Positions 1 to 64,000 of a stretch of 64,000 bases of DNA are shown here, in pieces; the stretch's first letter is position 1, and each line of letters opens with the position of its first letter. Source of the stretch: Frankia alni ACN14a (GTDB taxonomy: Bacteria > Actinomycetota > Actinomycetes > Frankiales > Frankiaceae); the NCBI RefSeq assembly GCF_000058485.1, contig NC_008278.1:738962-802961 (forward strand), given 5' to 3'. The translations under genes were made by a program, and so were the position numbers. The notes beneath the pieces were generated by a model. That model saw nothing but the letters and a program-made list of their open reading frames with translations. It was not told the DNA's origin and did not search any database.

Positions 1-747
1 AGTGGCGTGGGTGGCAGTGGTGATGATGGTGGTGCTGGTGGCGACAGTGCGGCCCGGCCCGGCGGGTACCTCGGTGGATACGGGGCGGGGCCGGGCACTG
101 CGGCGGGCGGCGTGGTGGTGGGGGGCTCGTCGGCGGGCGGCGGGTGGCACGGCGGTGGTCGGGTCAACCTGATGGGGGGCGGGAACGGCCCGGGTGGCCT
201 GACCGCGACCGGCGAGGCGTTCGCCGCCGGGATTCTCGCCCGGCTGCCCGCGCTGATGGCGCTCGGCGCGCCGAGCGTGGCCTCCTATCTGCGGCTGGTG
301 CCGTCCCAGTGGGCGAGCGCCTACGCCTGCTGGGGACTGGAGAACCGGGAGGCCGCGCTGCGGATGATCCCCGGCCCGCCGGCGGCCGGGGGCCGGGCGG
401 CGAACCTGGAGATCAAATGCTTCGATCTCGCCGCCAACCCCTACCTCGTGGCGGCCGGTCTGCTCGCCGCCGGCCACGCCGGCCTGGACGGCGCGGCGAG
501 GCTTCCCCCGCCCGTCGACGTCGACCCGGCCTCGCTCGACCCCGCCGAGCGGGCCCGGCGGGGCATCGCCCGGCTGCCGACCGACCTCGGCGTGGCCGTC
601 GCCGCCTTCGCGGCAGACGACGTCCTGCGCCGCGCCTGCGGTCCGGCGTTGCACGACACCGTCGCCACGGTCCGGCGCGCGGAGATCGACCGGTTCGCCG
701 ACGCCGACGCGGCCACCGTCGTGGCCGCCACCCGCTGGCGCTACTGA
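1..747 (+). CDS. Glutamine synthetase-like protein, C-terminal part (5' end outside window)
   Basis: The reading frame is open from the first base and stops at 745-747, so the gene is cut by the window edge. After a Gly-rich stretch (about residues 1-60), the rest matches the C-terminal catalytic half of glutamine synthetase/gamma-glutamylpolyamine synthetase. Visible signatures are LTATGEAFAAG, the APSVASYLRLVPSQWA segment, and LEIKCFDLAANPYLVAAGLL, the usual conserved E-x-R/K...D..ANPYL region. The family ligates ammonia or an amine to glutamate using ATP. The Gly-rich insertion is longer than in standard GlnA, which suggests a divergent GlnA/PuuA-type paralogue rather than housekeeping GlnA. 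The substrate cannot be told from this part. Confidence 0.8.
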   Translation, partial: SGVGGSGDDGGAGGDSAARPGGYLGGYGAGPGTAAGGVVVGGSSAGGGWHGGGRVNLMGGGNGPGGLTATGEAFAAGILARLPALMALGAPSVASYLRLVPSQWASAYACWGLENREAALRMIPGPPAAGGRAANLEIKCFDLAANPYLVAAGLLAAGHAGLDGAARLPPPVDVDPASLDPAERARRGIARLPTDLGVAVAAFAADDVLRRACGPALHDTVATVRRAEIDRFADADAATVVAATRWRY

Positions 748-768
748 CCCGGCAGCGCCGCCCCGCGC

Positions 769-2097
769 TCAGACGACGCGGTGCAGCCCGGCTGCCTGGA
801 CGGCCCGCTCCAGGTCGGCCAGGCCGAACGCCTCGACCGGGCCGAGCGCGCCGACGCGGCGGACCGTGCCCGCGGCAAGGTGCCCCGCCATCCAGGCCAT
901 GATCCGCCCAGTGAACGTGTACGGGTCGTGGCCGGCCAGCGCGGCGGTGGCGAGCTCCCGGCCGGCGCCGTCACGGGCGCAGGCGATCACCCGAACCCCG
1001 GCGCGCGCCCGGTTCGGCGCGTCCGGGCCCCGCCCGCTGGTCGACCGGGCGGCGCGGGCCAGCGCGTCGAGCGCCGCCCGCGTCGGTGGCAGGCGCCGCA
1101 GCCCGGCCAGCGGGAACGACAGCGCCTGCGCCGCCCGGGCACCGCCATCACCGCCGCCGCCGAAGTAGGTGGAGACGTCGGTCAGCGCCGGCGCCAGGCG
1201 GGGCAGCGTGATCGCCTCCCCGCCGGACCACAGCGCGCCGCGCCGGGCTCCCCGCACCGCCTGATCGGCAGGCCGCGCCCGGCCGGCAGTCCCGGCCTGG
1301 TCGACGGGCGTGGCCCGGGCGGCGGGGGCGGAGAACGCGCGCACCTCCCGGGCGAGCGGGCGCTGCACGAGTCGGCCGCCGCGCAGGACGAGGACGCCGT
1401 CGCCGAGGGCGGCCAGCAGCGTCGCCCGTGTTCCGCAGCTCATCCCCGTGGGCCCGCTGACGAGGTAGCCGACGTCGAGCCGGCGGGCCGCGTCGCCGGC
1501 CGCGTGCAGGGCCAGCGCGCCGGCGAGGTTGCCCGGTACGAACTCGAAGCCGGCGCCGGGGAGCAGCACGCAGCCGGCCGCCGCCGCCCGCGGCCCGACG
1601 TCGGCGAAGACGTGGCGCAGGAACGCCCCCTCGCCGGAGCAGTCGACGTAGTGCGCCCCCGCCGCCGCGGCCGCCGCCACCGCCGGGCGGCCGAGCTGGT
1701 CGAACGGGCCGACCGTGGAGACGAGCACGTCGCCCGCGCGCAGCAGCCGGCGCAGCGCTGCGGCGTCGGCGGCGTCGGCCACGGCGGTCGCCAGCCCGCC
1801 GTGGGCGGCGGCGAGGGCGGCGACCCGCGGGCCGGCGCGCCCGGCCAGCACCGGCCGGTGCCCGGCCGCGACGAGCTCGGCGGTGACCAGCCGGCCCGTG
1901 TAGCCGGTCGCCCCGAACACCACGATGGTCCCCGTGGTCTCGGCGCCCGTCGTCTCGGCGCCCGTCGTCTCGGCGCCCGTGGTCGCGGCGACCGTCGGCG
2001 GGGAGCCCGGTGGCATGGAGTCCGGCGACTGCATGAAGTTCTCCGGCGGCGTGGGGGTACCGCCTGCCACGGCTGCCGCCGTGCCTTGGTTCTCCAT
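769..2097 (-). CDS. Saccharopine dehydrogenase-like NAD(P)-binding protein (trans-acting enoyl reductase type)
   Basis: 442 residues. After a disordered leader of about 55 residues containing the repeat TTGAE x3, a Rossmann fold begins with VVFGATGYTGRLV (G-x-x-G-x-x-G), followed by DVLVSTVGPF and YVDCSGE. This is the usual saccharopine dehydrogenase-like N-terminal domain. The rest resembles the actinobacterial Rv2953-type family, whose mycobacterial member acts in trans as an enoyl reductase in lipid synthesis; that role is family knowledge, not shown here. The start has AAGGA eight bases upstream. The gene diverges from pyruvate carboxylase with about 120 bp between them. An Ala/Pro/Arg-rich stretch (about residues 245-285) interrupts the middle. 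Confidence 0.8.
   Translation of the reverse strand: MENQGTAAAVAGGTPTPPENFMQSPDSMPPGSPPTVAATTGAETTGAETTGAETTGTIVVFGATGYTGRLVTAELVAAGHRPVLAGRAGPRVAALAAAHGGLATAVADAADAAALRRLLRAGDVLVSTVGPFDQLGRPAVAAAAAAGAHYVDCSGEGAFLRHVFADVGPRAAAAGCVLLPGAGFEFVPGNLAGALALHAAGDAARRLDVGYLVSGPTGMSCGTRATLLAALGDGVLVLRGGRLVQRPLAREVRAFSAPAARATPVDQAGTAGRARPADQAVRGARRGALWSGGEAITLPRLAPALTDVSTYFGGGGDGGARAAQALSFPLAGLRRLPPTRAALDALARAARSTSGRGPDAPNRARAGVRVIACARDGAGRELATAALAGHDPYTFTGRIMAWMAGHLAAGTVRRVGALGPVEAFGLADLERAVQAAGLHRVV
1937..1981 (-). repeat. 15-bp tandem repeat in the N-terminal leader
   Basis: Three consecutive 15-bp units (gtctcggcgcccgtc on the plus strand) encode repeated Thr-Thr-Gly-Ala-Glu in the leader of the saccharopine dehydrogenase-like protein. 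The period is a multiple of three, so copy-number change would keep frame. Confidence 0.85.
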
Positions 2098-2204
2098 AGC
2101 GCCGTCCTTGTGGTGACGTTAGTCCGAACAGTCGATCGTGACCCCCGACACGTTGCTTTGGCGCGTGGGAGCATCGGCCCCTCACAATGATGCGCACCCC
2201 GTCC

Positions 2205-2211
2205 GAGGAGG
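2205..2211 (+). promoter_or_regulatory. Ribosome binding site deciding the pyruvate carboxylase start
   Basis: GAGGAGG lies five bases before GTG at 2217. The frame is open to an ATG pair at 2187-2192, but those have no purine-rich site upstream, and homology to biotin carboxylase begins at the GTG (VRKVLVANRSEIAVR). Confidence 0.75.
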
Positions 2212-2216
2212 CGCGC

Positions 2217-5200
2217 GTGCGTAAGGTCCTGGTCGCAAATCGCAGTGAGATAGCCGTCCGCGTCTTCCGAGCCGCCCAGGAACTGGGGCTGCGCACCGTT
2301 GCGGTCTACACCCCGGAGGATGTTTCCGCGTTGCACCGGACGAAGGCGTCCGAAGCGTACGAGCTCGGCGGGCCGGGTCATCCGGTGCGGGGCTACCTCG
2401 ACATCGACGCGCTGCTCACGGTGGCCAAGCAGGCGGAGGCGGACGCGCTGCACCCCGGCTACGGCTTCCTGTCGGAGTCGGCGGTGCTGGCCGAGGCGTG
2501 CGCGGCGGCGGGGGTGACCTTCGTCGGGCCGCCGCCGTCGGTGCTGCGGCTGACGGGAGACAAGGTCGCCGCGCGCAACGCGGCGATGGCGGCCGGGCTG
2601 CCGGTGCTGCGCGCGTCCACGCCGCTGCCGGACGGGCAGGGCGCGGCGCAGGCGGCCGAGGAGGTCGGGTTCCCGCTGTTCGTGAAGGCCTCGGCGGGCG
2701 GCGGCGGGCGGGGACTGCGCCGGGTGGAGCGGGCGGCGGACCTCGCCGACGCGGTGGCCAGCGCCTCCCGGGAGGCCGCGGCGGCGTTCGGCGACGGGAC
2801 CGTGTTCCTGGAGCAGGCGGTCGATCGCCCCCGTCACATCGAGGTGCAGGTCTTCGCCGACTCCTACGGCAACATCATCCACCTGTACGAGCGGGACTGC
2901 TCGGTGCAGCGCCGCCACCAGAAGGTCGTCGAGATCGCCCCGGCGCCGAGGCTGGACGAGGCGATCCGGGCGAGCATCTGCGCGGACGCGGTCCGCTTCG
3001 CCCAGCACGTCGGCTACGTCAACGCCGGCACCGTCGAGTTCCTCCTCGGCGCCGACGGCCAGTACACGTTCATGGAGATGAACCCGCGCATCCAGGTCGA
3101 GCACACGGTCACCGAGGAGGTCACCGGCGTCGACCTGGTCGCGGCCCAGCTGCGCATCGCCGACGGGGAGAGCCTCGCCGACCTCAACCTCGGCCAGGAC
3201 CAGATCGCCCTGCGCGGCACCGCGATCCAGTGCCGGGTCACCACGGAGGACCCGGCGGACGGCTTCCGGCCCGACACCGGGACGATCAGCTTCTACCAGT
3301 CTCCGGGCGGCCCCGGCGTCCGCCTCGACGGCGCGACCTACGCCGGCGCCGAGGTCAGTCCCTACTTCGACTCGCTGCTGGTGAAGCTGACCGCGCGGGG
3401 CAGCACGCTGGAGAAGGCGGCGCGCCGCGCGCGCCGGGCGCTCAACGAGTTCCGGGTCCGCGGCGTCCGGACCAACATCGACTTCCTGGGGCGGGTGCTC
3501 ACCGACCCCGACTTCCTCGCCGGCGGGGTGACGACGTCGTTCATCGACGAGCGTCCGGAGCTGCTTCTGCCCGGCCGGGGTACCGACCAGACCAGCCGGA
3601 CGCTCGCCCGCCTCGCCGAGAGCACCGTCAACGGGTTCCGGCGACCGGCGCACGCCCTGGTAGACCCGCGCATCCGGCTGCCCGAGCTGCCGCTGCTGCC
3701 CGACGGCCAGGGGGTGGCGATCGGCCCCGGCTCGCCCGCCTGCCTCGGCACCGGCACCGGTGGCGGCAGTGGTCAGGGGCTGTCCGGCGCGGGCCTCACC
3801 GGCGTCGCGGTGCCCGCCGGCTCGCGGCAGCTGCTCACCGAGCTCGGCCCCGCCGGCTGGGCGGCGCGGCTGCGCGCCCAGGAGGCGCTGGCCGTCACCG
3901 ACACCACCCTGCGTGACGCCCACCAGTCGCTGCTGGCCACCCGGCTGCGCAGCTTCGACATCCTCGCGGCGGCGCCGTCGTTCGCCGCCCTGACGCCGAA
4001 CCTGCTCAGCCTGGAGGCGTGGGGCGGGGCGACGTACGACGTGGCGCTGCGGTTCCTGGCCGAGGACCCGTGGGAGCGGCTCGCGGCGCTGCGGTCCACC
4101 GCGCCGAACCAGTGCCTGCAGATGCTGCTGCGCGGCCGCAACGCGGTCGGCTACACGCCGTACCCGGACGACGTGGTGCGGGCGTTCGTCGCCGAGGCCG
4201 CCGCGACCGGCGTCGACATCTTCCGGATCTTCGACGCCCTCAACGACATGGAACAGATGCGCCCGGCGATCGAGGCGGTCCTGGAGACCGGCACGGCGAT
4301 CGCCGAGGGCACCCTGTGCTACACCGGCGACCTGTCCGACCCCGGCGAGCAGATCTACACCCTCGACTACTACCTGCGCCTCGCCGACCAGCTCGTCGCC
4401 GCCGGCGTGCACGTGCTGGCGATCAAGGACATGGCCGGGCTGCTGCGCCCCGCCGCGGCGGCGACGCTGGTCACCGCTCTGCGCGAGCGGTTTGACCTGC
4501 CCGTCCACCTGCACACGCACGACACGGCCGGCGGCCAGCTCGCCACCCTGCTCGCCGCGTCCGCGGCCGGGGTGGACGCCGTCGACGCCGCCGCCGCGCC
4601 GATGTCCGGCGGCACCAGCCAGGTGAACATGTCGGCGCTGGTCGCCGCGACCGACCACACCCCGCGGGCGACGGGGATCGCGCTGTCGGCGCTGTCGTCG
4701 ATGGAGGCCTACTGGGAGGCGGTGCGCGACCTGTACGCGCCGTTCGAGGCGGGCCTGCGGGCGCCGACCGGGGCGGTGTACCGGCACGAGATCCCCGGCG
4801 GGCAGCTCACCAACCTGCGCCAGCAGGCGATCGCGCTGGGGCTCGGGGAGCGCTGGCCGGCCGTGCAGGAGGCGTACGCGGTCGCCAACGAGCTGCTCGG
4901 CAAACCGATCAAGGTGACGCCGACCAGCAAGGTCGTCGGCGATCTGGCGCTGTTCCTCGTCGGCGGCGGGGTGGACGTCGCCACGCTGCGGGAGCATCCC
5001 GAGCGCTTCGACCTGCCCGCGAGCGTCCTGGGCTACCTCGCCGGGGAGCTCGGCACGCCGCCGGCCGGGTTCGCCGAGCCGTTCCGGGAGCGGGCGCTGG
5101 CCGGCCGCCACCCGGCGCCGCCGTCGGCCGACCTCGACCCCGCCGACGCCGCCGAGCTCGCCGTCCCCGGCGCCCGGCGCCGCGCGGCGCTGTCCCGGCT

Positions 5201-5705
5201 GCTGTTCCCCGGCCCGTGGAAGGACTACCTGGCCGCCGCCGACAGCTACGGCGACTCGTCGCTGGTCCCGACCGAGCCCTACCTGTACGGGCTGCGGCCG
5301 GGCGTGCCGGTGGCCGTCACGCTGGAGCCCGGCGTCGAGATCATCATCGAGCTGGAGACGCTGTCCGAGCCGGACGACGCCGCCATGCGAACCCTGTACC
5401 TGCGGGTCAACGGCCAGCCCCGGCCGGTCCGGGTCCGCGACAACTCCATCACGGCGACGACGGCCTCGGCGCGCCGTGCCGACCCCGGCGACGCGAACCA
5501 GATCGGCGCCGGGCTGCCCGGCATCGTCACCTTCACCGTCGCCGCCGGGGACACCGTCACCCAGGGCCAGAAGCTCGCGGTGGTCGAGGCGATGAAGATG
5601 GAGGCCGCCGTGACCAGCCCCGTGGCCGGCACCGTCGGCGAGCTCGTCCGCGCCAACGGCGACTCCGTCGAGGTCGGCGACCTGCTGCTCGTCGTCCGCC
5701 CCTGA
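2217..5705 (+). CDS. pyc: Pyruvate carboxylase
   Basis: 1162 residues, the normal length for a single-chain pyruvate carboxylase. It makes oxaloacetate from pyruvate, bicarbonate and ATP in the cytosol, replenishing the TCA cycle. Domains in order: biotin carboxylase (about 1-450; VANRSEIAVR start, GGGGRGLRR glycine loop, MNPRIQVEHTVTE), carboxyltransferase (about 555-850; DTTLRDAHQS at about 561, then FRIFDALNDM, KDMAGLL and HLHTHDT metal/substrate motifs), conserved PYC_OADA region with GGQLTNLRQQA, and a C-terminal biotinyl domain with EAMKME; the lysine near residue 1126 is the biotin site. All key motifs are intact. A Gly/Ser-rich linker (about 510-535) is slightly long. A hairpin terminator follows. 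Confidence 0.97.
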   Translation: MRKVLVANRSEIAVRVFRAAQELGLRTVAVYTPEDVSALHRTKASEAYELGGPGHPVRGYLDIDALLTVAKQAEADALHPGYGFLSESAVLAEACAAAGVTFVGPPPSVLRLTGDKVAARNAAMAAGLPVLRASTPLPDGQGAAQAAEEVGFPLFVKASAGGGGRGLRRVERAADLADAVASASREAAAAFGDGTVFLEQAVDRPRHIEVQVFADSYGNIIHLYERDCSVQRRHQKVVEIAPAPRLDEAIRASICADAVRFAQHVGYVNAGTVEFLLGADGQYTFMEMNPRIQVEHTVTEEVTGVDLVAAQLRIADGESLADLNLGQDQIALRGTAIQCRVTTEDPADGFRPDTGTISFYQSPGGPGVRLDGATYAGAEVSPYFDSLLVKLTARGSTLEKAARRARRALNEFRVRGVRTNIDFLGRVLTDPDFLAGGVTTSFIDERPELLLPGRGTDQTSRTLARLAESTVNGFRRPAHALVDPRIRLPELPLLPDGQGVAIGPGSPACLGTGTGGGSGQGLSGAGLTGVAVPAGSRQLLTELGPAGWAARLRAQEALAVTDTTLRDAHQSLLATRLRSFDILAAAPSFAALTPNLLSLEAWGGATYDVALRFLAEDPWERLAALRSTAPNQCLQMLLRGRNAVGYTPYPDDVVRAFVAEAAATGVDIFRIFDALNDMEQMRPAIEAVLETGTAIAEGTLCYTGDLSDPGEQIYTLDYYLRLADQLVAAGVHVLAIKDMAGLLRPAAAATLVTALRERFDLPVHLHTHDTAGGQLATLLAASAAGVDAVDAAAAPMSGGTSQVNMSALVAATDHTPRATGIALSALSSMEAYWEAVRDLYAPFEAGLRAPTGAVYRHEIPGGQLTNLRQQAIALGLGERWPAVQEAYAVANELLGKPIKVTPTSKVVGDLALFLVGGGVDVATLREHPERFDLPASVLGYLAGELGTPPAGFAEPFRERALAGRHPAPPSADLDPADAAELAVPGARRRAALSRLLFPGPWKDYLAAADSYGDSSLVPTEPYLYGLRPGVPVAVTLEPGVEIIIELETLSEPDDAAMRTLYLRVNGQPRPVRVRDNSITATTASARRADPGDANQIGAGLPGIVTFTVAAGDTVTQGQKLAVVEAMKMEAAVTSPVAGTVGELVRANGDSVEVGDLLLVVRP

Positions 5706-5725
5706 CCGACGGGCTCGACTGCGCA

Positions 5726-5768
5726 CCCGCGGGGCCCGCCGCGCCATCCCGGCGGCGGGCCCCGCGGG
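5726..5768. terminator. Hairpin between convergent pyc and glycosyltransferase genes
   Basis: Perfect 16-bp inverted repeat (5726-5741 and 5753-5768, arm CCCGCGGGGCCCGCCG) with an 11-base loop, 21 bp after the pyc stop and before the 3' end of the opposing gene. There is no T-tract, as is common in high-GC actinobacteria. It could serve both strands. Confidence 0.7.
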
Positions 5769-5778
5769 ACCGCACTCC

Positions 5779-5829
5779 GCGTCAGGAGGCTCCGGGCGTC
5801 AGGAAGCTCCGGGCGTCAGGAGGCTCCGG
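5779..5829. repeat. 17-bp tandem repeat across the 3' end of the glycosyltransferase gene
   Basis: Three units of gcgtcaggaggctccgg (5779-5795, 5796-5812 with one change, 5813-5829). The third unit contains the stop codon of the minus-strand gene (5816-5818), so the array starts in the last codons and runs into the spacer. Confidence 0.85.
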
Positions 5830-7183
5830 GCGTCGCCGGGCCGGGACGGAACACCCAGGCCCGCAGCAGCAGGAACCGGATGACGGTGGACAACAGGTTC
5901 GCCAGCACGAGGACCGTGACCTCCAGGCCGCGGCCGGGATGGTCGCTCGCCGCGTGCAGCGCGGCGAGCGAACCGCTGGTCAGCCCCAGCCCGATGGCGA
6001 ACACCACCAGACCCTGCAGGTGGTGACGCCCGGCCTGGGCCGCCCCGGTGAGCCCGAAGGTGAGCCGCCGGTTCGCCGCCGTGTTCGCCACCGCGGTGAT
6101 GAGCAGCGCCAGCAGGTTCGCCGCCTGCGCGCCGGTGGCCGTCCGCAGCAGGACGAACAGCACCAGGTAGGCCAGGGTGCTGGCCACACCGATGATGGCG
6201 AAGCGGACGAGCTGACCCGGCAGTCCCCGCGGCACTCCCGGCACCTGCACCCCTCCCGCCGCCCCGCCCCTGCCCTCCGTGCCGCCGCCCTCGCCCGGGC
6301 CGAGGCCGGCCGTGGCGGTCAGCGGGCCGCGGCCGAACTCCCGGCGCAGCTCGGCCAGCGGCAGCGCGCCGGTGCCCAGCGCCCGCAGCAGCCGCACGAC
6401 CCCCTTGAGGTCCGCGATCGCCGTGGCGAGGACGTCGACCCGGCTGTCCGGATCGTCGATCCAGTCGACGGGTACCTCGTGGATGCGCATCCCGGCCCGC
6501 TCGGCGAGGACGAGCAGCTCGGTGTCGAAGAACCAGCCGGTGTCCTCCACCAGGGGCAGCAGCGCCGCGGCGGCGTCGGCGCGGATCGCCTTGAAGCCGC
6601 ACTGCGCGTCGGAGAAGCGGGCGGCGAGCGTCCCGCGCAGGATCAGGTTGTAGCAGCGGGAGATCACCTCCCGGCGCGGCCCGCGCACCACCCGGGAGGT
6701 GCGGGCGAGCCGGGTACCGATCGCGAGGTCCGAATGCCCGCTGATGAGCGGCGCGACCAGCGGCAGCAGCGCGGCGAGGTCGGTGGACAGATCGACGTCC
6801 ATGTAGGCGAGCACCGGCGCGGGCGACATCGCCCAGGCGGTGTGCAGCGCCCGGCCGCGTCCCTTCGCGTCGAGGTGCACCGTGCGTACCCCGGGCAGCT
6901 CCTCCGCCAGCGCCAGCGCGATCCCGAGGGTGCCGTCGGTGCTGGCGTTGTCGGCGATCGTGAGCTGGAACGGGTAGGGGAACGAGTCCCGCAGGTGGGC
7001 GTGTAGCCGGCGCACGCAGGGGCCGAGATCGGTCTCCTCGTTGTAGACCGGGATGACGACGTCGAGCACCGGCAGCGGTCGGCCGTCGTCCTCCACTGCC
7101 GTGCTGGCGTGCGTCTGCTCCACGGGAACGCGCTGCGCGGGGGCACCGGTTCCGGTCGCCGAGGAAGGCATCCACGTCGTCAT
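5816..7183 (-). CDS. Polyprenyl-phosphate glycosyltransferase (GT2) with C-terminal GtrA domain
   Basis: 455 residues from ATG 7183. GT2 domain: VVIPVYNEE at 42-50, DNASTDGT, and MDVDLS around 120 as the nucleotide/metal-binding Asp cluster, as in dolichyl-phosphate mannose/glucose synthases. The last 130 residues contain about four hydrophobic segments with the GtrA signature (VRFAIIGVASTLAYLVLF, NTAANRRLTF). GT2 enzymes of this type load a sugar onto a polyprenyl phosphate at the inner membrane face, and GtrA proteins are thought to help flip it. The PMT-type enzyme upstream on the same strand is the likely user of the lipid-linked sugar. ATG 7171 is an alternative start, but 7183 has GAGGAG next to it and keeps the 62-bp spacing to the upstream boxes. 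Confidence 0.9.
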   Translation of the reverse strand: MTTWMPSSATGTGAPAQRVPVEQTHASTAVEDDGRPLPVLDVVIPVYNEETDLGPCVRRLHAHLRDSFPYPFQLTIADNASTDGTLGIALALAEELPGVRTVHLDAKGRGRALHTAWAMSPAPVLAYMDVDLSTDLAALLPLVAPLISGHSDLAIGTRLARTSRVVRGPRREVISRCYNLILRGTLAARFSDAQCGFKAIRADAAAALLPLVEDTGWFFDTELLVLAERAGMRIHEVPVDWIDDPDSRVDVLATAIADLKGVVRLLRALGTGALPLAELRREFGRGPLTATAGLGPGEGGGTEGRGGAAGGVQVPGVPRGLPGQLVRFAIIGVASTLAYLVLFVLLRTATGAQAANLLALLITAVANTAANRRLTFGLTGAAQAGRHHLQGLVVFAIGLGLTSGSLAALHAASDHPGRGLEVTVLVLANLLSTVIRFLLLRAWVFRPGPATPGAS

Positions 7184-7205
7184 GCTCCTCACTCTCGGTC
7201 GGCGA

Positions 7206-7245
7206 GCTGTGCCACCCGTGTGCCCATGCTGTGTGCCGCCTGTGA
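7206..7245 (-). promoter_or_regulatory. Four tandem 11-bp TGTG boxes (OmpR/PhoP-like operator) before the GT2-GtrA gene
   Basis: TGTG-containing heptamers begin at 7206, 7217, 7228 and 7239, exactly 11 bp apart: GCTGTGC, CGTGTGC, GCTGTGT, CCTGTGA. The outermost, best-conserved unit ends at 7245, 62 bp from the start codon at 7183. Two other promoters in this cluster have the same pattern. Direct repeats at one helical turn are typical OmpR/PhoP-family sites; assigning them to the nearby regulator is inference. Confidence 0.7.
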
Positions 7246-7298
7246 GACTCCAGCCTTCGCCCTGAGCAGTGCCGTCGGCACCCCCACCTGACCGGCGA

Positions 7299-7344
7299 CG
7301 GCCGTGTGCTCCGGGCCTGGGGGAGGGCCCGGAGCACACGGCCG
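7299..7344 (-). terminator. Strong hairpin after the PMT-family gene
   Basis: Perfect 19-bp inverted repeat (7299-7317 and 7326-7344) with an 8-base loop, 20 bp past the stop of the PMT-type gene and just before the operator of the next gene. It should insulate the two transcripts. Confidence 0.8.
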
Positions 7345-7363
7345 GTCTGGTGATGGCGACGGA

Positions 7364-9922
7364 TCAGGTGGTGCGAGTGGTGGTGGTGGAGGAGGAGGTG
7401 CTGGTGCTCGCCTTGGGGGCGGTCAGGTCGTAGAGGGTGACCCCGCCGACCGTCTTCTCGGTGAAGTTCTCCGTGATCCAGGCGGCGATCTCCTGCGAGG
7501 AGTTGCTGCCGCCGTTGGCCTGGCCGAAGCCGCCGCCACCGATGAAGTAGTGGATCTTTCCTTCGGTCACGTACTTCTTGAACTGCGCCAGCGTCGGCGA
7601 CGGGTCGCTGCCGTTGAAGCCACCGATCGGCATGACCGGTTCGCGGGTCGCGAGCTGGTAGCCGGCGGCGCTGTTCGAGCCCACCGCCGCCGCGACCCAG
7701 GTGTAGGAGTCGGCGTTCTGCTTGAACAGCTTCACGATGGCGTCGCTGGGCTTCGCGGCGTCGAGCAGGCCGCCCATGCCGCCGCGCATGCCGCCCCGGC
7801 CCTGGGTGGTGCCCGGGCTGCCCGTCGCGCCGTTGCCGGTGCCGCCGCCGGTCGTGCCGCCGGCGCCGCCGGTCGTGCCGCCGGGGAACCCGGGGAATCC
7901 GCCGGTCTGGCCGCCGCCGGGGAAGCCGCCCTGGCCGCCGCCCGGGAATCCGCCGGTCTGGCCGCCGCCCGGGAACGTGCCCTGGCCGCCGCCTGGGAAG
8001 GTGCCGGTCTGGCCGCCGCCCGGGAAGGCGCCGCCTGCCTGGTTGCGGCCTGTGCCGCCCGGCTGTCCGTTCAGGCGGCGCATGAAGCCGCCCGGGCCGC
8101 CGAAGCCGGCGCCGGCCGGGCCGGCCGAGGGGATCGAGCCGGTGTGCGGCGTTCCGGCGGTGGCCACCGCGTACGCGCCCGGACCGAGCAGGCCGGCGAC
8201 GAGGGCCACCGCGGCGACCCCGATCGAGGCCCGGCGGGGCAGCCGGACGGTGGCGAGGAAGCCGAGCGTGGCGATGATGCCCGCGACCAGCACGGCGTAG
8301 CGGATCCACGGGTGCCAGTCGGCGGTGCGGTGCAGCAGCGTCCACGACCAGGCGGTGGTCGCGGCGATCGTCGCCGCGCCGGCCAGCGCGGCGGCGGGGT
8401 GACGCCGGTGCCGCCACAGCAGGACGGCTCCCATGCCCACCAGGGCGCCGACCGCCGGAGCCAGGGCCACCGTGTAGTAGGCGTGGAAGATGCCCTTCAT
8501 CTGGCTGAAGATGATCCCGGTGACGAGCAGCCAGCCGCCCCAGAGGGCGAACGCGGCCCGCAGCCGGTCGGTGCGCGGTGCCCGCCGGGTGATCCACAGC
8601 CCGGCGACCAGCAGAATCAGCGCGGCCGGCAGCAGCCAGGAGATCTGACCGCCGACCTCCGAGCCGAACATCCGGGTCCAGCCGGTCGAGCCCCACATGC
8701 CGCCGCCGCGCCCGCCGCCGGGGCCACCGCCACCCGGGAACGGCATCCCGCCGGCGGCGCCGTTCGCCAACCCGGCCGCGCCGCCGGCGCCCGTGCCCGT
8801 GCCCGTGCCCGTGCCGGCGCCGGTGCCGCCGCCCGGCAGCGCCGCGGCCGCGCCGTTCTGGAGCAGGCCGAAGCCGCGGCGGCCGCCGGCTCCGCCGCCG
8901 CCGACGCTGCCGGTCTCGTTGCCGGTGAGCCGGCCGAGCCCGTTGTAACCGAGGGTGAGTTCCAGCAGGCTGTTGTGCTGGGAGCCGCCGATGTACGGCC
9001 GTGACGAGTCGGGGACCAGTTCCACGATCGCGATGAACAGCCCGGCGGGGATCAGCAGCCCGAGGCCGCCGGCCAGCGTCTGGCGGACCCGGCGCCAGAA
9101 CGACGTCGGCGCGCAGGCCAGGTAGACCAGCGCGAAGATCGGCACCACGACCAGCGCCTGCAGCAGCTTCGTCAGGAACGCGAAGCTGACGAGGACGCCG
9201 GCCAGCACCATCCAGCGGGTGCTGGCCTGCTCCACCGCGCGCAGCGTCGCGTACGCGCCGGCGACCAGCAGGAGAACCAGCAGCGCGTCCGGGTTGTTGA
9301 ACCGGAACATCAGCGCCGCCACCGGGGTGAGCGCGAGTACCGCCCCGGCGAGCAGGCCCGCCCCGGCGGAGAGCTGGCGGCGCACCGTCGCGTAGAGCAG
9401 CCCGACGGTGCCCACGCCCATCAGCGCCTGCGGGACGAGCAGACTCCACGAGTTCAACCCGAAGATGCGCGCCGACAGCGCCATCACCCACAGGGAGGCC
9501 GGTGGCTTGTCGACGGTGATCGAGTTGCCGGCGTCCGAGGAGCCGTAGAAGAACGCCTTCCAGCTCACCGAGCCCGCCTGGACCGCGGCCGAGTAGAAGG
9601 CGTTGGCCCAGCCCGAGGCGCTCAGGTCCCACAGGTACAGCACGCCGGTGCCGACCAGCAGGACGATCAGCGCCGGGCGGACCCAACGTGGGTCCGGCTC
9701 GGCGGCGGCGGGCGGTACCGCGCCCTCGGCAGCGGGCCCGAGGACGGTGGGCGCGTCGTGGTCCGCCGGCACATCGGGGTCTGTCGGCGCACCGGGGTCT
9801 GTCGGCGCGGCGGGGCCCGCCGGCGCGGCGGGCTCCGTCCTGCTCCACGGCAGCCGGCGACGGTGTCCCTGAGCGCGCCGACCCCCGTCGCGCGGGATCG
9901 GGTCGGTGAGTGTGGGCGACAT
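7364..9922 (-). CDS. PMT/ArnT-family membrane glycosyltransferase (GT39/GT83-like)
   Basis: 852 residues from ATG 9922; a GTG three codons earlier (9931) is possible. After a Pro/Ala-rich cytosolic leader of about 70 residues, multiple membrane segments follow with ITVDKPPASLWVMALS, the acidic first loop typical of YkcB/ArnT-type enzymes that transfer sugar from a polyprenyl-phosphate donor on the outer membrane face. Two long Gly/Pro/Gln-rich insertions (about residues 340-405 and 615-720) contain GGGQTG-like repeats. The C-terminal part (YTWVAAAVGS, PVMPIGGFNGSDP, FIGGGGFG) is a conserved extracytoplasmic domain of this actinobacterial group. The acceptor is unknown. It pairs with the GT2-GtrA gene, which could supply the donor. 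Confidence 0.88.
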   Translation of the reverse strand: MSPTLTDPIPRDGGRRAQGHRRRLPWSRTEPAAPAGPAAPTDPGAPTDPDVPADHDAPTVLGPAAEGAVPPAAAEPDPRWVRPALIVLLVGTGVLYLWDLSASGWANAFYSAAVQAGSVSWKAFFYGSSDAGNSITVDKPPASLWVMALSARIFGLNSWSLLVPQALMGVGTVGLLYATVRRQLSAGAGLLAGAVLALTPVAALMFRFNNPDALLVLLLVAGAYATLRAVEQASTRWMVLAGVLVSFAFLTKLLQALVVVPIFALVYLACAPTSFWRRVRQTLAGGLGLLIPAGLFIAIVELVPDSSRPYIGGSQHNSLLELTLGYNGLGRLTGNETGSVGGGGAGGRRGFGLLQNGAAAALPGGGTGAGTGTGTGTGAGGAAGLANGAAGGMPFPGGGGPGGGRGGGMWGSTGWTRMFGSEVGGQISWLLPAALILLVAGLWITRRAPRTDRLRAAFALWGGWLLVTGIIFSQMKGIFHAYYTVALAPAVGALVGMGAVLLWRHRRHPAAALAGAATIAATTAWSWTLLHRTADWHPWIRYAVLVAGIIATLGFLATVRLPRRASIGVAAVALVAGLLGPGAYAVATAGTPHTGSIPSAGPAGAGFGGPGGFMRRLNGQPGGTGRNQAGGAFPGGGQTGTFPGGGQGTFPGGGQTGGFPGGGQGGFPGGGQTGGFPGFPGGTTGGAGGTTGGGTGNGATGSPGTTQGRGGMRGGMGGLLDAAKPSDAIVKLFKQNADSYTWVAAAVGSNSAAGYQLATREPVMPIGGFNGSDPSPTLAQFKKYVTEGKIHYFIGGGGFGQANGGSNSSQEIAAWITENFTEKTVGGVTLYDLTAPKASTSTSSSTTTTRTT

Positions 9923-9955
9923 AGGGATCACCCTGGGCCAGCGACCTTTTGGGTC

Positions 9956-9984
9956 CTTGTGTTCCGCCTGTGCGGAACCTGTGA
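9956..9984 (-). promoter_or_regulatory. Three tandem 11-bp TGTG boxes before the PMT-family gene
   Basis: Heptamers at 9956 (CTTGTGT), 9967 (CCTGTGC) and 9978 (CCTGTGA) are 11 bp apart. The outermost unit ends at 9984, 62 bp from ATG 9922, the same distance as at the two sister promoters. That shared distance favours ATG 9922 over GTG 9931. Confidence 0.7.
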
Positions 9985-10093
9985 AGCTCGCCGACGATCC
10001 TCGTCCGCCACGGCGTCCCGGAACCGGGCGTGGAGGACGGGGCCGCGGCGGGCCCGATGGCGGGCTCCGAGGACGGGCGTGGAGGAGGCGTGC

Positions 10094-12040
10094 TCAGGCG
10101 CGGCGCATCGGCCTAGCGAGGCCCGCCGTCGGTGCGGGCTGCGCGGGTGGTGCCGCCGGCGCGGGCGGGGCCGTCGGTACGGGCGGGGCCGTCGGTACGG
10201 GCGGTGCCGGCGGTGCTGACGGAGCCGACGGCGACGTCGGCGCCGGACCTGGTGCCGCGGTCCAGCCCGGGGTCACGGTTGCCGGGTTGGGCGGCTCGCC
10301 CTGCGCCGAGACCGCGGCGGACCAGCGCGGCAGCGTGACGACGAAGGCCGTGCGCCCGGGTTGGCTGGTTGCCTCCACCCGGCCCTGGTGGGCCTCGACG
10401 ACGGCGGCGACGATGGCGAGCCCGAGCCCGGTGCTGCCCGCGGCCCGGGACCGGGAGCTGTCCCCGCGGGCGAAGCGCTCGAAGACCTCGGGCAGCAGGT
10501 CGGCGGGGATGCCGGGGCCGTCGTCCACGATGGCGACGGTGACCTCGTCGTCGGTGACCGCCAGGCTGGCCGTCACGCGGGTTCCCGGCGGGGTGTGGGC
10601 ACGGGCGTTGGCCAGCAGATTCGCCAGCACCTGGTGCAGCCGGGCCGCGTCGCCGGTGACGGTGACCGGCTCCTCGGGCAGGTCGAGCGCGAAGCGGTGG
10701 TCGGGGGCGGCGACGTGCGCATCGCTGACGGCGTCGACGACCATCCGGGAGATGTCCACCGGCTCGTGCTCCAACGGCCGCCCGGAGTCGAGCCGCGCGA
10801 GCAGCAGCAGGTCCGAGACCAGCGCCGTCATCCGCGCGCTTTCCGACTCGACCCGGCTCATCGCGTAGGTGACGTCGGGTGGGACGGGTTCGCGGGTGCG
10901 CCGGGTGAGCTCCGCGTAGCCGCTGATCGCGGCGAGCGGGGTGCGCAGCTCGTGGCTGACGTCGGCGAGGAACTGCCGCATCCGCGTCTCGCTGGCATGC
11001 CGGGCCGCCAGCGCCGCCCCGATGTGACCGAGCATCCGGTTGAGCGCCGAGCCCACCTGGCCTACCTCGGTTCTCGGGTCGGTGTCGACATCCGGCACGC
11101 GGACCGACAGCGCCACCTCGCCCCGGTCGAGCGGGATCTCCGCAACGCGGGACGCGGTCGCCGCGACCCGGCGCAGCGGGCGCAGGGTCACCCGGACGAT
11201 CACCGTGCCGGCGAGGGCCGCCGCGGCCACCCCCGCCAGGGCGACGGCGCCGGCGATGGCGGCCATCTTGGTCAGCGTCGCGTTGACCTGCTTCATCGGC
11301 AGGCCCGTGACGACGGTGGTGCCGTCGGGTCTGGTGCTGCTGAGCAGCCGGTAGTCGCCGGCTTCGCCGAGCCCGCGGGTGTGCGTGCCGCCGTCGCGCG
11401 GGACGGCCGCGACGGTGGCGGTCTGCCCGGCGGAGAGAGCCTGCAGGGAGTAGGTCGTATCGATGTACGCCCCGTAGAAGCCGGAGCCGTCGATGATCGC
11501 GGCCAATGTGCCGGGCTCGACCGGCCCCGTGAAGAAGTTGTCGAGCAGGCTGGCAGCGCTCACGCCGTACAACGTCTGCGCGGTGAGCGGCACCGAACCG
11601 GCCGTGGTCCGCCAGGAGGTCGTCGTGCCGTAGCGCGTACCCGAGCCGTACCCATAGCCTGGCTCCGAACCCGATCCGGAACCCGATCCGGACCCCGATC
11701 CGGAGTCCAGTCCCGAGCCCAGGCCGCCGGGGAGCTGCTGCGGCAGCGGTGGTCCGGAGTAGTGCTGCAGGGTGCGTTCCCACCTTCCGCTCGCCTCGCC
11801 CAGCCGGCGGTCGAGCTGGTCGAGCAGGACGCCGCGCAACGCCACCGCGGTGACGAACACGATCGCCAGCGACACGGTCGCGAGCAGCACCATGAGCAGG
11901 GCGAGCAGCCGCGTCCGCAACGACCAGCGGGACGGGGTGACCGGCCAGCCGTGGCCGGTGCGGCGTCGCCCGGGACCACCGCGCCCGGAGAGCCCGGCCT
12001 GGACGGCGTCCGGGACAGTATGCGGTGCGGCTGCGGTCAC
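10094..12040 (-). CDS. Sensor histidine kinase (two HAMP-flanking TM segments, HisKA type)
   Basis: 648 residues. Transmembrane segment about 45-70, extracytoplasmic region with a Gly-Ser repeat encoded by a run of gatccg units, second membrane segment about 260-285, HAMP, then H-box FLADVSHELRTPL (phospho-accepting His about 370), N-box LLANARAHTP, G1 DDGPGIP and G2 STGLGLAI. It should autophosphorylate and pass phosphate to the regulator encoded just upstream; only five bases separate the two genes. A Pro/Ala-rich tail of about 65 residues follows the catalytic domain. The architecture resembles mycobacterial TcrY/MtrB-type kinases; the signal is unknown. Confidence 0.93.
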   Translation of the reverse strand: MTAAAPHTVPDAVQAGLSGRGGPGRRRTGHGWPVTPSRWSLRTRLLALLMVLLATVSLAIVFVTAVALRGVLLDQLDRRLGEASGRWERTLQHYSGPPLPQQLPGGLGSGLDSGSGSGSGSGSGSEPGYGYGSGTRYGTTTSWRTTAGSVPLTAQTLYGVSAASLLDNFFTGPVEPGTLAAIIDGSGFYGAYIDTTYSLQALSAGQTATVAAVPRDGGTHTRGLGEAGDYRLLSSTRPDGTTVVTGLPMKQVNATLTKMAAIAGAVALAGVAAAALAGTVIVRVTLRPLRRVAATASRVAEIPLDRGEVALSVRVPDVDTDPRTEVGQVGSALNRMLGHIGAALAARHASETRMRQFLADVSHELRTPLAAISGYAELTRRTREPVPPDVTYAMSRVESESARMTALVSDLLLLARLDSGRPLEHEPVDISRMVVDAVSDAHVAAPDHRFALDLPEEPVTVTGDAARLHQVLANLLANARAHTPPGTRVTASLAVTDDEVTVAIVDDGPGIPADLLPEVFERFARGDSSRSRAAGSTGLGLAIVAAVVEAHQGRVEATSQPGRTAFVVTLPRWSAAVSAQGEPPNPATVTPGWTAAPGPAPTSPSAPSAPPAPPVPTAPPVPTAPPAPAAPPAQPAPTAGLARPMRRA

Positions 12041-12045
12041 GTCGA

Positions 12046-13077
12046 TCAGTTCCGGCGGGCGCGGCGCAGGCCCCCGCCTGGCCGGCTCTGGCCGGACCGG
12101 GCGGCGCCGGCTCCACCGGGCGCGAGCTGCGCCGCCGAGCCGTACTCCGCGCGCGGCCCCGGCGCGGCGGCCGACGTGGCCGACGTGGCCGACGAGGCCT
12201 GTGCGACTGGTGCAGCGGACGCAGCCGAACCCGTGGCCCCGCCCGAGCCGGCGCCGATGGACCCGGGCACCACCGCCGCCGACCCGCCGGCCAGGCCGAA
12301 CGCGCCGTCGCGGATCGTCGCGGGCGCCGCCGAGGTCGGGGAGGTCGGGGAGGCCGATGTGCCCTCCGGTCGGACCGGATAGTCGGTCTCTGCCGGTCGC
12401 AGCACGTAGCCGGCGCCCCGCATCGTGTGGATCATCGGCGGGCGGCCGGCGTCGATCTTCTTTCGCAGGTAGGAGACGTACAGCTCGACGACGTTCGCCT
12501 GCCCGCCGAAGTCGTAGTTCCAGACCCGGTCGAGGATCTGTGCCTTGCTGAGCACCCGGCGCGGGTTGCGCATGAAGAAGCGCAGCAGCTCGAACTCGGT
12601 CGCGGTCAGGTGCACCGGGACACCGCCGCGCGCCACCTCGCGGCTCTCCTCGTCCATGGTCAGGTCGCCGACGACGAGCCGCGCACCCTGCAGCGCCTCG
12701 GTGGTCCGCGCCGCCCGGCGCATCAGCCCACGCAGCCGGGCGACGAGTTCCTCCAGGCTGAACGGCTTCGTCACGTAGTCGTCACCGCCGGCGGTGAGCC
12801 CGGCCACCCGGTCCTCGACGGCGTCGCGCGCGGTCAGGAACAGCACGGGGACGTCCGGGCTCTCCGCGCGCAGCCGCCGCAGCACCTCCAACCCGTCCAT
12901 GTCGGGCAGCATGATGTCGAGCACCACCGCATCGGGCCGGAACTCGCGCGCGAGCCGCAGCGCGCCACGCCCGTCCCCGGCGCTGCGCACCTCCCACCCC
13001 TCGTAGCGCAGCGCCATCGACAGCAGCTCCGCCAGCGTCGTCTCGTCGTCCACCACGAGTACCCGCACCGGTTGCAT
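12046..13077 (-). CDS. OmpR/PhoB-family response regulator with extended C-terminal tail
   Basis: 343 residues from ATG 13077. Receiver domain 1-120 with VVDDE, phospho-acceptor in VVLDIMLPD (about residue 53), LTARD and the switch lysine in VTKPFS. Winged-helix DNA-binding domain about 130-230 with LTATEFELLRFF, VWNYDF and YLRKKID, then RGAGYVLRP. Family members end near residue 235; here about 105 more Ala/Ser/Pro/Gly-rich residues follow. Cotranscribed with the kinase. Its own promoter carries the same 11-bp boxes as the two glycosyltransferase genes, so it is likely autoregulated. The frame is open upstream to 13209, but that part has no family similarity. Confidence 0.93.
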   Translation of the reverse strand: MQPVRVLVVDDETTLAELLSMALRYEGWEVRSAGDGRGALRLAREFRPDAVVLDIMLPDMDGLEVLRRLRAESPDVPVLFLTARDAVEDRVAGLTAGGDDYVTKPFSLEELVARLRGLMRRAARTTEALQGARLVVGDLTMDEESREVARGGVPVHLTATEFELLRFFMRNPRRVLSKAQILDRVWNYDFGGQANVVELYVSYLRKKIDAGRPPMIHTMRGAGYVLRPAETDYPVRPEGTSASPTSPTSAAPATIRDGAFGLAGGSAAVVPGSIGAGSGGATGSAASAAPVAQASSATSATSAAAPGPRAEYGSAAQLAPGGAGAARSGQSRPGGGLRRARRN

Positions 13078-13110
13078 ACGGGACAGCTTCTCCCGAATGC
13101 CTGGCCGTAG

Positions 13111-13139
13111 CCTGAGACTCACCTGTGAACTTCCTGTGA
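13111..13139 (-). promoter_or_regulatory. Tandem 11-bp CCTGTGA boxes before the response regulator gene
   Basis: CCTGTGA at 13122 and 13133 are perfect copies 11 bp apart; CCTGAGA at 13111 is a third, one-mismatch unit. Read on the gene's strand this is TCACAGG-N4-TCACAGG, very like the mycobacterial PhoP direct-repeat consensus (family knowledge). The outermost unit ends 62 bp from ATG 13077. Confidence 0.75.
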
Positions 13140-14511
13140 GTGGGCGAAGCGGACTGAGTGTGCTCGGCGATGACCGGATCAAGGTGATCGGCCGGAGTGC
13201 GGTGACCAAATCGTTGCTTAGTGCACTTCGATCGAGCTTTCAATGGCTTGTGGACGTTCCTCGGCGCGTCGGATCAGGGCGGACCACGGTCACCGGAGTG
13301 GTTGATGCTGCTGTGGGCAGTGAAGCGCGTGGCGGATGGCATGCGGATGAGTCGGTGGTCCGAGGTTCACGCGGAGCTAGCAGCGGTCCTGGACGCAGGG
13401 CAGGGACGGGTGGGGACGGCGACGGATCAGGGGCACGGGAATGCCCGGTCGTCGCGCTACGTCACTCGCCACTGTGGGAGATCCGAGCGGGGACGCCAGC
13501 TGCCTGCCGATAGCTCCCAGCAGCGCTGGTGGCCGGACCAGGAGGATCCCGCTATCGGTCTTTCTGAGCCTGCGTTCGATCTCCTGCATAGCGGACAAAA
13601 ACGCGAGCAGTTTCTGCCGGTGCTGCGATCTTTCGTCGGCCAGTCGGCAAAATCACCTAACTTGTAGATCAACTTTTGGGAGATCGAAGCGGGTGTTATA
13701 CCGATCCGCCGCGACGTCTACAAGGGGTAACTAGTCAGGTACCTTGATGTCGGTGCCAGTCCGGACTGCTGCGGGCGCGTCCGCGGGTTGCTTGACCAGG
13801 CGGACGAGGACGTCGAACTGGCAACTAGGCCAAGATGCGAATGGATCCAAGCCCAACCGCCACCGACCAGTCAGCGCCGAACTCCACGTTGCTACGGAAG
13901 CGCCGCGACCGACGGATTCTATACTTTCTCCTCCTGCCGACGGCTTACCTTTCAAACGTGCAGCGTGGTCTCCTGGTGGTCTCCTGTCGTTCACCCTGTC
14001 TGGTTGGCCTGGTACGCAAGTCTCAATGGTCGTCGATGGCCGCTCGGGGATCCTCGTGAAGCACTTCGGGGTGTAGGACGCGAGCTGCCCACCCTAGCGT
14101 AAACTTGTCGGAGGTGAGCAATAAAAAGATCATTGGACTCGAGGTGGTCTCGATTTCGGGACGTACGAGTTCCTTGGCTGGAGTCTTATGGTTGAGCCTA
14201 GGAGGTAACGGGTGCATGCAAGAGATGTGTTCCGATGGGCACTTGGGGCTTCTCGTGCTCCGCCAACTGCGAAGTCGCTCAGGGGCTGGTCTTGCCTACC
14301 GCTCTCATACCTTGGCTTGAGAGTAGGTTTGTCGCGATGGTGCGGTCAGCCGCTACCTTCCAGCCACGCCCAGTACGGCTTCGACGACTCAGGGCCATCC
14401 GACGAAAGTTCCCCGGTGCCGCTCAATCCGCTAGCTCACCCAGCTTGCCAAGTTGGCTCCTAAGCGCAACCAGGACAAGCTATCGCTAACGCTGATCAAG
14501 ACATCGCAGGC
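13140..14511. other. Gene-poor left part of a lower-GC island
   Basis: No convincing complete gene. GC content drops visibly from about 13500 onward. An open frame at 13221-13667 (plus, 148 codons) has a plausible helical stretch (SPEWLMLLWAVKRVADGM) that could be a remnant, but it has no ribosome binding site or recognised family and its second half looks random. All other frames here are short and stop-rich. This looks like eroded or recently acquired DNA leading into the restriction-modification genes. Confidence 0.5.
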
Positions 14512-14525
14512 AAGGGGTGTATCCT

Positions 14526-15722
14526 ATGGCCAAGCTTGTAGCAGAACCGATAGTTCGAGCGGACCAAGATACAACGGAGACACAATTGTCTACACACGCA
14601 CCGAGCACTTCTCCACAAGAGCATTCGGTATCCGTTGTAGGATTTGACCAAGCTCGGGCCGCTAGCCCTCGTTCGGTGCGCACGATCATCGATCTTTTCT
14701 GTGGAGCAGGCGGAATGTCGCTCGGCTTCGTCCAGGCGGGTTTTTCACCCATCCTGGCCATCGACCATGATCAGCCGTCCATCGATACCCACCGCGCGAA
14801 TTTTCCAGGCGATTCGCTGTGCGTTGACATTCGAGACGTCAGCGACTTCCCGGCCGCTGACGTCGTAATAGGTGGTCCGCCTTGCCAAGGATTTAGTCGG
14901 CTAGGAAAGAAAGCAAAAAAAGAGCGTCTCGAAAACTATCTCTGGATGGATTTTATGCGATGCGTTGCCGCGTCGCAGCCTGCCGTATTTGTAATCGAGA
15001 ATGTTCCCGAATTTCTCAAAGATCCTGCTTTTCTCGGAGTCTCTCGGGAAGCAAAAAAACTTGGATACAAGCTGGTATTTGCTGTTCTTAATGCAGCCAA
15101 TTACGGGGTACCGCAAAGGCGACAGCGTACGATAGTGATTGGAAGCCGGATAGGTGAACCCGAGTTGCCGGCCCCCACTCACCAAGAGCCGCAAGAGCAG
15201 GCCGCTTTTTTTTCCGATCTCCCTCCCTGGCGTACAGTACGTGATGCCATTAGTGATCTACCACTGGAGCCGACTAATACGAATCTACACAATAGCAGGA
15301 ACGTCTCCGCCTTGTCGCTTGAGCGCTATCGCCATATCCCACCTGGTGGTAACCGGAAGAATCTTCCTCTGCATCTACAGCCTGACTGCTGGAAATATAA
15401 GGACCCCCGTGGCGGTGGAAGCACCGATCTGATGGGTCGATTGGAATGGGACGCTCCTTCTCTCACGATCAGGACCCAATTCCTAAAACCAGAGAAGGGC
15501 CGCTACCTCCACCCTGAAGCAGACAGATCGATAACTGTTCGCGAAGGTGCTCGGCTTCAGACCTTTCCAGACGATTTTCAGTTCGTAGGTAGCACCTTTC
15601 AGATCGTCAAGCAGATCGGGAACGCTGTACCCGTTGAGTTGGCCCGCCAAGTCGGGACCGAGATCTTTCGACACCTTGAAGTGCACGAAAATTCAATTGT
15701 GCGGCTAGAGGCGGCGGGTTAA
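14526..15722 (+). CDS. DNA (cytosine-5) methyltransferase
   Basis: 398 residues from ATG 14526, with AAGGGG eight bases upstream; a GTG at 14517 overlaps that site and is unlikely. The catalytic motifs are in order: motif I DLFCGAGGMSLGF, motif IV GGPPCQGFS with the catalytic Cys, motif VI ENV, motif VIII QRRQR, target-recognition region about 255-330, motif IX REGARLQTFPDDF and motif X GNAVPVELA. It transfers a methyl group from SAM to cytosine C5 in a specific site, probably protecting host DNA from the adjacent nuclease. Codon use is much less GC-rich than in flanking genes, so it is likely horizontally acquired. Its 3' end overlaps the opposing HNH gene by 18 bp. Confidence 0.95.
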   Translation: MAKLVAEPIVRADQDTTETQLSTHAPSTSPQEHSVSVVGFDQARAASPRSVRTIIDLFCGAGGMSLGFVQAGFSPILAIDHDQPSIDTHRANFPGDSLCVDIRDVSDFPAADVVIGGPPCQGFSRLGKKAKKERLENYLWMDFMRCVAASQPAVFVIENVPEFLKDPAFLGVSREAKKLGYKLVFAVLNAANYGVPQRRQRTIVIGSRIGEPELPAPTHQEPQEQAAFFSDLPPWRTVRDAISDLPLEPTNTNLHNSRNVSALSLERYRHIPPGGNRKNLPLHLQPDCWKYKDPRGGGSTDLMGRLEWDAPSLTIRTQFLKPEKGRYLHPEADRSITVREGARLQTFPDDFQFVGSTFQIVKQIGNAVPVELARQVGTEIFRHLEVHENSIVRLEAAG

Positions 15723-16410
15723 GTAAGTGATGATATCGCTGATTGTTTTCTCTTCAATGGCTGCTGCCGCGCGAATCTTTTCTGCTACCTCCCGAGGAAG
15801 CCTCAGGATAATCACGTCATCATACTTTTCAGGAAAAGCAAATGGACAATTTTCGCATGTCAGAAGAGTGCAGGATCCGCATGCTTGTCGTTTCTTCAAA
15901 TTGCATCGAGTGCAAAGCGTCTGGAGGTTCTCAGGTAAAGAAATTCCACCTCGTTCCGCCGGCACCTTGTGATCGCACTGTGGAAGCGTCAAATTTTGGT
16001 CGCGACCTACGGAGTCCTCGCAAATTTGACACTTCCAATGGTCGCGGTCATAAATTTCCAGCCGCCTCTTTGGTGCTACTTCATATCGTATCCGCTGAGG
16101 GCGGATAGGACCCTCTGAGCGTCGGACGTACCAATCATCGTTTGCGCCGCTTTTATCTCGGAATCTTTCGATTTCCCAACCGTACTCAGAGGCAATCTTT
16201 CTGATTCTTCGAGCATAATTTGATTTTCCGTATTTTTTTTCGATCTCGGAACGGTGGACGGGAACATTGAGAGGGAGCAGGTCGACAAGATCCTGAAGAT
16301 GTCGGGGAAGCGGGCGGTAAACGCTGGGATTAACGTCGTCCGCGCTACCATGTTCGAACAGATTAGGAGTCAGGACCGATCGCCCCCGCCGACTTCTTGC
16401 TTCGCGTCAT
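15705..16410 (-). pseudogene. HNH endonuclease (probable restriction enzyme), frameshifted near its start
   Basis: Translating the minus strand from 16406 to 15705 gives one uninterrupted HNH protein but with no ATG or GTG start. ATG 16410 is in another frame (MTRSKKSAGAIG...) that stops at 16363. Removing one base from the C5 run at 16383-16387 joins them into about 234 residues. Visible features: RRLEIYDRDHWKCQIC, DHKVPAERGG, ENLQTLCTRCN (HNH with two Cys pairs), a Cys-rich CGSCTLLTCENC knuckle, and a ribbon-helix-helix-like end (ILRLPREVAEKI...TISDIITYL). A TTG at 15992 would yield only the C-terminal 95 residues. Convergent overlap with the methyltransferase suggests a restriction partner. 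The shift may be real or a sequencing error. Confidence 0.75.
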
Positions 16411-16513
16411 CTCGACGAGGAGCCTCAAGATCTATATTTTCGCTCACGGCAGGTATCATAGACCTTCCACTGGAGGTATGGGCCTTCGGGCCCCCGAAGG
16501 GCGAGGTACGCCT

Positions 16514-16957
16514 ATGCGGCCGGCACCGGTACCGCCAAGCGATCCCGCGGTGTCGGCCCGGATGAGTCGCACCAGGGGGCGAGACACGCGCTGTGAGCTG
16601 GATCTGCGATCGGAGCTGCACAGGCGGGGGCTTCGCTACCGTGTGCACTATCCCGTGCCAGGACACCCCAGACGTCGGATCGACATCTCGTTCTGCAGAT
16701 TGAAGATCGCCGTCTTTGTTGACGGCTGCTTCTGGCATAGTTGCCCTATGCACGCCAGTTGGCCAGCTAGCAACGCCGAGTGGTGGGCCGAGAAGATCAA
16801 GTCCAATGTAGCTCGGGACCGCCAAACTGATGTATTTTTGACGGAGGCCGGTTGGACCGTTATTCGCGCATGGGAACACGAGAATTTCCTGGCCGTGGCC
16901 GACCGGATAGAAGAAGTCATCCTATCGAGGCGACGACCATTGATCCCGCCGTGTTAA
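16514..16957 (+). CDS. vsr: Very short patch repair endonuclease (Vsr)
   Basis: 147 residues from ATG 16514, with GAGG eight bases upstream; an in-frame ATG at 16478 has its site too close. Vsr signatures: MSRTRGRDTRCELDLRSEL, RIDISF with the metal-binding Asp, VDGCFWHSCPMH (zinc-coordinating Cys/His and catalytic His), W..KI..N..RD, and a C-terminal GWTVIRAWEHE. Vsr nicks at T:G mismatches formed when 5-methylcytosine deaminates, so it is typically linked to a cytosine-5 methyltransferase, as here. A small hairpin (CCTTCGG/CCGAAGG) lies about 10 bases before the ribosome binding site. Confidence 0.92.
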   Translation: MRPAPVPPSDPAVSARMSRTRGRDTRCELDLRSELHRRGLRYRVHYPVPGHPRRRIDISFCRLKIAVFVDGCFWHSCPMHASWPASNAEWWAEKIKSNVARDRQTDVFLTEAGWTVIRAWEHENFLAVADRIEEVILSRRRPLIPPC

Positions 16958-17422
16958 GCGGTAGGTGATCGGCCAGGTAGTATGACCGATGATTGCGCGG
17001 GAGAGTTGAGCGCGGGGTCGGGAGCTGACGCTCGCGAAGCGGGAGGAGATCTCTCGTGGGTTGGCGGCGGACCTCTCGATTAGGTGAGCGCGATGCGGCT
17101 GGACCGGAGCCAGTCGATCGTGAGCTGTGAAGTGAACCGCAATAGAGGGAACGGCGGACGCCGGGCGGTCGAGACCCAGACGCGCGCTGACGCTCAACGT
17201 CGCTGCCCGAAGATCTTAAGGTTTGTCGCGTCGCGGAAGTTGTACGACATGGTCGCTGCTCCGCCCACGGACGATCATTCTCCGCAGCAGGCGACGAGTA
17301 GCTTTTAGAAGGAGTTCGGGACGATGCGGCGATGCGTGCGTCCTACGAGACGGCCTACCAGAGGCGTGGCGAGTTGCATGCTTAGCTGATGCTCTGCGGT
17401 CGGGTCGGGCCGAGCGCGGCAG
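16958..17422. other. Spacer between vsr and the helicase remnant
   Basis: No supported gene; frames are interrupted. The last 120 bp hold short fragments in several frames that may be leftovers of the missing helicase N-terminus, but none shows a recognisable motif. Confidence 0.4.
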
Positions 17423-18697
17423 TTGCCTGCCGACGCAAGGCGACCCGTTCTGGTCACGACCTTCGTGCGCACACTCGCCGACGGCCTGAAGGCAAACCTG
17501 GCCTCGCTCGACGCGGTGACCGGCGCCGACACCGGCTCCTCGATCGAGGTCACCACGGTCGATGCGCTTGCCCACCGCATTGTGACCGAAGCCGAGGGAT
17601 CGGCTCCGAACGTGCTTCTTGACGAGGAGGTGCTGAACGGGCGGTGGATCGCCGCCGCGGCCGCCACCGATGTGACCTGTCCGCCGACCAGGCTCCGCCA
17701 GGAATGGGAGAACGTGATCCTGGCCAGAGGGGTACGGACGGTGGAGGACTACCTGTCCGTCTCCCGGGCGGGCTCGGCACAAGCCCTGACAAGGCGGCAG
17801 CGGCTGCGGGTCTGGGCGGCCGTCGAGCACTTCCTCGATCGGATGCAGACCGCCGGTGAACGGACCTTTTACCAGCTTGCGGACGATGCGGCGCGGTATG
17901 CCCGGGCCATGTCGGCCGGCGATCTGTTCCCGCATGTCGTCGTCGACGAGGCGCAGGACCTGCACCCCGCTCAGTGGCGGCTGCTCCGCGCGGTGGTGCC
18001 TGACGGCCCCAACGACCTGTTCATCGTGGGCGACGCGCACCAGCGGATCTACGACCATCGGGTTGCCCTGGCCACCATGGGCATCAACGTGCGTGGCCGG
18101 TCGCACCGCCTGAGGCTCAACTACCGGACCAGCGAGGAGATCCTCACCTGGGCCATCGCGCTGCTGGAGGGCCAGGTGATTGACGACCTCGATGGCGGTG
18201 TCGACGACCTGGCCGGATACCGCTCGGCGTTTCGTGGCACGCGGCCACCGACGATGCACGGATATCCGACGCCGGCCGCGGAGCTGGACGGACTGGTGTC
18301 GACGGTCCGCGGCTGGATCGAGGGCGGTGTCGAACCGTCCGCGATCGGCGTCGCGGCCCGCACCCGCAGGATGGCCGACGCCGCCGCGAGGGCTCTCGGC
18401 GACGCCGGGATCGAAGTCTGTTCTCTGGACCGCAGATGGCGTGGGGGTGTCGAGACCGGCACCATGCACCGTATGAAGGGTCTGGAGTATCGGGCGATGG
18501 CCGTCGTCGACGTGGGGACGCGCTCGGTGCCGTCCGTGCATGCCGTCACCCCGAAGACCGACGATCCGGAGCTACACGCCCAGGACACCCTGCGCGAGCT
18601 GTGTCTTCTGTACGTGGCATGTACCCGTGCCCGGGAGTTCCTCGCCGTCTCGTGGTCGGGTAGACCGAGCCCGTTTCTGACGTCCCTCGCGACCTGA
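17423..18697 (+). pseudogene. UvrD/Rep-type DNA helicase lacking the Walker A region
   Basis: 424 codons from a TTG. The frame begins mid-domain at PVLVTTFVRTLADGLKANL, a segment that normally follows the Q motif and Walker A (GxxGxGKT), both absent. Later SF1A motifs are intact: VVVDEAQDLHPAQWRLL (II), FIVGDAHQRIY (III), LNYRTSEEI (IV), TMHRMKGLEYRAMAVVDV (V), LLYVACTRAREFLAVSW (VI). Without Walker A it cannot hydrolyse ATP as a normal helicase. Stops at 17306 and 17387 close the frame upstream. GC content is back to normal, so this may be the chromosomal gene broken by insertion of the island rather than part of it. Confidence 0.75.
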
Positions 18698-19103
18698 CAT
18701 GCACTGCCCTGGTCGTCAGCAGATGCAGTGCGCGGCAGTGAATTTCCGGGGCGGTGGGCAAGGTACGCGCGCACCCCCCGATCGCCCTAGGCCAAGCGGA
18801 CCTGAACCGCTGGGCTGCCTGACGATCCGGCCCACCCCGAGGGACGGCACGCCCCGGGCGCCGGCGATGGCGGGCCTGACGGTGGCGGCGGGGCACGGCG
18901 GCGAGGCCTGGCCGCGCTACCCCATTCGGCGCGGTCGCCAAGAGCGTCGGCAGGGTCCCACGGTGACGATCCCGACGTCACACGGCTGTCACCCAGGTGA
19001 CGGTGGGTGCCCCTGGGGAGCACGCTGTGGTCTGTCGGGAGGACGACCAGGGAACTGCACCCCAAGGGGGGGTTCACCCGCGCAAACTGGGTACGTGCTC
19101 CGC
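18698..19103. other. Intergenic region before the secreted-protein gene
   Basis: The plus-strand frame is open through this region but has no start site or family similarity. Two dyads occur near 18990-19023: GTCACC-CA-GGTGAC and a GTGCCCC/GGGG-A-GCAC hairpin. They could be operator or leader structures; no riboswitch consensus was recognised. Confidence 0.4.
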
Positions 19104-19679
19104 ATGGCTCGACACCGTCGTCCTCAGTCCGCCCGCCACGGCGTGCGCCCTCGCGTGGCGCGTCGGGTGGTACTGCCCACAGCCACTCTGGTCACCGCGG
19201 GAGTCGTCACGGTGGGAACTGCCTTCGCCTGTACCGGCTCCTCCGCCGCCGCCACCGCGAGCACCGGCGTGGTCGCGGCGCCCGTCCGCGACGCCGCCGC
19301 CGAGACCGTCGCTCCCACCGCGCGGGATGCCGACGCCATCGACAAGGCGGTGCGCACCAGCCCGTACACGGCGCAGGTTCCGACCAGGGACTACGAGCTC
19401 GCCGGCACCCGCCTCGCGAGCAGCGACCCGAGCTGGGCGTACACCGAACTGCACCCGACGGTCGCGGATCTCGACCGGGCGGAGGGCGTGCTGCACCGCA
19501 CCGACGGCGGCTGGAAGCTCGTCCAGCTCGGCACCTACGAAGTGGGCTGCGGCGTCGCGCCGACGGCCGTGCTCGACGACTTCGGTCTGGAGTGCCCGCC
19601 CGCGGACGCGACGGACCCCAATGCCGTCGACCCGGCTGCCGTCGACCCCGCCGCCGCGGACACCGCTCGTCCCGCCTGA
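19104..19679 (+). CDS. Small secreted protein of unknown function
   Basis: 191 residues from ATG 19104 (GTG 19095 possible). The Arg-rich N-terminus followed by a hydrophobic stretch (VVLPTATLVTAGVVTVGTAFAC) looks like a signal peptide; a Cys at its end resembles, but does not match well, a lipobox. The mature part has no recognised domain. It contains a block around RDYELAGTRLASSDPSWAY and GWKLVQLGTYEVGCG, which looks like a folded secreted module with two Cys, and ends in an Asp/Pro/Ala-rich tail. The gene stands alone ahead of the hydrolase. Confidence 0.65.
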   Translation: MARHRRPQSARHGVRPRVARRVVLPTATLVTAGVVTVGTAFACTGSSAAATASTGVVAAPVRDAAAETVAPTARDADAIDKAVRTSPYTAQVPTRDYELAGTRLASSDPSWAYTELHPTVADLDRAEGVLHRTDGGWKLVQLGTYEVGCGVAPTAVLDDFGLECPPADATDPNAVDPAAVDPAAADTARPA

Positions 19680-19840
19680 GCCTCCGAACGGCGCCGAGTC
19701 GGTCACCTGGCGTGGCGCTACGGGCGCCCACCGCAGCCGCGGGGGCCGTCTGTACCCTCTCGGCGCGGCATGGAGGATGCTGCTTGCCGCATGGCTGCGC
19801 CCGGCACCAGGCCGGGCGGTACCAGCGGGAGGCGAACCGA

Positions 19841-20590
19841 GTGCCCGTTACCGAAATCGATGTACGCACGGCCGACGGTGTGATGGACGTGTACCTGCAC
19901 ACCCCCGACGACGACGGCGGCGGCACGACGCCGCCGGTCGTCATCTTCTATCCGGACGCCGGTGGCGTCCGGCCGGTCATGCACGACATGGCCGACCAGT
20001 TCGCCGCGCGCGGCTACGCGGTGGCGGTGGTGAACTACTTCTACCGATCCGGCAAGATCTCGTTCGACGTGGGCAAGGTGTGGTCCGATCCTGATCTGCG
20101 CGCCGAGTTGATGGCCGTGATGGGCAAGGCGGCCCCGGCGTTGGTCGTGCAGGACACCGCGGCGCTGCTCGAGGTGCTGGACGCGCGGTCCGACGTGCGG
20201 GCCGACAAGGTCGCCACCGTCGGCTACTGCCGGGGCGGGCTGCTGGCCTTCACCGTGGCCGGTGCGATCCCGGACCGGGTCGCGGCCGCCGCGTCCATCC
20301 ACGGCGGTGGCATCGCCACCGAGGAGCCGACCAGCCCGCACCTGCGGGCGGACGACATCAGCGCGGCGCTCTACTTCGGCGTCGCGGCCAACGACCAGTC
20401 CTGCACGCCGGAGCAGCAGGAGCTGCTCACCACGGCGCTGGACAAGGCTGGCGCCCGTTACGAGCTGGAGCACTACACCGCCGCCCACGGCTTCGCCGTC
20501 GCGGACAACCCCAGCCACGACGCCGCGGCCGAGCAGCGGCACTGGGAGAAGGTCACGGCGCTGTTTGCCCGGGAACTGCCCACCGGCTGA
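19841..20590 (+). CDS. Dienelactone hydrolase family protein
   Basis: 249 residues from GTG 19841, with GGGAGG eight bases upstream. Alpha/beta hydrolase of the dienelactone hydrolase family: nucleophile elbow VGYCRGG with Cys instead of Ser, acid in FGVAANDQSC, and His in YTAAHGFAVAD, giving the Cys-Asp-His triad typical of the family. Early PVVIFYPDAGG forms the oxyanion region. Members cleave cyclic dienelactones in chlorocatechol pathways or act on other small esters; no aromatic degradation genes are nearby, so the substrate is open. Confidence 0.9.
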   Translation: MPVTEIDVRTADGVMDVYLHTPDDDGGGTTPPVVIFYPDAGGVRPVMHDMADQFAARGYAVAVVNYFYRSGKISFDVGKVWSDPDLRAELMAVMGKAAPALVVQDTAALLEVLDARSDVRADKVATVGYCRGGLLAFTVAGAIPDRVAAAASIHGGGIATEEPTSPHLRADDISAALYFGVAANDQSCTPEQQELLTTALDKAGARYELEHYTAAHGFAVADNPSHDAAAEQRHWEKVTALFARELPTG

Positions 20591-20653
20591 CGCTCCGGCC
20601 CCACCGCAGCCCGGTCCGTCGGCGCGCGGTCCGGCCTGGCCGCGGCGAGCGGT

Positions 20654-20710
20654 TTCCTTGCCCTTCCAGAGGGTTCCGTGCCCGACTTATCCCTCTGGAT
20701 AGGCAAGGAA
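20654..20710. terminator. Bidirectional hairpin between convergent genes
   Basis: Two 20-bp arms (20654-20673 and 20691-20710) match at 18 of 20 positions around a 17-base loop. It sits between the hydrolase stop (20590) and the stop of the opposing Hsp70-WD40 gene (20738). Confidence 0.75.
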
Positions 20711-20737
20711 CGGGCGGGCCGGCGCAGCGGGCGGGCC

Positions 20738-23068
20738 TCAGGGCGTGTAGATGATGTCCCAGAGGCGGGCGGTCATGTCCGTGCTGGTGGTGGCGAGCAG
20801 CAGGCCGAACGGGGCGAAGGCGCAGCTCATCACGGTGCTGCTGTGGCCGGTGAGGGTGGCGATCGCCGCGCCGGTCGAGACGTCCCACAGCAGGGCCGTG
20901 TCGTCGGTGCTGGCCGTCGCCAGCAGCCGGCCGTCGGGGGAGAACGCGCAGCTCTGGGCCGAGCCGGGCAGGGTCGCGACGGTGCTGCCGCTGCCCGCGT
21001 CGGTCAGCCGGGTGCCCTCGTTGCCGGCGGTCGCCAGCAGGCTGCCGTCGGGGGAGAACGCGCAGCCGCCGGCGAAGTTCGTGTGACCCGGCAGGCTCAT
21101 GAGGGCCTCCCCGACGGAGACGTCCCACAGCAGCGTGGACTCGGCGCCCGCGGAGACCAGCAGCCGGCCGTCGGGGGAGAACGCGCAGCCGTAGACCGTG
21201 CCGCGGTGGCCGTTGAGGGTGGCGATGTTCTTGCCGGTCGACGAGCCCCACAGTCGCACGGTGCGGTCGGTGCCGGTGGTGGCCACCAGGCTGCCGTCGG
21301 GGGAGAACGCGCAGCCGTAGACGGGCCCGCGGTGCCCGGTCAGCGTCACCGTCTGCCGGCCGGAGGCGACGTCCCAGATCCGGGCGGTCTTGTCGCTGCC
21401 GGTGGTGGCCAGCAGCTTGCCGTCGGGGGAGAACGCGCAGCCGTGCACGACCAGGCTCTTACGCCCGCTCAGCGTCAGCGACGTGCGGCCGGTCGCCACG
21501 TCCCACAGCCGGGTGCCGTCCTTGCTGGTGGTGGCGAGCAGCGCGCCGTCGGGGGAGAAGGCGGCGGAGGTGACGTCGCGTTCGTGGCCCTTGAGCGTGG
21601 CCCGCGCGGTGACCTCCACGCGCAGCGACGGGCGGCTGCTGCGTTCGAAGCCGCGCAGGTCCGCGGCGCCCGCCGACCCCAGCGGCGCCGGCCCCGAGGG
21701 CAGGGTGGTCGCGAGCCAGTCGGCGTCGCGGACCGGCGTGCCCGGCTCGGCATGGGTGTGGATGAGGCTGCCCGGCGCCTCGACGGCCAGGTCGAACAGG
21801 GAACCGTCGGTCAGCCGGACGCGGGCCAGCACGGCGCCGGCGTCGAAGCGTTCGCCCGGTTCGACCAGCCAGCGGACCATCGTCGCCCGCCCGCCGGGGA
21901 TGTCCCACCGGGCCGGCTGCTCCACGGGGTTCGGCCGCGCGGCGGTGGTCCGCCGGGTCGACACCGACGACGCCCAGGCCGCCGCGCCCAGCACCACCGC
22001 GAGCTCCGGGTCGACCGGGGAGAACAGCTGCTGGCCGGGCCAGTCGGTGCCGACCCCGAGCCGTCCCTCCAGGACGTCGGTCACCACCGGGATGCGTGAG
22101 CTGCCGCCGACGAGGAGCACCCCGCCGAGCTTGTCCGGCCCGTACCCGGCGTTCTCCAGCAGATGCTGGCAGCAGGCCATCGTGCGCGCCAGGGTCGGCG
22201 AGGCGAGCTGGGTGAACCTCTCGCGCTGCATGCTGACCAGCAGGCCGGCCGGGCTGAACACGTCCTCGACGACGGCGATGTCGGTCAGCTGGTGCTTGAC
22301 CGCGCGGGCGAAGTCGAGCAGCTCGTGGCGGGTGCGGCTGGCCGTGGTCTGGTACATGTCGCCGGGGCCCGCCGGGTTGAGCAGCGGCTCCAGCCCCGGG
22401 CCGTAGAGACCGAGGATCTCGTCGAAGAGGATCTGGTCGAGGTCGCGCCCGCCGCAGTCGTGCAGCGCCGCGTGCGCGATCATCTCGTGCCGGCCGTTCT
22501 CGCCGACCGAGACCAGCGCCCCCTCGAACGTCCCGCCGCCGAGGTCGTAGACGAGCATCAGCGAACCGGGCTCCGGCTCGGTGCCGACCAGCGGCGACCA
22601 GGCCGCGGCGACCGGTTCGGCGAGCAGGTCCACGTCGACGAAGCCGGCGGCCTCCGCCGCCGAGATCATGACCCGGCGCAGCGGGCCGGCCGGGTCGTAG
22701 CTCGCCGGCACGGTGACGACGGCCCGGGTCAACGACTGCCCGCCGAGCTGCTGCTCCGCCTCCGCCTTCAGGGCGCCGAGCACGGCGGTGACCAGCACGT
22801 GCGTGGGATAGCCGCGGCCATCCAGGGGGACGGCGCCGTCGCGGGCCAGGTCGCGCTTGATCTCGCCGCGGTAGGCGGCGGGCCAGATCCGCTTGCGGCG
22901 TTCGGCGAGGGTACCGACGATCAGGTTGCCGCCGTCGGCGAACACCGACGCCGGCCAGCTCACGGAGCCGCTGGCGGGTTCCCGGACCGGTTCGATGCGG
23001 CCTTCGACGGCAAGAGCCGCCCGGGCACTGCAGGTACCGTAGTCGATCGCGAGGATCGGCTCGCCCAC
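20738..23068 (-). CDS. Hsp70-like ATPase fused to a seven-blade WD40 propeller
   Basis: 776 residues from GTG 23068, with AGGGGG upstream; the frame is open to 23545 without similarity. N-terminal Hsp70/actin-type ATPase: ILAIDYGTCSARAAL (phosphate 1), AVVTVPASYD, LLAEPVAAAW, LVYDLGGGTFEGALV (phosphate 2) and GGVLLVGGSSRIPVV (adenosine). A middle segment (about 390-480) replaces the usual Hsp70 peptide-binding domain. From about 489 to the end are seven WD40 repeats, each with CAFSPDG-like and LLWDV-like cores, enough for one propeller. The fusion suggests an ATP-driven switch with a protein-docking platform. No DnaK partners lie alongside. The repeats are nearly identical in DNA (gccgtcgggggagaacgcgc recurs six times), hinting at recent duplication or conversion. 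Confidence 0.9.
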   Translation of the reverse strand: MGEPILAIDYGTCSARAALAVEGRIEPVREPASGSVSWPASVFADGGNLIVGTLAERRKRIWPAAYRGEIKRDLARDGAVPLDGRGYPTHVLVTAVLGALKAEAEQQLGGQSLTRAVVTVPASYDPAGPLRRVMISAAEAAGFVDVDLLAEPVAAAWSPLVGTEPEPGSLMLVYDLGGGTFEGALVSVGENGRHEMIAHAALHDCGGRDLDQILFDEILGLYGPGLEPLLNPAGPGDMYQTTASRTRHELLDFARAVKHQLTDIAVVEDVFSPAGLLVSMQRERFTQLASPTLARTMACCQHLLENAGYGPDKLGGVLLVGGSSRIPVVTDVLEGRLGVGTDWPGQQLFSPVDPELAVVLGAAAWASSVSTRRTTAARPNPVEQPARWDIPGGRATMVRWLVEPGERFDAGAVLARVRLTDGSLFDLAVEAPGSLIHTHAEPGTPVRDADWLATTLPSGPAPLGSAGAADLRGFERSSRPSLRVEVTARATLKGHERDVTSAAFSPDGALLATTSKDGTRLWDVATGRTSLTLSGRKSLVVHGCAFSPDGKLLATTGSDKTARIWDVASGRQTVTLTGHRGPVYGCAFSPDGSLVATTGTDRTVRLWGSSTGKNIATLNGHRGTVYGCAFSPDGRLLVSAGAESTLLWDVSVGEALMSLPGHTNFAGGCAFSPDGSLLATAGNEGTRLTDAGSGSTVATLPGSAQSCAFSPDGRLLATASTDDTALLWDVSTGAAIATLTGHSSTVMSCAFAPFGLLLATTSTDMTARLWDIIYTP

Positions 23069-23520
23069 GGCACCCCCTGTCCACGACTCCGGTGGGCAGA
23101 TCGTAGCGGCGCCGACCGGAGCACCGACGACACCCTCGCCAAACGGCAGGATAACGGGACCGACCGTCCGTATACGGTCGCCGCCCGTGGTTGCGCCGTG
23201 CCGTGGAGCGTCGGGCACCGAGTGGCCCCTCCGTGGCCGGGGCAGGGCGGCGCTGGCGTGGTCGACGAGCGGCGGACTGCCGGCCTCCCCCGAAAGGCCG
23301 GCAGTCCGCGGAACCACGCCGGTGCGCCCCCGATGCGGCACCTGGCCGTCTCGTCCCCCCGACGAACTGGCCTGACCCGTCGCACCGGCGTGGTCCCTGG
23401 ACTCATCGTGCGGGATGCCCGCGGTGCATACCATCCCCGATTCTTCGGGGGAAAACGGTCGGCGCAGGCCGTCGAAGTCTGGTTTTCCCGCTGGTTTTTC
23501 CCGCTGGTTTTTCCCGGTCG
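23069..23520. other. Intergenic region with hairpins and a 13-bp repeat
   Basis: No gene seen. It holds a perfect 13-bp hairpin (23273-23285/23296-23308, loop 10 bases), a CCCCGA/TCGGGG stem near 23430-23445, and three near-copies of ctggtttttcccg at about 23480-23515, just after the stop of the next minus-strand gene. The hairpins probably end transcription from that gene. The 3' part should contain the promoter of the Hsp70-WD40 gene. Confidence 0.5.
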
Positions 23521-24204
23521 TCACCGGCCCGGTCGGGACAACCACCGGGCGGGGTGCCAGGCAGGCCGGCGCAGCTCCAGAGCAGCGCCGCTCAGCGCCG
23601 AGATCTGCCGCGCGACCAGCCGACCGAGGTCGGCGGCGAGGCCGTCCGGCAGCGCCGAACCCTCGCCAGGGACGGCCTGTATCCGCGCCACCACGGGTCC
23701 GAACTGGAGAACGCTCACGTGCCCGGCGCTCGGGGTGTCGCGGACGACGTGCAGCCGGACCTGCCCCGAGCCCCTCCCGCCCGTACTCGGCCCGGCGTCA
23801 CCCAAGCCGGCCACCGCCGGGCCGTCGCCCCCGCGTAACCAGAGCGGGTCGTCTGCCGTACCCGCGAGCGGCGGGGTGGTCGGTGGTCCGAGCAGCTCCC
23901 GGGCGAGCTCGCCGGCCCGGCGTGGGCTCGGCAGCAGCCAGCGCGTGTCGTCGAGCCGGTAGAGCTCCGCGTCGGGCGCACCCAGCCAGATGGCCTGGCC
24001 CTGGTGCACCGTCCGGCCTCCGGACGGCGGGGCCGCGGCGTCGGGCGGCCTGATCTGGCACATTCCGGGCGGCAGCGCCGCCGCGTCGAGGAAGGCGGCG
24101 AGGAACACCGCACGCAGTCGATCCGCCCGCGTCCGATCCCCCTCCTCGTCGCCGCCACCCATCCTGACGAGGGTGTGGGCGCAGGAGACGGCGGGCAATC
24201 CCAC
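23521..24204 (-). CDS. Hypothetical protein
   Basis: 227 residues if GTG 24204 is used, 213 from ATG 24162; neither has a clear ribosome binding site. No family recognised. It has an alternating helical and hydrophobic pattern, a segment with VHQGQAIWLG and RLDDTRWLLPSPRRAG, and a Gly-rich loop mid-way. No signal peptide or membrane segment is evident. It is close to the two-component genes but separated by 67 bp. Confidence 0.6.
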   Translation of the reverse strand: MGLPAVSCAHTLVRMGGGDEEGDRTRADRLRAVFLAAFLDAAALPPGMCQIRPPDAAAPPSGGRTVHQGQAIWLGAPDAELYRLDDTRWLLPSPRRAGELARELLGPPTTPPLAGTADDPLWLRGGDGPAVAGLGDAGPSTGGRGSGQVRLHVVRDTPSAGHVSVLQFGPVVARIQAVPGEGSALPDGLAADLGRLVARQISALSGAALELRRPAWHPARWLSRPGR

Positions 24205-24271
24205 GAAAACCGGGGGACGCGGCAGAGACTGACGGTTCGGGCGGGGGAGAGGTCGAGCTGAGAGGTCGAGC

Positions 24272-25078
24272 TCAGTCGAAGCCGAGCTCGCGGGCCCAGA
24301 GCGCGGCGGCGGCGCTCGGGGGGATCGTCGGCGGGGCGTCGGGATGGCTCGCGATGTACTTGGCCCGCACCGTGCGCAGGTAGTCGGCGACGACGCTGGT
24401 CTTGACGTTCATCGCCCGGGCCGCCTCCTTGTGGGACAGCCCCCGGCACCCGACGAGGACCATCACCTCGGCCTCCCGCGGTGAGGGCCGGTGCAGGCGG
24501 CGCCGGCGGCGGGCGGCGTCGAAGATCCGGGCGAGCAGGCCGTGCGCGTCGGGCGCCGCGAGTCCCCACTCGGCGCACAGCTCGTCGAGATGATCCCCCT
24601 GGGCGAGGGCGCGCAGCAGGTTGCGTTCGTCGGTGCCGATCTCGCCGCGCGACAGCGGCCGGCGCTGCGCGTCCTCCAGCAGGAAGCCGGCGAGGCGGGC
24701 GGAGACGTGGTAGCTGCCCGCGGCCACGGCGGTGACCGCAGCCACGAACTGCTGCGCCGGCGCCGTCTTGTCGACGAACCCGCGGGCCTGCGCGGCAATC
24801 GCGTCGAGGACCTCGTCGGGCGTCGCCACCCCGGACGTCGTCAGGACGGGCAGGCCGCGCGCGTGCAGGTCGGCCACGGCCGCGGCGCCGGAGATCCCGG
24901 GCAGATGCAGGTCGCAGACGACGACGCCGGGCGCGGCGTCGCGGTCGAACGCCTCCAGGCTCGGGGCCGGCGCGAGGACCGAGAACCCGGCGCCGGCGAA
25001 GCGGGCGGCCAGCGACTCGGTGGCGATGGGATGGTCATCGATGATCGCCACCGAGACCGGCCGGCGCTCGGCGCTCAC
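24272..25078 (-). CDS. NarL/LuxR-type response regulator
   Basis: 268 residues from GTG 25078. Receiver domain with IIDDHP, phospho-Asp in VVVCDLHLPG, and VDKTAPA. The C-terminal LuxR-type helix-turn-helix (about 195-250) contains PSPREAEVMVLV and SHKEAARAMNVKTSVVADYLR, the usual recognition-helix layout. It overlaps the kinase stop by four bases (GTGA), so the pair is translationally coupled. The linker is longer than usual (about 65 residues). Target genes are not evident. Confidence 0.9.
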   Translation of the reverse strand: MSAERRPVSVAIIDDHPIATESLAARFAGAGFSVLAPAPSLEAFDRDAAPGVVVCDLHLPGISGAAAVADLHARGLPVLTTSGVATPDEVLDAIAAQARGFVDKTAPAQQFVAAVTAVAAGSYHVSARLAGFLLEDAQRRPLSRGEIGTDERNLLRALAQGDHLDELCAEWGLAAPDAHGLLARIFDAARRRRRLHRPSPREAEVMVLVGCRGLSHKEAARAMNVKTSVVADYLRTVRAKYIASHPDAPPTIPPSAAAALWARELGFD

Positions 25079-26427
25079 CGCGGGCCCGTCTGCCAGGGCG
25101 CAGCCGAGGACGGTGCCTCGCCGTCGGGCGCGTCGGACGGTGTGGTGCCGTCCGACGGTGTGGTGCCGTCGGGTGGTGTGGTGCCGTCGGGCGGCGTGGA
25201 CGGGGCCGGCCAGCGCAGCGTCACCTTGACGCCATCGCCCGGCCGGGCGGTGACGAGCGCCTGTCCGCCGTGCCGGCGCAGGGCCTGGTAGCTGCCGCTC
25301 AACCCGCCGCCCGGGCGGACCGTCGCCGGGTCGAACCCGACGCCCCGGTCGCGGACGACCACGAGTACCGCGTCGGCGTCGCCCTCGACGAACAGGCTGA
25401 CCTCGTCCACTCCGCCGGCGTGCCGCACGACGTTGCGCAGCGCCTCCCGGGTCGCGGCGACCAGCGCCTCGCGCACCGGCACGGGCGGCTCGCCCTGGAT
25501 CGCCACGAAGGGGACGAGCGCGAGGCCCTCGTCGGCGAACGCGTCGACGACCGCGGACATCATCGCCTCGAACCCGGTCTCACCCGGCTCGGGCAGGCCG
25601 TCGCCGCCGTTGCCGTTGCCGTCGCCGTCGAGGACCCGCGGGTCCAGCCCGCGCGGGTCCATGATGATGCGCCGGGCCCGCTGCGCCCCGCGGCGGGCCT
25701 CCCGCACCAACGCGGGGGAGGGCAGGCCGCCGCCGGCGACGTGATCGACGATGGGCAGCAGGTAGTCGTGGATCTCCCGGTGGGTGATCTCGCGCTGGCG
25801 CAGGCTCTCGGCCTCCCGTTCCTGCTCGACGGCGAGCCGGCCGGCGGCCCTGGCGGCGTCCTGGGCGGCGGCGGTCGCCGCGGACAGCGTCCGCAGCTCG
25901 CGGGCGATGAGCATCGCGACGACGTACCACAGGGCGAAGCCCAACAGGTCCGAGCCGAGCTTGAGGGAGACGTCCGGCAGTACCGCCAGGCTCCACGCCG
26001 TCATCAGGATGACCACCGCGAACACGGCGAGCAGCCCGAGCCCCAGGCCGAACCCGACGCCGGCCGAGGCCACCAGGCTGAACGGCACCAGTTCGGTCAT
26101 CAGCTTGTTGCGCTCGTGCGCCTGCGCCGCGCGGGAGCCGACCAGCATCAGCGCCACGCAGAAGGCAACGTCGGTGAGCACCAGCCGCTGGGAGAGCCGG
26201 CCCGGCCCGTGCCAGGCCCGCCAGGCGAACCAGCTCGCCTCGCCGGCCGCGGCGACCACGATCAGCACGGCGAGCCAGGGGTGACGCAGCCGGTCCCACC
26301 CGAACAGCGGGATGACCACGAACGTGGCGCACGCGGCCCGCGCATACCCGACCATCCGCGACATGCGCTGCTCGGTGCGGTGGACGATGGCCCAGGGCGA
26401 ACCCGCGGAACCGTCCAACCCGGTCAT
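25075..26427 (-). CDS. Sensor histidine kinase, NarL-partner type
   Basis: 450 residues from ATG 26427. About five or six hydrophobic segments within residues 25-180, a coiled region, an atypical dimerisation/H-box segment (REITHREIHDYLLPIVDHV, His in EIHDYLLP), and a HATPase domain with ATREALRNVVRHAG (N-box), VRDRGVGFDP (G1) and GGGLSGSYQALRRHGG. The tail has PPDGTT/PSDGTT repeats. The gene precedes and overlaps the regulator gene. The integral-membrane sensor without an outer loop suggests sensing within or at the membrane; the ligand is unknown. Confidence 0.9.
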   Translation of the reverse strand: MTGLDGSAGSPWAIVHRTEQRMSRMVGYARAACATFVVIPLFGWDRLRHPWLAVLIVVAAAGEASWFAWRAWHGPGRLSQRLVLTDVAFCVALMLVGSRAAQAHERNKLMTELVPFSLVASAGVGFGLGLGLLAVFAVVILMTAWSLAVLPDVSLKLGSDLLGFALWYVVAMLIARELRTLSAATAAAQDAARAAGRLAVEQEREAESLRQREITHREIHDYLLPIVDHVAGGGLPSPALVREARRGAQRARRIIMDPRGLDPRVLDGDGNGNGGDGLPEPGETGFEAMMSAVVDAFADEGLALVPFVAIQGEPPVPVREALVAATREALRNVVRHAGGVDEVSLFVEGDADAVLVVVRDRGVGFDPATVRPGGGLSGSYQALRRHGGQALVTARPGDGVKVTLRWPAPSTPPDGTTPPDGTTPSDGTTPSDAPDGEAPSSAAPWQTGPR

Positions 26428-26527
26428 AGGTCGCAACGGTAGTGATCGAGCGGTGGCACGGCCACCCCCCGCGTCTGATCCGGTCGTCTGCGGTGTGCGT
26501 CGGGCCTTCCGTGGGAACCGCCACGAG

Positions 26528-26836
26528 ATGGAGACCATCTGCCTCATCCCTGCTCCGGGGTCGGGTCAGGGCGCGGAGGGGGGCAGCGCGGTCCTGCCGC
26601 CGCCCGGCCCGGGCCCGCTTCCGACGCCTCCGGACCCCGTCCCGCCGACGCCCGTCCCCGATCCGGTGCCGCCGGGCCCCGGGCCGGATCCCGTCCCACC
26701 GGGCCCCGGGCCGGATCCGGTGCCGCCCGGCCCCGGGCCGGATCCCGTCCCTCCCGGCCCGGGGCCCGATCCCGTTCCGCCGGGCCCCGGCCTCGATCCG
26801 CAGCCCGGCCCGGGGCCGGTGCCGCCCCCGCTCTGA
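26528..26836 (+). CDS. Possible Pro/Gly-rich repeat protein (doubtful)
   Basis: 102 codons from ATG 26528 (METICLIPAPG...), mostly repeats of PDPVPPGPG. There is no clear ribosome binding site. The opposite strand is also open through the array as a Gly-rich frame, because a 30-bp GC-only repeat leaves most frames open. It may be a non-coding minisatellite. Confidence 0.25.
   Translation: METICLIPAPGSGQGAEGGSAVLPPPGPGPLPTPPDPVPPTPVPDPVPPGPGPDPVPPGPGPDPVPPGPGPDPVPPGPGPDPVPPGPGLDPQPGPGPVPPPL
26640..26826. repeat. 30-bp GC-rich tandem repeat
   Basis: Roughly five to six diverged copies of a 30-bp unit built on ggatcccgtcccaccgggcc, each encoding PDPVPPGPG on the plus strand. It lies between the divergent two-component operon and the DUF6158 gene. 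Confidence 0.75.
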
Positions 26837-26850
26837 CCGTGCGCCGGTCG

Positions 26851-26986
26851 TGACCACGTTCTCGCCGTGACCACGTGCCCGCTGTGACCACGTGCCCGCT
26901 GTGACCACGTGCCCGCTGTGACCACGTGCCCGCTGTGACCACGGGCTGGCCGTGACCACGGGCTGGCCGTGGCCACGCCAGGAGTT
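26851..26986. repeat. Eight 17-bp tandem units containing CACGTG palindromes
   Basis: TGACCACG or a close variant recurs at 26851, 26868, 26885, 26902, 26919, 26936, 26953 and 26970, exactly every 17 bp. Units 2 to 5 carry CACGTG; the last ones read CACGGG or drift. The array lies 62-197 bp before the DUF6158 gene and could be either a minisatellite or a multi-site operator. Confidence 0.85.
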
Positions 26987-27047
26987 GGCCGTGCGGTATG
27001 GGGCGGGGAGACGCGAAGGCTGGTGGCGGAGCGGGTACACCCAGGTC

Positions 27048-27296
27048 ATGACGCACCGACCCGAGGGCATCCCCGCCCCCAACCTGGCCGACGACGACCT
27101 CGTCCGCGAGCTGCGGCACCTCCACCGCACCAGGCACGACGCCTTCATCGCCGGCAGCGAGGACGCGTTCGAGACCCACACGGCGCGCATGTTGGAGCTC
27201 GAACGCGAGTACCTGCGCCGCTTCCCGCAGGCCGCCAGCCCCGATCCACGGCGCACCCGGGCCGGCCGGCGCCGCGCCGCCGGCGTCGCGGGCTGA
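27048..27296 (+). CDS. DUF6158 family small protein
   Basis: 82 residues. The central block LVRELRHLHRTRHDAFIAGSEDAF, then HTARMLELEREYLRRFP, matches the actinobacterial DUF6158 group as I recall it. It is a soluble helical protein with no known function and no signal peptide, ending in a short Arg/Ala tail. The start ATG 27048 is chosen by family similarity; the ribosome binding site is weak. A large palindrome follows. Confidence 0.75.
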   Translation: MTHRPEGIPAPNLADDDLVRELRHLHRTRHDAFIAGSEDAFETHTARMLELEREYLRRFPQAASPDPRRTRAGRRRAAGVAG

Positions 27297-27406
27297 GCTG
27301 GTCGGCTGGCGTCACGGCGCAGTCATGGGCGCCCGGGCTGACCGGCCGGCGTCGCGGAGAGGTGGGCTACCCGCCGATCCTTTCTGTCACCGGTCGCGTG
27401 CGTAGC

Positions 27407-27463
27407 CGTGCCGAGGTCTGGGCACGCTTTTGACGCTCAAAACCGTGCCCAGACCTCGGCACG
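27407..27463. terminator. 57-bp near-perfect palindrome between convergent genes
   Basis: Perfect 20-bp arms (27407-27426 and 27444-27463), then a C/C mismatch, then TTTTGA/TCAAAA around a CGC loop. Each 20-bp arm is itself dyadic (CGTGCC...GGCACG). Its position between convergent stops (27296 and 27542) and its T/A-rich tip fit a bidirectional terminator; it could also extrude as a cruciform. Confidence 0.7.
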
Positions 27464-27541
27464 ATGTGTCCGCAATCTGGCCGAGATGGCGACGGGCGGT
27501 CGCGCCGCGCCTGAGAGGGACCCACGTGGAACGCGCACCGG

Positions 27542-29677
27542 CTAGGCGCCGGTCAGGGTGTCGACGTAGATGTCGAACAGGGCGTCCGCGTCCGGCGCGA
27601 GGTAGGCGTGGCCGCCGGTGGCCCCGGCCAGGCGTTGCAGGCTGGCGAGATCCGCGCCGGGATCGCAGCCGATCACGATGAGCTGGACGGGCCGGTGCGG
27701 ATCTGCGGCGGCCCGCAGCGCGGAGACAGCCTGGTCGAGCGTGGGCTCGGCACTCGCCGTCGCGCGCCGCCCCGGCTGCTCCCCGTCGGGGTGATCGTCG
27801 CCGCCGGTGTCCGCGTCACCGTCGGTGAACAGGACGACCCGGTTGAGCCGATCAGCGGCGTACCGGTCGGTCAGCTCGCGCACGGCCGCGACGGCGGTCG
27901 AGTACAGGTCGGTGCTGCCGCCGGGCTTCAGGGCCGCCAGCGAGGCGGTCAGGTCGTCGCGCTGGGTGCCGGCGTGGCCCGCGCCGGCGTGGCCCGCAGC
28001 GTTCAGCCGGGCGAGCGGGGCGAGCTCCCGGTGGCCGTCGGGCAGTTCGGCGGAGGACTGCCAGAGGCCGACCTGGCTGTCCGGTGCGAACAGCCGCAGG
28101 CCGGTCATCGCCGCGTCCGTGGCCGCCTGGAGGCGGGTGCGACCGGCGTCGCTCGTCAGCGGCAGCGCCATGGAGCCGGAGGTGTCGAGCACGGCGAGGG
28201 TGGCCCCGCGTTCACGGCTGTGCCGGAAGAAGCGGCGCGCGGTTCCGAGCACGCTGTCCGAGGCGTCCGTACTGGCGAGCTTCGGCGGGGTGGAACGCAC
28301 GCCGTCGGTCGCGTTGAGCGTCGCCGCCAGCCCGCCCGGATCGTCGCGGCCTGCCAGCTCCGCGGGGGTGCGGAAGCCGGCCGCGGTCAGGGCTCGCCGC
28401 CCGGCGTCGCCGCGCAGGTAGGCGGCGAAGGCGTCCGCCGCGGCGTGCCTGGGCGCCGAATCCGTCGTCCGCTTCAGGACGATGTAGGGCACCGTCGCCG
28501 TGAACGCGCCGTCGGCGGGATAGGAGGCGACGAGGGTCGTCGCGGACAGGGGGCCCGTCCGCGCCGTCAGCGTCCGGTTGTAGGCGATGACGTCGGACTC
28601 CAGGGCGGGGAAGGCCGACGGCGCGCTGCCGGCGGCGCCGTTCTCCGTACCGCCGTCGCGGACCGAGTCGAACAGCTGGTGGTCGTACTGCGGCAGCCAG
28701 TCGATCGAGCGCTCCAGGTGCAGCACCGTGGCCTGGGCCGCGCGGTCCTGGTCGAAGGTGCCCGGTGTCATGTCCGCGGGGGCCAACCGCCGCGCCGCGC
28801 CGACCGTGCCGATGACCGCCCGCAGCGCCGCCGCCGAGTTCTCGGGGTTGGCCATGGCGAGCCGGAACTCGCCCCAGCGGGGCTCCCCGCGGTCCGGCCA
28901 GAAGGCCGTCCTGTCCGCATCGGCCGCGAGATCGGCCCAGGTCAGGTGATGTTCCGGCCAGCCGAGCCGCTGTGCCATCAGCCGGGGCATGGCGATGACG
29001 ACGGGGGAGCCGGCGATCGTCGTCGCCCGCGCCGGCAACTGCTGCGCCGCGGTATTCGACTCCTGCCCCAGCTCCAGCCAGTCCGCCGACTCGGGGATCC
29101 ACACGTCCGGAACGGTCGAACCGGGCGTGGTCGCCCGCGACAACGCGTCGAGTGCCCGGTCGGACGGCGTGGCGGACACGTCGAAGGTCACGCAGGGCCC
29201 GTCCTGGTCGGAGTGCGCCCGGCTGAACTCGGCGGCCAGCCGGCTGATCGGCGCGGCCAGGGTCGGGGCTGTGGTGATCGTCAGCGTGGTCCGGGTGGTG
29301 CCGTCGGCGCACTCCTCCGGCGAGCCGCCGTGCCAGACGGAGGCCGCCGCGAACCCGATGCCGGTGACCGTGAGACCGCCGAGGACGAGCAGGGCGGCAC
29401 TGCTGACCGCGCCGAGACCGATCCCGCGGGCCCGCCAGCCCCGGCGCCGCCCGTCCGGGCCGACCCGTCCCGGCCGCGCGGACCGTCCGACTCGTCCGGG
29501 CCGTCCGGGCCCTTCCGGCCGTCCGGGCCGTTCCGGCTGTTCGGACCGCTCAGGCCCGGTGAACCGCCCGCGCGCTGACCTGCGGACACGCCGGTCAGGC
29601 GGGTCAGGCCGGTCAGGCCGGCGCGGCCGGGCGCCGTGACTGCCTCCACCTGGGGACCGATGACGGGCGCCGGACAC
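27542..29677 (-). CDS. Substrate-binding and von Willebrand factor A domain protein, membrane-anchored
   Basis: 711 residues from GTG 29677, with AAGGA eight bases upstream. A highly basic Pro/Arg/Gly-rich cytosolic stretch of about 85 residues precedes one membrane helix (about 88-113). Then comes an extracytoplasmic periplasmic-binding-protein-like domain (about 120-440; TLTITTAPTLAAPI, VPDVWIPESADWL, WADLAADADRTAF). The C-terminal VWA domain (about 490-711) has the MIDAS motif DTSGS, GGSTDLYST and VVLFTDGDAD. Family members are found in actinobacteria near surface functions; the ligand is unknown. The likely role is ligand capture or cell-surface adhesion. Confidence 0.85.
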   Translation of the reverse strand: MSGARHRSPGGGSHGARPRRPDRPDPPDRRVRRSARGRFTGPERSEQPERPGRPEGPGRPGRVGRSARPGRVGPDGRRRGWRARGIGLGAVSSAALLVLGGLTVTGIGFAAASVWHGGSPEECADGTTRTTLTITTAPTLAAPISRLAAEFSRAHSDQDGPCVTFDVSATPSDRALDALSRATTPGSTVPDVWIPESADWLELGQESNTAAQQLPARATTIAGSPVVIAMPRLMAQRLGWPEHHLTWADLAADADRTAFWPDRGEPRWGEFRLAMANPENSAAALRAVIGTVGAARRLAPADMTPGTFDQDRAAQATVLHLERSIDWLPQYDHQLFDSVRDGGTENGAAGSAPSAFPALESDVIAYNRTLTARTGPLSATTLVASYPADGAFTATVPYIVLKRTTDSAPRHAAADAFAAYLRGDAGRRALTAAGFRTPAELAGRDDPGGLAATLNATDGVRSTPPKLASTDASDSVLGTARRFFRHSRERGATLAVLDTSGSMALPLTSDAGRTRLQAATDAAMTGLRLFAPDSQVGLWQSSAELPDGHRELAPLARLNAAGHAGAGHAGTQRDDLTASLAALKPGGSTDLYSTAVAAVRELTDRYAADRLNRVVLFTDGDADTGGDDHPDGEQPGRRATASAEPTLDQAVSALRAAADPHRPVQLIVIGCDPGADLASLQRLAGATGGHAYLAPDADALFDIYVDTLTGA

Positions 29678-29983
29678 ACAGACGTCCTTTCACGGGAGGC
29701 GCCGTGCCTGTTCCGAACCCGCCGCCACCACGATGATGTGACTACTTCTCCCGCCGAGCCCACCGCGCAACGGTCGACCGCGCTCCCCGCCGTCCCCCGC
29801 CGATTCGGGAATCGGGAGCGTTGTGCCTCGTATCGGTTTTCGTGCCGCCGATACTGCCCAGCCGCGGGCCGGTCGTCAGCTCATCTTGGAATGCCGGGGC
29901 TCGGCGTTGTTCCTCCGTTTCCTACGTCGTCGGCATGGTGTCCTACCAGCCCCGATGTTCGCTCTACGGCGGACGGCCGCGGC
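29678..29983. other. Intergenic region
   Basis: Nothing supported here. Plus-strand frames of 60-70 codons exist but lack start signals and family features. It should contain the promoter for the VWA gene at its left end. Confidence 0.4.
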
Positions 29984-31018
29984 TCAGGCGTCGGCGGCCA
30001 CGAGATCGGCGTAGGCCGGATGGCGTTCGATGAACGCGCGGATGTAGGGGCACTGCGGGACCACGGCGAGGCCCTGCCGGCGAACATCGTCCAGTGCCGC
30101 GGTGGCGAGGGTGGAACCCACCCCCTGGCCGGAGAACTCCGGACTCACCTCGGTGTGGATGAAGACGATCCGATCCGGCCGCTTCTGGTACTGCACGAAA
30201 CCGGCGATCTCGCCGGCGGGCGTGATCGCCTCGTAGCGGAAGCGTGCGGGATTATCGGTGACAGACAGGTCCATGGGGGCATCCTCCTCGATGCCGGCGA
30301 GGTCGGCAGGGGTGTCGGCGTCCGCGGGGGTGCCGAGGCCGTCGCAGGCGACCCGGCCGACGGCGTCGGGATGGGCGCGCAGCCAGGCCCGCGCGCCGAC
30401 CTCCCCGCGGGCGAGGCCGGCGACGTCGGCCCAGATCGCCCGGCGCAGCAGGACGGGATGGCCCGGCTGGCCGCGGTAGGTGGCGGTCAGCGCCGCGTAT
30501 CGCCGGTACGCCCCGGCCGGCGCGGCGGCGTCGACCAGGCGGCGGACCGCCGCCGCGGTCAGGCCGGGCTGGTCGACCAGCGTCACGACCGCGGCCTGGG
30601 CGCCGGTGCCGCCGAGAGCGTCGAGCCCGGCTCGCAGGGAGGCGCCGATCCCCTCGGCCCAGCCCTGCGCCCGCACCAGCCGCGGCTCCGCCCACCCGAG
30701 ACGCCCCGTCGCCTCGCCGCCCGCCCCGCCGGCACGCTGCTGGGCCCGCCCCACGGAGTCGCCCGCCCCGCGGTACGCGGCGGCAGCGGTGAGGGCCGCG
30801 GCGACCTCGTCCGCGGCGGCGCCGACGACGACCACGACCGGCGAGCAGGCGCCGGCGGCGAGCATCCGGACCCCCCGCGCGGCGAGGGTCTCACCGCCGA
30901 ACTCGACCAGCGCCTTGGCGCGCCCCATCCGCCGCCCCGCCCCGGCCGCCAGCAGCAGGCCGGCGACCGTGGGCGGGCCGGCATCCTCGGGCGGGGGCGT
31001 GTCCGGTGCGTCGTCCAT
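29984..31018 (-). CDS. MobA-like nucleotidyltransferase fused in frame to a GNAT (YjdJ-type) acetyltransferase
   Basis: 344 residues. Residues 1-245 are a MobA/MocA-type NTP transferase: GLLLAAGAGRRMGRAKALVEF (nucleotide-binding loop), VVTLVDQPG (metal-binding Asp) and GQPGHPVLL. Such enzymes add a nucleotide to molybdopterin or similar cofactors. From residue 249 follows a complete 96-residue YjdJ-like GNAT domain with FIHTEVSPEFSGQGVGSTLATAAL (acetyl-CoA loop Q-G-V-G-S) and CPYIRAFIERHP. The ATG at 30274 begins the GNAT part and has GAGGAGG eight bases upstream, so a free GNAT protein may also be made. No molybdenum-cofactor genes are seen nearby. Confidence 0.85.
   Translation of the reverse strand: MDDAPDTPPPEDAGPPTVAGLLLAAGAGRRMGRAKALVEFGGETLAARGVRMLAAGACSPVVVVVGAAADEVAAALTAAAAYRGAGDSVGRAQQRAGGAGGEATGRLGWAEPRLVRAQGWAEGIGASLRAGLDALGGTGAQAAVVTLVDQPGLTAAAVRRLVDAAAPAGAYRRYAALTATYRGQPGHPVLLRRAIWADVAGLARGEVGARAWLRAHPDAVGRVACDGLGTPADADTPADLAGIEEDAPMDLSVTDNPARFRYEAITPAGEIAGFVQYQKRPDRIVFIHTEVSPEFSGQGVGSTLATAALDDVRRQGLAVVPQCPYIRAFIERHPAYADLVAADA
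30283..30289 (-). promoter_or_regulatory. Strong internal ribosome binding site before the GNAT domain
   Basis: GAGGAGG on the minus strand, eight bases before ATG 30274, exactly at the domain boundary of the MobA-GNAT frame. It encodes Glu-Glu of the linker while matching the anti-Shine-Dalgarno, which suggests a second start or a recent fusion of two cotranscribed genes. Confidence 0.6.
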
Positions 31019-31028
31019 CGGGGTCAGG

Positions 31029-31051
31029 CATACCCCACCGGGTGGGGTGTG
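31029..31051 (-). terminator. Small hairpin between alpha/beta hydrolase and MobA-GNAT genes
   Basis: Near-palindrome CATACCCCACC/GGTGGGGTGTG five bases past the hydrolase stop and 10 bases before the next start. It may end or attenuate transcription between the two genes. Confidence 0.4.
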
Positions 31052-31055
31052 CCGG

Positions 31056-31991
31056 TCAGTCGCCGGGGCCCAGGACCAGGCGGGGACGGATCCGGCGCTG
31101 GAGGAAGTCGAGGATCCGCACGTCGAAGACGGCGTTGTCGTCGCCGGCGACCATGTGATGCGCCCCGGCGACGTCGCAGTACTCCGCGTGCGGGGCGAGG
31201 TCGAGAAACCGGCGGGCGTCGTCCTCGCCGAGCACGTCGGACTGGCCGCCCCGCACGAGCATGGTCGGGATCCGCAGCCTCGTCACGATGGCGGATAGCT
31301 CCTCCAGCGGCGTGCGCAGCCGCAGCCGCGGGTCGTGGCCCTCGGGCGGGAAGACGAACGCCGGGTCCCAGTGCCAGTACCAGCGGCCGTCGGCGAAGCG
31401 CAGGTTCTTGCGCAGCCCGGCCGGGTCGCGGGGGCGCTCCCGGTGCGGCAGGTAGGCGGCGACCGCGTCGGCGGCGTCCTCGACGGAGGCGAAGCCGTCC
31501 GGCGCGGCCCGCATGAAGTCCATGATCCGTCCGGTGCCCCGGGGCTGCAGGAACGGCGACACGTCGACGAGGACCAGGCCGCGCGCGACGTCGGGGTCGC
31601 GGCCGACGGCGGCGAGGGAGGCGATGCCGCCCAGCGAGGCGCCGATGAGCACCGGCGGCCGGCCGAGGGCGCGGCGCAGGGCGAGCACGTCGTCGGCGAA
31701 GGCGTCGAGCGCGTAGTCGCCCTCGGGGGACCAGCCGGAGTCGCCGTGGCCGCGCAGGTCCACCGTGAGGGTGTACCAGCCGTCCGCACCGAGCCGGCGG
31801 GCGGTGCGCCGCCAGGAGTGACGGGTCTGGCCGCCACCGTGGAGTAACACCACCGGAGGATCGGTGTCGTCGCCGTAGGCGTCCGCGGCGAGGGTCAGCC
31901 CGCCGCTGGGGATGCGCAGGGACGGGCCAGAGGTCGCCGAGGCCAGCTGTCCACTGTCGGAGTTCGTAGGCACGTAGGTCAGTATGAGCAC
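31056..31991 (-). CDS. Alpha/beta hydrolase
   Basis: 311 residues from GTG 31991 (GTG 31973 also possible). VVLLHGGGQTRHSW carries the oxyanion HG motif, DLRGHGDSGWS the conserved loop, and IGASLGG the nucleophile elbow (G-x-S-x-G). The later LVRGGQSDVL supplies the acid and GAHHMVAGDDN the His. The triad Ser-Asp-His is complete. Close relatives include haloperoxidase-like and esterase-like enzymes, so the substrate is not predictable. No signal peptide; cytosolic. Confidence 0.9.
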   Translation of the reverse strand: MLILTYVPTNSDSGQLASATSGPSLRIPSGGLTLAADAYGDDTDPPVVLLHGGGQTRHSWRRTARRLGADGWYTLTVDLRGHGDSGWSPEGDYALDAFADDVLALRRALGRPPVLIGASLGGIASLAAVGRDPDVARGLVLVDVSPFLQPRGTGRIMDFMRAAPDGFASVEDAADAVAAYLPHRERPRDPAGLRKNLRFADGRWYWHWDPAFVFPPEGHDPRLRLRTPLEELSAIVTRLRIPTMLVRGGQSDVLGEDDARRFLDLAPHAEYCDVAGAHHMVAGDDNAVFDVRILDFLQRRIRPRLVLGPGD

Positions 31992-32095
31992 ACTCTTCGC
32001 CCGCGCGCCCCCGTGCCGCGACCGTCCCGGGCCCGCGCCGCGGCCAGCCCGCGCCGGACGACGCAGGTCAGGCGGTGGGTGCCGGGCGGCGGTGC

Positions 32096-32617
32096 TCAGA
32101 CCTTGGTCGACTCCGCCGGCTTGCGCTCCGGCCGCCAGGCGGTCACCAGCAGCAGGGCAGCCCCGCCCACGCCGAGCAGGATCGCGATCAGGCCGCCGGC
32201 CCAGCCGTCGAGTTCGATGCCGATCGCGTGGTCCAGCGACGCCTTGCCGGGGCCGAGGATGCCGATCGCCGCGCAGACGGCCGCGATCATCAGGACGTAC
32301 TCGTAACCCTGGCCCGGCTTGAAGATGAAGAAGCCGTTGGTGCGGTGCGCCGTGATGCCCGCGACGACCATCGTGCCGATGATGCCGCCGGCACTGAACG
32401 GCGTGAGGAAGCCGAAGACCAGCCCGAATCCCGCGGCGAGCTCGACGAGCCCGGAGGTCCAGGCGTGCACGATGCCCGGACGCAGACCCATGCTCTGGAA
32501 CCAGCCGGCCGTGCCCTTGATCCCGCCAGGCCCCCAGACGTGGTTGTAGCCGTGGGCGACCAGAGTGAGACCCACGATGACCCGGAGCACCAGGGCCGCG
32601 GTGTCAGGCGATGTCAC
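32096..32617 (-). CDS. DoxX family membrane protein
   Basis: 173 residues from GTG 32617, with GGAGGAG five bases upstream. Four membrane segments with the DoxX N-terminal pattern LVLRVIVGLTLVAHGYNHVWG, then GLVELAAGFGLVFGF and GFFIFKPGQGYEYVLMIA. DoxX proteins are four-helix membrane proteins, some linked to thiosulfate:quinone oxidation or to oxidative-stress membrane complexes in mycobacteria (family knowledge). No partner genes are present, so the role stays general. Confidence 0.85.
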   Translation of the reverse strand: MTSPDTAALVLRVIVGLTLVAHGYNHVWGPGGIKGTAGWFQSMGLRPGIVHAWTSGLVELAAGFGLVFGFLTPFSAGGIIGTMVVAGITAHRTNGFFIFKPGQGYEYVLMIAAVCAAIGILGPGKASLDHAIGIELDGWAGGLIAILLGVGGAALLLVTAWRPERKPAESTKV

Positions 32618-32733
32618 GTGTCTCCTCCTCGGGACGGGCTGCCTGCGTGGACGGCGTGGCGTACACCGCTGCCGCAGCGCAGACAGTATCGGGTTGACGG
32701 CGAAGACACGCTAATTGCACTAAGTTTGATCTA

Positions 32734-32818
32734 CTGACGGGTTCGCCCTACCGACGGGTTCGCCCTACCGACGGGTTCGCCCTACCGACGGGTTCGCCCT
32801 ATTGGCGGGTTCGCCCTA
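32734..32818. repeat. Five 17-bp tandem units at the 3' end of the CapA-like gene
   Basis: Units of ccgacgggttcgcccta start at 32734, 32751, 32768, 32785 and 32802; the first and last differ at two or three positions. The CapA-like stop codon (32782-32784) lies inside the third unit, so about half of the array is in the spacer before the DoxX promoter. Confidence 0.85.
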
Positions 32819-34287
32819 CCGGCCGGGCCTGTGGGGGCTGGCCGGGCTTCAGGGCTGGCCGGCCAGCCTGGACGGTCCGGGGGCGAATCGCGGGGTACCC
32901 GGTCGACCCGGACCCCGTCGGTCGAGCCGAGCGCTCCGACGGCCGCGATCGTGCGTTGCCAGGAGGCGGCCAGCCGGGCCTGATCCCGCGCGGGCGCGCC
33001 GGGGTCGTCCAGCCGGTCCGCGATCGGCCAGGCCGCGGCGCCGGAGGGATCCGCCCAGGTCGGCGTGTAGGTGAGGCCGGCCACCGTCCAGCCCAGGGCC
33101 GTCCGCCGGACCTGGATGGAGAGCAGCACGCCGTCGAGGCCCGGGGCGGGCGACCCGCCGTCCGCAGAGCCGTCCGCAGAGCCGTCCGCAGAGCCGTCCG
33201 CAGAGCCGTCCGCAGAGCGGTCCGCCGTGGCGTCCCCGCGGTCGCCGGAGGCCGGTGCACCGATCAGGGTGCCCAGGTCGTAGGCGACGTAGCGGCCGGC
33301 GATCCGCTCGATCGGCAGCGGGGTCCCGCCGCCGGTGCCGAGGATCAGGTCCACGTCGGACGAGGTGAGCAGCGCGCGGGCCAGATCCCGTTGGTGCGGC
33401 GTCACGGCCTGCTGGCCGGGCTGGCCCCAGGCGAGCTGCGCGACGACGAGATCGGCGCCGTCGGAGCGGGCGCGGGCGGCGTCCTGGCCGATCCGCTCGG
33501 CGGTGAGAGCGGTCTGGGCGGACGTGCCGGCGGGGTCGAGGGAGGAGACGGGGTCGAGGTAGGAGAGCAGGGCGACCCGCGTTCCCCGGACCGTCTCCGT
33601 CCCGATCGGCCCCCGGGCGCCTGCGACCGCCGGGACGGAGGCGGCGATGCCCGCCTGGTCGAGGGCCGCGTCGGTGCGCGTGCGCGCCGGGCTGCCGGGC
33701 GGTCCGACACCGCCGGTGTCGCACCGGTCGAAACCTGCGCCGGCGAGGGCGACGGCGGCGCCATCCGCGCCGTCTGACCGGCGATCCGGGGCGGCGAGGG
33801 ACGTCGCGAGGGGCGCGACCAGCCGGCAGAGAGCGAGATCGGCCGCGGTGCCGTAGCCGCGCAGCGGTGACACGGCCGCCTGTGGGTCGACCGCCCGGGA
33901 CAGGTCGATCTCGCCCGCCGCGACGACGGTGATGGCCGTGGCCTCGGGACCGAACGAGGCACGGGCACCCTTCGGCCGGGTCTGGCTCGGCCGAACATCG
34001 TGCGGCGGGCCCCCACCGCTCGGGTCACGATCGGCGGGCAGGTCGGGGCCGGCGGCGTGCGTACCGCCGTCGGGCTCACCGCGGTCGGGACGGCCCGCTG
34101 GGATGGAACTGGCGGGCCGGGCGGCCTCGCGCCCGTGGAGCGGGGACGAGGCGGTGATGCCGACGGTGCCGACCGCGAGACCGGCGAGCCCGACGACAGC
34201 GAGTCGCCGAAGTGCGGACAGGCCCGTGTGCGGGGCGCCAGGTGATCGGGGGCGACGCCGCGCGTCGGGCCGACGGAGTCGCAGCAT
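32782..34287 (-). CDS. CapA-like metallophosphatase (poly-gamma-glutamate capsule protein family)
   Basis: 501 residues. A basic N-terminus and hydrophobic stretch (LAVVGLAGLAVGTVGITASS) make a signal peptide or anchor. The CapA/PgsA-type calcineurin-like fold begins near 118 with VVAAGEIDLSRAVD, then LALCRLVAPL, VALAGAGFDRC and LILGTGGGTPLPIERIAGRYVAYDLG. The usual metal-ligand motifs (GD, N-H, GHH) look degenerate: GE in place of GD and GTGGG in place of GHxH. It may therefore be a non-catalytic relative. A 12-bp repeat (33158-33223) encodes Ser-Ala-Asp-Gly units; the tail is Pro/Arg-rich. Confidence 0.7.
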   Translation of the reverse strand: MLRLRRPDARRRPRSPGAPHTGLSALRRLAVVGLAGLAVGTVGITASSPLHGREAARPASSIPAGRPDRGEPDGGTHAAGPDLPADRDPSGGGPPHDVRPSQTRPKGARASFGPEATAITVVAAGEIDLSRAVDPQAAVSPLRGYGTAADLALCRLVAPLATSLAAPDRRSDGADGAAVALAGAGFDRCDTGGVGPPGSPARTRTDAALDQAGIAASVPAVAGARGPIGTETVRGTRVALLSYLDPVSSLDPAGTSAQTALTAERIGQDAARARSDGADLVVAQLAWGQPGQQAVTPHQRDLARALLTSSDVDLILGTGGGTPLPIERIAGRYVAYDLGTLIGAPASGDRGDATADRSADGSADGSADGSADGSADGGSPAPGLDGVLLSIQVRRTALGWTVAGLTYTPTWADPSGAAAWPIADRLDDPGAPARDQARLAASWQRTIAAVGALGSTDGVRVDRVPRDSPPDRPGWPASPEARPAPTGPAGRANPPIGRTRR

Positions 34288-34363
34288 CGTCCTCGGTGCC
34301 GGTCGGATCGAATTGAATCGACGTCCTAGCGTTACCGAATGTAAACGATGAGTGGCAGTCGTG

Positions 34364-34780
34364 CTACCGCGGGCCGCCCTGGTCGACGATCCGCGTCAGC
34401 ATGGACAGCAGCGAGCCCTGTTCCTCCCGGGACAGGGGGGCCAGCAGCTTGTCGTTCATCTGTTCGATGCGGTCTGCCACCTGGCCGTGGGTCGACTCGC
34501 CTCGCTTGGTCAGCCGTAGCACGTTGCGGCGGCCGTCACGCGGGTCGCGGACCCGGCGGATGAGGCCTCGCTGGACGAGCCTCGCCACCACGTCGGCGAC
34601 CGTGGATCTGTCGAGCGACGCCCGTTCGCCGAGCGTGCGCTGATCGATGTCGGGATCGGCGAGGAGGCTGTTGAGGACCACGAACTGCGGCGGGGTGGTC
34701 TCGGTGGAGACGGTTGTCGTCCACAGCTGGTAGGTCACCTGCTGCAGCCGACGGGCGAGCTGGCCCGGGTGGCTGGACAT
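34364..34780 (-). CDS. MarR family transcriptional regulator
   Basis: 138 residues from ATG 34780. MarR layout: N-terminal dimer helix, TPPQFVVLNSLLADPDIDQRTLGERASLDRSTVADVVARLVQRGLI (winged helix-turn-helix), then the wing RVRDPRDGRRNVLRLTKRG. The frame runs upstream to 34993 without similarity. No ribosome binding site precedes 34780, so the message may be leaderless. It binds DNA as a dimer and is usually released by small phenolic or oxidant ligands. The divergent neighbour across an AT-rich dyad is a possible target. Confidence 0.88.
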   Translation of the reverse strand: MSSHPGQLARRLQQVTYQLWTTTVSTETTPPQFVVLNSLLADPDIDQRTLGERASLDRSTVADVVARLVQRGLIRRVRDPRDGRRNVLRLTKRGESTHGQVADRIEQMNDKLLAPLSREEQGSLLSMLTRIVDQGGPR

Positions 34781-35254
34781 GTCGACCACGCCGCTGGTGC
34801 TGGGCGGCTCGGCCGGCTGCGGGGACAGGGTGGCCGTCCCGGTGGCGCGTTGCCCGGGTAGGCGCTCGCCGGAATGTTCCAGCACGCCGGTGTCTTCACC
34901 GACACCCCTGGGCAACTGGTCGGATCGTGTGCGCGCGTTCAGGGTTCGCTTCCAATCCGGTGTCGAAGTGGGCGGCCGACGAGTTCGCCGCAAAGGTCAT
35001 CATCGCTCATGCCGACGCTCGTTGTCGCCAGGGTGTGAGAATCGGGTGGCGCTCCGACGTCGAAGCCGTAACTCCTGTGGCATGTAGTGAAATTATAACT
35101 ACGGATAGCCGGACATCCCGGCACTTGCGTAGTACTCTTGTCACCGCTTTGGGGTAGCCATTCGGGGATGTCGCGATCGTGACAGGGGCACCCGCGACCA
35201 CCCGGCGCCACGCGCGAGGTGCATCACAGGGCACAGGCGGGTACGGGCTGCGGT
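34781..35254. promoter_or_regulatory. Divergent promoter region with an AT-rich dyad
   Basis: No gene. At 35084-35102 the dyad GTAGT-N9-ACTAC has an AT-only centre (aaattata), unusual in this GC-rich DNA. Its size and place between the MarR gene and the nucleotidyltransferase gene fit a MarR-type operator or an extended -10 region; this is inference. Confidence 0.45.
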
Positions 35255-36382
35255 ATGGAGCTTGCGCCCAGAGGTCTGCGGGAGAGTCTGAAACGGGTTG
35301 CCGTGACCCTGAAGGAGGCGGACATCCCGTTCGCCCTCGGGGGGAGCTACGCGTGCTGGGCCCGCGGCGGTCCCGAGCCCGTTCACGACGTCGATTTCAT
35401 GCTGCGGGAAGAGGACGTGCCGCGGGCGGTCGAGGTTCTGGCCGCGGCCGGGCTGCGGCCGGTGGATCCGCCGGAGGACTGGCTCACCAAGGTGTTCGAC
35501 GGCGAGGTGCTCGTCGATCTCATCCACCATCCGGTCGGTCGGGCGGTTACCTCGCAGATGCTGGAACGGTCCAGCGAGATGTCGGTGGACTCGGTTCGGA
35601 TGCCCGTCCTGGACGCCACGGACTGGTTTGAGATGACCCTGCTGGCGCTGGAGGAGCGCTACTGCGATCTGGCCCGGGTCCTGCCGATGATCCGGGCGAT
35701 GCGCGAGCAGGTCGACTGGGACCAGGTTCGCCGATCCACCGCCGCCTCGCCCTTCGCCGAGGCCGCGTTGCTGGTCGCCGCCCGACTCAATCTCATTCCG
35801 CCGGTCGATGCCGCCCCGGTGGCCGCCCGGCCCGCCGGGATTGCCGCGTCGGATGGCGGCATTGCGCTGTCCACGGCGGGGCAGCGCGGCGCAACGTTTG
35901 GCGGCAGGGCGGAAGGCCGCAGGGTACAAGGCGGCAGGGCTGAAGGCGGCGGGGCTGAAGGCGGCAGGGCTGAAGGCGGCGGGGCTGAGAGACAGGCGCC
36001 GGAAGGCATTGGTTTGCGAGCCGGCAAGGAAGATGACGGCCCCGGACCGGAGGGGAAGTCAGGTCTGTCGGCGGAGTCGGGCCGGGCGGGGAGAACGGAC
36101 CTGGCGGGGGAGTTGGACCTGACCGAGGCCGACGAATACCTCGCGGGAGAGCTGCACGAACGCCTCGCCGAGGATCCGCGGGTCGCGGAGCTCGGGCTCG
36201 AGGTGGTGGTCGTCGACGGGCGCATCCTCGTCGAGGGCGAGGTCGCCACCGATGCCCGCCGCCGGGCGGTCGCGGAGGTGCTGGCCGAGGCCGCCCCGGG
36301 CAGGCTGGTCCGCAACGAGGTCACGATCACCGGCCGCGCCACGGCGGTCGACGAGACTGCGAGGGTGGAGACAATTTCATGA
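35255..36382 (+). CDS. Nucleotidyltransferase-fold protein with C-terminal BON domain
   Basis: 375 residues from ATG 35255 (GTG 35219 is possible). Residues 1-175 look like a nucleotidyltransferase of the AbiEii/aminoglycoside-transferase class: FALGGSYACWARGG (G-G-S/Y), HDVDFMLREED (D-x-D), then EVLVDLIHHPVG as the third acidic strand. A repetitive Gly/Arg/Glu linker (about 215-245, GGRAEGGGAE units) leads to a BON domain (about 295-365: LAEDPRVAELGLEVVVVDGRILVEGEVATDA), normally a lipid- or ligand-binding fold of envelope or osmotic proteins. No signal peptide. The stop overlaps the phosphoesterase start by four bases. The combination is uncommon and its function is unknown. Confidence 0.75.
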   Translation: MELAPRGLRESLKRVAVTLKEADIPFALGGSYACWARGGPEPVHDVDFMLREEDVPRAVEVLAAAGLRPVDPPEDWLTKVFDGEVLVDLIHHPVGRAVTSQMLERSSEMSVDSVRMPVLDATDWFEMTLLALEERYCDLARVLPMIRAMREQVDWDQVRRSTAASPFAEAALLVAARLNLIPPVDAAPVAARPAGIAASDGGIALSTAGQRGATFGGRAEGRRVQGGRAEGGGAEGGRAEGGGAERQAPEGIGLRAGKEDDGPGPEGKSGLSAESGRAGRTDLAGELDLTEADEYLAGELHERLAEDPRVAELGLEVVVVDGRILVEGEVATDARRRAVAEVLAEAAPGRLVRNEVTITGRATAVDETARVETIS

Positions 36383-37170
36383 TGCGCATCGCCGCGGTCG
36401 GCGACATCCACCTGGGAACGGACAGCGCAGGGACCTTCGCGCCGGTCGTCCGCGGCCTCGCCGGGTGCGCCGACGTGCTGCTGCTGGCGGGCGATCTCAC
36501 CCAGCACGGGCTGCCCGCCGAAGCCGACGTTGTCGCGGCCGAGGTGGCGGGCGCACCGCTACCCGTCATCGCCGTGCTCGGCAATCACGACTACCACAGC
36601 AATGCGGAGTCCGAGATCACCGCCATCCTCACCGCTGCCGGCGTGACGGTGCTCGAAGGCACCGGAACGGTGGTGGACGTCGACGGTGCGCGGCTCGGGA
36701 TCGCCGGCGTCAAGGGATTCGGTGGCGGCTTTGCCGGCGCCAGCGGATCCGACTTCGGTGAACCGCTGATGAAGGCCTTCGTTCGGCATACGAAGGAGGT
36801 CGCCACCCGGCTCCGGAATGCCCTGGAGGCACTCGACTGCGATACCCGCGTCGCTTTGACCCATTACGCCCCGATTCCAGACACTCTGATCGGCGAACGA
36901 GCCGAGATCTATCCCTTTCTCGGCAGCTATCACCTGGCCGAGGCGCTGGATGCCGGCGGCGCCGTCCTCGCCCTGCACGGGCACGCCCACGCGGGCTCGG
37001 AACGCGGGTCGACGGCGGGTGGAGTGCCGGTCCGCAATGTCGCCCGGCCGGTGATCGGGAAGCCCTGCGCGCTCTACGCCGTCGGCTCCGGCGCGCCCGC
37101 AGAGGGGGCCCGGACACCGGCGCCGTCACCGGCTCCGGCGGTCGATCTCGCGGCCCCGACGGCCTCGTGA
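36379..37170 (+). CDS. Calcineurin-like metallophosphoesterase
   Basis: 263 residues, translationally coupled (ATGA overlap) to the nucleotidyltransferase-BON gene. All metal-ligand motifs are present: AVGDIHLG (D-x-H), LLAGDLTQHG (GD), AVLGNHDYH (GNHD), ALTHYAP, and LHGHAHAGS (GHxH). It should hydrolyse phosphomonoesters or diesters, with two metals, in the cytosol. The tail is Pro/Ala-rich. Being coupled to a nucleotidyltransferase raises the idea of making and breaking the same nucleotide bond, which is inference only. Confidence 0.88.
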   Translation: MMRIAAVGDIHLGTDSAGTFAPVVRGLAGCADVLLLAGDLTQHGLPAEADVVAAEVAGAPLPVIAVLGNHDYHSNAESEITAILTAAGVTVLEGTGTVVDVDGARLGIAGVKGFGGGFAGASGSDFGEPLMKAFVRHTKEVATRLRNALEALDCDTRVALTHYAPIPDTLIGERAEIYPFLGSYHLAEALDAGGAVLALHGHAHAGSERGSTAGGVPVRNVARPVIGKPCALYAVGSGAPAEGARTPAPSPAPAVDLAAPTAS

Positions 37171-37786
37171 CCAGCGCCCGACGGCCCTGCTGACCGGCCG
37201 CCCGACGGCCTCGTGACCGCCGCCCGACGGCCTCGTGACCGCCGTCCGACGGTCCTGCCGACGGCCGGTCCTCCGTCATCCGAGCGTCGATCGGCCGGCC
37301 TGCCGCGACGACGAGCGGGGCGTCGTGGATCTGAACAGGCAGACCGGATAGTCGGCGTGGGGGCTCCCCATGGCCCAGGTGGGGGATGCACTCCCGTGTT
37401 GCTTGAACGGGTGTGGGTGGGGAGCACCCGCCCGAACGGGCTCGCCGCCCGGGCGGCCATCACCCGCGTGGGCCCCCCGCGGGGACATGGTCCGTCCGGG
37501 CGTGTCACGCTGACCGCTGATAGTCCGATCCGGGGCTTTCTACCCCTCTCGAGTGGGCCCGGTCGGGCCCTGCACTCCCCCGGGCGGGGCACCATGACCA
37601 CCGAGGTGAGTCACCGGGCGTCTGACTCGACCGGACCATTTACTGGCCGACTGCATGGCCCGCCTGTGGTGCCCCCGGATCGTCCGAATGGGGCATGCGG
37701 TGCACTCGCCCGACGCCACCCGGAGCGTCCCGCGCGCCGCGGACGGCTCGGGGCCCGCGTGGCGCCTGGCTCGGACCTCGTGGAGG
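37171..37786. other. Intergenic region with a diverged ~21-bp repeat
   Basis: At about 37150-37265 the motif cgacggcctcgtgaccgcc recurs four to five times at a roughly 21-22-bp period, starting in the phosphoesterase 3' end. The rest (to 37786) has no supported gene on either strand. Confidence 0.5.
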
Positions 37787-38689
37787 TCACGAGATCCCGG
37801 CGTCGGACAACCGCACCTCGACGTCGCCGTGGGCGACCGCGACCTCCAGCCGGGGCTGCCCGGCGGTCGCGGGTCCGTGCGCGACCGCCCCGTCGGCCAG
37901 CCGGAACGTGCTGCCGTGCCAGGGGCAGCGCACACAGGTGACGCCGCCGTCGATCACGATTCTTCCCTCGTGCAGGGGCCCGGCCAGGTGGCTGCACCGG
38001 TCCGCGAGGACGTCGACGTGATCGCCCTGCCGGAGCAGCAGCAGCGGCACCTCGCCCAGCAGGCGGACCTCCGGGCGGCCCGCGGCCAGCTCGTCCAGTC
38101 GGGCGACCCGGTGCCAGCCGGGCGGCAGCAGGTGGGTGACCTCCTCGGCGTGGTTGACCCCCGACGCCTGCCGGTAGGCGAGATGACCGCCCAGGTAGGC
38201 CGACGTGCCCGCGACGGCGAGCCCGGCCAGTCCCAGCCGTCGACCCAGCCGGTCGTGCCCGCCCCAGCGGACCAGCAACGACGCGAGGTAGCAGCCGACC
38301 GCCAGGCTGTTGGCGCCGGCATGGGCCACGCCGACGCGTAGTTGACGTTGGTGTAGCTCGGAGTAGTCGGCGAGGCCCGCGGCCGCCGCCGCCCCGGCGG
38401 CGAGCAGGCCCGAACCGATCAGGACCCGCACCGCCCGTTCGGATCGTTCGTCGTGCCCGCCCAGCAGGTCCACGATCCCCGCGGACAGCCAGGTCCCCAG
38501 CGGGAGCTGGGCCAGGGCAGGGTGCAGCGGATGCCCGAGCGGCACCCCGTTGAGCAGGTCGCGCGCCGCCCCGGGCCCCAGGGTGTGCCGCACACGGTCG
38601 CGGACCTTCGTCGCCACCGGATCGAGTGCCTCGGCGCGCTCCAGGCGCTCGGCCGGCCCGACGAGAACATCGTGCGGTGTCCGCCTCAT
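37787..38689 (-). CDS. Rieske [2Fe-2S] protein with N-terminal DUF2231 membrane domain
   Basis: 300 residues from ATG 38689. The N-terminal half (about 40-165) is a DUF2231-type four-helix membrane region starting with LNGVPLGHPLHPALAQLPLGTW. The C-terminal half is a Rieske domain with the cluster ligands in CSHLAGPLHEG (C-x-H) and CPWHGSTF (C-x2-H), which bind one [2Fe-2S] centre for electron transfer. DUF2231-Rieske fusions occur in actinobacteria. No oxygenase subunit is adjacent, so the redox partner is unknown. The upstream frame to 38860 looks non-coding. Confidence 0.9.
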   Translation of the reverse strand: MRRTPHDVLVGPAERLERAEALDPVATKVRDRVRHTLGPGAARDLLNGVPLGHPLHPALAQLPLGTWLSAGIVDLLGGHDERSERAVRVLIGSGLLAAGAAAAAGLADYSELHQRQLRVGVAHAGANSLAVGCYLASLLVRWGGHDRLGRRLGLAGLAVAGTSAYLGGHLAYRQASGVNHAEEVTHLLPPGWHRVARLDELAAGRPEVRLLGEVPLLLLRQGDHVDVLADRCSHLAGPLHEGRIVIDGGVTCVRCPWHGSTFRLADGAVAHGPATAGQPRLEVAVAHGDVEVRLSDAGIS

Positions 38690-38901
38690 GCCTGCGGTGT
38701 TCCCGTCCGGGCCTGTCGGCGAACCGCACCGCCCGGCGGAGGGTTTGTTTCGGGCCCCAGCGTGTACATCCCCTGCGCGACGCGGATCCGGCGGGACGAA
38801 CGGGGTCACCGCCCATCCCCGCGCGCAGTCCGCCGCGCGGGCCGTCGGTTTCTCGACCACCCGTCGCCGTCCGCGATGGCGACGGAGGGAAGGAACGAGA
38901 C

Positions 38902-39324
38902 ATGGCAGTGGATCGGGGAAGCTCCAAGCACGGCCCGTGGCGGGACGACGCCATGGCGCACGAGGTCTCCGGGTTCGTGCGCAGCGGCCGGGACACCCGG
39001 GCGGAGGAGTGGCGTTCCGTCGAACCGACGGACGAGTTGCCCGGCGACGCGCAGTTCCCGGACCCCGCCCAGTCCCGGGCCGGGGCGGCGGCCGGCATGA
39101 CGTTGGCCGACGTCGAGGAGCGGTCCGAGCTTGCCCGCTGGCTCGGCCGGGCGGTCTTTCCCGCCGAGCGGGAAGAGATCATGGATCATCTCCGCCACCA
39201 GCACGCCCCGGACCGGGTGATCGAGGAGGTCGAAGCGGCGCCACCCGGCGTCCAGTTCACCTCCGTCGGCGAGCTGTGGCGGGTGCTGCGGCAGGAGGTC
39301 GACGCCCAGTCGGCGCGGAGCTGA
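38902..39324 (+). CDS. DUF2795 domain protein
   Basis: 140 residues with a very strong ribosome binding site (GGAGGGAAGGA). The C-terminal part, LARWLGRAVFPAEREEIMDHLRHQHAPDRVIEEVEAAP then FTSVGELWRVL, matches DUF2795, small soluble helical proteins common in actinobacteria. The N-terminal 60 residues are charged and probably disordered (RDDAMAHEVSGFVRSGRD). Function is unknown. The gene is divergent from the Rieske gene. Confidence 0.8.
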   Translation: MAVDRGSSKHGPWRDDAMAHEVSGFVRSGRDTRAEEWRSVEPTDELPGDAQFPDPAQSRAGAAAGMTLADVEERSELARWLGRAVFPAEREEIMDHLRHQHAPDRVIEEVEAAPPGVQFTSVGELWRVLRQEVDAQSARS

Positions 39325-39506
39325 CGGACCGCGTTCGACCGGAGGCCGGGCGGCGGGCGGTGTGCGGTGTGCGGGGCCGGGCTGTGACCGGGTGCGAGGG
39401 GACGGCCCGGGTGTCCGCTGTATGACAGCAGCCGCCACCGTGGCGCCTTCGGGTGGGAAACCTTTGCGTGGCAGGGGAATGTGGCGGTCGTCATGAGGAC
39501 GATTGC

Positions 39507-40355
39507 ATGACGCCGACACCACCGGGGCACAGAGCAGCCATGGGACGCACTGTGCTGGATCGACGGCCACGCACATCTACCACCCGTGGCTCCGCAACCC
39601 GGGACTCCCGCGCAACCCGGGACTCCCGCGCCACCGCGGCCGCCCGACCCGCATCGGCCCGGCCCGCCGGGACCACGTCGACCCGGTCTCCCGGGGGTGC
39701 CGGATCGGTCGCGGCGGTGGGTGCGGCCACGGGTCGGGCCACGGGACCTTCCCCCGCTCGGGCCGCGCGCCCGGCACCGGTCCGCACGGCGGCGACCACG
39801 TCGACCAGGCCGCCCGCCGCTCGTCGGGGACCGGCGGAGCCGATCAGCCTCGGCCGTCTGATCGGCTGGGGGTCGGCGGCGAGCGTCGCGTTCCTGGTGT
39901 TCTTCGCACTGCTGGGTGCGTTCGGGGTGCTGACGTTCGGAGCCCTGGCCGGCCTGTGGGCACTCGGCGTCGCCTGGATCATGATCTTCGGACCGCCCAC
40001 CTTCGACCGGCGGGTCGTGCACACCTACCGCCAGGCGGCGCGGGCTTCGCTGGTCGACGCGGGTTCGGCCGCGCTCAGGTTCCTGCGCTCGTCGGGCCGC
40101 TCGCTCGGCTCGTCCGTCCGCTCGGCCCACCGGGCGGGCCCGCAGCGGGCAGGGCAGTCAGATCGGGCGGCGAAGACGGGGCAGGCGACGCGGTCGGCCG
40201 GGGGATTCGGCGCGGCGAGCGTGCTGCGGGCGACCCGGCGCCGCCCGGCCGATCGTTCGGAGCAGGCCGCCGCCTCGGGCGGGCAGGTCACCGCCGCGGG
40301 CGGGCAAGTCACGGCCGCGGGCGCGCGGGCCGATCGTGCGGGGACGTCGGGCTGA
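39507..40355 (+). CDS. Membrane protein of unknown function with low-complexity flanks
   Basis: 282 residues from ATG 39507, with GAGGA eight bases upstream. A Thr/Arg/Ala-rich N-terminus of about 115 residues contains RDSRATRDSRAT and PAR/TTSTRPP repeats. One or two membrane segments follow (LIGWGSAASVAFLVFFALLGAF and LWALGVAWIMIFG, about 128-175), then a basic helical C-terminus (RSSGRSLGSSVRSAHRAG) ending in GGQVTAAGGQVTAAG. No family recognised. The basic tail could interact with nucleic acid or the membrane surface. Confidence 0.6.
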   Translation: MTPTPPGHRAAMGRTVLDRRPRTSTTRGSATRDSRATRDSRATAAARPASARPAGTTSTRSPGGAGSVAAVGAATGRATGPSPARAARPAPVRTAATTSTRPPAARRGPAEPISLGRLIGWGSAASVAFLVFFALLGAFGVLTFGALAGLWALGVAWIMIFGPPTFDRRVVHTYRQAARASLVDAGSAALRFLRSSGRSLGSSVRSAHRAGPQRAGQSDRAAKTGQATRSAGGFGAASVLRATRRRPADRSEQAAASGGQVTAAGGQVTAAGARADRAGTSG

Positions 40356-40501
40356 TCCGCGTACCCGGATGCGGGGGCGACGGGACCGGCGCCGCTCCGA
40401 CCAGGAAGCGGGCCGGCCGGTGGCCTGCCAGCGCACGTGCGCGCACCTGGGTTGAGGGCGGCGCCGCGTGACCTGTCACACCCGTGGGTAGGAGTGAGTT
40501 C

Positions 40502-40744
40502 ATGGGTACGCGTGGGCTCGGTAACCGTGACCGACAACCCGGATCGGGCGGCCTGTTGCAGACCCTCGTCTCCGGCCTCAACCAGACCGAACGGGACGCG
40601 ACACTGCGGCTGCTTCGCCGACGCCTGGTCGAGGACCGGGCGGCGGCGTCGGGCGGTCAGCGCGACCGCCAGGTGGACGTCGGCCCCCGCAGCCGGGCAG
40701 CCCGCGGGCCGGCGAAGAGCCGCGGGGCGGGCCGCCAGCGGTGA
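40502..40744 (+). CDS. Small hypothetical protein
   Basis: 80 residues from ATG 40502, with AGGAG about nine bases upstream. It has one predicted helical core (GGLLQTLVSGLNQTERDATLRLLRRRLVEDRAA) and a basic Arg/Gly-rich tail. No family recognised; a small soluble, possibly nucleic-acid-binding protein. It ends 13 bp before the convergent zinc-ribbon gene. Confidence 0.6.
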   Translation: MGTRGLGNRDRQPGSGGLLQTLVSGLNQTERDATLRLLRRRLVEDRAAASGGQRDRQVDVGPRSRAARGPAKSRGAGRQR

Positions 40745-40756
40745 GGCGGGGCGGCG

Positions 40757-40981
40757 TCAGCCGCAGCAACCTCCGCCGCAGCACGCTCCGCCGCCGCCCG
40801 ACGGCGCAGCCATGGCCGGAGCGGCCGCGCCGCGGCTGACGGCCACCGCGGAGAAGACCCGCGAGGTCTCGGCGTGGCCGGACGGGCAGGTCACTCCGTC
40901 GGTCGGGGTGGATTCGGTGATGCTCCGACGGACCTCGAAGGAGGCGTCGCACACCCGGCAGCGGTAGTCGTAGGCAGGCAC
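40757..40981 (-). CDS. FmdB-type zinc ribbon regulator-like protein
   Basis: 74 residues from GTG 40981. VPAYDYRCRVCDASFEVRRS, with C-x2-C and an aromatic-rich start, is the FmdB/CxxC_CXXC_SSSS zinc-ribbon signature; a second knuckle CPSGH follows, and the C-terminal end is Gly/Cys-rich (GGGGACCGGGCCG). FmdB was named from a formamidase cluster in Methylophilus, where it was proposed as a regulator. The longer open frame upstream to 41740 is a shadow of the asparaginase gene. Confidence 0.85.
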   Translation of the reverse strand: MPAYDYRCRVCDASFEVRRSITESTPTDGVTCPSGHAETSRVFSAVAVSRGAAAPAMAAPSGGGGACCGGGCCG

Positions 40982-41139
40982 ATCACCAGGGTATGTGGCC
41001 CGGCCGCGTCCTGGTCGCGGTTCGGCTGGCCCCCGCACGGAAGGGCGCGGCGGCGGCCGGAAGTGCGCGTTTTCGTCCGGATGTGGGGGATGTGGCATGG
41101 TGCCCGCCTCGGCGGGACGGCCGTCGTACCCTGACAGCC

Positions 41140-42171
41140 ATGGAGCCACCGGAGGGTCCGCAGGTGGTCGCCGAGGTCGTCCGGGGGCTGCGCAGCGGCG
41201 CACCGTTCGTCGAGAGCCTGCATCACGGCACCGTCGTCGGTCTCGGTCGCGATGGTGCCGTCGCCCTGCGGGTGGGCGCGCCGGACAGGCCCGTGTTCCC
41301 CCGTTCGGCCGCCAAGCCCTTTCAGGCCGCCGCGATGCTGCGGGCCGGTCTCGACGGGGTCTTCCTGAGCCGGGACATCCCGAGCGACCTGCTGGCCGTG
41401 GTCGCGAGTTCGCACAGTGGCGAACCGGCCCACCTGGCCCGCGTGCTGGAGATTCTCTCCGTCGCCGGCTATTCCGCCGATGCCCTGCGCTGTCCCGCGG
41501 ACCTGCCGCTGGGCACCGCCGCGGCCGAGGCCCACCTGCGCGCCGGCGGGCGCGCCGAACCGGTCCTGATGAACTGCTCGGGCAAGCACGCCGGCATGAT
41601 CGCCTGCTGTGTGGCCGCCGGCTGGCCGGTGCGGAACTACACCGAGCCGGACCATCCGTTGCAGCAGGAGATCCGCCGCACGGTCGAGGACCTGATCGGT
41701 GAGGAGATCGCCGGCACGACGGTGGACGGCTGTGGCGCACCGCTGTTCGCCTTCTCGCTCACCGGGCTCGCTCGCGGGTTGCGGGCGATGGTGCAGGCGG
41801 CAGCGGGCAGCCCGGAGCGGCGCGTCGTCGACGCCATGCGCGCCCATCCCGAGCTGGTCGGCGGGGTCGGGCGCCCCGACACCGACCTGATGCGCGCCGC
41901 GCCGGGCGTGCTGGCGAAGAACGGCGCCGAGGGCGTCACCCTGGTCGCAACGCTCGACGGGCACACCGTCGCCATCAAGATCGCAGATGGGGCCGGGCGG
42001 GCGGGCATCCCGGTCGCACTGGCGGCGCTGAACCGCCTCGGCGCGCTGCCCGGGGTGGACACCCCGGGCCATCTCGAACTCGACATGGCTCAGCTCGCCG
42101 TGCTGGGGGCGCCGACGGTGCTTGGCGGCGGGCGGCCCGTCGGCTCCCTGCGGGTGCGCCTGCCCGGCTGA
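41140..42171 (+). CDS. L-asparaginase (AnsA/thermolabile type II family)
   Basis: 343 residues from ATG 41140. Matches the actinobacterial/rhizobial asparaginase family distinct from E. coli-type enzymes: VESLHHGTVVGLGRDG, FPRSAAKPFQAAAML (containing the S-x-x-K pair of this family), ASSHSGEPAHLARV, MNCSGKHAGMIACC and TTVDGCGAPLFAFSLTGLARG. It hydrolyses asparagine to aspartate and ammonia in the cytosol. There is no Shine-Dalgarno; TACCCT lies seven bases before the ATG, so the message may be leaderless. Confidence 0.9.
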   Translation: MEPPEGPQVVAEVVRGLRSGAPFVESLHHGTVVGLGRDGAVALRVGAPDRPVFPRSAAKPFQAAAMLRAGLDGVFLSRDIPSDLLAVVASSHSGEPAHLARVLEILSVAGYSADALRCPADLPLGTAAAEAHLRAGGRAEPVLMNCSGKHAGMIACCVAAGWPVRNYTEPDHPLQQEIRRTVEDLIGEEIAGTTVDGCGAPLFAFSLTGLARGLRAMVQAAAGSPERRVVDAMRAHPELVGGVGRPDTDLMRAAPGVLAKNGAEGVTLVATLDGHTVAIKIADGAGRAGIPVALAALNRLGALPGVDTPGHLELDMAQLAVLGAPTVLGGGRPVGSLRVRLPG

Positions 42172-42229
42172 CGGGGCAACGGCTCGCGGTCGGGGCGGAT
42201 CCGCCGGCACCGAACGCGAGTAGGGCTCA

Positions 42230-42994
42230 TCAACGGCTGCGCTGGCCTCGCCGCCCCGGCCGGTGGTGACGGGTCGGGTCGGGGGGCAGGCGGGGACGGC
42301 CCGCGACGGTGACGGCCACCGGCGGGATGATCGCCGCGATCACCATCATGATCATGGTGGCGGGGAGGGAGTACATCCGGACCACCGTGCCGCCCGCGAT
42401 GAACAGGGTGAGCGCGATCGACATCAGGATCAGGTAGCGCCGCCGCACCACCGGGTCGGCGCCGGGCCGCGGCGGCGCGGGCGAATCGGCTCCCGGCTGG
42501 GACCGGCGCGATCCAGCCGCCCCCGGACCGTCGCCACGCGTGGCTCGCGGCCCGCCGGGGGTGTGTGGCCCGCCTGGGGGATACGCCCCAGTCTTGGGAT
42601 ACGCCCCAGTCTTGGGATGGGGTCCAGTCTTGGGATGGGGTCCGGTCTCGGGATGGGGTCCGGTCCGGGGATACGCCCTGGCCTGGGGATGGGGCCTGGT
42701 CTGGGGATGGGGTGAACCGCCACGGGTGTGGCCCGGTCCGGCGGTGCGCGGCCGGCCCTCGTCGGTGAGCCGCAGGTCGTAGCGGCGGCGCAGGTCGGGG
42801 TCGCTGAGGATCCGGTAGGCCACGCTGACCCGGGTGAAGGCCGACGGCGAGCCGCCGGCGTCGGGATGGGTGCGCCGCGCGGCGACCCGGTACGCGTGGC
42901 GGATCTGGTCCGCGGTGGCGCCGGGGGCCACCCCGAGGACCTCGTACAGCGAGGGCTTCGTACCCACGGGCGCCTCCCGGCCATCCTCGATCAC
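42230..42994 (-). CDS. J-domain (DnaJ-like) membrane protein
   Basis: 254 residues from GTG 42994. Residues 14-75 are a J-domain: SLYEVLGVAPGATADQIRHAY, HPD in RRTHPDAGG, and VAYRILSDPDLRRRYD. A repetitive His/Pro/Thr/Gly linker (about 88-140, PHPKTG and AYPKTG units from an 18-bp repeat) follows, then a basic region and two membrane segments at the C-terminus (YLILMSIALTLFIAGG, MIMMVIAAIIPPVAV). J-domains stimulate Hsp70 ATPase; being membrane-tethered, it may recruit DnaK there. The Hsp70-WD40 gene is 20 kb away and need not be its partner. Confidence 0.88.
   Translation of the reverse strand: MIEDGREAPVGTKPSLYEVLGVAPGATADQIRHAYRVAARRTHPDAGGSPSAFTRVSVAYRILSDPDLRRRYDLRLTDEGRPRTAGPGHTRGGSPHPQTRPHPQARAYPRTGPHPETGPHPKTGPHPKTGAYPKTGAYPPGGPHTPGGPRATRGDGPGAAGSRRSQPGADSPAPPRPGADPVVRRRYLILMSIALTLFIAGGTVVRMYSLPATMIMMVIAAIIPPVAVTVAGRPRLPPDPTRHHRPGRRGQRSR
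42577..42716 (-). repeat. 18-bp tandem repeat encoding the J-protein linker
   Basis: About seven to eight diverged copies of an 18-bp unit (atacgccccagtcttggg or atggggtccagtcttggg) encode six-residue PHPKTG/AYPKTG-like blocks. Frame is preserved by the unit length. Confidence 0.8.
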
Positions 42995-43262
42995 CCGATC
43001 GGGCGGTCGGGCGGCACCGCGTCATGGCGAAAGTACGGGCACGTGACCAGAATGAGCGCCGAACCGCCCGAAGGCGAGCGCGAGACCGGCCACCCGGACC
43101 GATGCTCAAAGTAACATTCTACGCACTCTGCGATTTGAGTGAGCGTTTCGTGCTCGCGACCAGCCCCCCGCGTGCGGGGCCGGTCACGTCCCCGGCTCCC
43201 GCCGGGGGCGCGCCGCCGGGGCCGGCGCGCAGCGTGCGCACGGGTGACACGGGAATGGGGAC

Positions 43263-44657
43263 ATGGCGCAGGTCGTGAAGATCGTCGATGAGGTCGCGTC
43301 GCTGGTGGGCGAGCCTGACATCGCGGACCGGCTGACCGTCACCGGTCCGGCCGACGTCCTGCCCAGCCTGTACCGGGTGACGACGGTCGCGACCGCCTCG
43401 GTGGCGGCCGCGGCGGTCGGAGCCGGGCGGCTGCTGGCCGCCCGCACCGGCGGCGGCCCCCCGGACATCACCCTCGACACCCGCCACGCCGGTGCCGCCT
43501 TCCGCAGCGAACGCCACCTGCGCATCGACGGAAAGGCGCCGCCCGGCCCGTGGGACCCGATCTCGGGCTACTACCCCACGGCGGACGGCCGCTGGATCCA
43601 GCTGCACTGCAACTTTCCGCACCACTGTAACGGGGTGCTGGACCTGCTCGGGGCGCCGAATGACCGCGCCGCCGTCGAGCGGGTGATCCGGCGGGTCGAC
43701 GCCGCGCCGCTGGAGCTGGAGCTGCAGGCCATGGGGCTGTGCGCCAGCATGGCGCGGGCGGAGCCGGAGTGGGCCGAGCACCGGCAGGCCGGGGCGGTCG
43801 CCGACCTGCCGCTGATCGAGGTGAGCCGGCTCGGCGACGCCCCGCCGGCCCGGTTCGCACCGACGGAGACGCCGGCCGCCGGCCTGCGGGTGCTGGACCT
43901 GACCCGCGTCATCGCCGGCCCCATCGCCGGGCGCACGCTCGCCGCCTACGGCGCGGACGTGCTGCGGGTCGGCGCCGCCCACCTGCCGGAGGTGCACGGC
44001 CTGCTGGTCGACACGGGGTTCGGCAAACGCAACGCGTTCCTCAACCTGCGGGTTGCCGCCGACGCCCGCCGGCTGCGGGAGCTCATCGCGTCCGCCGACG
44101 TGCTCCTGCAGGCCTACCGGCCGAGCGCGCTGGACCGGCTCGGGTTCGGCCCGGACGCCGTCGCCCGGATGCGGCCGGGCATCGTCTACGCCAGCATCAG
44201 CGCCTACGGCCGGCAGGGGCCGTGGAGCGGGCTGCGCGGCTTCGACAGCCTGGTCCAGACCGCCTCGGGCATCGTCCTCGCCACGGCCGAGGCGGCCGGC
44301 GCGTCGAGCCCGGTGCCGCTGCCGGCGCAGGCGCTCGATCACGGCACCGGCTACCTCGCCGCGTTCGGGGTGCTCGACGCGCTCGCCCGTCGGGTGCACG
44401 AGGGCGGGAGCTGGCACGTGCGGGTCTCCCTGGCCCGGACCGGGCGGTGGTTGCAGGATCTCGGTCATCACGACACCCTCGACCTCCCCGACCCGACGGC
44501 GGACGACGTCGACGACTACCGCTCCTGCCTCAGCAGTGAGTTCGGTGAGCTTTCGTACATCCGGCCGGCGGCGACCGTCGCCGGGGTGGCCCCGCGCTGG
44601 CTCTCCGCGCCGGCCCCCCTCGGCACCAGCCAGGCGGTGTGGTCGGCGCCGCGCTGA
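43263..44657 (+). CDS. Family III CoA-transferase (CaiB/BaiF) with permuted domain order
   Basis: 464 residues from ATG 43263. The second half begins like a normal CaiB/BaiF N-terminus: LRVLDLTRVIAGPIAGRTLAAYGADVLRV, KRNAFLNLR, SADVLLQAYRPSALDRLGFG, YASISAYGRQGPWSGLRGFDSLVQTASGI, with the Asp of GFD at the usual catalytic position. The first half (about 95-200: GYYPTADGRWIQLHCNFPHH, LGAPNDRAAVERVI, AEWAEHRQAGAV) resembles the small domain that normally comes later. So the order is permuted, or it is a two-copy form trimmed at both ends; I recall similar actinobacterial proteins. It moves CoA between acyl groups; the acyl substrate is unknown. Confidence 0.85.
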   Translation: MAQVVKIVDEVASLVGEPDIADRLTVTGPADVLPSLYRVTTVATASVAAAAVGAGRLLAARTGGGPPDITLDTRHAGAAFRSERHLRIDGKAPPGPWDPISGYYPTADGRWIQLHCNFPHHCNGVLDLLGAPNDRAAVERVIRRVDAAPLELELQAMGLCASMARAEPEWAEHRQAGAVADLPLIEVSRLGDAPPARFAPTETPAAGLRVLDLTRVIAGPIAGRTLAAYGADVLRVGAAHLPEVHGLLVDTGFGKRNAFLNLRVAADARRLRELIASADVLLQAYRPSALDRLGFGPDAVARMRPGIVYASISAYGRQGPWSGLRGFDSLVQTASGIVLATAEAAGASSPVPLPAQALDHGTGYLAAFGVLDALARRVHEGGSWHVRVSLARTGRWLQDLGHHDTLDLPDPTADDVDDYRSCLSSEFGELSYIRPAATVAGVAPRWLSAPAPLGTSQAVWSAPR

Positions 44658-45041
44658 CCGCCTGCGCTGACCACGGCGAAAGCGGTTTCGGGACGGCGCT
44701 CCCCACGTTGCGGCGCGTGTACGACCCGCGCGGATTGTAAACAGTGGGCGCGCCGGGACGCCACTTTTGTGTCATCCAGGTAACAACCTGATATGTGTAC
44801 TTTCGGTCGATCTGCCCGGGGACTACGTTTCCGCCATCTCAGCGGAGAGTGCGTGCGGGTCGGCCGGATCATCCCGCCGATCCGGGGACGACTTCCGGGG
44901 GGCGGTCGGGGGCGGCGCGCAGGGGCGCGTCATCCTCTAGGCGGTGGCGCGCCGGCTCGACGTCGGTGGCGCCGGGGGTAGCTCGTAGCTGGGTCGGTCG
45001 TGGCATCGGGCTTGCGATCGGCGGACCGGAGGAGGAAATGC
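44658..45041 (+). promoter_or_regulatory. Leader and promoter region of the ABC importer operon
   Basis: No gene. The stretch around 44735-44815 (gattgtaaacagtggg ... ccacttttgtgtcatccagg ... cctgatatgtgtac) is AT-richer than its surroundings and is the likely promoter/operator. GGAGGA at 45029-45034 is the ribosome binding site for the binding-protein gene at 45042. Confidence 0.45.
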
Positions 45042-46217
45042 ATGCGTAGGCGCCCGCTCCTGGGAGCGATAGCCCTCGCCGCGGCCGTGACGATGACCGC
45101 CGCGGCCTGTGGGAGCGACAGCGGCGGTGGTTCTTCCGGAGACGGCAAGAAAACGATCACCATCGGCTTCCAGGGCGTTCTGTCGGGCGACAATCAGCAG
45201 CTCGGACTGAACGCCCTTTACGGCGTACGGACCGCGATCGCGGAGGTGAACGCCGACACGAGCTCGCCGTTCCAGCTCAAGCTCGCCGAGTCCGACGACG
45301 GCGGTTCCCCGGACCAGGGCCCGACGGCCGCGCAGAAACTGATCGACGACTCCAAGGTCGTCGCGGTCGTCGGCCCGATGTTCTCCGGCGCCACCAAGGC
45401 CAGCGAGCCCGCCTACACCCAGGCCGGCCTGCTGTCGGTCAGCCCGTCCGCGACGAACCCGGCGCTGACGACGCTGGGCTTCAAGACCTTCTACCGGGTC
45501 ATCGCGCCGGACACGGTGCAGGGCAAGGCCGCCGCCGACTACGTGGCCACCGTCCTGCAGGCGAAGAAGGTCTATTCGCTGGACGACAAGAGTGAGTACG
45601 GCACCGGCCTGTCCGGCGCCCTGGAGCCCGAGCTCACGGCCAAGGGCGTGCAGGTCACCCATGACGGCATCAACCCGACCAAGGACTACACCTCCGAGGC
45701 CACGAAGATCATCGCGGCGGCTCCGGACGTCCTGTACTACTCGGGCTACTACGCCGAGCTCGCCCTGCTGTCCAAGGCGCTCAAGGACAAGGGCTTCACC
45801 GGCAAGATCGCAAGTGGGGACGGCTCGCTCGACCCGCAGTACGTCGCGCAGGCCGGCGCCGCCGCCGCCGAGGGTACCTACCTCACCTGCCCCTGCGGCG
45901 ACGCGAACACCGACCCGAAGGCCGCCGCGTTCGTCGCGTCCTTCAAGAAGGTCAACAAGGGCGCGAAGCCCGGTACCTACTCCGGTGAGGCGTACGACGC
46001 CACCCTCGCGCTCGCGGACGTGTTCAAGAAGCTCGGCAACGACGTCAGCCGCGAGTCGGTCGCGAAGGCCTTCGGTGCCGTGAACTTCCAGGGCATCACG
46101 AAGACCGTCGCCTTCGAGCCCACCGGCGAGGTCAAGGGTTCCAACGTGTTCGTCTACCAGGTCAAGAACGGCGCGATCACGGTTCTCGGGAACACCGCGG
46201 ATCTGATCAAGTCCTGA
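45042..46217 (+). CDS. livK: Branched-chain amino acid-type ABC transporter substrate-binding lipoprotein
   Basis: 391 residues from ATG 45042. Lipoprotein signal MRRRPLLGAIALAAAVTMTAAAC with a lipobox-like AAAC at about residue 23, then a Gly/Ser-rich tether. The Leu/Ile/Val-binding periplasmic fold starts at TITIGFQGVLSGDNQQLG; VAVVGPMFSGATKASEPAY and LLSVSPSATNPALT form the ligand-hinge region. It captures the substrate outside the membrane and delivers it to the LivHM channel encoded next. The family also takes urea, amides and aromatic acids, so the ligand is not certain. A hairpin follows the stop. Confidence 0.93.
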   Translation: MRRRPLLGAIALAAAVTMTAAACGSDSGGGSSGDGKKTITIGFQGVLSGDNQQLGLNALYGVRTAIAEVNADTSSPFQLKLAESDDGGSPDQGPTAAQKLIDDSKVVAVVGPMFSGATKASEPAYTQAGLLSVSPSATNPALTTLGFKTFYRVIAPDTVQGKAAADYVATVLQAKKVYSLDDKSEYGTGLSGALEPELTAKGVQVTHDGINPTKDYTSEATKIIAAAPDVLYYSGYYAELALLSKALKDKGFTGKIASGDGSLDPQYVAQAGAAAAEGTYLTCPCGDANTDPKAAAFVASFKKVNKGAKPGTYSGEAYDATLALADVFKKLGNDVSRESVAKAFGAVNFQGITKTVAFEPTGEVKGSNVFVYQVKNGAITVLGNTADLIKS

Positions 46218-46227
46218 CACCGGTGCG

Positions 46228-46264
46228 GGCGGTGGCCGGGTGCGATGCGCATCCGGCCACCGCC
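46228..46264 (+). terminator. Hairpin between livK and livH
   Basis: Perfect 12-bp inverted repeat GGCGGTGGCCGG/CCGGCCACCGCC (46228-46239, 46253-46264). Located in the 187-bp gap after the binding-protein gene, it probably causes partial termination or 3'-end protection, giving more binding protein than channel. Confidence 0.7.
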
Positions 46265-46404
46265 TCGCCGCGTCGGGCGAAACATCCGCCTGGCAGAACG
46301 GACTTTCCAGTACCAGAATCAACATCCATCACCAGGACGCGCATCCGCCACCGGAACGCACCTTCTGCCGGGCGAACGAGCCACGCGACGAACGAGGCAC
46401 ACGT

Positions 46405-47333
46405 ATGGGTTTCCTCGACCAGTTCTGGCAGCTGACCATCGACGGACTGATGGTCGGCTCGCTGTACGCGGTCATAGCACTCGGGTACACACTCGTGTAC
46501 GGGGTTCTCCAGCTCATCAACTTCGCGCACAGCGAGGTGTTCATGCTGGGATCCTTCGGCGGCCTGTTCGTCGCCCGAGCCCTGCTGCCCGACGACGGGT
46601 CGGTGCCCGGGGGGCTCGCGTCGGTGGGGCTGGTGGCCGTCGGCCTCGGCGCCGGCGCGGTCTGCGGCGGGCTCGCCGCGTTCACCCTCGAACGCGTGGC
46701 CTATCGGCCGCTGCGGCGCCGCTCCGCGCCCCGGCTGGCCTACCTGATCAGCGCGATCGGGGCGTCGCTGTTCGCCGTGAACCTGGCCGGCAAGGAGTTC
46801 GGGCGGCAGAACGTCGACCTGCCCGACCTGTTCCACAACGGCACGGTCTTCACGGTCTTCGGCGCCGACGTCTCCACCCAGTCGCTGGTCATCTTCGCCG
46901 TCGCGGTCGCGATGCTGATCGGGCTGGACCGCCTCGTCGCCGGCACCCGCCTCGGCCAGGGCATCCGGGCCGTGGCCCAGGACGCCGACACCGCCGTCCT
47001 GATGGGCGTGAACGTCGAGCGGATCATCATCGTCACGTTCGTCGTCGGCGGCCTGCTCGCCGGCGCCGGCGGCTTCCTCTACGCGATGACGTTCAACGCC
47101 TCGTACAGCATGGGGTTCGTCCCCGGGGTGAAGGCGTTCACCGCGGCGGTCCTCGGCGGCATCGGCAACGTGCGCGGCGCGATGCTCGGCGGCCTGCTGC
47201 TCGGCCTGGTCGAGAGTTATGGTGGCTACCTGTTCCAGGCGTCCTACAAGGACGTCATCGCCTTCCTCGTCCTGGTGGCGATCCTGATGATCAGACCGTC
47301 CGGCCTGCTCGGCGAGCGGCTGGGGCGGGCGGC

Positions 47334-47337
<4 letters not shown>
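46405..47337 (+). CDS. livH: Branched-chain amino acid ABC transporter permease LivH
   Basis: 310 residues, ATG 46405 with GAGG eight bases upstream. LivH family: WQLTIDGLMVGSLYAVIALGYTLVYGVLQLINFAHSEVFM at the N-terminus, about eight membrane segments, and the cytoplasmic EAA-like loop GQGIRAVAQDADTAVLMGVNVERII that contacts the ATPases. The C-terminal VKAFTAAVLGGIGNVRGAMLGG is also conserved. It forms the membrane channel with LivM; its stop overlaps the livM start (ATGA). Confidence 0.95.
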
Positions 47338-48877
<1,540 letters not shown>

Positions 48878-48881
<4 letters not shown>

Positions 48882-49867
48882 GCCGGGCCGGTTCCCACCG
48901 CGGGGTGCCCGGCGCCCGCCGCCCGCGCGCCGACGAGACCGCACCCGGCGACCTGGTCGTCGAGGCCCGCGACCTGGCGCTGCGCTTCGGCGGCGTGACC
49001 AGCCTCGACGGCGTGTCGCTGCGCCAGCGCCGCGGGGAGATCCTCGCGGTGATCGGCCCGAACGGGGCCGGCAAGACGTCGCTGTTCAACTGCCTGACCG
49101 GGGCGTACCGGCCGCAGGAGGGCTCGGTCACCTTCTGGCCGCGCCCGGACGGCCCGACCGAGCTCGTCGGCCGCCGCCCGCACGCGATCACCCGGCTGGG
49201 CGTGGCCCGCACCTTTCAGAACATCCGGCTGTTCCCCGCCCTCTCGGCGCTGGAGAACGTGCAGATCGGTACCGAGGTGCGCCAGCGGTACGGGCCGGTC
49301 GGCGCGATCCTGGGCCTGCCGCACGCCCGGCGCGCCGAGCGCGACGGGGTGCGCCACGCGCTGAGCCTGCTCGACCTGGTCGGGCTGTCCCACCGTACGC
49401 ACGAGCTGGCCGCCTCGCTGCCGTACGGCGAGCAGCGCCGGCTGGAGATCGCCCGGGCCCTGGGCACCGGGCCCAGCCTGCTGCTGCTCGACGAGCCGGC
49501 CGCCGGCACCAACCCGGCGGAGAAGCGCGACCTCGCCGCGCTCATCACGCGCATCGCCGGCACCGGCGTGTCCGTGCTGCTCATCGAGCACGACATGCGG
49601 CTGGTGATGTCCGTGGCCACCTCGGTGGTCGTGCTCAACTTCGGCCGAGTGATCGCCCACGGTACACCGGGGGAGGTCCAGCGCGATCCGGCGGTCATCG
49701 AGGCGTACCTCGGCGTCACCGACGCCGAGGCCACCGCCGGCGATGTCGACGTCACCGCCGGACCCGGCGCCAGGCCCGGCGCCAGGCCCGGCGCCAGGCC
49801 CGGTGCGAGGCCCGGAGTCGGGCCCGGAGTCGGGCCCGGCGCCGTCGTGCGGAAGGACCTGCGCTGA
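48878..49867 (+). CDS. livG: Branched-chain amino acid ABC transporter ATP-binding protein LivG
   Basis: 329 residues from GTG 48878, preceded by GGGAGG. Walker A GPNGAGKTS, Q-loop in RTFQNIRLF, signature LPYGEQRRLEIARAL (a LivG-type variant of LSGGQ), Walker B LLLLDEPAAGTNPAE, H-loop LLIEHDMRLVM. ATP hydrolysis drives transport with LivF. A C-terminal repeat PGAR x4 then PGVG x2 (12-bp DNA units, about 49765-49840) is not part of the family. The last bases overlap livF (TGATG). Confidence 0.95.
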
Positions 49868-50670
49868 TGCTGCTGACACTGAGTGACGTCGAGGTCGCCT
49901 ACGGCGCGGTGACCGCCCTGCGCGGGGTCAGCCTGGAGGTCGCCGAGGGCGAGATCGTCACCCTGCTCGGCGCCAACGGAGCCGGGAAGACGACGACCCT
50001 GCGGACCATCTCCGGCCTGCTGCGGCCGAAGGCCGGCGAGGTGCGCCTCGACGGCCGACCGCTGTCGTCCATCCCGGCACACGGCCTCGTCGGCGCCGGC
50101 GTCAGCCACGTGCCCGAGGGCCGGCGGGTCTTCCCCAGCATGAGCGTCCGCGAGAACCTGCTGATGGGCGCCTATCATGATCGTCGGCATGCGCGGGCGG
50201 ACCTGGAACGGGTCGTCGCGTTGTTCCCGCGGCTGGCCGAGCGGATCGGCCAGGCGGGCGGCACGCTGTCGGGCGGCGAGCAGCAGATGCTCGCGATCGG
50301 CCGGGCGCTGATGAGCCGTCCGCGGCTCATCCTGCTCGACGAGCCGTCGATGGGGCTGGCCCCGATGATCGTCCAGACCATCTTCGAGGTGATCGCCGAG
50401 ATCAACCGGGAGGGGGTCGCGGTGCTGCTCGTCGAGCAGAACGCGGCCTCGGCGCTGCGGATCGCCGGGCGCGGCTACGTGCTGGAGACCGGCCGGGTCG
50501 TCCTCGCGGACACGGCCGCGGCCCTGCTCGCCGACGACCGGGTCCGCCAGGCCTACCTCGGCGAGGACGTCGCCGGCGGGCCGGAAGTGCCACAAGGGCC
50601 CGCGCCGACCCGGGGCGGTGCGGCGGCGAGCCCGGCTCACGGCGCCGCGATCCGCGCCGACTCCGCCTGA
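49867..50670 (+). CDS. livF: Branched-chain amino acid ABC transporter ATP-binding protein LivF
   Basis: 267 residues. Walker A GANGAGKTT, HVPEGRRVFPSMSVRENL (typical LivF), signature TLSGGEQQMLAIGRALM, Walker B LILLDEPSMGLAP and H-loop-like LLVEQN. It pairs with LivG as the second ATPase. Starts on the overlap TGATG with livG, completing the livKHMGF operon. The tail beyond about 235 is low-complexity. The 3' end overlaps a small convergent frame. Confidence 0.95.
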   Translation: MLLTLSDVEVAYGAVTALRGVSLEVAEGEIVTLLGANGAGKTTTLRTISGLLRPKAGEVRLDGRPLSSIPAHGLVGAGVSHVPEGRRVFPSMSVRENLLMGAYHDRRHARADLERVVALFPRLAERIGQAGGTLSGGEQQMLAIGRALMSRPRLILLDEPSMGLAPMIVQTIFEVIAEINREGVAVLLVEQNAASALRIAGRGYVLETGRVVLADTAAALLADDRVRQAYLGEDVAGGPEVPQGPAPTRGGAAASPAHGAAIRADSA

Positions 50671-51041
50671 GCCGCCCGCTCGACGCCGGACCGGATGACG
50701 GCGCCCGACCCCATCGCCGTCATCACCGTCGCCCAGTCGTCTGCGTCGAGGCCGGAGCCGTCCCCTCGGCCGTTGCCTCCCCGCGGCCCGAAGCCGCCGC
50801 CCGGCCCGCCGCCGCCCGGTCGGTAGTCGTCGTCCGGTCCGAAGCTGCCGTCCGGTCCGAAGCTGCCGTCCGGTCCGAAGCTGCTGCCTGGACCGAAGCT
50901 GCTGCCGGGTCCGAAGCCGAGGCCAGGACTCATCCCGGCGTTGCGACGGGCCCAGTCCATCCCGTCGCGGGTGTCGGGCCCCCAGAGCCAGGCGACGAGG
51001 CCCACCAGCACGACCCCGCCCGTCACGATCAGGTGCGTCAT
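50637..51041 (-). CDS. Small membrane protein with Gly/Phe/Pro repeats (tentative)
   Basis: 134 residues from ATG 51041. One N-terminal membrane segment (MTHLIVTGGVVLVGLVAWLWG), then repeats of GSSFGP and DGSFGP, a Gly/Arg-rich stretch and a helical end. It overlaps livF by 34 bp on the opposite strand and is divergent from the LysR gene. No family recognised. The N-terminal segment looks like a real protein; the repeat part is a DNA-level tandem (50838-50920). Confidence 0.5.
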   Translation of the reverse strand: MTHLIVTGGVVLVGLVAWLWGPDTRDGMDWARRNAGMSPGLGFGPGSSFGPGSSFGPDGSFGPDGSFGPDDDYRPGGGGPGGGFGPRGGNGRGDGSGLDADDWATVMTAMGSGAVIRSGVERAAQAESARIAAP

Positions 51042-51114
51042 GATCCCCAGGATCTCGGCAGGCGCCTTTGCAGTCCATCTAATTTTTCCGCACACAACAG
51101 CTAAGATTTCCTAC

Positions 51115-52044
51115 ATGATCGACGTGCGCCGCCTGCGCATCCTGCGGGAGCTCGACAGCCGGGGAACGGTCGTGGCCACGGCCGCGGCGCTGCATCTGAC
51201 GCCGTCGGCGGTCAGCCAGCAGCTTGCCGCCCTGGCGAAGGAGACCGGCGTCCGGCTGCTCGACCCGGCCGGCCGCCGGGTCCGGCTCACCCCCGCCGCG
51301 CGGGTGCTGCTGGGCCATGCCGACGTCCTGTTCGCCCAGCTCGAGCGGGCCGAGGCGGATCTGGCCGCCTTCGACGAGGGTCGGGTCGGGTCGGTGGCAG
51401 TGGCGGCGTTCACCACGGCGATCTCCGGTATCGTCGTGCCGGCGATGTCCGCGCTGCGGGAGAGCCGGCCGCGGCTGCGGATGTCGGTGTCCGACGACGC
51501 CGAGCCCGCGTGCTTCGACCTGCTACTCGCCGGCGACCTGGATCTCGCGATCAGCATCACCCACCCGGGTGCCGAGTCCCTCGACGAGCGGCTGCTGCAG
51601 ATCCCGCTGGTCGACGATCCGCTCGACGTCGCACTGCCCGCCGCGCACCCCTACGCCGCCGCCGCGGCCGTGCCGCTGGAGGTGCTCGGCGGGGAGGACT
51701 TCATCTCCAGCCGCGCCGGCACCCCCTGCCACGAGGTGACCCACGCGGCGTGCGCCGCGGCCGGCTTCGTTCCCCGGGTGCGTCACCGCTGCGACGACTA
51801 CAGCGCGATCCAGGGCCTGATCGCCGCCGGTTGCGGGGTCGGCCTCATCCCGCGGCTGGCGAAACTGTCCAGCACTCCCCGGGTCGCCCTGCGACCCATC
51901 GCCGGCGTCCCGCCGATCCGGCCCATCTTCGCCGCCGTCCGCCGGGGCTCCCAGCAGGCCCCCCACCTGTCCGCCACCCTCGCCGCCATCGTCGCCGCCG
52001 CCCGATCCCCCGGCCTCTACGCCGCTGTCCCCGCATCACCGTGA
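51115..52044 (+). CDS. LysR family transcriptional regulator
   Basis: 309 residues from ATG 51115. N-terminal winged helix: MIDVRRLRILRELDSRGTVVATAAALHLTPSAVSQQLAALAKETGVRLLDPAGRRVRLT. The effector-binding domain follows (SVAVAAFTTAISGIVVPAM, LDLAISITHPG, GVGLIPRLA). TAAGAT lies about 7 bases before the ATG and no Shine-Dalgarno is seen, so the transcript may be leaderless from an AT-rich promoter. Being next to the livKHMGF operon, it may control it, or the divergent small gene; this is inference. Confidence 0.92.
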   Translation: MIDVRRLRILRELDSRGTVVATAAALHLTPSAVSQQLAALAKETGVRLLDPAGRRVRLTPAARVLLGHADVLFAQLERAEADLAAFDEGRVGSVAVAAFTTAISGIVVPAMSALRESRPRLRMSVSDDAEPACFDLLLAGDLDLAISITHPGAESLDERLLQIPLVDDPLDVALPAAHPYAAAAAVPLEVLGGEDFISSRAGTPCHEVTHAACAAAGFVPRVRHRCDDYSAIQGLIAAGCGVGLIPRLAKLSSTPRVALRPIAGVPPIRPIFAAVRRGSQQAPHLSATLAAIVAAARSPGLYAAVPASP

Positions 52045-52182
52045 CCGGCTGGGAGAAGGCCGATGACGGCGTGGCCCTGTCCGTGGCTGTTCTTGCTGTG
52101 AGGCCAACCCAGCCTGGCGGTGGCATCGCCAAGTCTGATACGGACCGGTGCGCGGCCTGTCCGCCTGGCGTGCCCTGGAGGA

Positions 52183-52216
52183 GGACATCAGGCGGGCGGT
52201 CGCCAGCCTGATGTCC
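52183..52216. terminator. Hairpin between convergent lysR-type and unknown genes
   Basis: Perfect 11-bp inverted repeat GGACATCAGGC/GCCTGATGTCC with a 12-base loop, between stops at 52044 (plus) and 52228 (minus). Confidence 0.7.
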
Positions 52217-52227
52217 TGACTGCGGGG

Positions 52228-53160
52228 CTACAGCCGGGCGTGTCGGATCGCCGTGACTCCATCGATGATCAGATTGTCCAGCAGGGTCCGCCCGAGGACG
52301 CCGCCGGTGCCGCGGTTCCACAGCGAGAGAACCTCGATGTTGCGCAGATTGGCAGGGTCCGGGCTGGCCGCCACCACGACGTGGTCGAAATCCGCGGCGG
52401 TCGATTTGATCATTATTGCGTCACCTGCCTGGATCTGGTTCGCCACGGCGAAACCCGACCGGCCATTGTTCTGGATATCCACCCGGCCATGGGTGCTGAA
52501 CAGCGCGAAGGTGCCGGCGAGTTTGTTCCCCGCGTAGGCGGTGCGTAGTTGCGCGACGGAGTAGATGCCGACGTTTGCCGCGGCGAGGAGAACGACCTCC
52601 CAACAGATCAGTCGGGTATCCGGGCCGGGTGGGTTCGCGAGCGGGGTTGGGCCGTTGAGCCAGGCCTGGTAGTCACTGATTCCGCCCAGCTGGTTCTGTT
52701 CGGGCTCGCCCTGCCAGGTGAAGTCACCCCGGTGGGCCTCCAGCCAGTCGATCAGACGCTCCACCTGGGTCGCCGGGACGGGGCGGGGATGGTCTGTGTT
52801 CGCCATCCCGAGCACCGCCTCGGCCTGGGACAGCTCGTGCGTGACGACCGCCCGCGTGATCCGCGGGTGTAGGTTGATCGCCGTGATCGACGCCGCGAGA
52901 AAGGGGGAGGTCAGCGTCGCGTTGTGCTGGTAGTTCGGATAGCGTCGCTCGAGTTCCGCCAGGAAAAGGTGCGTGTGCTCGCGGTCCAGGAGTTTCTTCG
53001 GCTCGTGCTGGCCGAGCGGCGGGAGTTTGACCCCCTCGAAGACGTGCGTGTCGAGTTCGGGTTCACTGATGGGAATTTCTGACCTCCGGGCACACGGGAA
53101 CCGGCGCCGACGACGATCTGCCGAAATGAATGGGCAGGAGAACACGTGGTGACCATGCAT
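52228..53160 (-). CDS. Unrecognised protein, possibly with a papain-like (NlpC/P60-like) fold
   Basis: 310 residues if ATG 53160 is used. The first 28 residues look non-native; GGAGG at 53083-53087 sits six bases before an in-frame ATT (53076), which would give a 283-residue protein starting PISEPELDTHVFEG. No family recognised. Suggestive features: a helix carrying Cys (RLICWEVVLLAAANVG), later AGDAIMIKSTAADFDHVVVAAS with a His at a strand start, then EVLSLWNRGTGG. The order Cys-helix, His-strand is that of papain-like amidases, but this is weak. Base composition is less GC-rich than neighbours, hinting at transfer. Confidence 0.6.
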   Translation of the reverse strand: MHGHHVFSCPFISADRRRRRFPCARRSEIPISEPELDTHVFEGVKLPPLGQHEPKKLLDREHTHLFLAELERRYPNYQHNATLTSPFLAASITAINLHPRITRAVVTHELSQAEAVLGMANTDHPRPVPATQVERLIDWLEAHRGDFTWQGEPEQNQLGGISDYQAWLNGPTPLANPPGPDTRLICWEVVLLAAANVGIYSVAQLRTAYAGNKLAGTFALFSTHGRVDIQNNGRSGFAVANQIQAGDAIMIKSTAADFDHVVVAASPDPANLRNIEVLSLWNRGTGGVLGRTLLDNLIIDGVTAIRHARL

Positions 53161-53242
53161 GCGACGCCGGCGTCGTGAGCGGAGATCTCACGCTACCAGT
53201 CATACCGTGGCCGGAGTGCCGGAACGGTTCATCAACGGTGGG

Positions 53243-54646
53243 TCACGAGGCGATCCTGGGCGGTGGGGGCGGGCCGAGGACATGATCGAGATGGGCGTTG
53301 GCGAACACGCCGGCCGGGTCGACCGCGTCGCGGACGGCCAGGAAGTCGTCGAAGCGGGGGTAGCGCTCGCGTAGCTGCGCCGCGGCCAGCGTGTGCAGGC
53401 TGCCCCAGTGGGGCCGCCCGCCGACCGCCAGCATGATCTGTTCGACGCGGCCGAAGTAGTTCTCGTGCGGGCCGCGGCGGTCGGTGCGCACGGCGACGTA
53501 GGCGGTGTCGCGGCCGAAGGCGGGGGACAGCGGGATCTCGTCCGCGGCCGCGCAGCGGACCTCGACGGGGAAGGCGGTGCGCACCCCGGATCGGGTCACG
53601 GCGGCGGCGAGCTCGCCCAGGGCGGCGGCCAGCTCGGCGCGGGGGATGGCGTACTCGAGCTCCTTGTACCGGATCGCCGTGTGGCCCGCGATCGCCGAGT
53701 GGCCCGCGATGGCCGAGTGGCCTGCGGCGAACACCCGGTAGCACAGGTCGACCGACGGTCGATCGCCCGCCAGCGGGACGCCGACGCGGGAGGCGAGCTG
53801 GGCGGCGGGGCGGTCGGCGGCTGGCAGCCGCCGGGCGGCCACCATCAGGGCTTCGAAGACGCCGCTGGACACCGGGCCGCCGCCGTGCCGGTCGCGTCGC
53901 CGGGTCGGCGGGTCCAGCTCGTCGTCGACCGGGCGACGATCATCCCAGCGGACCAGCGCGGTCGAGGTGTGCGGGAACCAGGCGAAGCGGACGTGGTCGG
54001 CCTGTTCGACGAGCGCGCCGTAGCCGTCGAGCGCCTCGGCCAGCGGCAGCCGGCCCTCCCGCCCGTGCAGGGCAAACAGCGGTACGGCCTGCAACGTCAC
54101 CGAGGTCACGACACCGACGGCGCCGAGGCCAAGGCGGGCGGCCGCGAACAGCTCGGGGCGCTCTCCGCGCGAGCAGGTGACCACCTCGCCGTCGGCGAGC
54201 ACCACCTCCAGCGCCCGTACCTGGGTGGACAGCCCGCCGTAGCGGGCACCCGTGCCGTGGGTCCCGGTGGCGATCGCCCCGGCGATCGTCGCCAGTTCGC
54301 CGTGGCCCTGGTTGGTCAGGGCCAGCCCGGCCTCGGCGAGCAGCCGGTTCAGCCGGCGCAGGGTCATCCCGCCGCGCACCGTCACCAGCCCGCTGCCACC
54401 GTCGAGTGCGACCAGATCGGCGCAGCGGTCCAGGGCGATCTGCACACCGCCGTCGTCCGGCCGGCCGATCGCGTTCATCGCGTGGCCGGCACCGGCGGCC
54501 CGGATCCGCCGGCCGTCACGCACGGCGGAGGTCACCACCGCCGACGCCTCCTCGGCGGTGCGGGGCCGGGCGAGCCGGACCGCTCGAGCGGTCACGTTGC
54601 CCGCCCAGTTCCGCCACGCCGCGGGTTCACCGAGGGGCGAGCTCAT
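53243..54646 (-). CDS. FAD-linked aldonolactone oxidase (D-arabinono-1,4-lactone oxidase family)
   Basis: 467 residues from ATG 54646, with GGAGG five bases upstream. The N-terminal PP-loop FAD-binding domain includes WRNWAGNVTARAVRLARPRTAEEASAVV and RIRAAGAGHAMNAIG, with His in the position used for covalent FAD in related enzymes, plus GQ-type segment LTNQGHGELATIAGAIATGTHGTG. The C-terminal ALO domain ends with HWGSLHTL, RYPRFDDFLAVRDAVDPAGVFAN. Relatives oxidise L-gulono- or D-arabinono-lactone. A short repeat AGHSAIAGHSAIAGHTAI sits at about 315-330. Confidence 0.9.
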   Translation of the reverse strand: MSSPLGEPAAWRNWAGNVTARAVRLARPRTAEEASAVVTSAVRDGRRIRAAGAGHAMNAIGRPDDGGVQIALDRCADLVALDGGSGLVTVRGGMTLRRLNRLLAEAGLALTNQGHGELATIAGAIATGTHGTGARYGGLSTQVRALEVVLADGEVVTCSRGERPELFAAARLGLGAVGVVTSVTLQAVPLFALHGREGRLPLAEALDGYGALVEQADHVRFAWFPHTSTALVRWDDRRPVDDELDPPTRRRDRHGGGPVSSGVFEALMVAARRLPAADRPAAQLASRVGVPLAGDRPSVDLCYRVFAAGHSAIAGHSAIAGHTAIRYKELEYAIPRAELAAALGELAAAVTRSGVRTAFPVEVRCAAADEIPLSPAFGRDTAYVAVRTDRRGPHENYFGRVEQIMLAVGGRPHWGSLHTLAAAQLRERYPRFDDFLAVRDAVDPAGVFANAHLDHVLGPPPPPRIAS

Positions 54647-54965
54647 GTGCACCTCCGTTCCGGGGGGAGCCGACGACCGGTGGCGCGCGTGGGCGACCCG
54701 CCGGCTCGGCCGGCCCCCATCGTGGACCGCCGAGCCGGCGTCCTGCCCGGCGGGTCCGTCCGACGGTCCGGGAGGGACCACGCCCCGACCCGGTGACCGG
54801 ACATGTGCGGTGCGCTGTCGGGCCCCCATGCGTGTCCCCCACGTGTTCCCCAGGCCGTGACCGAGGTGTGGCGAGCGGGCCGCCGATCACCCGGTGAGGT
54901 GAGATGCTTCACATGCGCGGGCGCGCCGGAGCCGCCGGCTCGCCGACGCGCCGGCGGAAGGCGAC
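54647..54965. promoter_or_regulatory. Divergent promoter region
   Basis: No gene supported. Just before the acyl-CoA synthetase gene lies a small dyad GTGA-N6-TCAC (gtgagatgcttcac, about 54899-54912), a possible operator. Confidence 0.4.
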
Positions 54966-56714
54966 GTGCGGATGGTGAGCGCAGCCGGCTCCCGGCCGAC
55001 CGGGATCAGCCTGGGCAGGCTCGCGGAGCTCGCCGTGGAGCGCACCGGCGGCACCGAGGAGATGATCTTCGAGGGTCGGGTCGAGTCCGGCGCGGCCCGC
55101 TTCGCCCGGTCCTGCCGGTTCAGTGCCGGCCTGCGCGGCGCGGGGTTGGCCGCCGGCGAGCGGGTGGTCGTCCACATGGCCAACTGCCCGGAGGTCACCA
55201 TCGCCTACCACGGGGTCTGGCGCGCCGGCGGAGTCGTGACGCCGACGCTGTTCCTGCTTGACGAGGCCGAGCTGCGCCACGTGCTGGTCGACAGCGGCGC
55301 CCGGTTCGTCGTGACGACCCCCGAGTTCCTGGCCAAGGTCCGCGCGGTGGCGAGCGGCTGCCCCCAGGTGCGGGCGGTGATCGTGGCGGACGATGCGCCT
55401 GGTGCTGGTGCTGGTGCTGGTGCTGGTGCTGGTGCTGGTTCGGCCGGGGGCCCTGACCCGGGCGGGGCAGCCGGGGCGCGGCCGCCGGTGCTGCGCTTCG
55501 CCGACCTCGCGGCGGGCGACGAGGGTCCCCTCGAGCCGGCCGATCCGGACGCCATGGCCGCCCTTCTCTACACCGGCGGCACCACCGGGCGGGCGCGGGG
55601 AGTCGTGCTGTCCCACGACGCGCTGTCCGCCGGGGGCTTCGCGGCCCTGTCGGGGAGCGCGGACGAGGAGCTCGTCGGCCTGCTGCCGCTGCCGTTGTCG
55701 CACGTCTACGGCCTGACGATCAGCGTGATGACGCTGCATGCGCGCAAGCCGGGCCCGGCGGTCCTGATGCGCTGGTTCGATCCCCGCCAGTGGCTGGACC
55801 TGGTGGCCGAACACCGGGTGGCCCTCAGCGCGCTGGTGCCCTCCATGATCGACCAGTTGCTCGCGGAGCCGCTGCACCTGGCCGACACCTCGTCGCTGCG
55901 CCGGATCACCAGCGGCGGCGCGCCGCTGCCGAGGGAGTGCGCGCACGAATGGCGGCGGCGCCTGCCCGACGTCGAACTGGTCGAGGGGTACGGCTGCACC
56001 GAGACCGCGGGGATCATCACCACCTCGCCGCCGGGTGCGGCGCGGCCGGGCAGCGTCGGCCTGCCCGCACCCGGAGTCGAGGTGCGCGTCGAGCTGCCCG
56101 ACGGCGCGCCCGCCGGCCCCGGGCAGGACGGGGAGATCTGCGTGCGGGGCCCGATGCTGATGACCGGGTACTGGCAGGCGCCGCGGGCCACCGCCGACGC
56201 GCTGCGCGGCGGCTGGCTGCGCACCGGCGACGTGGGGCGGCGCGACGGCGACGGCTACCTGTTCGTCGTCGACCGGATCAAGGATCTGATCATCCGCGGC
56301 GGGGTCAACGTCTACCCGCGCGACGTCGAGGACGGCCTGCTCGGCCATCCCGACGTCGCCTCGTGCGGGGTGGTCGGGCGGGCCGACCACCGCCATGGTG
56401 AGGAGGTGATCGCCTACGTACAGCTCGTTGGCGGCGGCACCGTCTCCCCGGAGGAGCTGGTGCGCTGGGGCCGGGCCCGGCTCGGGCCCCTGCGCTACCC
56501 GCGCGAGGTGCACATCGTCGAGGCGCTGCCGCTCACCAGCGCGCTGAAGACCGACCGCCGGGCGCTGCGGTCGCTGAGCGCCGTCTCCGCGGCGTCTCAG
56601 CGCCCCACGCCCGGCGGCGAGGGCCCCGGCGATGTGGCCTCCGGCGGCGAGGCTCCCGGCGGCGAGGCCTCCGGCGGCGAGGCTCCTCGCGGCGCGGATC
56701 AGAGCGTCGAGTGA
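54966..56714 (+). CDS. Acyl-CoA synthetase / AMP-dependent ligase
   Basis: 582 residues from GTG 54966 (ATG 54972 is equally plausible). ANL superfamily: P-loop-like LLYTGGTTGRARGVVLSH (A3), YGCTETAG (A5), LRTGDVGRRDGDGYLFVVDRIKDLIIRGGVNVYPRDVE (A7-A8) and SALKTDRRAL with the catalytic Lys (A10). It activates a carboxylic acid with ATP and loads it on CoA. An Ala-Gly repeat (about 146-158, from ggtgct x6 at 55398-55440) and a GGEAPGGEASGGEAP tail are unusual additions. The 3' end overlaps the convergent gene by 16 bp. Confidence 0.92.
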   Translation: MRMVSAAGSRPTGISLGRLAELAVERTGGTEEMIFEGRVESGAARFARSCRFSAGLRGAGLAAGERVVVHMANCPEVTIAYHGVWRAGGVVTPTLFLLDEAELRHVLVDSGARFVVTTPEFLAKVRAVASGCPQVRAVIVADDAPGAGAGAGAGAGAGSAGGPDPGGAAGARPPVLRFADLAAGDEGPLEPADPDAMAALLYTGGTTGRARGVVLSHDALSAGGFAALSGSADEELVGLLPLPLSHVYGLTISVMTLHARKPGPAVLMRWFDPRQWLDLVAEHRVALSALVPSMIDQLLAEPLHLADTSSLRRITSGGAPLPRECAHEWRRRLPDVELVEGYGCTETAGIITTSPPGAARPGSVGLPAPGVEVRVELPDGAPAGPGQDGEICVRGPMLMTGYWQAPRATADALRGGWLRTGDVGRRDGDGYLFVVDRIKDLIIRGGVNVYPRDVEDGLLGHPDVASCGVVGRADHRHGEEVIAYVQLVGGGTVSPEELVRWGRARLGPLRYPREVHIVEALPLTSALKTDRRALRSLSAVSAASQRPTPGGEGPGDVASGGEAPGGEASGGEAPRGADQSVE

Positions 56715-57850
56715 ACCCCGTGGCTCTGCACCGCGCCCCGGGCCAGGCTCAGCGCCGCGGGCGAGGCGATGTTGGCCGCGTCCATGAAACTGAGTGCGAA
56801 CAGCCCGTCCTGGCTGAGCTGGCGCACCGCGTCCCCGGCCAGCAGCGCGTGCATGTCGGCCTCCCACGTCGCCTGCGACTCGGACTTGAAGTGGGCCAGC
56901 ATGACCGGGCCGTACTGGCCGAGCGCCCGCGTCATGTCCCGTACGTCCGCGGCGTTCGAGTCGGCGCCCATCGCCTGGAAGCTCTCGAAGTCCGAGACGC
57001 GCAGCACGTCCGCGAAATGGGTGATCAGCGATCGGCCGGCGCCGGTGGCCGGATCGTCCCACCGGCTCTGCCAGCCGCCCCAGCCGAGCGACACCCGCGC
57101 GTTCGGCGCCCCGGAATGGAAGATGTCCAACGCCGCCAGGTACTGGTCCTGCAGCGTGAGGTAGTAGTTGGTGGTGTCCGGCGTGGTGGCCCACGCGTTC
57201 GGGTGGCACGGGTACGTCTGGAACTCGGTGAACAGCGTGACGTACAGCGCGGGACCGTTCGCCGGGCCGGAGAAGATCGACGCGAGCTCGCGCGCGTCGT
57301 CGAGGAAGCCGCTCGACAGCGGGTACTCGCGTCCGCACGCCGGGCCGTGCGCCGTCTGGACGGTGCCGACCTCGCCGGTGCCGTCGAGCCAGACGATGAG
57401 GTGGATGCCGTGCCCCGACTGGTAGACCTCGGGGATCAGGTCGGCCTTCCACTTGCGCAGGAAGCTCAGATCGTTCGGTCCGTTGTACCAGGTGCTGAGA
57501 AAGTCCAGGTCGGGTGCCAACGGGGAGGTGTGGGCGCTGTCGAGCCCGGGCCCCAGCCCGAAGCGCAGCTTGCCCGCCGGGGTGGCCGGAACGGCCCTGC
57601 CCGCGGCGGCCAGCGGCCGGCGTGTCGGCTCGGCAGGGCCGGGTCGCTCGGCCGGGCCGCCCGTGTTCCTGTCGTCGACCGCCGGACTGGCGGAGGTGAC
57701 GCCGAACCTGTCGGCGCCGTTGCTGTCGGCGTCGCCGCCCCCGCCAGCGGCGCCGCCCCCGCCGTGGACAAGGAGAGGGATCGCGACAGCGGTCGCGGCG
57801 AGCAGAGCAAGAAGGGGAACCGTCGCATGTCGGAACCTCCGGCTACGCAT
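56699..57850 (-). CDS. Secreted protein, possibly a TIM-barrel glycosidase-like domain
   Basis: 383 residues from ATG 57850, with AGAGGA upstream. Sec-type signal peptide (RHATVPLLALLAATAVAIPLLV), a Gly/Asp-rich linker, then a domain from about 92: LRFGLGPGLDSAH, DLDFLSTWYNGPNDLSFLRKW, GIHLIVWLDG, PALYVTLFTEFQTYP, ARVSLGWGGWQ, PVMLAHFKSES and GLFALSFMDAANIAS. Repeating strand-helix units and acidic residues at strand ends (TLFTEFQT, WLDG) resemble glycoside hydrolase TIM barrels, but I cannot name a family. Exported, so it probably acts on an extracellular glycan. Confidence 0.7.
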   Translation of the reverse strand: MRSRRFRHATVPLLALLAATAVAIPLLVHGGGGAAGGGGDADSNGADRFGVTSASPAVDDRNTGGPAERPGPAEPTRRPLAAAGRAVPATPAGKLRFGLGPGLDSAHTSPLAPDLDFLSTWYNGPNDLSFLRKWKADLIPEVYQSGHGIHLIVWLDGTGEVGTVQTAHGPACGREYPLSSGFLDDARELASIFSGPANGPALYVTLFTEFQTYPCHPNAWATTPDTTNYYLTLQDQYLAALDIFHSGAPNARVSLGWGGWQSRWDDPATGAGRSLITHFADVLRVSDFESFQAMGADSNAADVRDMTRALGQYGPVMLAHFKSESQATWEADMHALLAGDAVRQLSQDGLFALSFMDAANIASPAALSLARGAVQSHGVHSTL

Positions 57851-58097
57851 GGACACATTCCTCTCGCGGCGACCATCCGATAGGAGCAGAACTGTAGCCG
57901 CTCACATACTTTCTGGCGTCGAATGTGCTCCGTGAGTCGGCCGGTACCGCGGACCTGCGTGGGCGGGCGATGGTTTGGCCGGGCGCGGGAATTTGTCGTT
58001 CGGTGTCGGAATGATGGGAGAAGCCCGGAGAAGGTTGTCCCCTTCGTGGTCCTTCGAGGGTGGGGGTCCGTGGTGAGTGGGTACGCCCAGCGACACC

Positions 58098-60071
58098 ATG
58101 AGCCGTCGTGATCAGACAACCAGACTGCTGACTGCCTGGATCCGGGGTCGGCGCCGTGCTGCGCCTGCCGCCGGAGCAACCGAGGCGCGGGCGCGCACGC
58201 CGTCCGCGCCGGGCCGCCGCCGGTCGCCGGAAGACGCCCCGCCGCCGCCGGATGTCTCCCGCGAGTCGGCGGCGCCCGCCCCCCCGAGTGCGTCGCCGGA
58301 GCCGAGTACGCCGCCGGGTCCGAGTACGCCGCCGGGACCGAGCACGTCACCGAAGGCGCGGCCGCAGGAGTCCGCGGCGGCCGAGCCGGGTGCCGAGCCG
58401 GGTGCCGGGATCGACGACGAGCTGGGCGACCTGATCCGGTTGGTCGCCCAGGAGGGGTTCGGCTTCACGGGGCTGCGGGACGGTCAGCTCGACGCGATGC
58501 GGGCCGTCGTCGAGGGCCGGGACACGCTGTGCGTGCTGCCGACCGGCCGGGGCAAGTCGGCGGTCTACCAGATCCCGGCTCTGGTGCTGGCCGGCCCGAC
58601 CATCGTGGTCTCGCCGTTGATCGCGCTACAACGCGACCAGGTGCGTGGGCTGACCGAGCGGCTGGCGGGGCTGCTGGGCGACGACGACCCGGCGGCGGCC
58701 GCGGCGAACTCGGACGCCGGGCGGGCGGCCCGGCAGGCCGCCTTCGACGCGGTCCGGCAGGGGCGCACCGAGTTCCTTTTCCTGGCGCCGGAGCAGTTGG
58801 CCCGCGACGACGTCCGGGCGGCGCTGCGCGAGGCCCGACCGTCCCTGTTCGTCGTGGACGAGGCCCACTGCATCGCGTCCTGGGGGCACGACTTCCGGCC
58901 CGACTACGCCCAGCTCGGGCAGGTCGTCGAGGACCTCGGGCACCCGACGGTCGTGGCGCTGACGGCCACCGCGGCCCCGCCGGTGCGCCGGGAGATCCGC
59001 GAGCGGCTGCGACTGCGTGACCCCGTCGAGGTCGTACGGGGATTCGACCGGCCCGAGATCAGCCTGTCCGTGGTGTCGTTCACCGACGAGGAGTCCAAGC
59101 GGGCGAGCCTGATCGAACGCATCGCGGGGGAGGCCAAGCCGGCGTTGGTCTACGCGGCCACCCGGCGGGCCACGCAGGAGCTGGCCGACGAGCTCGCCGG
59201 CCTCGGGCTGACGGTGCATCCCTACCATGCCGGCCTGAAGGCTGCGCGGCGACGCGAGGTCGAGGCGGACTTCATGGCCGACCGGTGCGACGTGGTGGTC
59301 GCCACGACCGCCTTCGGCATGGGCATCGACAAGCCCAACGTCCGCACCGTCATCCACGCCGAGGTGGCCGACTCCCTCGACTCCTACTACCAGGAGATCG
59401 GCCGCTCGGGGCGAGACGGTGAGCCCGCGGTGGCCTGCCTGTTCTACCGGCCGGAGGATCTCGGGCTGCGGCGATTCTTCGCCTCCGGCCGGGTCGACGA
59501 GACGGCCCTACGCCGCGTCGCGGTCCTGCTGGGGCACGCCGACGCACCGGTGACGGCGCGGGAGCTGGCCAAGGCGGCGGGGCTGCGCGACACCGCGCTG
59601 ACCCGGCTGGTGGACCTGCTGGCCAGCGCGGACGTCGTGGCGGTGGGCGACGACGGGCGCATCGCCGCGCGAGTCGACGCCCCGGATCCGGAGGAGGCGG
59701 CGCGGCGCGCGCTCGGAGTGGCCGAGGCGCGGGTCGAGGTCGACCGTTCCCGCGTCGAGATGATGCGCGGCTACGCCGAGACCCGGGACTGCCGGCGGGC
59801 GTTCCTGCTGGCCTACTTCGGCGAGACGATCAGCGGGCCGTGCGGGCGCTGCGACAACTGCCTGGCCGGTCTGCCGGCCCAGCGGCGGGCCGAACCCGCG
59901 GGCGACGAGGCGCCGTTCCCCGCCGGCGCCGCGGTGCGCCACGTCTCGTGGGGCCGGGGGCAGGTCGTCAAGGAGGATGGCGATCGCATCACGGTGCTGT
60001 TCGACGACGTCGGCTACCGGACCCTGTCGGTGGGGGCGGTCCGGGAGCGTCACCTGCTCGATCGGACCTGA
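58098..60071 (+). CDS. recQ: RecQ family ATP-dependent DNA helicase with C-terminal DUF3553-like domain
   Basis: 657 residues from ATG 58098 (GTG 58077 possible). A Pro/Ala/Ser-rich leader of about 105 residues contains STPPGP repeats. Then [37 protein letters not shown] (motifs 0 and I), [19 protein letters not shown] (DEAH, II), ALTATA (III), [19 protein letters not shown] (V) and [12 protein letters not shown] (VI). The zinc-binding region has [12 protein letters not shown] and CGRCDNC. The last 50 residues ([36 protein letters not shown]) match a DUF3553/CarD-like beta domain. 3'-5' unwinding in recombination repair. Confidence 0.93.
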
Positions 60072-60248
60072 AGGACCTGCGCCGCAGCGCATCCCCCCAC
60101 CGAAGGGCCCGCACCTACAGGTACGACCGCCGTTACAGCGACTGCCCGGTCCGTCCCGAGATGTCCGATGATGTCGTTTCCTGACATCGTCGCGTGCCGT
60201 GCATTGGACCCAAGCACGGTCACGCGCCCGGCCAGAGCAGGGAGGACC

Positions 60249-61088
60249 ATGACCGCGCAAGCGGATCTCAAGATGAGCACCGCCCTGGTCACAGGGGCGT
60301 CGTCAGGCATCGGCGCGGCCTTCGCGCAGGCGTATGCGGCCCGCGGCGCCACGCTCGTCCTGGTGGCGCCGGCGGAGCCCAGACTGACGGAGGTCGCGCA
60401 GCGGCTGGGCACCCGCTACGGGGTCGAGGTGCACACCGTGCCGATCGACCTCGCCGAGGAGAGCGGTCCCGACCAGCTCGCCAAGGCGGTCGCCGAGACC
60501 GGCCTGGAGATCGACATCCTCGTCAACAACGCCGGCTTCGGGACCCGTGGGCCCTACCACGAGCTGTCCCCGGACCGGGATCACCGCGAGGTGATGGTGA
60601 ACGTCGTGGCGGTGGAGCGGGTCGCGCACCTGTTCCTGCCCGCCATGGTTGCCCGGGGCTCCGGCACCATCATCAACGTGTCGTCGACCTCGGGCTTCCA
60701 GGCCGTCCCCTACATGGCGGTCTACGGCGCCTCCAAGGCCTTCGTCCTGTCCTTCTCCATCGGCCTGTGGGCCGAGTGCCGGCCGCGTGGGGTGCGGGTG
60801 CTCGCCCTGTGCCCGGGGCCGACCGACACCGACTTCTTCGAGGTGCTGGGCTCGCGGATGTCCGCCGGCGGACGGTTGCGGACCACCGACGAGGTGGTGG
60901 CGGCGGCCTTTCGGGCCCTTGACCGGGGCCAGGCGTACGTCATCGACGGCCGGTTGAACTACCTGACGTCCAACGCCTCCCGGCTGCTGCCCCGCGGCCT
61001 GGTCGCGCGGATCACCGAGCGGGTGCTGCGGTCCGGGTCGCTGGCCGCGGTGCCGGGCGCGGTGCCGGCGAAGCGTCGCACCGCCTGA
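60249..61088 (+). CDS. Short-chain dehydrogenase/reductase
   Basis: 279 residues from ATG 60249, with AGGGAGG upstream. Rossmann NAD(P)-binding TGASSGIGAAFAQAYAARG, DILVNNAGFGTRG, catalytic Ser in INVSSTSGFQ, and Y-x-x-x-K in YGASKAF; PGPTDTDFF after the active site. The classic SDR triad is complete. The Arg/Lys pattern at the end of strand 2 is unclear (VLVAPAEPRL), so cofactor choice is not settled. The C-terminal NYLTSNASRLLPRGLVARI resembles DltE/YqjQ-type SDRs acting on lipids. Confidence 0.92.
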   Translation: MTAQADLKMSTALVTGASSGIGAAFAQAYAARGATLVLVAPAEPRLTEVAQRLGTRYGVEVHTVPIDLAEESGPDQLAKAVAETGLEIDILVNNAGFGTRGPYHELSPDRDHREVMVNVVAVERVAHLFLPAMVARGSGTIINVSSTSGFQAVPYMAVYGASKAFVLSFSIGLWAECRPRGVRVLALCPGPTDTDFFEVLGSRMSAGGRLRTTDEVVAAAFRALDRGQAYVIDGRLNYLTSNASRLLPRGLVARITERVLRSGSLAAVPGAVPAKRRTA

Positions 61089-61199
61089 TCGGGCCACCCC
61101 TGCCGGCCGTTGCGTGCCGTCCGATCGGACCACCCCGGCCGCCCGCCGTCGTGAGGGTTCGCGGCGCGGCGCGGCCGTCTGGCGGCCTAGGGAGCCATC

Positions 61200-61235
61200 C
61201 CCCGACCGGGCGACCCCGCAGTGGCCCGGTCGGGG
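61200..61235. terminator. Hairpin between convergent SDR and monooxygenase genes
   Basis: Perfect 12-bp inverted repeat CCCCGACCGGGC/GCCCGGTCGGGG (61200-61211, 61224-61235) between stops at 61088 and 61289. Confidence 0.75.
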
Positions 61236-61288
61236 GGCGGCCGGCCGGCGACGGCCCGACCGTCGCCGTGGGCCGCCGACGGCTCCGA

Positions 61289-62467
61289 TCACTGTGAGCG
61301 GGACGCGCCTACCGGGGTGACCACCGGGGCGACCGCCGGCGCGACCACCGCAGTGGCCGGGTCGGCGGGGGTCAGCCCGCCGAGATCGGCGACCAGCTCG
61401 TAGGAGCGGATCCGGTCCGCCAAGCGGTGGACGTTCGTGGTGATCATGATCTCGTCGGCGCCGGTCACGTCGAGCAGGGCGTCGATGCCGGCGCGGACGG
61501 TCGAGGGGGAGCCGACGATGTGCGACGCCGTCGCGTTCTCGGCCGCGGCCCGTTCCTGCGGGGTCCAGGCGTGCGCGGCGGCCTCCTCGGGAGAGGGGAA
61601 GACGCCGGGACGGCCGCCGCGGATCCGCAGCATCGCCAGCCGGACGGGCGCGGCGAGCCATTCGGCGCGCTCGTCGTCCTCGGCGCAGACGACGGCGGCG
61701 GCCACGATCGCGTACGGCTGCTCCCGCCCGGGCGAGGGGCGGAACGACCGCCGGTACAGCTCGAGCGCCGGCACCGTGTTGGCCGAGCTGAAATGGTGCG
61801 CGAAGGCGAACGGCAGGCCGAGCATCCCGGCCACCTGGGCGCTGTAGCCGCTGGACCCCAACAGCCAGATCGGCGGCACCGGCGACTGCGGGAACGCGTG
61901 CACGCCGCGCATCGGATGGTCGGCGGCGAAGTCGCCGCCGGCGAGGAAGGTGGTCAGCTCGGCGAGCTGCTCGGGAAAGTCGTCGACGGCGAGCAGCCCG
62001 GCGGTGCGCCGCAGCGCCCGGGCGGTGGCGGGATCCGTGCCGGGGGCGCGACCGATCCCCAGGTCGATCCGACCCGGAAACAGGGCGCCGAGCGTGCCGA
62101 ACTGCTCGGCGACCGCCAGCGGCGCATGGTTGGGCAGCATCACGCCACCGGACCCCACCCGGATCGTGCCCGTGGCCGCGGCGACCTGACCGATGAGGAT
62201 CGCCGTCGCCGAACTGGCGATGCCGGGCATGCCGTGGTGCTCCGCCAACCAGTACCGGATGAAGCCGAGCCGTTCGGCGTGCCGGGCGAGCTCGAGCGAC
62301 CCGCGGACCGCATCGGTCGGGGTTGTTCCGGTGCCGACCGGCACGAGGTCCAGCACGGACAGGGGGACGCGTCGGGTCAGGTTCACGGCATGGTGCAACG
62401 ACCTGGCACGGCCGCTGTCTTCCCCGCCCGCCACGTCGGAGCCCGGGCCCGAGCCGGTGTCGGTCAC
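61289..62467 (-). CDS. Luciferase-like flavin-dependent monooxygenase (LLM class)
   Basis: 392 residues from GTG 62467. Bacterial-luciferase TIM barrel of the MsnO8-type group: [81 protein letters not shown] and [28 protein letters not shown]. It uses reduced flavin and oxygen; the substrate is unknown. It starts three bases after the stop of the upstream TPR-like gene, so the two form an operon. The last 25 residues are Ala/Val/Pro-rich. Confidence 0.92.
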
Positions 62468-62470
62468 GTC

Positions 62471-63043
62471 TCAGCCGCCCACGGTCTCCATGTAGTCCTC
62501 GGCGACCTCGTCGAGGGCGTCGCTGGGATGGCCGAGCGCCACGCGCACCCGGCGGCGCCCGACGAGCAGGAGATCGAGCAGGAAGTCCGGCACCGGGGCC
62601 CGCTCGCAGCGGTGGTAGCCCATCGTGAACCAGGTGTGGGCGTCGTCGAGCCGACCGACCGCCTCCAGGCTCTCGGCCACCGCCTCGTACACCCCCGGAT
62701 CGGCCGACTTCGCCGCCTTCAGCTCCGCCCGCAGCGCGTCGGCCTCCTCGGCCTGCCCCTCGCGCAGCAGCCCGTCGTGCAGCCAGACGCGGGGATCGAC
62801 GGGGCAGGCGCTGCCGTCGGCCACGGCCGCGCGGTAGCAGCGGATGGCCTCGCTCCAGTCCTGGGCGAGCCCGTACTGGCTGCCCGCGTCGACCAACAGG
62901 GAGGCGCGGGTGATCGTCTCGCTGTGGGTGTCCGGCCGCTCGGCCAGTGCCTCCAGGGTGCCCGCCGCGCCACGGTGATCGCCGCTGCCCGCCGCCCTGA
63001 AGACGATCTCATCCACGTCGTCGTCCGAAAGCATGCCGCTCAT
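62471..63043 (-). CDS. Helical (TPR-like) hypothetical protein
   Basis: 190 residues from ATG 63043 (ATG 63034 has better spacing to GGGGAG). No named family is certain. The sequence is a run of paired helices: GDHRGAAGTLEALAER, SLLVDAGSQYGLAQDWSEAIRCYRAAV, DGLLREGQAEEADALRAELK, VYEAVAESLEAVGRLDDAHTWFTMGYH, spaced like tetratricopeptide repeats. It probably acts as a protein-interaction scaffold. First gene of an operon with the LLM monooxygenase. Confidence 0.7.
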   Translation of the reverse strand: MSGMLSDDDVDEIVFRAAGSGDHRGAAGTLEALAERPDTHSETITRASLLVDAGSQYGLAQDWSEAIRCYRAAVADGSACPVDPRVWLHDGLLREGQAEEADALRAELKAAKSADPGVYEAVAESLEAVGRLDDAHTWFTMGYHRCERAPVPDFLLDLLLVGRRRVRVALGHPSDALDEVAEDYMETVGG

Positions 63044-63289
63044 TCTCCCCGTCCGGGGTCGCTCCGCGACGGACGGGGACCGGTGGCGTGGCTGCGCCTG
63101 CCCCGCCCAGGGCGCAGGGATACCGTGCCGGCTTCGGTCGGGCGGAGTGTGACGGCCGACGATCCGGCTGCGGACGGGTCGGCCGGCCCGGATCGGGGAA
63201 GGAGGTGATCGATCGCCGCCACGGACAGCGAGCGCGAGCCGTGGGCACAGGACCGGCGGTTCGGTGGATGCGGCGCTTCGGCGGATGGG

Positions 63290-64000
63290 ATGTGGGTGGA
63301 CGCGAAATCGGCGGGTCGGGATGAGCGGCCGTGGCCCTGGCCCGAGCCGGCGGCGAGCGGGCAGGTGGATGCGGCCCGCGGCGGGGATGCGGCCGGCGTC
63401 GGGGATGCGGCCCGCGGCGGGGATGCGGCCGGCGTCGGGGATGCGGCCGGCGTCGGGGATGCGGCTCGTGGTGCTGATTCAGGCCGTGGGGCGGATTCAG
63501 GCCGTGGTGCTGATTCAGGCCGTGGTGCTGATTCAGGCCGTGGTGCTGATTCAGGCCGTGGTGCTGATTCAGGCCGTGGTGCGGATGCGGCTCACCGGGC
63601 GGATGCAGCTCGAGGTGCGGGGGCGGCTCGTGGGGCGGGGGTGGCCTTCGTTCTCGGCGGGGGTGGCATCCTCGGTGCGAGCGAGGTCGGCATGCTCGCC
63701 GCCCTGTTCGACGCCGACATCCTGCCCGACCTGGTGGTAGGCACCTCCGTCGGCGCGATCAACGGGGCCGCGGTGGCGGCCGAACCCGCGCCCGCGACGA
63801 TCGACCGGCTGACCGATCTGTGGTCGCAGCTTGGCGTCTCCGACGTGTTCGCGGGGGGCCCGGCCCGGCGGCTGGCCACCGTCGTCCAGCACGGTCACCT
63901 GCACTCCAACGCCCCGCTGCGCGCGCTGCTGCGCACGCACCTGCCGGCCGGGCCGATCGAGGACCTGCCGGTGCGGTTCCAGTGTGTCGCGGCGAGCATC
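63290..64000 (+). CDS. Patatin-like phospholipase with repetitive N-terminus (3' end outside window)
   Basis: 237 codons to the window edge from ATG 63290 (MWVDAKSAGRDERPWPWPEP). Residues 25-115 are in-frame six-residue repeats: DAARGG/DAAGVG, then ADSGRG. The patatin domain starts near 118: VAFVLGGGGILGASEVGML (oxyanion GGGG-x-x-G) and VVGTSVGAINGA (G-x-S-x-G, nucleophile Ser). The catalytic Asp would lie beyond 64000. It hydrolyses acyl lipids. An ideal AAGGAGGTGATC at 63199-63210 lies well upstream; the frame is open from after a TGA at 63206, with a non-canonical ATC at 63212 as an alternative start. GTG 63641 would give a protein without the repeats. Confidence 0.8.
   Translation, partial: MWVDAKSAGRDERPWPWPEPAASGQVDAARGGDAAGVGDAARGGDAAGVGDAAGVGDAARGADSGRGADSGRGADSGRGADSGRGADSGRGADSGRGADAAHRADAARGAGAARGAGVAFVLGGGGILGASEVGMLAALFDADILPDLVVGTSVGAINGAAVAAEPAPATIDRLTDLWSQLGVSDVFAGGPARRLATVVQHGHLHSNAPLRALLRTHLPAGPIEDLPVRFQCVAASI
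63365..63590 (+). repeat. Two adjacent 18-bp tandem arrays in the patatin-like gene
   Basis: First array (about 63365-63475): gatgcggcccgcggcggg and variants, about six units. Second (about 63472-63590): gctgattcaggccgtggt, about six units. Both have an 18-bp period and are read in the patatin frame as hexapeptide repeats. Confidence 0.85.

What the first reader, a model, noticed from the sequence alone, without database searches (positions are those of the whole stretch)
16360..16410. One-base frameshift at a C5 run disables or hides the HNH nuclease start
The HNH frame is complete from 16406 to 15705 but lacks a start, while ATG 16410 opens another frame that stops at 16363. Dropping one base from the CCCCC run at 16383-16387 fuses them into a sensible ~234-residue nuclease. 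A homopolymer in a restriction gene could be phase-variable, a fixed null mutation leaving a solitary methyltransferase, or a sequencing error.
Basis: seen in the sequence. Interest (0 to 1): 0.6.

Follow-up and report, generated by a model that had tools for sequence, protein, structure and literature searches.

The report
Restriction nuclease gene with CTG start
A complete HNH restriction-nuclease gene next to its DNA methyltransferase and repair enzyme lacks a normal start codon, but its relatives point to a weak CTG start rather than a one-base slip in the flagged C5 run, so it is an ordinary restriction system whose nuclease is probably made poorly or not at all.

Summary
The sequence facts are right. 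An HNH-nuclease frame (minus strand, 16406-15705) has no ATG, GTG or TTG before residue 128, and ATG 16410 opens a 15-codon frame that ends at 16363. The frameshift reading is not the best one. Two close homologues (61-62% identity; G028, a member of the same family, and Mesorhizobium) start 18 residues before the conserved LPxHL motif. In this window a CTG at 16373 lies 21 residues before that motif, whereas the proposed ATG-plus-frameshift start lies about 32 before it. The homologue's first residues, M-TDELF, line up with L(CTG)-TPNLF. On this reading the C5/G5 run is outside the gene, 9 nt before the CTG, where it could serve as its Shine-Dalgarno. Five-base C/G runs are common here (154 runs of five or more in 64 kb) and far below published phase-variation cut-offs (9 or more). 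The surroundings are a normal, probably horizontally acquired Type II system: C5 methyltransferase, convergent HNH nuclease and Vsr, as in relatives. The nuclease body is intact and not accelerated. Because CUG starts work at under 1% of AUG in E. coli, the nuclease is either very weakly expressed or recently silenced. A real one-base insertion or a sequencing error remains possible.

The parts
15705..16373 (-). HNH restriction endonuclease, proposed coding region from CTG 16373 to TAG 15707-15705 (222 codons)
   Evidence: Pfam HNH, PADLOC REase_II; homologues 61-62% identical over residues 22-219 and 22-209; start position from the homologues' N-termini. Start codon inferred.
16371..16373 (-). 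CTG codon proposed as the (weak or lost) start codon; aligns with ATG of the G028 homologue
   Evidence: MTDELF versus LTPNLF. Inference from few homologues.
16383..16390 (-). GGCGGGGG: the flagged C5/G5 run, here read as a Shine-Dalgarno-like element 9 nt before the CTG
   Evidence: Anti-SD pairing -9.0 kcal/mol against -5.6 before ATG 16410; 1.8% of local same-strand positions are as good, 12% of shuffles.
16363..16410 (-). Short frame ATG 16410 to TAA 16363 (MTRSKKSAGAIGPDS*), which would enter the HNH frame only with a one-base change; probably not the start of the gene
   Evidence: not present in homologues.
14526..15722 (+). C5-cytosine DNA methyltransferase (ATG 14526 with SD AAGGGG; GTG 14517 also possible), 3' end overlaps the HNH gene tail to tail by 18 bp
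   Evidence: Pfam PF00145 E 5e-68; TIGR00675; 80% identical to G028 and 64% to Mesorhizobium; only PF00145 match in the genome.
16514..16957 (+). Vsr-type mismatch endonuclease (ATG 16514; ATG 16478 also possible), divergent from the HNH gene
   Evidence: TIGR00632 E 4e-32, above cut-off; Pfam Vsr.

Best explanation
The element is a horizontally acquired Type II restriction-modification module: a C5 methyltransferase, a convergent HNH restriction nuclease and a Vsr repair nuclease. The nuclease gene has no frameshift. Its 5' end is at CTG 16373, where the closest homologue has ATG, and the G5 run lies just upstream in the Shine-Dalgarno position, outside the coding region. The methyltransferase would protect the host's sites, the nuclease would cut unmodified DNA, and Vsr would repair T:G mismatches left by deaminated 5-methylcytosine; all three roles are inferred from family membership. 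Because the start codon is CTG, the nuclease is either translated at a very low level (native weak start) or recently silenced by loss of its usual start codon, leaving an in effect solitary methyltransferase. Shown: gene order, domains, intact nuclease body, homologue N-termini. Inferred: use of CTG, expression level and activity.
For: Close homologues L004 and L027 begin 18 residues before LPxHL; CTG 16373 is 21 before, the frameshift start about 32. M-T-x-x-L-F of L004 matches L(CTG)-T-x-x-L-F. SD-like pairing is better before CTG than before ATG 16410. The predicted model has residues 1-17 at low confidence and a confident domain starting near residue 20, so nothing requires a longer N-terminus. 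The nuclease body is not accelerated: 13 substitutions unique to the window against 23 unique to G028, with Mesorhizobium as outgroup; NG86 dN about 0.41, dS about 2.8 and saturated. The same methyltransferase/HNH convergent order occurs in G028, Mesorhizobium and Chloroheliaceae, and with distant HNH relatives in Halorussus and Sphingomonas plasmids. Vsr is also nearby in G028 and Mesorhizobium and Sphingomonas.
Against: CUG is a very poor start: 0.024% of bacterial start codons and 0.86% of AUG efficiency in E. coli (PMC11497404); not enriched in a mycobacterial leadered selection, 0.03% (PMC4633059); AUG-to-CUG switches were 2 in 61,358 (PMC5622118). The N-terminal match is short and rests on few homologues; their first about 20 residues are poorly conserved, and the distant relatives have longer N-termini. 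DNA upstream is not alignable between homologues (z about 1). Some CTG within nine codons would occur by chance about 22% of the time, and the SD value arises in 12% of shuffles.
Confidence: 0.58

Rival explanations
1. The gene starts at ATG 16410 and a real one-base insertion in the G5 run has put the start out of frame: a fixed null mutation that leaves a solitary methyltransferase.
For: ATG 16410 lies close upstream and one base less would join the frames; restriction genes are often lost while the methyltransferase stays (general knowledge); a GAGG lies 12 nt upstream of that ATG. Distant relatives have longer N-termini.
Against: Close homologues have short N-termini with no MTRSKKSAG-like sequence; SD pairing is weaker and widely spaced; five-base runs are not hypermutable; some ATG within 50 bases is expected by chance.
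Confidence: 0.2
2. Sequencing or assembly error: either the run is really four bases or the start codon is misread, and the gene in the living strain is intact.
For: The only lesion in an otherwise intact, constrained gene is at its start; GC-rich runs are classic error sites (general knowledge).
Against: Single-contig assembly, 99.87% complete; homologue N-termini do not ask for a different run length. No reads available.
Confidence: 0.15
3. Phase variation: the C5 run changes length and switches the nuclease on and off.
For: A homopolymer lies near the start of a restriction gene.
Against: Five bases against a cut-off of 9 or more for poly-G/C in phasome work (PMC5953494); 154 such runs in 64 kb; run probably outside the coding region.
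Confidence: 0.02
4. Programmed +1 frameshifting or termination-reinitiation from the short ATG 16410 frame, which overlaps CTG 16373, controls nuclease synthesis.
For: The short frame ends at 16363, ten bases past the CTG, on the same strand.
Against: No slow codon or stop at the supposed slip site; no conserved leader frame in homologues.
Confidence: 0.03

Closest known systems
PADLOC REase_II PDLC03478 (a profile that fits the G028 homologue end to end, positions 1-219)
   Same: E 7e-86 over residues 22-219; same convergent C5 methyltransferase partner
   Different: G028 gene has ATG and an 18-residue N-terminus before LPxHL; the window gene has CTG and 21 residues
Mesorhizobium sp. LSHC420B00 methyltransferase/HNH/Vsr locus (L027)
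   Same: 62% identical HNH, 64% identical methyltransferase, Vsr divergent from HNH, same gene order
   Different: HNH has an ATG start, though without a clear SD directly before it
NgoMIV-type systems on Mycobacterium paragordonae and Rhodococcus antarcticus plasmids (C5 methyltransferase + NgoMIV nuclease + Vsr)
   Same: Methyltransferases about 47% identical and a Vsr gene adjacent
   Different: Nuclease is of the NgoMIV family, not HNH; shared recognition site not tested
Phase-variable restriction-modification genes (Neisseria, Campylobacter)
   Same: Homopolymer near the start of a restriction gene
   Different: Tract of 5 instead of 9 or more; no evidence of variation

Membership tests
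Type II restriction-modification system | DNA methyltransferase with complete catalytic domain | tested here: met
   PF00145 E 5e-68, TIGR00675 above cut-off
Type II restriction-modification system | Separate restriction nuclease gene adjacent to the methyltransferase | tested here: met
   HNH body complete, convergent with the methyltransferase as in relatives
Type II restriction-modification system | Both enzymes are made and act on the same DNA site | not testable with these tools
   Needs expression, methylome and cleavage assays; the nuclease has no ATG/GTG/TTG before residue 128 and a CTG at the homologous start, so its expression is in doubt. Filed as a Type II module by gene content; activity not claimed.
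Phase-variable gene (simple sequence repeat) | Poly-G/C tract of about 9 or more | tested here: not met
   Tract is 5; cut-off from PMC5953494
Frameshifted pseudogene | Homologues continue in frame through the proposed start across the lesion | tested here: not met
   Close homologues start downstream of the run, near the CTG-equivalent site; only three used, so not decisive
Solitary (orphan) C5 methyltransferase | No functional cognate nuclease | tested here: inconclusive
   Nuclease body intact and not accelerated, but start codon CTG; expression unknown
Vsr mismatch endonuclease | Full-length match to the family | tested here: met
   TIGR00632 E 4e-32, 111 bits against cut-off 97.85

The most novel reading that the evidence does not exclude
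The nuclease is genuinely translated from a CUG codon with a G-rich Shine-Dalgarno, used as a fixed dosage limiter that keeps a restriction enzyme far below its methyltransferase.
Probability: 0.2. Interest if true: 0.45.

Novelty: new member of a known kind. Interest (0 to 1): 0.22.

Why it matters
It corrects a likely misreading: an apparent frameshift that comes from counting only ATG/GTG/TTG as starts. It also marks a full-length nuclease that conventional start rules would truncate or mark as broken. If the CTG start is real, this is a rare case of a restriction enzyme limited by its start codon; if it is dead, it is a methyltransferase caught soon after losing its nuclease.

Tried and rejected
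The first genome-contig scan with the single protein found nothing. Phylum and class sampling found no further homologues beyond G028; the genus of Mesorhizobium (146 genomes) and the Chloroheliaceae phylum (251) added none. Viral contigs gave only generic HNH matches. DNA alignment of upstream regions is not significant. Promoter and terminator scans of the 5' region found nothing. The structure model is of modest confidence (pLDDT 66, pTM 0.44), so no fold search was run. Paper searches for CUG-started restriction genes and for Frankia HNH systems gave nothing direct. Phase variation and programmed frameshifting were considered and set aside as above.

Full report
Observation. On the minus strand a 233-codon frame runs from 16406 to TAG 15707-15705, longer than any frame in 1000 shuffles of the stretch (longest 187). 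It has no ATG, GTG or TTG before TTG 15992, which lies inside the HNH domain. ATG 16410 opens another frame that ends at TAA 16365-16363. The run at 16383-16387 is C5 on the plus strand, G5 on the gene's strand. Such runs are ordinary in this 73% GC window: 154 of five or more.

What is there. The frame is an HNH nuclease (PF01844 E 2e-8) and matches PADLOC's REase_II profile PDLC03478 at E 7e-86. It lies tail to tail with a C5 methyltransferase (14526-15722, +; PF00145 E 5e-68) and divergent from a Vsr gene (16514-16957, +; TIGR00632 E 4e-32). The methyltransferase and nuclease have 53% and 49% GC against 73% for the window. Among 35 genomes of the order only this one and G028 carry the nuclease at high score and the methyltransferase. 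I therefore read it as a horizontally acquired module. The methyltransferase is the only PF00145 protein in the genome.

Relatives. Two close nuclease homologues were found: L004 in G028 (61%) and L027 in Mesorhizobium sp. LSHC420B00 (62%); a more distant one is L028 in a Chloroheliaceae MAG (37%). All three have a convergent C5 methyltransferase, and G028 and Mesorhizobium also have Vsr nearby. More distant HNH relatives with convergent methyltransferases occur on Halorussus and Sphingomonas plasmids, the latter with Vsr.

The start. The G028 gene starts MTDELFP... and the Mesorhizobium gene MGKHNRG..., each 18 residues before the conserved LPxHL motif. In the window frame, CTG 16373 starts LTPNLFEHG..., 21 residues before the motif, and aligns with MTDELF. 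The proposed ATG 16410 with a one-base change would give about 32 residues and a MTRSKKSAG sequence found in no homologue. Pairing to the anti-Shine-Dalgarno is -9.0 kcal/mol before the CTG, with the G5 run 9 nt upstream, and -5.6 before ATG 16410. Caveats: the first 20 residues are poorly conserved, distant relatives have longer N-termini, upstream DNA does not align, the SD value arises in 12% of shuffles, and a CTG within nine codons has a 22% chance. I therefore prefer the CTG position, at moderate confidence.

Consequence. CUG is a poor start: 0.024% of bacterial starts and 0.86% of AUG in E. coli (PMC11497404); not enriched in mycobacteria (PMC4633059); AUG-to-CUG switches are extremely rare (PMC5622118). 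So the nuclease is probably either very weakly made or recently silenced by start-codon loss. The protein body shows no relaxation: 13 substitutions unique to the window against 23 unique to G028 with Mesorhizobium as outgroup, dN 0.41 against a saturated dS of about 2.8. This argues that any loss is recent, but cannot tell recent loss from a native weak start.

Alternatives. A real one-base insertion (0.2) and a sequencing error (0.15) remain open because no reads or second strain were available. Phase variation is very unlikely: tract of 5 against a cut-off of 9 or more (PMC5953494). Programmed frameshifting has no slip-site features and no conserved leader.

Identity of the genome. The assembly is one contig of 7,497,934 bases. 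From memory this is the size of Frankia alni ACN14a; a paper gives 7.5 Mbp for that strain (PMC4117964). This is an inference. In a REBASE-based survey of ACN14a, the type II enzyme named as highly expressed was FRAAL0249 (PMC6769113); whether the present gene was listed is not stated in the text read.

Verdict. Observation confirmed; frameshift interpretation only partly supported. An ordinary Type II module with an unusual start codon; interest low to moderate.

Noticed in passing
16998-17250 (+): Between Vsr and the helicase lies a broken stretch resembling an IS30-type transposase N-terminus in shifting frames (Pfam HTH_38 E 0.0025, below cut-off; read by eye).
   Followed up: partly
17423-18697 (+): UvrD-like helicase that lacks its N-terminal part: the PF00580 match begins at profile position 48 and the frame starts at TTG; probably truncated at the island edge.
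   Followed up: partly
15705-15815 (-): The C-terminus of the HNH protein (VIILRLPREVAEKIRAAAAIEEKTISDIITYLTRRL) looks like a ribbon-helix-helix segment (Pfam Arc E 0.011, RHH_5 E 0.017, below cut-offs; helices predicted there).
   Followed up: partly
14526-15722 (+): The methyltransferase is about 47% identical to methyltransferases paired with NgoMIV-family nucleases on Mycobacterium and Rhodococcus plasmids; a shared recognition site is possible but untested.
   Followed up: partly
L027:3860-3950: In Mesorhizobium a clear AAGGAG lies about 60 bases before the HNH ATG, not at SD distance from it, so that homologue's start is not fully certain either.
   Followed up: no
13210-14520: Low-GC flank upstream of the methyltransferase with no convincing long gene in any frame; possibly decayed mobile DNA.
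   Followed up: no
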